Positions 1 to 32,042 of a stretch of 32,042 bases of DNA are shown here, piece by piece. Source of the DNA: Microcaldota archaeon (GTDB lineage: Archaea > Micrarchaeota > Micrarchaeia > Micrarchaeales > Micrarchaeaceae); NCBI GenBank assembly GCA_021785805.1, contig JAJYEJ010000005.1, forward strand, positions 1 through 32,042, in the 5' to 3' direction. The stretch's first letter is position 1; every line of letters begins with the position of its first letter. Position numbers and translations under genes: made by a program. Under the pieces are notes generated by a model that searched no databases, was not told the origin of the DNA, and worked only from the letters and a program-made list of their open reading frames with translations.

Positions 1-84
1 CGTGTTGGAATAACTGCTGTGGCGTAGCGCGGCCTGACAAGGCACACATATTCTGCCTGACTGTTCACCCAAGTATGCCGCTGG

Positions 85-165
85 AAGGCTTGTCCCGTAG
101 GGGTATAACCTGAAGCGCATCGCCCGAAGCACAAGATGCGCCACGGGCATATCTCCGACAAGAAG
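85..165. ncRNA. candidate structured RNA or DNA element, unidentified
   Basis: Nested complementary arms CTTGTC(89-94)/GACAAG(157-162), CCCGT(94-98)/ACGGG(143-147), GCGCATC(115-121)/GATGCGC(135-141), plus a small AGG..CCT hairpin; no convincing ORF covers it. Confidence 0.3.
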
Positions 166-179
166 GATTTAAATACAGT

Positions 180-790
180 TAAAGAACCCACACCTAAAGG
201 TGTGGGATTTCCTTCAGTTGAATAACTGTCTCTGACGCTGCGTATTGTCCTCCCGAACGTATCTCCTTACGATGTCTTCCGTGATGTTGCTAACGGAGCG
301 GTAGAAATATCCACGACCCCAGAAATGTCCTTTCCAATATCTCATTCTGAAGTTCGGATGTTTCCTGAACATTTCATACGAACTTCCTCCTTTCAAAAGT
401 CCGATTGCGGTCGAAACGCTCATTTCCGGAGGAAGAACTGCGACGACATAGACATGGTCCGGCATGACGCCAAGTTCCTTTATCAGTATCCCGTGTCGTT
501 CCGCAACAGACCGGATCGCGGATTCACAGCCGACAAAATGCGATTCTTTTCCCAATGTTTTGAACCTGTATTTCGTGACCCACTGCGGATGGTATTCGCT
601 GTATCCGACTGAACGCGAATTGCGAACGCAATTCGATAGGTTTTTATTTCCCAATTCAGAGTTTACACTATTCATACTATCGTCTGCGCGGCCCAATGGC
701 TGCGCTAAACGATATTTTCAGGGCAAAAATTTAGCGGCTTCTTTCATCCTCATGCGTAAACGCAAGGGATTTCAGAAGCCGATGGAAGTA
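180..790 (-). mobile_element. IS200/IS605-family insertion sequence (tnpA only) with both subterminal hairpins
   Basis: TnpA ORF flanked by hairpin CCCACACC-TAAA-GGTGTGGG (187-206) and hairpin TGCG-TAAA-CGCA (753-764); GGGATTTC occurs beside both (204-211, 766-773). Confidence 0.7.
214..696 (-). CDS. tnpA: IS200-like (Y1 HUH) transposase TnpA, possibly degenerate
   Basis: YHPQWVTKYR, GVMPDHVYVVAVLPPEMSVSTAIGLLKGGSSYEMFR, RYWKGHFWGRGYFYRSV and RRYV match the TnpA pattern; second His of the HUH motif reads Tyr (HVY). Confidence 0.8.
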   Translation of the reverse strand: MGRADDSMNSVNSELGNKNLSNCVRNSRSVGYSEYHPQWVTKYRFKTLGKESHFVGCESAIRSVAERHGILIKELGVMPDHVYVVAVLPPEMSVSTAIGLLKGGSSYEMFRKHPNFRMRYWKGHFWGRGYFYRSVSNITEDIVRRYVREDNTQRQRQLFN

Positions 791-968
791 TTAATATCTT
801 GTTTTCTTTATAGGCAGCTTATAAGTGCAGAATTGAACATAACAGTCTAGAAGTGGAGGTAAGTCCATAAAAACCATTTATATTTGATTACTTTATAGCT
901 TCCTGTGCATATTTTTCTAGAGAGGCTTAAAGGCTGTAAATATATAATCTTTCTATCAAGTTATTTCT

Positions 969-1346
969 ATGAAACTCTATTATGCTAAAATGTGGCTTAA
1001 AAAATATATCAAATACAACCACAACCACCTTGACGAGAATAAGCTCAACAGAGCGATAATTAATTTGTCACATAGAGTTTACAAATCCCATGGCGTAAAA
1101 GGACACAACGTAAGACAAAAGATCAGGATGCAGCTTGTCGAATACAGCAGAATTGAATTAGCAAAATATGGAACTAGCTTCGACCATCCACTAAGAATAA
1201 GTTACAAACAAAGACATAGAATTAGAGTATTTCCTTCAAGGAGAATGAACAGAGGCGTTATTTCATTTATTTTCTTCATACTCAAAGTTTTAGGGCTTAT
1301 TATTTTAGCATACATACTTTGGTATATTCTTACATATCACCTATGA
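969..1346 (+). CDS. hypothetical basic protein with C-terminal transmembrane helix
   Basis: Open frame; basic N-terminal region and hydrophobic C-terminus (GVISFIFFILKVLGLIILAYILWYILTYHL). Confidence 0.5.
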   Translation: MKLYYAKMWLKKYIKYNHNHLDENKLNRAIINLSHRVYKSHGVKGHNVRQKIRMQLVEYSRIELAKYGTSFDHPLRISYKQRHRIRVFPSRRMNRGVISFIFFILKVLGLIILAYILWYILTYHL

Positions 1347-1694
1347 CTAGTTGTAAGAAATTTTATCTTTCAAATAATTATCGGAGCTTGCCATAATTCC
1401 TGTAGGACTGCATAAAATAGGTGCAACCTCGGTAAAGCCATTCGATTGGGCTTCCGGAGGATACTGGAATTTTACTGCTACGCCTGCACCTACAACAGGG
1501 CCATAAGTCAAGTTTGAAGTAGTGTTAATTTCCGTCTGTAGCGTGTTTAGATCGCTGCATGTGAACAAGTTTGGATAGTAACTTTCACAACTCTCGCTAC
1601 CACTAAAGGAATAGCCACTATTCCATTCTACTATCCAACTATTTATGTCATTATAGCGTACCAGATTAATCTTACAACTTCCATAGTGAGGTTG
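1347..1694 (-). pseudogene. 5'-truncated remnant of a secreted/surface-type protein
   Basis: The listed 73-aa ORF extends in frame upstream without a start (..QPHYGSCKINLVRYNDINSWIVEWNSGYSFSGSESCESYYPNLFTCSDLNTLQ..) to an in-frame TGA at 1695-1697. Confidence 0.4.
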
Positions 1695-1699
1695 TCATT

Positions 1700-1828
1700 G
1701 TGAACTCACGGTCAAGAGTTGTAAGACTTTCAAGGCCTGCTATAGGTAAGAAAAAAAGGGCTGTGAAATGCGCCATTCCTGATGAAAACGGCATCGAGAA
1801 AATAAGAGCAGTGAAAGTAAACTGGTAA
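1700..1828 (+). CDS. short basic ORF (42 aa), uncertain
   Basis: GTG-started frame MNSRSRVVRLSRPAIGKKKRAVKCAIPDENGIEKIRAVKVNW, lying immediately before repeat unit A. Confidence 0.2.
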   Translation: MNSRSRVVRLSRPAIGKKKRAVKCAIPDENGIEKIRAVKVNW

Positions 1829-1840
1829 TAATACTTTCTA

Positions 1841-1955
1841 AAATATTCGAACTATATATCCCCACCTTCTTACTGTTCGAATATCCTTTTCTCTCTGTAA
1901 AAAAGCAAGCTGCGCCCTAATATTCGGGCAGGGGGTTCGAATACCGTTCTAAGAA
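1841..1955 (+). repeat. quasi-palindromic repeat unit A (word TTCGAA)
   Basis: Words TATTCGAAC (1844-1852), GTTCGAATAT (1875-1884), TATTCGGGC (1921-1929), GTTCGAATAC (1935-1944); aligns with units B and C including the TATAT..CCCC and CTTTT..GTAAAAAAG segments. Confidence 0.75.
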
Positions 1956-1961
1956 ATTTAT

Positions 1962-2088
1962 AGAAAATATGCACACTCTGTATCTCCACCTACTCATATA
2001 TGCACACCCTGCTTTCCCTCGTCAAAAAGGGCGTTCTCCTAAAAATATGCACACTAGGGGTTTGCACATCATTCTAGCATACTCTTAG
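1962..2088 (+). repeat. quasi-palindromic repeat unit B (word TGCACA)
   Basis: AAAATATGCACACT twice exactly (1964-1977, 2042-2055), TATATGCACACCC (1997-2009), GTTTGCACATC (2060-2070); shares ACATCATTCTAGCAT with unit C. Confidence 0.8.
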
Positions 2089-2155
2089 CACTAAAGCGTA
2101 TATAGCAGACGGATATCGCGGAAAGCTTAAATATTTCCTATAACGCGGAATAGGT

Positions 2156-2632
2156 GTGAATATAATGGTACAGAAAACATTGGAAGGTAATAAGGTTACG
2201 GAGAGGAGAAATATGTTAATGGCCATCCAGCCTAGATGGGCGGATGCAATTCTTTCTGGTGAAAAGAAATGGGAATACCGTAGAGTAACGATGAACGTTA
2301 AACCCGGAGCTAGGCTATTTTTATACGCAACAGGAGAACTTCATGCAATAGTTGGTGAGGTTGTAATAGAGAAAATTCTTAATGAACCAATAGAAGCTCT
2401 CATAGAGCACACAATGCGGGAAGTGCCAGAAACTCCAGAGCACCTCAGAGAGGCTTTTGCAGGGCATGAAATTGGACATGCATTAAAAATGAAAAACCCT
2501 ATAAGGTATAAAATGCCCTTTACGTTGGCTGCAATACGTGAACAAATACCTAGATTTGTTCCTCCACAAGGATTTTACTACGTAACAGAGGAAAACCCTT
2601 TGCTTACTATATTGCCACAGAAACGAAGCTAA
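2156..2632 (+). CDS. ASCH/PUA-like domain protein (COG4933-like)
   Basis: LMAIQPRWADAILSGEKKWEYRR.....LFLYATGELHAIVGEVVIEKI is typical of ASCH-domain proteins. Confidence 0.7.
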   Translation: MNIMVQKTLEGNKVTERRNMLMAIQPRWADAILSGEKKWEYRRVTMNVKPGARLFLYATGELHAIVGEVVIEKILNEPIEALIEHTMREVPETPEHLREAFAGHEIGHALKMKNPIRYKMPFTLAAIREQIPRFVPPQGFYYVTEENPLLTILPQKRS

Positions 2633-2644
2633 ATTGACGATTAG

Positions 2645-3766
2645 ATAGGTGGGAAAATAGAAGTTAGAAAAGATGCCCCAGTACAAAAACAGGTTCTTTA
2701 TCCGCCAGTTGTTATAGCTCACATAACAAAAGAGGTAACGGATCTTTTTGTGCCCAGGATGGCAGACAAAACAGAGATTCAGATGCACTATTCTGCCCAA
2801 ATGAACAGTCATCCGCATATGGGCACGGTATTGAGTTTGATGACTGCATTTGCATTAGGAGAACGCTTGGCGTCTAGATTCAAAGTTCCAGTAACACTTA
2901 AGTTTGAGGTATTGGAAAACGCTCCGAGAGAAAAAGTTGAAGCCAATGGTCTAGTCTACACGAAAATGCTATCTGATACGTACGTTGATGGGGTGCCAAT
3001 ATCCGAAATCCATTTACGATCTTTTATCCGCTTGCTTGAAGCGCTTAAGGAACGTTCTGGCATCAGTTATCAATTGTTAACTTATAGGCAATTTCAAGAG
3101 CTGCCTTTTGTAAGGAAGACATTGCTAGATATTTTGAATAGGGAAGAAGAATTTAGACCGATAATATCACCTTCAGAAGATCATTTAAGAGTAAGGTTTC
3201 CATGTCGGCAATGCGGATTTGCCGAAAAGAGCGGAGAAACTACTATCATAAAAGAAAGATCCGGAGAATATCATTTAGTATTAGAAAACGAGTGCTTCCA
3301 ACATGGAAAACAACAAATTGTATTAGCTCCTGACAATAAAGATTTTGTAGACATGAATACTCCACTAAGAAACGTTATAAAAGAGGCACTTTTCATTGAG
3401 GAGGCAAAAAGTAGAAAGGCGCTAGATTTAATGATAGATGGTGGCGATTGGGTGGCTATGGCAGATTTCGTAGTTTCAGAAGGCCTATCACGACTTGGCT
3501 ATTCTTATGTGGATAGACCCGCTAGGATATTTACACCGATAATAGAGGATTGGTCCGGTGCAAAGTTTTCAAAATCCGTCTATGTTCAACAGGGTACATA
3601 TGACTATTTACCGGGCGGCTTTCTTAATTTAATTGAGTTTGAAAGGGAATTTGGACAAGTGGGATTGGATAAACTTTGGAATGACGTAGTTTCTTGGGTT
3701 TCAGACCCAAAGAAACTATTTAGAAACTATAGCGCTGAATATCTTTTACAAGTACTAAGAAGCTAA
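2645..3766 (+). CDS. minimal class I aminoacyl-tRNA synthetase-like protein with zinc-finger-like insert
   Basis: HPHMG (HIGH-like) at the N-terminus, KFSKS (KMSKS-like) near the C-terminus, CRQCG..CFQHG between. ORF track starts at GTG 2750, but the frame is open back to 2645 with no ATG/GTG/TTG. Confidence 0.6.
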   Translation: MGGKIEVRKDAPVQKQVLYPPVVIAHITKEVTDLFVPRMADKTEIQMHYSAQMNSHPHMGTVLSLMTAFALGERLASRFKVPVTLKFEVLENAPREKVEANGLVYTKMLSDTYVDGVPISEIHLRSFIRLLEALKERSGISYQLLTYRQFQELPFVRKTLLDILNREEEFRPIISPSEDHLRVRFPCRQCGFAEKSGETTIIKERSGEYHLVLENECFQHGKQQIVLAPDNKDFVDMNTPLRNVIKEALFIEEAKSRKALDLMIDGGDWVAMADFVVSEGLSRLGYSYVDRPARIFTPIIEDWSGAKFSKSVYVQQGTYDYLPGGFLNLIEFEREFGQVGLDKLWNDVVSWVSDPKKLFRNYSAEYLLQVLRS

Positions 3767-3773
3767 AATAGCC

Positions 3774-4130
3774 GTGAATGATATGATACATGAGATGTCG
3801 CTAAATTCTGCACCATTTGAAAAAATAAAGAATGGGGAAAAATCCATAGAAATTCGCCTATATGACGAAAAAAGAAGAGGCGTAAAGATCGGTGACGTGA
3901 TAATTTTCAGCAAATTGCCAGAAAAAACAGAAAAAATAAGAGTGGAAGTTGTCGGACTGTCTATTTTCAAGTCTTTCCATGACCTTTTCTCAAATTTTGA
4001 AAAGTCAAAGTTTGGGCATGAACAGAATTTAAACATCGAAGAGCAGATTAATCGGCAGAGAGAACACTATACTGAGGATGAAGAACAACAGTACGGAGTA
4101 ATAGGTATGCATATCAAGCTTGTTAACTAA
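3774..4130 (+). CDS. ASCH domain-containing protein
   Basis: MSLNSAPFEKIKNGEKSIEIRLYDEKRRGVKIGDVIIFSKL..VEVVGLSIFKSFHDLF matches small ASCH proteins. Confidence 0.8.
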   Translation: MNDMIHEMSLNSAPFEKIKNGEKSIEIRLYDEKRRGVKIGDVIIFSKLPEKTEKIRVEVVGLSIFKSFHDLFSNFEKSKFGHEQNLNIEEQINRQREHYTEDEEQQYGVIGMHIKLVN

Positions 4131-4213
4131 GAATCCTATCCCTATAATCAAAAAAGGCAATTTGTCTCAAAAACTACACATAGAGGTATGTAGTCGATTC
4201 TAGAAGTTTTTAG

Positions 4214-4345
4214 TCCGATGTTCGGACTCTATATCCCTATCCTTTTCTGGTTCGAATATCGTTTTTCCTCAGTAAAAAGGAAGGGAAAGTTGCGATGTTC
4301 GGACGGGAGGTTCGAACATCATTCTAGCATTGTTTTAGCCTGCTG
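4214..4345 (+). repeat. quasi-palindromic repeat unit C (word TTCGGA/TTCGAA)
   Basis: GATGTTCGGAC (4217-4227), GGTTCGAATATCG (4249-4261), CGATGTTCGGACG (4293-4305), GTTCGAACATC (4310-4320); tail ACATCATTCTAGCAT (4316-4330) identical to unit B 2066-2080. Confidence 0.8.
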
Positions 4346-4358
4346 ACCAAGTGCAGCT

Positions 4359-5582
4359 CTATCTTTTCCCTAATCTTTTGTCTCTTTGTCTACGTAAGTA
4401 TTCGTGTGCTACTTCTTCTATAATCTTCGGATTGTTGAACGATTCTATCATTAATTCCTCTATCCTCTTTTCTGCTTCTTGTGCGTTCATTACTGTGCTT
4501 ATCTCTAGTCCATTGCCACATCTGTTGCAATATGTCGATTCCACTGGATTATCTAATCCGCATCTATAACATCTTTTTGCTTTTAACTTTGGTTCTGTGA
4601 TTATGCTTTCAACTTTCAATCCATTAGCCTGCATTATTGCTGAATCAACGTCTCTGCCACTCAAATGAACGTATGTAGCCGCCATATGGCTGTCTCCTGT
4701 CCAGCCAAAGTAAGCTTTTAGCTGCTGTTCTGTGAGCTTGTTTGCATAATATGATGCCCTGCTGTGTCTGAATAAGTGAGGATATATCCTCTTGTTTAGT
4801 TTGGCTTTCTTTGCTGTTACTTTCAGTATCTTTCTTATTGCAGCATAATTGATTTCCTTCTCTTTGTTTATCCATACGCCCATTCCCATCAGAATAAGGT
4901 CTTCTGGTTTCTTCAGTTTAATTAAATTCACGTATTGTGCAACATACGGAACACTAAAAAGTATAGGTATCTTTCTGGGTCCGGTCTTTCCTTTCACTGT
5001 TATATGCGCCGGATTGGTTTCAAGGCTTATGTCCTTTTTGCGTATGCTGAAGAGCTCCCCCATTCTGATGCCAGAATCGTATAACAGGGCAATAATCGCC
5101 TTATCACGCACGTTCATCGCGGTGTCAAGCATCTTATAGACATCTTCTTCTGTAAGCAAGTCCTCTGGCAGCACTCTCTCGCTCTTCTTTCCTGTTGTTT
5201 TAATCCAAACAACCTGTGGAGGATAGAAAAGGTCATCGCCTAGCAGGTGCTTGTAAAAAGCCTTTATTATCGTCCTGGTTCTTACCTTATGTTCGCTGGT
5301 GTATTCTGTCCCGTCTTCTCTTTTCGCAGCCTCAACCTGCGCCACTACGCACTCAAGATCCTTTTTGTCAGCCTTTTTCAGGTCAATTCTATTGCCAAGA
5401 ACCTTGAGAAGGAACTCTATTGAGTAAAGGTGCTTATGTATCGTCTTTACGTTCGCTCCACGAGCTTTCATGTGGTCTATGTAGTCCCTAACATACTCCT
5501 TGTTCTTCTTTAGAATATCGGGATTCGCGAAAATACGAGTGCATGCTGCGCATAGCTGTTGTCCATAATCCTTTATTGGCAC
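4359..5582 (-). CDS. tyrosine recombinase/integrase (XerA-like) with C-terminal zinc ribbon
   Basis: ALLYDSGIRMGELFSIRKKDI, HLFRHSRASYYANKL, GWTGDSHMAATYVHL (R..HxxR..Y) and CYRCGLDNPVESTYCNRCG. Confidence 0.9.
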   Translation of the reverse strand: MPIKDYGQQLCAACTRIFANPDILKKNKEYVRDYIDHMKARGANVKTIHKHLYSIEFLLKVLGNRIDLKKADKKDLECVVAQVEAAKREDGTEYTSEHKVRTRTIIKAFYKHLLGDDLFYPPQVVWIKTTGKKSERVLPEDLLTEEDVYKMLDTAMNVRDKAIIALLYDSGIRMGELFSIRKKDISLETNPAHITVKGKTGPRKIPILFSVPYVAQYVNLIKLKKPEDLILMGMGVWINKEKEINYAAIRKILKVTAKKAKLNKRIYPHLFRHSRASYYANKLTEQQLKAYFGWTGDSHMAATYVHLSGRDVDSAIMQANGLKVESIITEPKLKAKRCYRCGLDNPVESTYCNRCGNGLEISTVMNAQEAEKRIEELMIESFNNPKIIEEVAHEYLRRQRDKRLGKR

Positions 5583-5637
5583 GAGATATATAAATATATA
5601 TGTTAGGGGATTAACTGATTTTCTCGTGAATGTTTAG

Positions 5638-5709
5638 CGCCCGATGCAGGGATTGAACCTGCGACCTATTGGTTAACAGCCAATCGCTCTACCACTGAGC
5701 TAATCGGGC
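5638..5709 (-). tRNA. tRNA-Asn(GTT)
   Basis: Cloverleaf on minus strand GCCCGATTAGCTCAGTGGTAGAGCGATTGGCTGTTAACCAATAGGTCGCAGGTTCAATCCCTGCATCGGGCG; anticodon loop CTGTTAA. Confidence 0.93.
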
Positions 5710-6404
5710 TTGAAGAACGGAAATGGTTCTGAGAGGTTTATCACTCTCACATAGATGAATGAATGTTCGCCGATAGAATCAGCGGTGTCAAGCCGGTCAT
5801 CGGTGTAACTGTACCTGAAAAAGCTAAAAGCCTTCCCGGTGCCTGCCTTGGCATAGCAGAACACCTTCGTGTCCTCGTCTTCCAGGAGAGAGAATGAGCC
5901 TATGTGGCGCTCGCCCTTATATGTGAACGCATACACCTTAGGCATCGTCGACTCTTCCTCGGCTGACCTCACGATCACGCTCCTGACTATGGAGCCGTAA
6001 TCGCTAGCCGATACGCACTCGACCTTGCCCTTCTTGTAATCCTTCTCCTCGAAGAACGCATTCCCCGTAAGCTCCACTATCGGGATCTTGTAGTATGACT
6101 GGTCCAGGGCGTATCCCCTTATGCTGTCGGTTATCTCCGCGGTCTCAGCGCCATCGGCTAAGTTCTTTGGAGAGTACACAAGGAAATTGCCGTCCTTCTT
6201 GCTTTCGGCGAAGAACGCGGTCCTTGTGCTGCCTATGTGTATGCCGAGGGATATAACGAGGTACAAAGCGCCTTTCTTTATCATGAATATCGGCCTGGTA
6301 CCCGCGCTGAAGGTGCATGCATTCCTTGCCAGGTCTAGCAGGGTGTCGAGCCTTATTAGCTTGACGTGCAATCCCTTACCACTCTTCTCGGTTGTCTTTG
6401 CCAT
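5700..6404 (-). CDS. hypothetical protein
   Basis: Long open frame of 234 aa; stop codon falls inside the tRNA-Asn gene. Confidence 0.65.
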   Translation of the reverse strand: MAKTTEKSGKGLHVKLIRLDTLLDLARNACTFSAGTRPIFMIKKGALYLVISLGIHIGSTRTAFFAESKKDGNFLVYSPKNLADGAETAEITDSIRGYALDQSYYKIPIVELTGNAFFEEKDYKKGKVECVSASDYGSIVRSVIVRSAEEESTMPKVYAFTYKGERHIGSFSLLEDEDTKVFCYAKAGTGKAFSFFRYSYTDDRLDTADSIGEHSFIYVRVINLSEPFPFFKPD

Positions 6405-6423
6405 CAGGATCAGCTTGATTCGG

Positions 6424-7323
6424 TTAGTGCTTGAATAATAGGCTTATCAGGTACATTATGGAGTACACAGGAGTATAGACTATCTGGAACGCAAGGCTCC
6501 CCTGCCCTATCGCTACATAGTCGTTAGGCACTGATGCCTGGACGGATAGGGTGGCGTTCGTCCTCTTGTCTATCAGGGGGCTTGAGGACGAGCTTACATT
6601 CATCCTGAGCTGATAGACGCCGGGCTCGTTCTCATATACCGGGTATATGAAGGTGTCTGCCGTGTGATGCAGGGCTATGACGCTCTTCGTAGCGTTCCAT
6701 GCGGGAAGCCCTTCCGCCTTTATTATGAAAGGATTGTCTGATACCCCTGTATTGTTGATCGTCACATAGACATTTATCGGCTCTCCTGGACCTGTGTTCA
6801 GTTGTTCGGGGCTGACGTTGAGGTTGAACACGTTCGGCGTCACGTTTATGAACGCCTGGAACCTTATGGCGCCTATCTTGGAATAGTTGCCGACATTCAC
6901 AGCGGTGAGGTTGAATGCATATGTACCGTTCGCCGCGTTCGGCGCCGCGGTCACCTCCACCGACAACTGGGTGTTGTAGAGCGATGAGTTCGCGACTATC
7001 CAGCCTTTCGGTACGTTTGCCGCCAGCAATTCGTTCCAGCCGTAATTCAACGTAGTGCCCGTCCGGTTGGTCGTCGTGGATGATATTGTCACGTAGAACG
7101 TCTGGCCCGGGCCGACCTTGCCCAGGTAGACCGAGCTGTTCCCGTTCAACGTGTAATTGTAAGGGGCGATTATATTCACGTAACTGGCTCCGCTGAATGC
7201 GGATATGGCAAACGCCGTAAGTACAAAAGTCAATAATGAATTCCTGGCAAGCACCAACCGAACACCGTTATATGAAGACAAATATACCATATCAAGTTTA
7301 ATAATGTTGTCATGTATGCGCAT
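6424..7323 (-). CDS. secreted/membrane-anchored surface protein, Ig-like composition with many N-glycosylation sequons
   Basis: N-terminal hydrophobic segment, NxS/T-rich beta-type sequence, hydrophobic C-terminus. Confidence 0.65.
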   Translation of the reverse strand: MRIHDNIIKLDMVYLSSYNGVRLVLARNSLLTFVLTAFAISAFSGASYVNIIAPYNYTLNGNSSVYLGKVGPGQTFYVTISSTTTNRTGTTLNYGWNELLAANVPKGWIVANSSLYNTQLSVEVTAAPNAANGTYAFNLTAVNVGNYSKIGAIRFQAFINVTPNVFNLNVSPEQLNTGPGEPINVYVTINNTGVSDNPFIIKAEGLPAWNATKSVIALHHTADTFIYPVYENEPGVYQLRMNVSSSSSPLIDKRTNATLSVQASVPNDYVAIGQGSLAFQIVYTPVYSIMYLISLLFKH

Positions 7324-7325
7324 CG

Positions 7326-7904
7326 CTATGTGTACCTAGCGGTCACCCTGAACGCCCTTGGCACCGAATGGACCTGGGAGGGAAGCCCCACCGAGGTATA
7401 GTTCAGCCAGACGTAACCGGTGAATGTGCTGCCCAGGTTGCCTGTCGCCGCATTGCCGGCTGAGTCGTAACATATTACGGACAGCTTGGCGGTACCATCG
7501 CTGTACATGTACTTCCCGTACTGGAGGGTTGCGTCAGGGTACGTTACCCTAGCGGTCAGGTAGTCCTGGACCTTCGTGTTGCCCGTACCTGGGAAGTTCC
7601 CGGTATTGTTGACTGTGCTGGAGCACGCCGCTCCAGTTATATTTATCGCGCTTCCGGTGGTCTGCGATATGAATAGTATCATGGTACCGTTAGGATATAT
7701 CGCATAGCTGTCGCACGAGAACCCTGGAAGCGCGTCGCATGATTGAGGTGCGTTCGCCAGGTTGAATATGCCGAGCTCCAGTATCACGTATATGGCTATG
7801 GTTATGATCAGTATCGCTATGCCATATGATAGGAGGAAGTCTATCGCAGCCTGCCCTCTGCCGCTATGTGCCGTCCTGCGTGGGCTGCGCTTAGCGCTAG
7901 GCAT
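7326..7904 (-). CDS. class III signal peptide (pilin-like) protein
   Basis: GRGQAAIDFLLSYGIAILIITIAIYVILELGIF N-terminus resembling archaeal prepilins. Confidence 0.7.
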   Translation of the reverse strand: MPSAKRSPRRTAHSGRGQAAIDFLLSYGIAILIITIAIYVILELGIFNLANAPQSCDALPGFSCDSYAIYPNGTMILFISQTTGSAINITGAACSSTVNNTGNFPGTGNTKVQDYLTARVTYPDATLQYGKYMYSDGTAKLSVICYDSAGNAATGNLGSTFTGYVWLNYTSVGLPSQVHSVPRAFRVTARYT

Positions 7905-9108
7905 CCTGCTGTTCGTCCTCCCTCACCTTTCCAACCCGTATCCTTACACCGGAGGTATCCCTGGTTATCTTTATGTCCAGGCTGTCGTTGCCGAACATCC
8001 TTTGCAGCTCTTCGTACGTGTATGATCCTATCCCATCCTTCTGCGCGCCCTTGTTCTTAAGTATCTCGTTCCTCCGCTCGAGCAGCTTCTCCTTCTCGTA
8101 TTCTGTGTATATGAGCGAGAGCTTTGGCACCTCCTTGGACTCGAAGAGTGCATCAATATCCAGGTTTATCTGCCGGTATCCCGCGTCCTGCAGTATGAAA
8201 GGAAGCACGGCTCCGAACTCTGCCTTGACCTCTTTCACGACGGTCTCTACGCTCTCCTTGAATCCGGCTATGAGGAACTCATCGCTGTTCAGGAAACCTA
8301 TGGTTACGTTCTTGGTGATGTTCTTGACGGAGTCCTGCAAGAGCTGGGACACCAGTCTGAGGAGCACTATGGCAGAGCGCTCTCCGAGGGTCTTCGCATA
8401 TGTGGCGAGGTTCCCTATCTTGAGCGTGCCTATCACATACTGCTCGCCGGCGTTTATCGACCTCTCCACCTCCTTGGATATCCTTTCCTCGTCAGGAAGA
8501 TCGACAAGCGGGTCGAACCTCTTGCCCTTCTTCTGCAGGAATAGGGTGACGAGGCTCCTCATCTCGTTCGGATCGAACGGCTTCTTTATGTAATAATCCG
8601 CGCCGTACTTTATACCCTTGAACCTGTTGCTCGTCGGGTCCATGGCGCTTACTAGTATGACGACGGTGTTGTTGATGTCCGGATCGCTCTTCACAGTCTG
8701 GCATATGTCAAGGCCATCCTTGTGCGGCAGCATAAGGTCCAGTATCACGAGATCCGGCTTCATCTCCCTGATCGCCTGTATCGCCTCCCCTCCATCGTAT
8801 ATCTGCTTGGCGTCAAAACCCTTTCCGATGGAGAGCAACATCAGCTTGTTTATGTTCTTATCGTCTTCCACTATGAGCACCTTTCTGGTCTCGTGTCCCT
8901 CCTGAAGCACGTAATATGTGAGGATGCCGCCGTTGCTCCTGGAAGCTATGCTCTTGTCCTTCTCGAGTTCAGATAGGGCGCCCTTAAGCGCAGACGCGCT
9001 TACACCCCTACTGAAAGCCATGTCGTTAAGTTCGTTGTATGCTATCTGCTGCCTGTCATTGATTATCGATAGTAATTCCTCCTTAAAATTAGCGTTGTTG
9101 TCGTCCAT
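7897..9108 (-). CDS. response regulator: N-terminal helical/wHTH-like region, REC domain, C-terminal degenerate GGDEF-like domain
   Basis: VLIVEDDKNINKLML..PDLVILDLMLPHKDGLDIC..VILVSAMD..KKPFDPNEM; then DPLVDLPDEERI..GTLKIGNLATYAKTLGERSAIVLLRLVSQLL..IGFLNSDEFLI. Start placed at ATG 9108 (MDDNNANFKEELL) rather than 9249. Confidence 0.8.
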   Translation of the reverse strand: MDDNNANFKEELLSIINDRQQIAYNELNDMAFSRGVSASALKGALSELEKDKSIASRSNGGILTYYVLQEGHETRKVLIVEDDKNINKLMLLSIGKGFDAKQIYDGGEAIQAIREMKPDLVILDLMLPHKDGLDICQTVKSDPDINNTVVILVSAMDPTSNRFKGIKYGADYYIKKPFDPNEMRSLVTLFLQKKGKRFDPLVDLPDEERISKEVERSINAGEQYVIGTLKIGNLATYAKTLGERSAIVLLRLVSQLLQDSVKNITKNVTIGFLNSDEFLIAGFKESVETVVKEVKAEFGAVLPFILQDAGYRQINLDIDALFESKEVPKLSLIYTEYEKEKLLERRNEILKNKGAQKDGIGSYTYEELQRMFGNDSLDIKITRDTSGVRIRVGKVREDEQQDA

Positions 9109-9266
9109 GCCGGTCACCGGATTAATATAAACGAAAAGGCTAATATGCCTTGCTGTGCCCGTTTTGTATCGCAAGTATGCAGTACTTACTTTAACGTTAG
9201 CTCGGAGATGCCGATTTATAGGACTAAGAGTTTTAACCTTTGCTTGCATAGCTAAATAGTGGTCGC

Positions 9267-10523
9267 ATGTCGTTTAAGTCCCAGTCCGCAATGGAATACC
9301 TCATGACATATGGGTGGGCGATTCTCATCGTAGCTGTAGTATTGGGCGCGCTCTACTCGCTGGGCATATTCAACGGGGCGAACTTCCTGGGAGGGGCATG
9401 CGTGGCGAGTACGGGGTACCTCTGCTCCAATCCTCTGCTTTCCACAAGTGGAACCCTTTCCTTCACATACGGGTACCAGGGGTCGAACGTCACGATAGTG
9501 GGATTCGCATGCACGAACACTAACACTGCACCGGCATCCTTCACGTCGTCAGGGTCACCAGACCTACAGCCAGGGCAGGAGGAGAGTGTTAGTGTATCGT
9601 GCACCCTTACTTCTAATTCGATCGGCTCGGACTTTAGCGGTTACTTGTGGGTCGAGTATGATCAGGCTGGACAGAGCGACCTTATCGCAAAGATAGCCAG
9701 CATAAGCACCACAGTTGCTACCGGAATCAGCGGAGGGGCAACATGTAGCGGCTCAGGAACTAATACCTTAACAGTGACAAATAGCCTCACAATATCATCT
9801 GTGCCGTATACGGCAAGTGTAAGTTATGCCATGTATGGAGGCGGCGGGGGACAAGGATGGGATAATACGACCTCAGGCTTTAATGGAAATTATATCACAG
9901 GTAGTTTTGCAGTCACGGCAGGTGATGCATTGGCTCTATACGCGGGCGGGGGAGGTGGAGGGGGTTGGTGCTCGGGAGGTGGGGGCGGAAGCGGCTGGTA
10001 TGGAGGAGGTGGAGGGGGCGCCGAAAGTAACGCAGGCGGAGGTGGGGGCGGAAGCTCGGCTATACTCGACAACGGCGCACTTGTACAGTACGCTAGCGGA
10101 GGACAAGGCGGATCTGGATATCAGAGCCCCCCGACAAATATTGAGGACGGAGGTGGGGGCGGATCCGATGTGGGTGGCAGCGGAGGGACCGGCACATTCG
10201 CCAACGGAGCCGCAGGATCAGGTTATAAAGGAGGGGCAGGCGGAGGCTGTGGAGGGGACGACGGAGGGAATGGAGGGAATGGAGGCATGGGCGGAAGCCA
10301 AGGCTCCAACGCCATCCCTGGAGGAGGGGGAGGAGGTTATGGTGCAGGTGGAGGAAGCAATGGTGGCGCAGGAGGATCGAATGGTGGGAATGGTGGAGGA
10401 AGCTATGGTGGCGCCGGAGGTGACTCCGGTAGTGGCGGCAGCGCCCCCGGAGAAATTGGCGGTGGCGGCGGAAGTGGAGGCAAGATAACCCTCACATGGT
10501 CCGGATCCTCTTGCCCGATATGA
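9267..10523 (+). CDS. pilin-like N-terminal module fused to Gly-rich C-terminal domain
   Basis: QSAMEYLMTYGWAILIVAVVLGALYSLGIFNGANFLGGACVA.. then long (G)n-rich region. Confidence 0.8.
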   Translation: MSFKSQSAMEYLMTYGWAILIVAVVLGALYSLGIFNGANFLGGACVASTGYLCSNPLLSTSGTLSFTYGYQGSNVTIVGFACTNTNTAPASFTSSGSPDLQPGQEESVSVSCTLTSNSIGSDFSGYLWVEYDQAGQSDLIAKIASISTTVATGISGGATCSGSGTNTLTVTNSLTISSVPYTASVSYAMYGGGGGQGWDNTTSGFNGNYITGSFAVTAGDALALYAGGGGGGGWCSGGGGGSGWYGGGGGGAESNAGGGGGGSSAILDNGALVQYASGGQGGSGYQSPPTNIEDGGGGGSDVGGSGGTGTFANGAAGSGYKGGAGGGCGGDDGGNGGNGGMGGSQGSNAIPGGGGGGYGAGGGSNGGAGGSNGGNGGGSYGGAGGDSGSGGSAPGEIGGGGGSGGKITLTWSGSSCPI

Positions 10524-10604
10524 CTTATTATGTTGTAACGCCGTAACGGAACAACAGGATATCAGGCCCATGCTTTGGCACAGGCAAGGCTATTAAACAC
10601 AGTG

Positions 10605-10888
10605 AGCGGGAAATCCCACACCCTCTTCAGAGGGTCCCATTTATGGGTGGGATGAGAGCGAACCGCAGACAGAAAGGCATATAAATATGGATATTGATGA
10701 TATGTTCAAACAGGAACGAGGTCGGATAGACCTTGCGAGTAAAGAGGTTCCCAGAGGTTGCGTGCCTGTTCGCCATAACTTCTGCCAAAAGGTCTCGAAA
10801 GAGATGGTCTCGCTGACCGATAAAACACATCCTCTGCAAAACGCGGAGGAAGCCCACGCCGTTCACGGGTGGGAGGATGTCACACTTT
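10605..10888 (+). mobile_element. IS200/IS605-related mini-element or decayed IS with both hairpin ends; possible guide-RNA-bearing right end
   Basis: Left: GAAATCCC (10610-10617), CCCTC-TTCA-GAGGG (10621-10634), CCCA-TTTA-TGGG (10636-10647). Right: CCCAC(G)CCG-TTCA-CGG-GTGGG (10853-10873), ending GGATGTCAC. ORF between resembles a TnpB C-terminal tail. Confidence 0.5.
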
Positions 10889-10930
10889 AATTCCGCACTA
10901 GAGGCATATAGAAGGCTCACAGAGTGAATT

Positions 10931-11971
10931 GTGATGGATAGAAGACCAAGACCTACCCACAGGAGGCATACCGCAAAGTATGTCACTTATCTTATCGTCG
11001 CGCTGATAATCGTAGGGATACTATATACAGCAGCGCAGTATGTATTCAACTCCTTGTCGGTCATAGGCATAAGCGGAGCTACGCCGCTCACCCTCACGAG
11101 CGCGACAAAGGTAATATCGCTAAATGGCAATGAATATGCCATGCACCTTACCTCTGTGGACGCCGCATTGGACCAAGCGGTAGTGACGCTCACACCGCTC
11201 CCGGTGTTCTACAACAGCGCTTATGATATCACGTTATACAAAGGCAATTCAACAAGGGTCAACATCGGCACTAAATATACGAATGTCGAGATAATGCTCA
11301 ATACGGTGCTGTCCAACACCACTGTGAACGTCACGGTGACGCCGGTGCCGCAGAGCTATTCTATACAGCCTGATTCCTCGAGGATCGATGTCGTCAACGC
11401 TTCGCTGACAAGCATACATCGCACAACATCCACCACGACTACGACCACTACCACAACAACCACTACGACGACCACGACAACTACGTCAACAACCACTACG
11501 ACGACCACGACTACGGCGCCTAGCGGCAGCACACAGGCCATGACCCTACTCGTACAGAGCGTTTATTACCCGCTGATGGTGAATTATAGCAAGATGTACA
11601 ACAACACGATCAACTGCACCTCGACGCTTTACAACAGCACATATGCGAGCCACTGGGGTCATATCGCGAAAGGATCAAACACCTATTACAATATATCGGC
11701 GCTGGTTCCAGATACCATGACACTGGACCTGGCACAGGGAGGCAGTTCGCCTGTCTACTTCGCGTTGTACAAGACACACGACAGGAGCGGGCTCTTCGAT
11801 GGGGTGGCGCTAAATATAACGATAAACACAACGTCGGGACTGCTTTCTGGAGCGACACTGGCTGGAGGGGTCTTCGGTGGCCTTAACATCACGCAGATGA
11901 GAACTGGCTACAACTCTGCCAGGAGCTACAACAACGCATGCGGGATAGAAGTGGCCGCTTCGACTTCGTGA
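10931..11971 (+). CDS. membrane-anchored surface protein with Thr-rich linker
   Basis: N-terminal TM (YVTYLIVALIIVGILYTAAQYVF), ~35-residue Thr run, C-terminal domain with sequons. Confidence 0.75.
   Translation: MMDRRPRPTHRRHTAKYVTYLIVALIIVGILYTAAQYVFNSLSVIGISGATPLTLTSATKVISLNGNEYAMHLTSVDAALDQAVVTLTPLPVFYNSAYDITLYKGNSTRVNIGTKYTNVEIMLNTVLSNTTVNVTVTPVPQSYSIQPDSSRIDVVNASLTSIHRTTSTTTTTTTTTTTTTTTTTTSTTTTTTTTTAPSGSTQAMTLLVQSVYYPLMVNYSKMYNNTINCTSTLYNSTYASHWGHIAKGSNTYYNISALVPDTMTLDLAQGGSSPVYFALYKTHDRSGLFDGVALNITINTTSGLLSGATLAGGVFGGLNITQMRTGYNSARSYNNACGIEVAASTS
11454..11511 (+). repeat. in-frame direct repeat in Thr-linker coding sequence
   Basis: 25-nt CAACAACCACTACGACGACCACGAC at 11454-11478 and 11487-11511 (33-nt period). 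Confidence 0.8.
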
Positions 11972-12003
11972 TAGGGCCTTAGGCACTGAATGGAAGTGTT
12001 AGT

Positions 12004-13374
12004 ATGACATATGAAGTACTGCAGGGCCAAAGCGCCATGGAGTATCTCATGACATACGGATGGGCCATTCTCATAGTGGCAGTGGTCCTGGGGGCGCTCT
12101 ATTCTCTGGGCATATTCAACGGCTCAAATTTTCTTGGAGGGACGTGCGTAGCGGCTCCTGGTTACCTCTGCAGCAATCCGCTCCTGGCCACTGACGGTAC
12201 GCTTTCCCTAACATACGGGTATCAGGGACCGAATGTCACCGTAGTGGGATTCGCCTGCACCAACACTACCACTGCGCCCTCGTCATTCGCATCGTCAGGG
12301 TCCTCTAACCTTGAACCTGGACAAGAGGAGAGCGTAAGCGTATCGTGCCCTCTCCCTTCAGGAGCCACGATTGGGACCCCTTACTCCGGATACCTCTGGG
12401 TGGAGTATGACCAGGCGGGACAGAGCAATCTGATAGCGAGGTTCGCGACTGCAAGGCTTACGGCTTCGGTTGCAGCTGGAGTCGATATGTACATGTACGT
12501 GGCTGCCGCCAATTATATCTACGTAGTTTCGACTGCCAACTACCTGATAACGGATACGATTCCGGTTGGAGCGCCGCTTAGCAACATGTATCTTGATAAG
12601 AGCGATGGTATGGCATATGGTTATTATGAAGATAACATATATACGATAGATACGTCAAAGAATGAGGTAACCAATGTTTTAACTATGCCTTCTCAGGTCC
12701 AGCAGATGGCTGTGGACCCGTCAGGCGGCGAGATTTTTACTGTTTCAAATGCCGGGAACGAGCTGTATGCGATCTCCGTCTCGAATTACGCGATTATCGG
12801 CAGCAAGAGCATAGTGCGGCCATTTTCCGTAGCTGTGGACCCGAATGGTGATTATGTCTACGTATCCGCAGGAGGATCGTGCGAGTCGATGGGCGGCAGC
12901 GTATATGTCTTGTCCTCTTCCTCGTTTGCGACATTGAACACGATTACGATGTCATTTCTAAACTGTCCTGTCGAAACGATCGTTGAACCGAATTCCGAGA
13001 ACCTCTATATTACAGAGAATGGCTGCCCATCCGGCCATATCATATCGCTTTCCAATGACGTAGTGCTTTCACCCTCGCCGCAACTATGCGGAGGTGAAGG
13101 GCTTGGGACTTCCATATCGCCAGATAGCGAATATCTATATGCTGGAATCGCTAGTTCTTTCAACAAGGTCTTTGTTAGCAATTACATTGCGCAGTCGGTA
13201 GCTGAGGCATCCGATAATCTTTTACAGTCCGCAATCTCGCCGAATGGCAATACCATAGCGTTTAGTGACTGGGCCCATAACGTCGTTGATTTCTATAATA
13301 CATCCACAACAGACCAGGTTGCACAGGTTACCATGCCTACGACACCGATGGGGATAGTCTACGTCACTAAATAG
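12004..13374 (+). CDS. pilin-like N-terminal module fused to YVTN-type beta-propeller domain
   Basis: QSAMEYLMTYGWAILIVAVVLGALYSLGIFNGSNFLGGTCVAAPGYLCSNPL then repeats such as QQMAVDPSGGEIFTVS, SVAVDPNGDYVYVSAGG, SISPDSEYLYAG, AISPNGNTIAFS. Confidence 0.85.
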   Translation: MTYEVLQGQSAMEYLMTYGWAILIVAVVLGALYSLGIFNGSNFLGGTCVAAPGYLCSNPLLATDGTLSLTYGYQGPNVTVVGFACTNTTTAPSSFASSGSSNLEPGQEESVSVSCPLPSGATIGTPYSGYLWVEYDQAGQSNLIARFATARLTASVAAGVDMYMYVAAANYIYVVSTANYLITDTIPVGAPLSNMYLDKSDGMAYGYYEDNIYTIDTSKNEVTNVLTMPSQVQQMAVDPSGGEIFTVSNAGNELYAISVSNYAIIGSKSIVRPFSVAVDPNGDYVYVSAGGSCESMGGSVYVLSSSSFATLNTITMSFLNCPVETIVEPNSENLYITENGCPSGHIISLSNDVVLSPSPQLCGGEGLGTSISPDSEYLYAGIASSFNKVFVSNYIAQSVAEASDNLLQSAISPNGNTIAFSDWAHNVVDFYNTSTTDQVAQVTMPTTPMGIVYVTK

Positions 13375-13399
13375 GTGTGATTCGGCAGACCCGCCCCGA

Positions 13400-15715
13400 T
13401 TATGCTCCCTGCTGGTCCTTCTTCCTTGCCTTCTTTGGCGATATTGGCAGGGTGAACTTGAACGTGCTGCCCTCCCCCTGTTTCGAATCGAAATTGATCT
13501 TTCCGCCGTGGAGCTTGACCAGGTCTCTCGTTATCGACAAACCGAGGCCTGTGCCTGCTCCCGGCTGCTGCACTAAGCCCTTCTTCGTCGCTTCGTAGAA
13601 CTTCCTCCTAAAGAGCTTCTTCTTGTCGTCTTCGGATATACCTATGCCTGTATCTATCACCCTGCAGAGGACCTTGTTCTTCCCTAGCCTGGACACGTCT
13701 ACGGTTATGCCGCCCTTTTCGGTGAACTTGATTGCGTTGCCTATCAGGTTGACGAACACCTGTATCAGCCTGTTCGGATCGGCGCTTATCTTCGGCACAT
13801 CGAAGTTTACCTTCCAGGTGAACTCCAGTCCCTTGTTCCTCGCGGACTCCTCGAGCGCTTTTATGCTCGGGTTGTTCGCCATGTTCTGGAGGTCCACCTC
13901 TTTCAGCTCGAGCTTGACCTTCTCCGCCTCGAGCTTCGCCGCGTCCAGCACCTGCTGTATTATCAGCATGAGCCTGTCGGCCTCGTCTATCGCTGTCTTC
14001 AGGTACTCCTTCTGCTCGTCATTGAGGTTGCCGAACTCGCCGTTGTACAGCAGTGTGGAAAATCCCTTTATGTTGGTGAGCGGTGTCTTGAGCTCATGGG
14101 ATATGTTGTATATGAACTGCGACTTAAGCTCCCCTTCCGTCCTGAGCCTTTTGAGCTGGCCGTTCAGGTCGTCGACTGCGCCTTTGAGCGAGTCGAGCGT
14201 GCGCTTGGTTTCAAGCTCCTTTATTATTATCATGTATCCTCCGGGATCGGTGCCGCTCCTTAGCATCCTCACGGAATGCACTGCAGGTATGTTGCCGGAA
14301 TCCTTTGCGATGAGATTGACGAAGGTGTTGTCAACCTTCCCCGAGTTCTTCACATAGGTCATGTCCCGATCGAGTATCCCCTTGTCCTCGTATATCGTCG
14401 CTATCCCCTTGCCAATCAGCTCTTCCTTCTTGTAGCCCAATACCTTCTCGACGACGATGTTGGTGTCTCTTATGTTGCCTATGGCGTCCACCTCCACCAC
14501 CACATCGGAGCTGCTGCTGATGAAGGCAATCAGGTCATCCCTGACCCTTTCTATATATCGCTCGGCCTCGGCCTTGCCCAGAAGGAATAGGTAGCCGTTG
14601 AAGAACCTTTTGCTTATGAAATGGACATATGGCTGCGAATCGCCCAGTACCATGGTCACTGCGCCATGGATGAATTCCGGCTTCGCCTTGCCCTTCTTGT
14701 CTTCGAACATGCCGGTGAATTCGCGCTGGTCTCCCTTGCTCAGCATGTCGACCATGTTTCCTCCGAGAAGTATATTGCGGGCGCAGCCAAGCACCACCTG
14801 CGAGTTTGCGGATACGTCCTTGACCTTGAAATCGGAGTCCGTTATCACTATGCAGTTGTCCTTGCTGTCGCGTACGATCGCCATGAGCGCGCTGTTCATG
14901 AAAGCGTCGGAGACGTTGTTCACCGCGACGTGGACCAGCCTGTCGCTTATCTTGACGGCTGATGTCGCATATACATTTGGTATGCTGTTATCCGTAGCGG
15001 CAATTCCTGTGACCATGCCGACAGGCTGCGACAGCAGCTTTTGGATATCTGCATTCAGTATGTCGGATATCCTTATGCCCTGCATCCCCGTTATATCGAA
15101 CTCCTTTATCGCTATCTTGTTGAGCTTGACTATCTTGCCATCCTGTGCGACGAGGAACTGTGGGATGTAGTTGTTGAATGCCGCGTCAAAATACTCCGCA
15201 AGCCTGAGGTTCTTCCCTATCTCGGCCTTGTAGGCGATGGCGAACCCCATGAAAGACGCACCTAGCGTTATGCTCCCCATCATGCTCTCGCTGAACTTGC
15301 CCTCGCTCTTCGATAGGAGCTCCAGAACCGATACCACCCTGCTGCTGACAACAAGCGGAACGAGCGCGCAACTCTTGTAGCCCTCGTTCCTGTATGTTAT
15401 GAGCTCAGGGAAAGCGGAGTAGTCGCTGAGCTGGTTGTCGATGTATGGTCTCTTGGTGTTCCTTATATAGCCGTCAAGGTTGCTCTCCGACGCGATGCCA
15501 TCGAATTTCAGCGCTAACACCGAAGCCCTGTCCACACCGAATGAGTGCGACACGACGTCCGTGAAACGCTTGAGAACGTCGTCATCTGGCGCGGAGCCGT
15601 TGGCTATCGCTACTACGTCAGCAAGGAACTTGCTCATTACCAGGTCTTCCAGAATTTGGTCGCCAGCCAAGTACACACCGGTTTGTTTTTGCGCCGGTAT
15701 TGGACAAAAACCCAA
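13400..15715 (-). CDS. soluble sensor histidine kinase (GAF/PAS-like sensor region, HisKA, HATPase)
   Basis: FIYNISHELKTPLTNIKGFSTLLYNGEFG (H box), VFVNLIGNAIKFTEKGG (N box), VIDTGIGISEDDKKKLF, GTGLGLSITRDLVKLHGGKI. Internal start MSKFLADVV likely. Confidence 0.9.
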   Translation of the reverse strand: MGFCPIPAQKQTGVYLAGDQILEDLVMSKFLADVVAIANGSAPDDDVLKRFTDVVSHSFGVDRASVLALKFDGIASESNLDGYIRNTKRPYIDNQLSDYSAFPELITYRNEGYKSCALVPLVVSSRVVSVLELLSKSEGKFSESMMGSITLGASFMGFAIAYKAEIGKNLRLAEYFDAAFNNYIPQFLVAQDGKIVKLNKIAIKEFDITGMQGIRISDILNADIQKLLSQPVGMVTGIAATDNSIPNVYATSAVKISDRLVHVAVNNVSDAFMNSALMAIVRDSKDNCIVITDSDFKVKDVSANSQVVLGCARNILLGGNMVDMLSKGDQREFTGMFEDKKGKAKPEFIHGAVTMVLGDSQPYVHFISKRFFNGYLFLLGKAEAERYIERVRDDLIAFISSSSDVVVEVDAIGNIRDTNIVVEKVLGYKKEELIGKGIATIYEDKGILDRDMTYVKNSGKVDNTFVNLIAKDSGNIPAVHSVRMLRSGTDPGGYMIIIKELETKRTLDSLKGAVDDLNGQLKRLRTEGELKSQFIYNISHELKTPLTNIKGFSTLLYNGEFGNLNDEQKEYLKTAIDEADRLMLIIQQVLDAAKLEAEKVKLELKEVDLQNMANNPSIKALEESARNKGLEFTWKVNFDVPKISADPNRLIQVFVNLIGNAIKFTEKGGITVDVSRLGKNKVLCRVIDTGIGISEDDKKKLFRRKFYEATKKGLVQQPGAGTGLGLSITRDLVKLHGGKINFDSKQGEGSTFKFTLPISPKKARKKDQQGA

Positions 15716-15790
15716 TAGCTGTTAGGCAATTATAGAACATGCGAGAAAGTATTTAATATGTGCCATTGAGTTATAGAAAGGGTAAGGGAA

Positions 15791-16222
15791 ATGAGAATGA
15801 GACTGGGAAGGAAGTCCGACAAAAGAAGCCTGATGAAAAGGGCAGTTAGGGACTTCGAACTCGCAAGAAGGTACGGCGAAGCGAAGGAATATGTGACTGA
15901 ATCGGTCCTGTACCAGAAGGCAGCGGAGAAAATCCTCAGGGCCCTATCCATGAGGCACGCAAAGAAGCTCCCTAAGGACGCAAGCCTCGGATATCTCGCA
16001 AAGAAGGCAAGGATCCCTGAAAGCATATATGGGGATCTCGTTGAAATGCCTGATGAGCGTAGCGAGATGATAGAGGAGGAGGAGAGGCTGAGCTTCATGG
16101 ACATGGAGAAGGAGGAGGACCAGAACAGGGTTTTGGAGAGCACGGAGCGCAGCCACGCCATGACAAAGAGGAATGTGGTGAAGAGGCTGATGGACTACGC
16201 GATGGCAAGCACAAACCTTTAA
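15791..16222 (+). CDS. HEPN-like helical protein (tentative)
   Basis: AVRDFELARRYGEAKEYVTESVLYQKAAEKILRALSMRHAKKLPKDASLGYLAKKA resembles HEPN helices; all-alpha, charged. Confidence 0.45.
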   Translation: MRMRLGRKSDKRSLMKRAVRDFELARRYGEAKEYVTESVLYQKAAEKILRALSMRHAKKLPKDASLGYLAKKARIPESIYGDLVEMPDERSEMIEEEERLSFMDMEKEEDQNRVLESTERSHAMTKRNVVKRLMDYAMASTNL

Positions 16223-16277
16223 AGGTTCGAAGAGCACAATCCCTAGCGCAAGGATAGCTTGTTTTGTCGATGATTGA

Positions 16278-16943
16278 ATGCCAAGGGTAGAAGAGCTTTT
16301 TCCCGGAGTATACACGATAGACGGTAAGCTTGCCACCCTGAACCTCGTGAAGGGAAGGAAAGCGTACACCGAGGATCTCGTCAGGGTAGCTAACGCCGAG
16401 TACCGGATGTGGACTCCGTATAGGAGCAAGCTTTCCGCCGCGATAGCGAATGGAATGAGGAACATGGGGATTAAGGAGGGCAGTGCGGTGCTCTATCTGG
16501 GAGCCGCCAACGGGACAACCGCAAGCCACGTCAGCGACATAGTCGGAAGCGGCGGAAGGGTATACTGTGTCGAGATGTCGGAGCGGAGCATGAGGGACCT
16601 TATCAGGGTATGCGAGACGAGAGGGAACATGTTGCCTATACTCGCAGACGCGGGGGACATCGGAATCTACAGGGATATAATAACGGAAAAGTGCGACGTT
16701 ATATACCAGGATGTGTCCGCAAGGAACCAGGCGCAGATACTGAACCTGAACAGCACATTGCTGAAGACTAACGGATTAGCCTATTTCGCGATAAAGTCGC
16801 AGAGCATAGATATATCAATGAAGCCGGAGGATATCTACAGGAGGGAGTTGAACGAGACGGGGAAGTATTTCGATACGATTGAAAAGCTTAGCCTTGAGCC
16901 CTACGACAGCATGCACCTGTTCACAGTGCTGAAGAAGAGGTAA
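16278..16943 (+). CDS. flpA: fibrillarin-like rRNA/tRNA 2'-O-methyltransferase
   Basis: RSKLSAAIANGMRNMGIKEGSAVLYLGAANGTTASHVSDIVG..VYCVEMSERSMRDLI..CDVIYQDVSARNQAQI..KSQSID. Confidence 0.9.
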   Translation: MPRVEELFPGVYTIDGKLATLNLVKGRKAYTEDLVRVANAEYRMWTPYRSKLSAAIANGMRNMGIKEGSAVLYLGAANGTTASHVSDIVGSGGRVYCVEMSERSMRDLIRVCETRGNMLPILADAGDIGIYRDIITEKCDVIYQDVSARNQAQILNLNSTLLKTNGLAYFAIKSQSIDISMKPEDIYRRELNETGKYFDTIEKLSLEPYDSMHLFTVLKKR

Positions 16944-16947
16944 GGCC

Positions 16948-17319
16948 ATGCTTGTCCTTATAGACACCAGCTCGTTGGTCTATGGATTCGCCAACAGGAA
17001 GGACGCGATAGGCATAGTGGCGAGGGAGTTCCCAAGTTGCAAAATCGAACTTTCAAGAGGAATCTTAAGGGAATTGAATGGCATAGCGGAAAACAGGGGA
17101 AAGAGGGGCGCAGCGGCAAAAGCGGCACTCTTAGCAATAAACTTTAAAAGGATTGTTATCAATAAGGATAACACGGATGTTGATTCCTGGCTATTAAGCA
17201 GAGCTGTATCTTTGGATGGTGACTGTGTAGTCATAACTAACGACAGCGAACTGAAGGCAAGGCTTAAGGCAAATGGAGCAGGATCCCTACGGTTGACAAG
17301 GGAGGGAATCCTCAGATGA
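16948..17319 (+). CDS. PIN-domain protein (FCF1/COG1412-like)
   Basis: LVLIDTSSLVYGF..VVITNDSELKARLK; located directly upstream of rpo7. Confidence 0.75.
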   Translation: MLVLIDTSSLVYGFANRKDAIGIVAREFPSCKIELSRGILRELNGIAENRGKRGAAAKAALLAINFKRIVINKDNTDVDSWLLSRAVSLDGDCVVITNDSELKARLKANGAGSLRLTREGILR

Positions 17320-17347
17320 CAGCAGGATTCATAATGGAGATAACTTC

Positions 17348-17968
17348 ATGTTTTATGGTGAGGCATTGTACAAGATATACTCTGTATCAGACATGTTCAA
17401 GATGTCGCCAGAGCACTTTGGCGACAACATAAGCGAGGTAGCTTCAGAGGTACTGCAAAGGAGGTACGAGGGGGCTATAGACAAGGATGTCGGGGTGGTG
17501 GTTGCGATATTCAACGTGAGAGATATAAGCGACGGGATAATATATCCGGGGGATCCCGCTACGCACCACAATGTTGACTTTGATATGCTGACATACATGC
17601 CGGCAGTCGATGAGGTAGTATCCGGGGAAGTATCCGAGCTCGTCGAGTTCGGAGCGTTCGTCAGGATAGGCCCTATGGAAGGACTCGTGCACGTATCGCA
17701 GATCGCAGGGGAATTCCTCTCTTTCGATAAGAAGGTCCCGGCTTTCATATCGAAGAAGAGCGGGAAGAATCTCAAGAAGGGAGACGACGTGCTTGCAAAG
17801 ATATCCACAGTCAGCATGAAGAAGACCGTGAAGGACTCGAAGATAGCGCTTACCATGAAACCTGACGGATTGGGCAAGACAGAGTGGATATCGCAGGAAG
17901 GCAAGGGCAGGAAGAGGGAGGCTGGCGAACGAAGAGGGAAGGGAGGAAGCGGAAGATCAAGGAGGTAA
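17348..17968 (+). CDS. rpoE: DNA-directed RNA polymerase subunit E' (Rpo7)
   Basis: N-terminal Rpo7 domain plus S1-like VDEVVSGEVSELVEFGAFVRIGPMEGLVHVSQI. Confidence 0.92.
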   Translation: MFYGEALYKIYSVSDMFKMSPEHFGDNISEVASEVLQRRYEGAIDKDVGVVVAIFNVRDISDGIIYPGDPATHHNVDFDMLTYMPAVDEVVSGEVSELVEFGAFVRIGPMEGLVHVSQIAGEFLSFDKKVPAFISKKSGKNLKKGDDVLAKISTVSMKKTVKDSKIALTMKPDGLGKTEWISQEGKGRKREAGERRGKGGSGRSRR

Positions 17969-18011
17969 GATGCAGTAGGCGGGAAGATAACGATTAGGAA
18001 TTAGTGATATC

Positions 18012-18203
18012 ATGGAAGGGAAGGTATGCAAGGCATGCAGGATAATAATAACGCATGGCGAGAAATGCCCGCTGTGCGGATCGGAGGACCTTACCAGCAA
18101 GTGGAGCAGTTATGTGGTGGTCCTGAATGCGGAGAAGTCGGCTATAGCGAAGAAGCTTGACCTCAAGGTGAACAGCACCTTCGCGCTCAACATCAAGTCC
18201 TGA
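18012..18203 (+). CDS. spt4: transcription elongation factor Spt4 (RpoE'')
   Basis: CKACRIIIT..CPLCGSEDLTSKWSSYVVVLNAEKSAIAKKL zinc protein downstream of rpoE. Confidence 0.92.
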   Translation: MEGKVCKACRIIITHGEKCPLCGSEDLTSKWSSYVVVLNAEKSAIAKKLDLKVNSTFALNIKS

Positions 18204-18350
18204 CCCCGAATCGGTCCAGAAAATCTACGCCAGACCTGCAGAATCGTGCCACCGACAGCGAACGTTGCTTACGCAGGAGTGTGGTCTCGTATATCCTGTT
18301 CGCATACGCCCTGCAAGCTCTGTGAAGTTAGGGATATTCAGCTATCGTCT

Positions 18351-18689
18351 TCATTTAAGCTCTACCTCGATCCCCCCAACTTTAGAGGCGGCAAAATTAT
18401 AGATTATCGCGGATATCACACCGAATACGAAGCCCGATATGGCTCCGGCTATAGGCCCTAATATTATAAAGACTATCGCGCCTATTATGCCGAGCCCGCC
18501 GCCAGGAAAGATACCTAGGCTGGTTACCGAGCCTGCCAACAAGATGAAGAGAGCCACTAAAAGCCCATAAATAAAGCCTATTATGGCATAAATAAGTGCC
18601 ATGATCTTCGCATACGACACAACTCCTATGCTTTTTACTACGCTCATCTTTTGGTCCGCCATGGTATTACCGGTTCCATATGGCGGCAT
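18351..18689 (-). CDS. small multi-TM membrane protein
   Basis: IMALIYAIIGFIYGLLVALFILLAGSV..IIGAIVFIILGPIAGAISGFVFGVISAIIYNFAASKVGG. Confidence 0.75.
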   Translation of the reverse strand: MPPYGTGNTMADQKMSVVKSIGVVSYAKIMALIYAIIGFIYGLLVALFILLAGSVTSLGIFPGGGLGIIGAIVFIILGPIAGAISGFVFGVISAIIYNFAASKVGGIEVELK

Positions 18690-18920
18690 AACCTTAAAAC
18701 CCTTGCGACTAGGGAATTCAGCATGAGGCTGCAGGAAGTGCCGTATTGCAACAGCAGCTCCGCTAACTTTCTGGGCACATGTTTCAACCGTGAACGGCGT
18801 TCTGCCGCAGGTTTCCTATCGATGGCAAAGGAGTAGAATGTTTTCGGTTAACAGCGCTTCTGGGAAGGTTTATGGAGTTTAACGCCTTGGATCGAACTAC
18901 GCTACATAGTAAAATGAAAG

Positions 18921-18992
18921 TGGGCCCGAGGAGAATCGAACTCCTGATCTTCACGTTGTCAACGTGACGTCTTACCATTCGACTACGAGCCC
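18921..18992 (-). tRNA. tRNA-Val(GAC)
   Basis: Minus strand GGGCTCGTAGTCGAATGGTAAGACGTCACGTTGACAACGTGAAGATCAGGAGTTCGATTCTCCTCGGGCCCA; anticodon loop TTGACAA. Confidence 0.88.
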
Positions 18993-18998
18993 CCATTA

Positions 18999-19889
18999 TC
19001 ACAAATCGATTTGCATTCCATCCTTTGCAAGTACCGAATTATTAAAGATTTCCTTAGCCTCTTTCAGGAGAGGCGCAGCATCCGGGTACCTTGCGCTGGT
19101 GTGGAACAGTATGAGTTTCTTCACCATAGCCTTCTTTGCTATTCCGGCGGCTTCTACAGCTGTTGAGTGCATCCTCTCCTTCGCGACATCCCTCAAGGTA
19201 TCGGAGAAGGCGGATTCGTGTATCAATATGTCAGCATCCTTCGATACTGACACTGTGGTGGCGCACGGTCTCGTGTCAGTCGCGTAGACCACCTTCCTCC
19301 CTGGAACGCGGTTCGACACGTCCTTGAGCCTTATCGTCTTCTTCCCCGCCTTGATGAAGCCTCTTTTTGCAAGGGTCGAGAACATTGCCCCCTTTATCCC
19401 AAGCCTGTTGCACTTCTCCTTCAGGAAATGGACCTTGTCGTCCTCTTTGAAGACATACCCGTATGTGTCTAACGAGTGATTAAGCCTGAATGCGCTTATG
19501 GTGTAGCCTTTGCCCTTTGTCACCACTCCGGTTCCTATTCCCTGTATTATTATCGGGTAGTTTATTATCGCCTCGTCGAAGGTCAGCAGGACCTTCACCT
19601 TATTCTCCTCCCCCTTAGGCACGTATATGCGGAGCGGTGTCGTCCTCTTCGCTATCCCGAGCGTCCGGATCAGCCCCGCAATGCCTATGAAGTGGTCGCC
19701 GTGCATGTGCGTTATGAATATGCTCTTTATCCGCCATGGATTGAGCGCGAATCTCAGGAACTGGCGCTGTGTCCCCTCACCGCAGTCCAGCAGGAACGTC
19801 TCACCCTCGTACTCAAGGGCTACGCTAGGCAGGTTCCTGTCTTTAGTGGGAACCGATCCGGCCGTCCCTAGGAATGTAAGCCTGAACAT
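18999..19889 (-). CDS. rnz: ribonuclease Z
   Basis: FLGTAGSVPTKDRNLPSVALEYEGETFLLDCGEGTQRQF, FITHMHGDHFIGIAGL, ATDTRPC, HESAFSD. Confidence 0.93.
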   Translation of the reverse strand: MFRLTFLGTAGSVPTKDRNLPSVALEYEGETFLLDCGEGTQRQFLRFALNPWRIKSIFITHMHGDHFIGIAGLIRTLGIAKRTTPLRIYVPKGEENKVKVLLTFDEAIINYPIIIQGIGTGVVTKGKGYTISAFRLNHSLDTYGYVFKEDDKVHFLKEKCNRLGIKGAMFSTLAKRGFIKAGKKTIRLKDVSNRVPGRKVVYATDTRPCATTVSVSKDADILIHESAFSDTLRDVAKERMHSTAVEAAGIAKKAMVKKLILFHTSARYPDAAPLLKEAKEIFNNSVLAKDGMQIDL

Positions 19890-19893
19890 GATA

Positions 19894-21027
19894 TCACTGC
19901 AACTCTATAGTTATCGTCTTTTCCTTCAGATCAACATCATCTATAACTAATCCAGGAAACATCTTCTTAAGCTCTTCCTTTGTCGGCTTCCTGGTAGCTC
20001 TTGCATACTCTATCAGCTTGTTCACCATGCCCATATTCCTGAATATTGCTTCGCCTGCGGTCTTATTTGCTGCTATTTGGGAGTCCATTTCACTAAGTAT
20101 AGATTCTTGTTTTGCTATGCTGGACTCTATCTCTTCCTCCTTTGCGCTCTTGACATTCTTGGCGACTCGCGACATCTCCTCGTGGCTGAGTATATCCAGG
20201 ACTTCCTGGATGTCCCTGTGCCTTTCCGCGACAAGTCCCGGATGGGACTTATCCATATCGTACAATGAGTAATCGGCAGCCTTCCCTTCGAGGTCGCGGT
20301 ATAATACAGGCTCATGTTCAGTGATATATCCTGTGACCTTTTCTACGCGATCCAGTATGCGGCTGAGTTCTTCCTTGGTGATTTCGGATACAGGGGTCTG
20401 TCTGTCTACGCCAAGGCTGTCCAGCACTTCTGCCACGTATATCGTCCCTATGCCCAGCGCTCTCGAAAGCGCCTGGTAGATGTTCTGCTTCGCCGCTACG
20501 GCGGCTTCTAGCTGCTCGCTCACGGCCTTCTTGTCAAAGCCTTGCGCATGCACAGCCATCGCAGTGCCTTTCGGGTTGATGTACTGCTCGCCTGGCCTGA
20601 TCTTTCTATCCTTGAAATCATGCACCTTGTATGCGAGGAGTATCTTCATGCTTCCATCGGATACCACGAGGTTGCCCTTTCCGAACATCTCGATTATCAA
20701 GTTGACTGTGCTGTCGCCCTTGCGCATCCTTATTGTGACTACCCTGTCTATGCCCTGCTGCTCCAATGCTTCTATTGAGAATCCGGTTATCTGCTTCCTT
20801 ACAGCTATGGAGAAATTGCTCGGATTGTCACCCTTCTCGACATACTGCGTCAGATTCATCGTCTTGGTAAGGTCGATGATCAGGTCTTCCTGCAATCCCC
20901 TCTTGCTGAGCCTCAGCCTGAATATGTTCTCGTCAATCTCGTAGAACTTGTCCACGTAGAGCCCGGGAAGCTTCTGCCTGAGTTCGTTTACTAGGGCTGC
21001 GAGCTCCAGTGCAGTTATCTCCCTCAA
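19894..21027 (-). CDS. NFACT-N (RqcH/Rqc2-like) protein lacking NFACT-R
   Basis: ELAALVNELRQKLPGLYVDKFYEIDENIFRLRLSKRG..RPGEQYINPKG; ends ..KKMFPGLVIDDVDLKEKTITIELQ. Confidence 0.8.
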   Translation of the reverse strand: MREITALELAALVNELRQKLPGLYVDKFYEIDENIFRLRLSKRGLQEDLIIDLTKTMNLTQYVEKGDNPSNFSIAVRKQITGFSIEALEQQGIDRVVTIRMRKGDSTVNLIIEMFGKGNLVVSDGSMKILLAYKVHDFKDRKIRPGEQYINPKGTAMAVHAQGFDKKAVSEQLEAAVAAKQNIYQALSRALGIGTIYVAEVLDSLGVDRQTPVSEITKEELSRILDRVEKVTGYITEHEPVLYRDLEGKAADYSLYDMDKSHPGLVAERHRDIQEVLDILSHEEMSRVAKNVKSAKEEEIESSIAKQESILSEMDSQIAANKTAGEAIFRNMGMVNKLIEYARATRKPTKEELKKMFPGLVIDDVDLKEKTITIELQ

Positions 21028-21028
21028 C

Positions 21029-21826
21029 TCAACGACCTTTCAGCTTCTTCAATCCTTCCTCCCTGGTGATCGCAGAGAAGGACTTTGCCACCTTCAGGGC
21101 ATGGTCGGTGGAGTTGTTCTCGAATGCTGTGCCTACGTGCACCGCGTCTGCACCGCTCTGGTATGCGTCGCGGAGTGACTTCGGCGTGTTGACCCCTCCG
21201 GACACTATGAATGGGACGGTTATCTGGGACCTGACGGCGCGTATCATCTCCTTTGGGATAGGACCTGAGCCCTGGAGCTTCGGGTTCGATCCAGTATCGG
21301 TTATTATGAACCTGTTGCCGAGGTACTCCCCAGCCAGGGCGAGAGCCGCGGCTATCTTCGGCTTTTCCCTTGGGACCAGGTTGGCGTCGCCTACCCATCC
21401 CGCTGTCCCTCCGGGGTGTATCAGTATATAGCCTACAGGCAGTGGCTCGACGTTAGATGCCTTGATTATAGGAGCCGCAAGCGCCTGGGCCTGCGTTATC
21501 CAGTAGGTGTTCCTCGCATTTAGCACCGACATGAAGTATATCGCATCCGCATTCTTCGTCACCGTGGCTATGTTGCCCGGAAACAGAACAAGAGGGACAT
21601 CTATCTGCTCCTTTATCATCTTGGCAGTAACGTCAAGAAGCTCCCCCTGGACGCCTGTACTGCCCCCCAGGAGCACTATGTCCACTCCGCCATCCACAAC
21701 CGCCTTTGCAGTCTTGACCGCTACCTCGTTGCTCTTGTAGTCCATCGGGTCTATAAGGCTGAATAGCATCGCCCCCTTCGACTCCAGAGTCTCGTGAATG
21801 TAGAGTTCTACCTTTCCCTTTTTCAT
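21029..21826 (-). CDS. geranylgeranylglyceryl phosphate synthase
   Basis: ID..VDIVLLGGSTGVQGELL, VPLVLFPGN, YILIHPGGTAGWVGDANLVPR, YLGNRFIITDTGSNP, VPFIVSGGVNTPKSL, GADAVHVGTAFE. Confidence 0.93.
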   Translation of the reverse strand: MKKGKVELYIHETLESKGAMLFSLIDPMDYKSNEVAVKTAKAVVDGGVDIVLLGGSTGVQGELLDVTAKMIKEQIDVPLVLFPGNIATVTKNADAIYFMSVLNARNTYWITQAQALAAPIIKASNVEPLPVGYILIHPGGTAGWVGDANLVPREKPKIAAALALAGEYLGNRFIITDTGSNPKLQGSGPIPKEMIRAVRSQITVPFIVSGGVNTPKSLRDAYQSGADAVHVGTAFENNSTDHALKVAKSFSAITREEGLKKLKGR

Positions 21827-21908
21827 AAAATCATTCTTTATGCGATATTAAGGTTTAAATATGCTCATTCCGATAGCAAAGCGCTTAAAGGTTTTGTAGC
21901 GGGATTGC

Positions 21909-22097
21909 ATGCGCGCAATGGTACTTGGCGGATACGGCGGCATCGATAGGATGCCTCTAATCCAGGGGGAGTTGAAGAAACCGAAACCCTCAAGGAACCA
22001 GACACGTATAAGGGTGGCAGCCCCTGAAGACGACGTAAGACGCCGTGCAAACTGTGCAGTTGCCATTGAAGAGGGGACCATACGGGTGACGTCATGA
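21909..22097 (+). pseudogene. possible N-terminal remnant of a zinc-type alcohol dehydrogenase/quinone oxidoreductase
   Basis: MRAMVLGGYGGIDRMPLIQGELKKPKPSRNQTRIRVAA resembles MDR-family N-termini; frame ends after 62 aa. Confidence 0.35.
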
Positions 22098-23518
22098 CTA
22101 CCAATCATAGCCACCCTGGAAGCCAACACGATTTATCGGCGGAAGGACGTCACAGACTCTCACGTAGATACATTCCTGATAAGATGCGTACCGTAGCGCA
22201 GGTGCTTTACGGATACTCGGAAGATGTTGGCCGAGGTGGGCTGTCGTTTTCCGACTCCGACACCCTGAAGAAGGCGCTGGCCGATTCGATTTTTGTGGCT
22301 TATGGCGCAAGAGACGCCATTCCCGTTAAGATCGCGAAAAGGACCCTGCTGCCAAGCGGCGGGAGGGACAAATCCCGTATATATTTCTCGGCCGATACCG
22401 CCTCCTCGGCGGATGCCTCGTTCATAAACGGTACGATGACGAGGTATCTCGATTACAATGACACCTTTCTTTCGATAGAGGATGCACACCCGTCGGACAA
22501 CATACCGCCGCTCCTTGGCACCGCAGACGCGAGAGGTTTAAGAGGAAAGGATCTCTTAAAGGCGATGAAGGTGGCTTACGAGATCCAGTGCGCGCTGTGC
22601 GATGCGGCATCCCTAAGGGATCGCGGATGGGACCAGGTCACCTATCTGGCGATTTCCTCTGCGGCGGGGGCAGCGTCGCTGCTAGGGCTTGACGAGACCA
22701 GGTTCGTAAATGCGATAAACCTAGCGGTGAGCAACAACATAAGCCTAAGGCAGACCAGAGTCGGAGAGCTGAGCATGTGGAAAGGCTGCACGGCCGGAGA
22801 CGCTACGCGGAACGGGCTGTTCGCCGCTTTGCTTGCTGAAGGGGGCCTCACCGGTCCTTCCGCTGTATTCGAGGGGGAGATGGGCTTCTTCAATCAGGTC
22901 ACCGGGAAGTTCTCCCTCGATCTGGGGAGGAATAGGGTCGGCAGAACCATGATTAAGGAGTACCCGGTCGAGTACCGCGTGAATAGCGCTGTAGAGGCTG
23001 CGCTCGCATTAAGGAAGTTGACAGGAATGAATAACATAAAGAAGGTCGCGGTCGATACGTTCTCTTCGGCGTTGAGGATACTGGTGAAGGATCCTGAGAA
23101 GCTGCGTCCCAAGACGAAGGAGACCGCGGACCACAGCATGCCATACATCATAGCGTACTCCCTGCTCTACGGGGCTCCGGATCTGAACGCATATGGAAGG
23201 AGATACCTGGGCGACAGGCGGATACTTGACCTCATGGGTAAGATGTCGTTCAGCGCTCAAGCCCGCTACGACAGGATATATCCGGATAAGGTACCGGTAA
23301 AGATAACGCTATACTCGGAAGGCAAGAGGTTTGAGGAGGAGGTGCTTGTGCCCAAGGGGCACTACAGGGATCCGTTCTCATGGGAAGATTTAAAGAGGAA
23401 GGGCATGTCTATACTTAATGACGAAGGCGCCGTGGATGATATCATCGATGTGGTCAGGAACATGGATAGGATGGATGCTTCGGAGATACTTGATGTGATG
23501 GCAGATGTCGATTCTTAG
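22094..23518 (+). CDS. prpD: MmgE/PrpD family protein (2-methylcitrate dehydratase-like)
   Basis: ALADSIFVAYGARDA, FINGTMTRYLDYNDTFLSIEDAHPSDNIPPLLGTADARGLRGKDLLKAMKVAYEIQ, MWKGCTAGDATRNGLFAALLAEGGLTGPSAVFEG. Confidence 0.9.
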   Translation: MTTNHSHPGSQHDLSAEGRHRLSRRYIPDKMRTVAQVLYGYSEDVGRGGLSFSDSDTLKKALADSIFVAYGARDAIPVKIAKRTLLPSGGRDKSRIYFSADTASSADASFINGTMTRYLDYNDTFLSIEDAHPSDNIPPLLGTADARGLRGKDLLKAMKVAYEIQCALCDAASLRDRGWDQVTYLAISSAAGAASLLGLDETRFVNAINLAVSNNISLRQTRVGELSMWKGCTAGDATRNGLFAALLAEGGLTGPSAVFEGEMGFFNQVTGKFSLDLGRNRVGRTMIKEYPVEYRVNSAVEAALALRKLTGMNNIKKVAVDTFSSALRILVKDPEKLRPKTKETADHSMPYIIAYSLLYGAPDLNAYGRRYLGDRRILDLMGKMSFSAQARYDRIYPDKVPVKITLYSEGKRFEEEVLVPKGHYRDPFSWEDLKRKGMSILNDEGAVDDIIDVVRNMDRMDASEILDVMADVDS

Positions 23519-24395
23519 AGACAACGTGAACGAAGGGCCGGGTGGGCTGCGAAAACTGATTAAGAGGGGGCAGGTAGTGGCGCCTGGTGTGTTTGACGGG
23601 ATATCGGCACTGCTTGCGCAAAAGGCCGGATTCAAGGCGCTATACTTATCAGGATCCGGGATCGCCGGGAAGTCCGGGCTGCCGGATCTTGGGGTGACCA
23701 CGTTGGGCGAGGTCGCTGAAGACGTGCGGCATATAGTATCAGTATCTAAGCTTCCGGTCATAGTGGACGCCGACACCGGTTTCGGTGAGGCGTTGAACGT
23801 GATAAGGGCAGTAAGGGAGCTTGAAGCCGCAGGCGCAGCTGCGATACATGTAGAGGACCAGGAGATGCCGAAGAAGTGTGGACACCTTTCGGGGAAGAGG
23901 ATCGTACCTATAGAGGAGATGGAAAGGAAGATACGCGCTGCGGTAAGCGCAAGGCGTAACGATGATTTCTTAATCATAGCCCGGACGGATGCGAGGTCTG
24001 CAGAAGGCATCGAAGGCGCGATAGAGAGGGCGAAGGCATATGCAGAGGCAGGAGCCGACGCCATATTCCCGGAGGCATTGGAAAGTAGGGATGAGTTCGC
24101 ACTGTTCGCGAAAAAGGTAAGAAAGCCGCTTATGGCGAACATGACCGAATTCGGGAAGAGCCCGTTGCTGAGCGCCGATGAGCTCGAAAGGATTGGATAC
24201 AGGATCGTTATCTTCCCGCTTACCGCATTCAGGGCGTCCATGCTCGCCATGGAACTGGCATATGGACAGCTATATAGGGACGGGACGCAGAAAAGATTCA
24301 TTGACAGGCTCATGACAAGGGAAGGGTTCTACGGTCTGATAGGCTATCATGCCTATGAGAAGGAGGACATGGAGATCCATGATGATAAATTATAG
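23505..24395 (+). CDS. prpB: methylisocitrate lyase-like (ICL/PEP mutase family)
   Basis: VVAPGVFDGISALLAQKAGFKALYLSGSG, PVIVDADTGFGEALNV, AAIHVEDQEMPKKCGHLSGKRIVP, IIARTDAR. Confidence 0.92.
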   Translation: MSILRDNVNEGPGGLRKLIKRGQVVAPGVFDGISALLAQKAGFKALYLSGSGIAGKSGLPDLGVTTLGEVAEDVRHIVSVSKLPVIVDADTGFGEALNVIRAVRELEAAGAAAIHVEDQEMPKKCGHLSGKRIVPIEEMERKIRAAVSARRNDDFLIIARTDARSAEGIEGAIERAKAYAEAGADAIFPEALESRDEFALFAKKVRKPLMANMTEFGKSPLLSADELERIGYRIVIFPLTAFRASMLAMELAYGQLYRDGTQKRFIDRLMTREGFYGLIGYHAYEKEDMEIHDDKL

Positions 24396-24410
24396 GCAGG
24401 AAATGATTTT

Positions 24411-25487
24411 ATGGCGGAGAATATAACTGTGCCGAAAGGGCTGGCTGATGTCATAGTCGACGAGACTGCGATAGCGTCGACCGACAGTGACGGGAACCTC
24501 ATATACCGCGGATACGTTGCAGAAGAGCTTGCGGAGAAGTCCACCTTCGAACAGGTAGCCTATCTCATAGTATATGGCCATCTCCCGGATAGGGGAGAAC
24601 TGCGCGAGTTCACCTCGTTCCTGAATTCCCATGAAAATGTGACCGGTACAAGAAGGATAATGAGGCTCCTGCCCAAAGACGTCCTTACGATAGACATGCT
24701 CAGGACAGTGGTATCGCTCGTCCCACTTGCAGAGAAGGATAATGACAGGGTGCTATTGGAGATTGCAGCGAAGATGCCACGGATAATATCTGATGGGTAT
24801 AGGCTTACCCGCGGCATGAAGCCGTTCGGGAAGATCCGCGGCTCGTATGCCGAAAAGTTCTACCACCTGCTTACGGGGAGCGTAGACAAGAAGGATGCTA
24901 GATTGTTCGAGGAATTGCTTATCCTCTATATGGAACATGAGTTTAATGCGTCGACCTTCGCGTTGAGGGTTACCGCTTCCACGCTTGCCGACCCCAGGGC
25001 TGCGGTGACAGCTGCGCTGGCGGCCATTAAGGGACCATTGCATGGAGGGGCGAATGCAGAGATTCTTGGCTATCTCCTTTCGCTGAAGTCAAAGGAAGAG
25101 GCAAGGAAATACGTGGACAGGAAGCTGGATAAGAAGGAACTCGTGATGGGATTCGGACACAGGATTTACAAGGCGAAGGATCCGAGGGCGCAGTACCTGA
25201 AGAGGAGGCTCAAGGATCTAGCTTTGGAAAAGGGAGCGGGGCAGCTCTACGAAGTTGCCGTAGCGATAGAGGACGAGATGTGGGAGAAGAAGAACATACC
25301 TGCGAACATGGACTTCTATGCCGCTATATGCATGTACCTGCTAGGCATCGATGGAACATTCAACACGCCGATATTCGCCGCGTCGAGAAGCTTCGGATGG
25401 GCGGCGCACTATCTGGAGCAGGTCTCGGGAAACAAGCTGATACGCCCCAGCTCCAGGTATGTCGGGAAGACAGGACTGCACGTCTGA
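24411..25487 (+). CDS. citrate synthase / 2-methylcitrate synthase
   Basis: YRGYVAEELAEKSTFEQVAYLIVYGHLP, KGPLHGGANAE, GFGHRIYKAKDPRAQYLKRRL, RSFGWAAHYLEQ. Confidence 0.92.
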   Translation: MAENITVPKGLADVIVDETAIASTDSDGNLIYRGYVAEELAEKSTFEQVAYLIVYGHLPDRGELREFTSFLNSHENVTGTRRIMRLLPKDVLTIDMLRTVVSLVPLAEKDNDRVLLEIAAKMPRIISDGYRLTRGMKPFGKIRGSYAEKFYHLLTGSVDKKDARLFEELLILYMEHEFNASTFALRVTASTLADPRAAVTAALAAIKGPLHGGANAEILGYLLSLKSKEEARKYVDRKLDKKELVMGFGHRIYKAKDPRAQYLKRRLKDLALEKGAGQLYEVAVAIEDEMWEKKNIPANMDFYAAICMYLLGIDGTFNTPIFAASRSFGWAAHYLEQVSGNKLIRPSSRYVGKTGLHV

Positions 25488-25509
25488 CCCCATGGGTGTC
25501 GTATAGGAA

Positions 25510-25583
25510 CGCTCCTGCCGGGATTTGAACCCGGATCTCAGGCTCCGCAAGCCCACGTTCTATCCAAGTTATACTACAGGAGC
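25510..25583 (-). tRNA. tRNA-Arg(GCG)
   Basis: Minus strand GCTCCTGTAGTATAACTTGGATAGAACGTGGGCTTGCGGAGCCTGAGATCCGGGTTCAAATCCCGGCAGGAGCG; anticodon loop TTGCGGA. Confidence 0.9.
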
Positions 25584-25647
25584 ACACATACAAATGGTTT
25601 ATTAACCTAACTTATTAAGGTTTATTACTCTTTAGATAGGGGTTCTG

Positions 25648-26688
25648 ATGGCTGGATTGCATCTCACTTTGCTGATACCCGCAGTCGTGACTTTTGTTAT
25701 GACCGTGGTAGCGATAATGTTCGCCAGGTACTACATGGTTGAGATAGGAGTAACCACCATCGACCACAACAAGAAGCGCCATCCAATCCTCCCGACAAGC
25801 GGCGGGGTGGCTGTCGCGTTCGGCTTCGCCATGGGGGTCCTTGCTTACATATTCGGGGGCAGCTTCAATGTCTATTACCCCATAGCTGACCAGTACTTCC
25901 TTTTCGCGACCGTTCTCTCGGTCTTGATGATCGCGTTCGTAGGCTTCCTGGACGACCTTAACGTAAAGAAGGTCATGGTAAAGTCGACAGACATGATGGA
26001 CTACAGGAAGGGCCTTAAACAATGGCATAAGCCATTGTTCACGCTCATAGGCGCGATACCGCTCATGGCGATAAACGCCGGAGTTTCCACCATCGCCATG
26101 CCATTCCTCGGTGCAGTGAACTTCGGAATCCTTTATCCGTTGCTCATCGTGCCGCTTGCGGTGATCTTCGCCGCTAATGCATTTAACCTCCTTGGCGGCT
26201 TTGATGCGATCGCATCAGGCAGCAGCCTCATACTTTCGCTCGGGATGCTGATTTACAGCATCGTATACGGCAACTACAACGGCACCCTGCTCTCAGCGGT
26301 GCTCTTCGCTGCGATACTGGGTTTCTTCATATTCGACAGATATCCAGCTAAGATAATCAATGGGGATAGCTTCACTTACGGAGTAGGCGCTGCCATCGTA
26401 GCCACAGCCATAATAGGCAACATGGAGGCCTTCCTGTTGATCGCATTCGTACCGTGGATAATCGAGTTCGTGCTCCACCTTAGGAAAAAGTTCCAGTCCA
26501 CCGATCTCGGAAAGCTCCAGAATGATGGTACATTTGTGGCCCCTTACGGGAAGAGGATCTACAGCTGGACACATTTCATCATGAACCTGAGGCCGATGAA
26601 GGAGTGGGAGGTATCCGCCACGTTCTGGGCCATTGAGGCGCTCTTCGTCCTTCTCGCATTCGGACTGAAGATCGCTGGGCTGCTTTAG
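25648..26688 (+). CDS. glycosyltransferase family 4 (MraY/WecA-like; AglH/GPT-like GlcNAc-1-P transferase)
   Basis: HPILPTSGGVAVAFGF, FVGFLDDLN, NAFNLLGGFDAIASGSSLI; multi-TM. Confidence 0.85.
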   Translation: MAGLHLTLLIPAVVTFVMTVVAIMFARYYMVEIGVTTIDHNKKRHPILPTSGGVAVAFGFAMGVLAYIFGGSFNVYYPIADQYFLFATVLSVLMIAFVGFLDDLNVKKVMVKSTDMMDYRKGLKQWHKPLFTLIGAIPLMAINAGVSTIAMPFLGAVNFGILYPLLIVPLAVIFAANAFNLLGGFDAIASGSSLILSLGMLIYSIVYGNYNGTLLSAVLFAAILGFFIFDRYPAKIINGDSFTYGVGAAIVATAIIGNMEAFLLIAFVPWIIEFVLHLRKKFQSTDLGKLQNDGTFVAPYGKRIYSWTHFIMNLRPMKEWEVSATFWAIEALFVLLAFGLKIAGLL

Positions 26689-26692
26689 CTCT

Positions 26693-27034
26693 TTAGAGCA
26701 CAACCTCAGCGAGCATGTGCTTCTCGACCGCATTATTCAGCCTTGCCCTCCTTTTCTGCGATGATCTTCTCTTTACCACATGATTGGCCAATGCTGATCT
26801 TGCCCTGATTACGCTATTGCCTCTTCCCCCGCATAGGGAGACATCGGAATCGTTTATCAGCCTTGTCCTGCCTGCATAATTAGCGTATAATTCGGCTTCG
26901 CTCAGCAGCTCATTGACCGTGTTCTCTAATTCCTCCGCAAGGCTTACCACAGCCTTTTCGTTTACCCGTTCGGCGCCTGCTTCGCGCAGGACCTGTTCCA
27001 TGTCATAAAGACTGAATACCCTCTCTTTAACCAA
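26693..27034 (-). CDS. archaeal histone-fold protein with basic C-terminal tail
   Basis: DMEQVLREAGAERVNEKAVVSLAEELENTVNELLSEAELYANYAGRTRLINDSDVSLC matches the histone-fold layout; tail ..NHVVKRRSSQKRRARLNNAVEKHMLAEVVL. TTG start preceded by GGAGGTGA. Confidence 0.75.
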   Translation of the reverse strand: MVKERVFSLYDMEQVLREAGAERVNEKAVVSLAEELENTVNELLSEAELYANYAGRTRLINDSDVSLCGGRGNSVIRARSALANHVVKRRSSQKRRARLNNAVEKHMLAEVVL

Positions 27035-27161
27035 AAACTCACCCTCACCTCCGTGAGTGAAGAGTTATTAAAAGCAAGCTTTTTAAATGGACCATAATAA
27101 GGTTGATTAGTGGCACTCCAATATGGCCTTGCCGCATCATCCAGGATAAATCGGTGACAAA

Positions 27162-28016
27162 TTGATAAGATTGGGCTTTCACATGTCCATAGCCGGCTCG
27201 GTAGCCAATGCACCGCGCAGTGCAGGCGCCAATGGCTACGGCACATTCCAGCTCTTCACCTCTAGCTCCAGGTCATGGAAAGACAGAACACTTGATCCCG
27301 TAGAGATAACGGAGTTCGCATCGCACGTCAAGAGATACGATCTCGTGCCATTCGCCCATATACCATATCTGTGCAACCCAGCTTCTGCGAACGCTGATGT
27401 GCATAAGAAGAGCGTGGCTATGCTTGTCGAGAATCTGCATAGATGCACGGCCTTGGGGATTGGAGGGATAGTCGTACATATGGGCTCCCACCTTGGGGAA
27501 GGTTTCGAGAAGGGGCTTGATAACACAAGAAAGGCGCTCTCCGCAGCGCTCGATAAGAGCGATGGAGTTTCGATACTGCTTGAGAACTCTGCAGGCTACA
27601 GGAACAGCATGGGCTCGACCTTCAGGGAGATTGGTGCGGTGATAGATGCAGTAGGAAGCGAAAGGGTTGGGGTCTGCCTTGATACCTGCCATGTGTTCGC
27701 GGCGGGCTATGATATCAGGACGGACGATGGCGTAGACAAAACGATGCATGAGTTCGACTCTGCTATAGGGTTGAAGAGACTGAAGCTCGTCCATCTCAAT
27801 GACTCCAGGTACGGGCTCGGAGAGGGGCTTGACAGGCATTGGCACATAGGGAAGGGCAAAATAGGGATGGAGGGATTCATCAGCATGTTCAAGAACAAGA
27901 GCTTCAGGAGAGGATGCTTCATCATGGAGACCCCCATAAACGACGAGGGTGACGAAAGGACTAACATGGATGCTGCGCTCAGTGCGCTAAAGAAGGCAGG
28001 CATCGCCCAACAATGA
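27162..28016 (+). CDS. nfo: endonuclease IV
   Basis: RLGFHMSIAGSVANAPRSAGANGYGTFQLFTSSSRSW, VVHMGSHLG, ILLENSAG, VCLDTCHVFAAGYDI, HLNDSRYGLGEGLDRHWHIGKGKIG. Confidence 0.95.
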   Translation: MIRLGFHMSIAGSVANAPRSAGANGYGTFQLFTSSSRSWKDRTLDPVEITEFASHVKRYDLVPFAHIPYLCNPASANADVHKKSVAMLVENLHRCTALGIGGIVVHMGSHLGEGFEKGLDNTRKALSAALDKSDGVSILLENSAGYRNSMGSTFREIGAVIDAVGSERVGVCLDTCHVFAAGYDIRTDDGVDKTMHEFDSAIGLKRLKLVHLNDSRYGLGEGLDRHWHIGKGKIGMEGFISMFKNKSFRRGCFIMETPINDEGDERTNMDAALSALKKAGIAQQ

Positions 28017-28101
28017 GATTTCCAGCCCTGTGCCAGATCCTCCCGCCGTAGTGGAAGCACATGGTCTTGGTGATGTTCTGAAGTGCTTTTTGCATCCTGA
28101 C

Positions 28102-29142
28102 CTAGTGCACGTGTATGGTCTGCGCCACCAGATGCGATATTACGATTGGTATAGCGGGATGCGCCACGACCAGGTAGTACATCAGTATCATGATCAACGC
28201 TATCGTTATGTTGTCATCGAGATGCTTGAAGTCTATGCTCTCCACAAGCGCAAGCCCAAATGCGAACAGTAGCGAGAATTCACCTATTACCGGGTACCCT
28301 ATCACCGCGACGGTGAGGAAGAATGCCATCACTCCAGACCATGTTTTGCCCTTGTTGTAGAACAGCCTGGGGCCTTTAGCGCAAAGCCCCACAATAGTGG
28401 CCGCAGAATCGGCGAAGAACAGCGCTATTATCCCTATAAGGATGAAGTGGATGCTGCTTATGAACCCTATTATGAGCGACATCCCTATGGCCAGGTAAAG
28501 CGCGCCCAACCCGTACGTGATGTTCAGCCTCTCCAGGGAGCTGAATATCCTGTATACCTTTCCATCGCCTATGCTGCCCAGTATGTTGTTGTACATGTAG
28601 CCCAGAAGTATCAGTCCTATGAGAAGGTATGTGGCGGTCGACTGGCCAATCAGCGCGAAGATAGCGAATATCACCATACCCAGCCCTATCTGCATGAAGT
28701 CCCTGTTCACCTCTATCTTCTTCCCTGATCGTTTGCGCGACTCCTTTAGTATCGCCGCCCTCCTTAGCCTGTAGGACATGCCTGCGGTGGTGCCTATCGC
28801 GAACATCTGTATGAACGGCATCAGTATCGTAGGGTACACCGTTATCGCGTATAGCATCTCGATTATAGCCACCGCCAGGACCAGTGTGAAGTGCCGTGGC
28901 TTCTGGACATAATATGTAGGAAGCAGTGAGAACAGCACGGCAAAGCTCAATACGTAGAAAACATACGCGTACGACAGCGTTTCGCCGAAGAATACCACTA
29001 CAAGCGCGGAGACCGCAAGGCTTGCCACTACAGGAAGGAGCGCAAAAGCCTTCCTCCTGTGGACTTTGCCATATACGAAGAATGTGACAATCAGCGCGTT
29101 AAGCGCGAAAAGCGCTATTGTTATCGCAGGCATCTCCTCCAT
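28102..29142 (-). CDS. polyprenol/dolichol kinase or CTP-transferase-like membrane protein
   Basis: Multi-TM with IIALFFADSAATIVGLCAKGPRLFYNKGKTWSGVMAFFLTVAVIGY resembling the dolichol kinase/CDP-transferase signature. Confidence 0.6.
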   Translation of the reverse strand: MEEMPAITIALFALNALIVTFFVYGKVHRRKAFALLPVVASLAVSALVVVFFGETLSYAYVFYVLSFAVLFSLLPTYYVQKPRHFTLVLAVAIIEMLYAITVYPTILMPFIQMFAIGTTAGMSYRLRRAAILKESRKRSGKKIEVNRDFMQIGLGMVIFAIFALIGQSTATYLLIGLILLGYMYNNILGSIGDGKVYRIFSSLERLNITYGLGALYLAIGMSLIIGFISSIHFILIGIIALFFADSAATIVGLCAKGPRLFYNKGKTWSGVMAFFLTVAVIGYPVIGEFSLLFAFGLALVESIDFKHLDDNITIALIMILMYYLVVAHPAIPIVISHLVAQTIHVH

Positions 29143-29156
29143 CTACACACCGATGT

Positions 29157-30461
29157 TCATGGTGATATCCTGTTTATCAGCCGCGGGAATGGGATGGCGT
29201 CCCTTATGTGGTCGAGGTTCAGGAGCCATTTTATGACCCGCTCTATGCCTAGCCCGAATCCCGCATGAGGCACCGACCCGTATTTCCTCAGGTCTATGTA
29301 CCACTGGTAATTCTCCAGGTTGAGATGGACTTCTTTCATCCGCTCGAGCAGCTCGTCAAGCTTCCATATCCTTTCGCTGCTGCCTATTATCTCCCCATGT
29401 CCATGAGGAGCCTGCATGTCGGCGCAGAGCACGGTGCGCGGATCCTTGGGGTTGACCGGCATATAGAACGCCTTTATCTCCTTCGGCCAGTTGTATATGA
29501 AGATCGGCTTGTCCTCCTCTGCCGTGAGCATGCGCTCTTCCTCCACGCCGAGATCGTCTCCCCATTGCTTCTTCGCACCCTTCTGGTTCAATATGTCTAT
29601 AGCCTTCTCGTAGGTTATCCTCTTGAACGGAGGCCTTATCTTCAGAAGATCATCCTTGTTTACGCTGAATGCCTGGAGTATATCTTCATGTTCCTTCGCA
29701 AGCGACGTGGCCATGTAGCTCACGAGCTTCTCCTGCAGCTTCATGTTCTTGGCGTTGTTGAAGTATGCCATCTCAGGCTCGAGATGCCAGTACTCCGTCA
29801 GGTGTTTCGTAGTCCTTGACTTCTCCGCCCTGTATGATGGTGCGAAAGAATATACCTTCTCGAGCGAGTATATCATGGCTTCCGCATAGAGCTGCGACGA
29901 TTCAGTCAAATATGCCTTCTGCCCGAAGTAGTCGACCTCGAACATGCTCGCTCCGGTCTCCCCTCCGGCCTTTGTCAGCAATGGCGGGGTTATCTCGTAG
30001 AAGCCGTTCTTGTCGAGGAATTTCCTCGCGTACCTGAATACATAAGAGCGCGTCTCCATCGCCTTTATTAGCCTCTGGCTCCTCACCCAGAGGTGCCTCA
30101 CGTCAAGAAGGAACTCCGGACTCTGATACTCGGTTATGGGGAACTGCTCACCGCTATGGACTATGCGTAGCTCCGCGACATCCATCTCGGCTCCGCCGGG
30201 AGCGCGTTCATCTTTCCTGACAATGCCCCTGAGTATTATGCTGGATTCCAGGTACGCCGAGTCCATCGCTTTCCATTCAGCGTCGCTTACCTTAGCCTTG
30301 TCCACTATGCACTGTATGGTAGCCGTCCTGTCCCTTACAATAACGAACTGTTTGCCGCCGCTGCTCCTCTTCCTATGGATCCAGCCCCTGATTATGACAG
30401 CCTCGCCGCCAGATGTAAGCGCATCTGCTATAGGTCCTGCATTTACGTAATAATCGAGCAT
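29157..30461 (-). CDS. asnS: asparaginyl-tRNA synthetase (class II, AsnRS/AspRS family)
   Basis: VIIRGWIHRKRSSGGKQFVIVRD, FYEITPPLLTKAGGETGASMFEVDYFGQKAYLTESSQLYAEA, FAPSYRAEKSRTTKHLTEYWHLEPEMAY, GFGLGIERVIKWLLNLDHIRDAIPFPR. Confidence 0.9.
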   Translation of the reverse strand: MLDYYVNAGPIADALTSGGEAVIIRGWIHRKRSSGGKQFVIVRDRTATIQCIVDKAKVSDAEWKAMDSAYLESSIILRGIVRKDERAPGGAEMDVAELRIVHSGEQFPITEYQSPEFLLDVRHLWVRSQRLIKAMETRSYVFRYARKFLDKNGFYEITPPLLTKAGGETGASMFEVDYFGQKAYLTESSQLYAEAMIYSLEKVYSFAPSYRAEKSRTTKHLTEYWHLEPEMAYFNNAKNMKLQEKLVSYMATSLAKEHEDILQAFSVNKDDLLKIRPPFKRITYEKAIDILNQKGAKKQWGDDLGVEEERMLTAEEDKPIFIYNWPKEIKAFYMPVNPKDPRTVLCADMQAPHGHGEIIGSSERIWKLDELLERMKEVHLNLENYQWYIDLRKYGSVPHAGFGLGIERVIKWLLNLDHIRDAIPFPRLINRISP

Positions 30462-30600
30462 ACTTTCACCTAAATAAGCGCTTTTATGCTATTGCGGAGC
30501 CTATCTTTAAGCTTTTGCTTCACTGGATAGGATATATGGACCGTCGTGAGGTTACCAATAGACCACCATGCTTCTTGCTTCGCCTGTCTCCCATGCCGTT

Positions 30601-32016
30601 TCAGTCGTACACACAGCTCGGATTAGATACTGGAGAATAGTAATTCGCTTGCTGCACCCAATTAATGACAGAGTTCCCGGATAGTGCAGCTACATACACG
30701 TTAGCGGTTGTTGACGTGTCTGTCTGCCCTCCGACGCAATACAGGTAATTGTTATTGGCGTTACAGCTTACTAGCCATATCTTGGTTGGATAATTGGTAG
30801 TCTGTTCCCATCCGAGCACCGACCCGTCCGAGACTTTAGTGCTGTATACGAAAGGCACGACAAAATTGGGATAATACGGCCACCACCCACCTATGCAATA
30901 GATATATCCGTTTGACGCTACACAGTCGTCGTATCCCATCGGCTCCACGTAATTGGTCGTAGGCTGCCATGGTCCTACAGTAGTCCCAGAGAGCTTTGCC
31001 GAATAGACAGATGCGGTGAAACCTGAAGCGGTATATCCGCCTATGCAATATATGTACCCTCCTGATATGGTACAGCTTTGCAGTCTTGTCGGGATAGGAT
31101 AATTTCCAGAGGTTGATTGGACATGCCACCCTCCAACAACAGAACCTCCGGATAGCTGAGCAGAGATTACGGCGTTTGTATCTCCGCTCGGAGTCGTTCC
31201 GCCCACGCAATAGGCGTACTCTCCGGATGCAGCGCAGCTTTGTTGTGCGATTTGGATAGGGTAACTAGTAGTGGCAGTCCATTGACCTACAGACGTTCCA
31301 GAGACTTGCGACGAACTTACCAGTGCGGAAGTACCTCCACCACCTATGCAATAGATGTAGTTATTGGACAAAACGCACTGCTGACCATAGATTGATGACA
31401 AAGAGGCCGTAGCAGGAGACCATGCACCGATAGAAGATCCCGATACTATTACCGAATTGACTGTATTTCCCCCTACAGAGTTTACGCAGTAGAGATAATC
31501 ATTTGCTTCTGTGGACGCTGACGTCCTTATTGTCGCGAATTTAGCGATCAGGTCGCTCTGTCCCGCCTGGTCATACTCCACCCAGAGGTATCCGGAGTAA
31601 GGGGTTCCGATCGTGGCTCCTGAAGGGAGAGGGCACGAGACGCTTACGCTCTCCTCCTGCCCAGGTTCAAGGTTAGAGGACCCTGATGGTGCGAATGACG
31701 AGGGCGCAGTGGTAGTGTTGGTGCAGGCGAATCCCACTACTGTGACATTGGGTCCCTGGTATCCGTATGTTAGGGAAAGCGTACCATCTGTGGCCATCAG
31801 CGGATTGCTGCAGAGGTATCCAGGAGCTGCGACACACGTCCCTCCAAGAAAATTGGCGCCGTTGAATATACCCATGGAATAGAGCGCACCCAGGACAACC
31901 GCCACTATGAGGATCGCCCATCCGTATGTCATGAGATACTCCATGGCGGACTGGCCATGCAAGGAGTTTCCCTCCCTGTTTCCTTGAGAACCGTACATGG
32001 ATACGTATATTCTCAC
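30601..32016 (-). CDS. pilin-like N-terminal module fused to Kelch-like beta-propeller
   Basis: QSAMEYLMTYGWAILIVAVVLGALYSMGIFNGANFLGGTCVAAPGYLCSNPL; repeated blades (SC....YIYCIGG...V.SA.LSG.SVG.W..TTNYP). Confidence 0.88.
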   Translation of the reverse strand: MRIYVSMYGSQGNREGNSLHGQSAMEYLMTYGWAILIVAVVLGALYSMGIFNGANFLGGTCVAAPGYLCSNPLMATDGTLSLTYGYQGPNVTVVGFACTNTTTAPSSFAPSGSSNLEPGQEESVSVSCPLPSGATIGTPYSGYLWVEYDQAGQSDLIAKFATIRTSASTEANDYLYCVNSVGGNTVNSVIVSGSSIGAWSPATASLSSIYGQQCVLSNNYIYCIGGGGTSALVSSSQVSGTSVGQWTATTSYPIQIAQQSCAASGEYAYCVGGTTPSGDTNAVISAQLSGGSVVGGWHVQSTSGNYPIPTRLQSCTISGGYIYCIGGYTASGFTASVYSAKLSGTTVGPWQPTTNYVEPMGYDDCVASNGYIYCIGGWWPYYPNFVVPFVYSTKVSDGSVLGWEQTTNYPTKIWLVSCNANNNYLYCVGGQTDTSTTANVYVAALSGNSVINWVQQANYYSPVSNPSCVYD

Positions 32017-32042
32017 AAGTCTTAAATGATTATTCGTTATTG

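Follow-up and report, generated by a model that had tools for sequence, protein, structure and literature searches.

A family of ~120-base units, capable of folding back on themselves and located at the borders of accessory genes, is described here for the first time, with 18 units found in six species of Micrarchaeota. The units are best explained, with a probability of roughly 0.4, as folded recombination sites working like the attC sites of integrons or attP(+) of CTXphi, and this reading is preferred because it covers the pairing, the shared words, the fixed geometry and the position at gene borders together. The stretch of DNA analysed (the window; 32,042 nucleotides) is the whole contig C16 of a 0.9-Mb Micrarchaeota genome (G000).

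On the plus strand, each unit consists of R'' (word 1), CTATAT with a C-rich stretch, L'' (word 2), an apical segment, L' (word 3), GGGG, R' (word 4) and a tail of the form CTAAGA-N-TTTTAG, which can make a small hairpin. The limits and the strand given for the units come from the covariance models; in plus-strand reading, R' is on the right-hand side. The units and the genes between them are as follows.

1838–1955, minus strand: unit A, type 1 (R'' 1843–1852, L'' 1875–1884, L' 1920–1929, R' 1935–1944; tail hairpin 1947–1966), scoring 112 bits in cmsearch with a model of which A is a part.
1962–2080, minus strand: unit B, type 1, with TGCACA-type words (R'' 1967–1976, L'' 2000–2009, L' 2045–2054, R' 2060–2069; tail 2072–2091), found at E = 6.7e-9 with model R2, built without B, and also with a covariance model including B.
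2156–4130, plus strand: gene segment between B and D/C, with an ASCH gene (2156–2632), a 338-aa ORF (2750–3766) and a second ASCH gene (3774–4130).
About 4166–4206, minus strand: remnant D, the right half (L'-R'-tail) of a fourth unit, immediately left of C, in the position that A has relative to B.
4213–4330, minus strand: unit C, type 1 (R'' 4218–4227, L'' 4250–4259, L' 4295–4304, R' 4310–4319; tail 4322–4341), found at E = 4.3e-5 with model R2, built without C, and also with a covariance model including C.

The initial annotation had described A, B and C as homologous from end to end. Their alignment over the full length and nhmmer searches of the window (query A to C at E = 6e-12; query B to C at 2e-4 and to A at 6e-4) bore this out, with the four words at fixed spacing and the right-hand tail hairpins reaching to about 1967, 2092 and 4342. 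Relatives of unit A in genome G037 were found independently by nhmmer. Pairwise global identities of the units were rejected as evidence, as gaps inflate the background and render them uninformative. The local alignment scores of D against three units (B, G086_3 and G075a) were matched by 0–1 of 300 shuffles, and D starts where a 97% match of the gene segment to another genome, G055, stops (4163). Tandem pairs with a period of 123–125 bp are formed by A and B, by a pair in G037:C13 and by two pairs in G086:C11; with half-unit D immediately adjoining C on the left, the window can also be read as a pair, genes and a second pair.

A profile made from A, B and C detected five more units at two other integrase loci of G037, the closest unit-bearing relative, filed as Candidatus Micrarchaeaceae archaeon clean1830. 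The covariance model R1, made from the eight type-1 units of the window and G037, found units in G086, G065, G077 and G075. Model R2, which contains only the units of these four genomes, recovered the window units, with E-values as low as 7e-9, and brought in further units of G077 and G086. Thus, the search of relatives proposed by the initial annotation yielded further copies, amounting to 18 units within one archaeal order and a partial match in a seventh species, G048. Elsewhere in the phylum (303 genomes), the covariance models gave only weak, chance-like hits, none of them convincing; those in G174 and G223 were rejected as chance when read by eye. Viral contigs contained no unit (searched with one pattern) and no integrase relative, and the duplex target TTCGRR..GTTCGAA occurred only twice outside the units in the chromosome, within the control count. 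No Rfam family exceeded the gathering threshold for the units, so a known RNA family was rejected as their identity, in keeping with the earlier statement that no named family has this architecture. The literature search found no paper linking Micrarchaeota with integrons or tRNA integrases.

Two architectures were distinguished. Type 1 (window and G037) has spacers of 22–23/34–35/5, constant in all eight units, and type 2 (G086, G065, G075 and G077) has spacers of 20–22/27–28/12–13. Both of them (22/35/5 and 21/28/13) sum to about 62, so that L' is shifted by ~8 nt within a constant outer frame.

The pairing of the arms was read off unit C as previously claimed, with 11 pairs between 4217–4227 and 4310–4320 and 12 pairs between 4250–4261 and 4293–4304 (G.T counted). 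Across the type 1 alignment, 18 cells were changed on both sides versus 8.4 in shuffles (0/500), and across the type 2 alignment 19 versus 8.4 (0/500), the shuffles being a control that ignores relatedness. Compensatory change for both R''/R' and L''/L' was above shuffles and slid controls in both alignments. Because of the relatedness, the agreement of two independent alignments and the permutation within types are the stronger evidence. At the level of words (13 gap-free units, words set by hand), identity was significant against within-position shuffles for R''/R' (p = 0.0002) and L''/L' (p = 0.0006), and also when permuted within type (p = 0.0024 and p = 0.003, respectively). The complementarity continues beyond the words into CCCC/GGGG and an apical TTTT/AAAA stem, and two unpaired segments, the ATATAGA bulge and the apical GACGAGRGAAA, are conserved. 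Selection on the fold and/or on a word-binding protein, as proposed at the outset, is the natural reading.

The words of the direct pair R''/L' were also alike beyond the demands of pairing (p = 0.0008), so a word-binding protein is likely to act on the units in any case. It had been claimed that all four words change in concert within a unit; this holds for A, B and C and fails elsewhere, for example in C7_1, where the R pair and the L pair differ. What is conserved across all units is the pairing together with a loose word consensus, and not strict identity of four words. The four words could instead be the sites of one protein binding double-stranded DNA, such as a regulator, a replication or partition protein or one using accessory arm sites, and the palindromic look would then come from one word in alternating orientation. 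Such a multi-site element would agree with the loose consensus common to all four words and with the likeness of the direct R''/L' copies within a unit. We consider it rather unlikely, as the nested partners match best, complementarity is found outside the words, and L' shifts between the types while the outer positions remain fixed.

The mismatches were examined for the strand on which a fold would form. The words of unit B, TGCACA-type at all four positions as described before, all read in one direction, and hence its pairs are A.C if the plus strand folds and G.T if the minus strand does (9 G.T and 1 A.C on the latter). The strand argument drawn from B did not extend to the family: the minus-strand mismatches of all units were 47 G.T versus 34 A.C (p = 0.18), those of the R and L arms alone were 25 versus 12 (p = 0.047), and in type 2 A.C was as common as G.T (19 to 17, by summing). 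The mismatch types give no clear pointer to one strand, and the near balance over all units is as expected for a double-stranded binding element, in which the strands are equivalent. In a functional RNA, a stronger avoidance of A.C would be expected, and folding in DNA rather than RNA is therefore weakly favoured. If the unit and its tail hairpin were a small RNA or an untranslated element made from the minus strand, the conserved unpaired bulge and apical segment, the fold with its compensatory changes and the lean of the R and L arms to G.U on that strand would be accounted for. A structured RNA of this kind is nevertheless improbable, given the frequency of A.C in type 2, the lack of a match in Rfam and the neighbouring genes, which occur on either strand and either side and leave no consistent position for a leader or 3'-UTR.

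Three compact gene segments lie between directly repeated units with 0–63 bp of non-coding DNA on each side, in the window, in G086:C11 and in G037:C7, and the suggested location of copies at the borders of accessory gene segments was therefore seen at three places. In the window, a match to the PADLOC candidate PDC-M11B was obtained for the first ASCH gene (9e-23), and the 338-aa ORF on the plus strand has no match in Pfam or PDB. By eye, this ORF has HIGH-like (HPHMG) and KMSKS-like (AKFSKS) motifs and CxxC, recalling the core of a class I aminoacyl-tRNA synthetase, and its start may lie upstream of the listed GTG. The segment of G086 encodes a dCMP deaminase (a SacI-like protein and a D12 methyltransferase are encoded outside it), and that of G037:C7 an Asp/Glu racemase. 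DUF3800 genes, toxin-antitoxin-like genes and other accessory genes were found near single units, the toxin-antitoxin and AbiE-like readings being made by eye from the sequences. The genes sit on either strand relative to the unit, and each of the three arrays has one segment. A lone unit in G077:C5 (L087 274–403) directly follows a leucyl-tRNA synthetase gene, and no mobile gene is seen nearby. The window also has three related surface-protein genes (9267–10523, 12004–13374 and 30601–32016) with a common N-terminal MEYLMTYGWAILIVAVVLGALYS segment, the second and third being 93% identical in DNA over 394 bp and in opposite orientation.

The content next to the units differs at one orthologous locus. 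This locus is the tRNA-Asn, which has a neighbour gene conserved across the family; there, the units of G000 enclose a gene segment, whereas the two units of G037 directly adjoin each other. In the assembly of G075, contig C1 opens with 197 bases that also occur at the ends of C44 and C26 (positions L106 start, L070 1–215 and L071 1–206), and these two contigs have different units, different genes and unrelated sequence beyond R''. As adjoining contigs of this assembly usually overlap by 196–197 bp at their ends, the sharing represents a fork with two alternative left neighbours of C1, which may be due to strain differences or two genomic copies. The shared identity begins right of the tail and not at R'. 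Furthermore, 4 of 10 unit contigs end <300 bp from the unit, always on the tail side (P = 0.0002 to 0.002 with the fork counted once, for a cut-off picked after seeing the data, and hairpins can also disturb sequencing). In G055, which belongs to another genus, positions 3523–4163 of the window recur at 97% identity beside the same tRNA-Asn, without an integrase and without a unit (L200, G055:C7, 11983–12622, where the 338-aa ORF is truncated); to judge from its sequence, this copy is a recent transfer. The genes of the window segment are also present one at a time in several other genomes.

An IS200/IS605-type Y1 transposase gene (214–696, minus strand; Pfam 4.9e-28) lies 1.1 kb left of A inside the presumed tRNA-Asn element. 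Were the units miniature transposable elements inserted by an unrelated transposase, they would only mark the borders of islands, and their tandem pairs, their patchy distribution, the single copies between core genes (such as that after the leucyl-tRNA synthetase gene) and the presence of the Y1 gene would fit. This is very improbable, since units within one genome are strongly diverged and yet keep their pairing, unlike recent MITE copies, and no target duplications were seen in those unit flanks that were inspected by eye.

The features on the integrase side of the array, and the presumed far end of the integrated element, are given below.

99–131, plus strand: 33 bp, candidate far end of the integrated element, 94% identical to the sequence abutting the 3' end of the G055 tRNA-Asn.
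4343–4357, no strand: CTGACCAAGTGCAGC, separating the integrase stop from the unit nearest to the integrase.
4359–5582, minus strand: Xer-like tyrosine recombinase with a C-terminal zinc ribbon, of a tRNA-targeting family, without an IntI-specific insert.
5637–5709, minus strand: tRNA-Asn, presumed integration site, 55 bp from the integrase.

The recombinase has the catalytic residues of tyrosine recombinases (read by eye). Its best profile match is archaeal XerA, below the curated XerA cut-off, and XerA was also the first match of a model of moderate confidence. The IntI model TIGR02249 scored 45.6 bits against a cut-off of 265 and covered only residues 36–199; at precisely this place, about 37 additional residues are present in the IntI structure 2a3v (165 to 239 versus profile 184 to 221), whereas XerD aligns without an insertion. 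The recombinase was therefore rejected as an integron integrase. In ~26 of the 36 family loci, a tRNA lies 55–150 bp upstream of the integrase on the same strand, with one more at 351 bp, and the place of the recombinase in the window is explained by integration at tRNA-Asn, as the family targets tRNA genes. Within window positions 1–5630, no close copy of the tRNA-Asn 3' end was found, and 99–131 matches the G055 tRNA-Asn border.

The tie between the units and the adjacent recombinase suggested earlier turned out to be weak. Units are present at the 3' side of the integrase in only 3 of the 36 family loci, the three not making up a single clade, and a bond of the unit array to the integrase family was rejected because most relatives, including sisters, have no adjoining units; a strong fold near a sister integrase (L036) does not look like a unit. 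CTGACCAAGTGCAGC is nearly identical in two sister integrase loci of G037, and CTGACCARGTGCAGC between unit and integrase is conserved in all three unit-bearing integrase loci, so that unit and integrase share a history there, which does not show joint working. Among the other unit-bearing genomes, no tyrosine recombinase was detectable in G065 and G077, and the one found in G075 is not near a unit; these genomes have a completeness of 88–93%. The adjacent integrase is a possible user of the units.

The architecture of the units was compared with that of known systems. Like the attC sites of integrons, bacterial or archaeal (PMC9668308), the units have R'', L'', L' and R' in alternating orientation within an imperfect palindrome of similar length, outer and inner arms that pair with covariation, a bulge on the R''/L'' side and a position on both sides of compact accessory genes. 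They differ from attC in the long R''-L'' spacer, the conserved apical segment and the extra tail hairpin, and their setting differs from that of integrons in having no IntI, gene segments in either orientation and an integrase whose 3' end faces the array. The integron R box has the consensus RYYYAAC / GTTRRRY. The R' of the units reads GTTCGAA, GTTTGCA, GTTTGGA, GTGTGGA, GTGTGTA and similar instead, type 1 having C or T as the fourth base and type 2 departing from the consensus at the third or fourth position. The integrase of integrons carries an IntI-specific additional domain (PMC9668308, PMC7790495). As neither the R-box consensus nor the IntI insert was found, the units are not members of the integron attC family.

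The attP(+) of CTXphi is a forked hairpin formed from attP1 and attP2 and used by Xer recombinases (PMC3089051), which are enzymes without the IntI insert (PMC7790495). It resembles the units in that two core sites, inverted and separated by ~90 bp, pair to give the forked hairpin, their central regions being unequal, whereas attP(+) has one use, the integration of a single-stranded phage genome, and the units are multiple, chromosomal, gene-bordering and unrelated in sequence. The window recombinase itself resembles the archaeal tRNA-targeting integrases and XerA in its profile match, its Xer-type length and its closeness to tRNA-Asn, and departs from them in the zinc ribbon, the score below the XerA cut-off and the scarcity of units beside its relatives. 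In Xer-mobilised pdif modules, too, accessory genes have inverted recombinase words at their borders; a pdif site is a 28-bp duplex, whereas the units are 120 nt long and foldable.

As folded recombination sites, the units would act when one strand folds and R''/R' and L''/L' pair into two short duplex arms. The CCCC/GGGG spacer stem, the conserved bulge on the R''/L'' side and the conserved apical segment would complete a core site for an enzyme of the tyrosine-recombinase type, and gene segments could be gained, lost or exchanged beside a unit. We infer the folding of the DNA, the cleavage at the units by a recombinase and the position of the crossover. Several findings count against this reading. 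An attC-like crossover inside R' would mix R' halves between neighbours, whereas in A and B, neighbours with different words, each R' still matches the R'' of its own unit. Known tyrosine recombinases have a core of 6–8 bp, for which the type-2 R'-L' spacing of 12–13 is ill-suited. Also against it stand the G055 locus with nearly identical gene DNA at the same tRNA and no unit, the G075 identity that starts right of the tail rather than at R', the tRNA targeting that accounts for the neighbouring integrase and its family, and the distribution of tyrosine recombinases, with none detectable in G065 and G077, one not near a unit in G075 and sister integrases lacking units. It is doubtful, though conceivable, that the units belong to a gene-cassette system of archaea independent of integrons, in which attC-like folded sites and an enzyme without the IntI insert, possibly an Xer-like integrase, would shuffle defence-type genes in Micrarchaeota.

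Folded single-strand recombination sites are known from integrons, in which the integrase carries a special insert, and from a phage using borrowed Xer. Even if the units do not recombine, they constitute an unnamed conserved element with a searchable covariance model. If the preferred reading is true, the capture of cassettes through folded DNA would have evolved more than once, also without the IntI insert, and would provide a route for gene gain in the tiny genomes of DPANN archaea.
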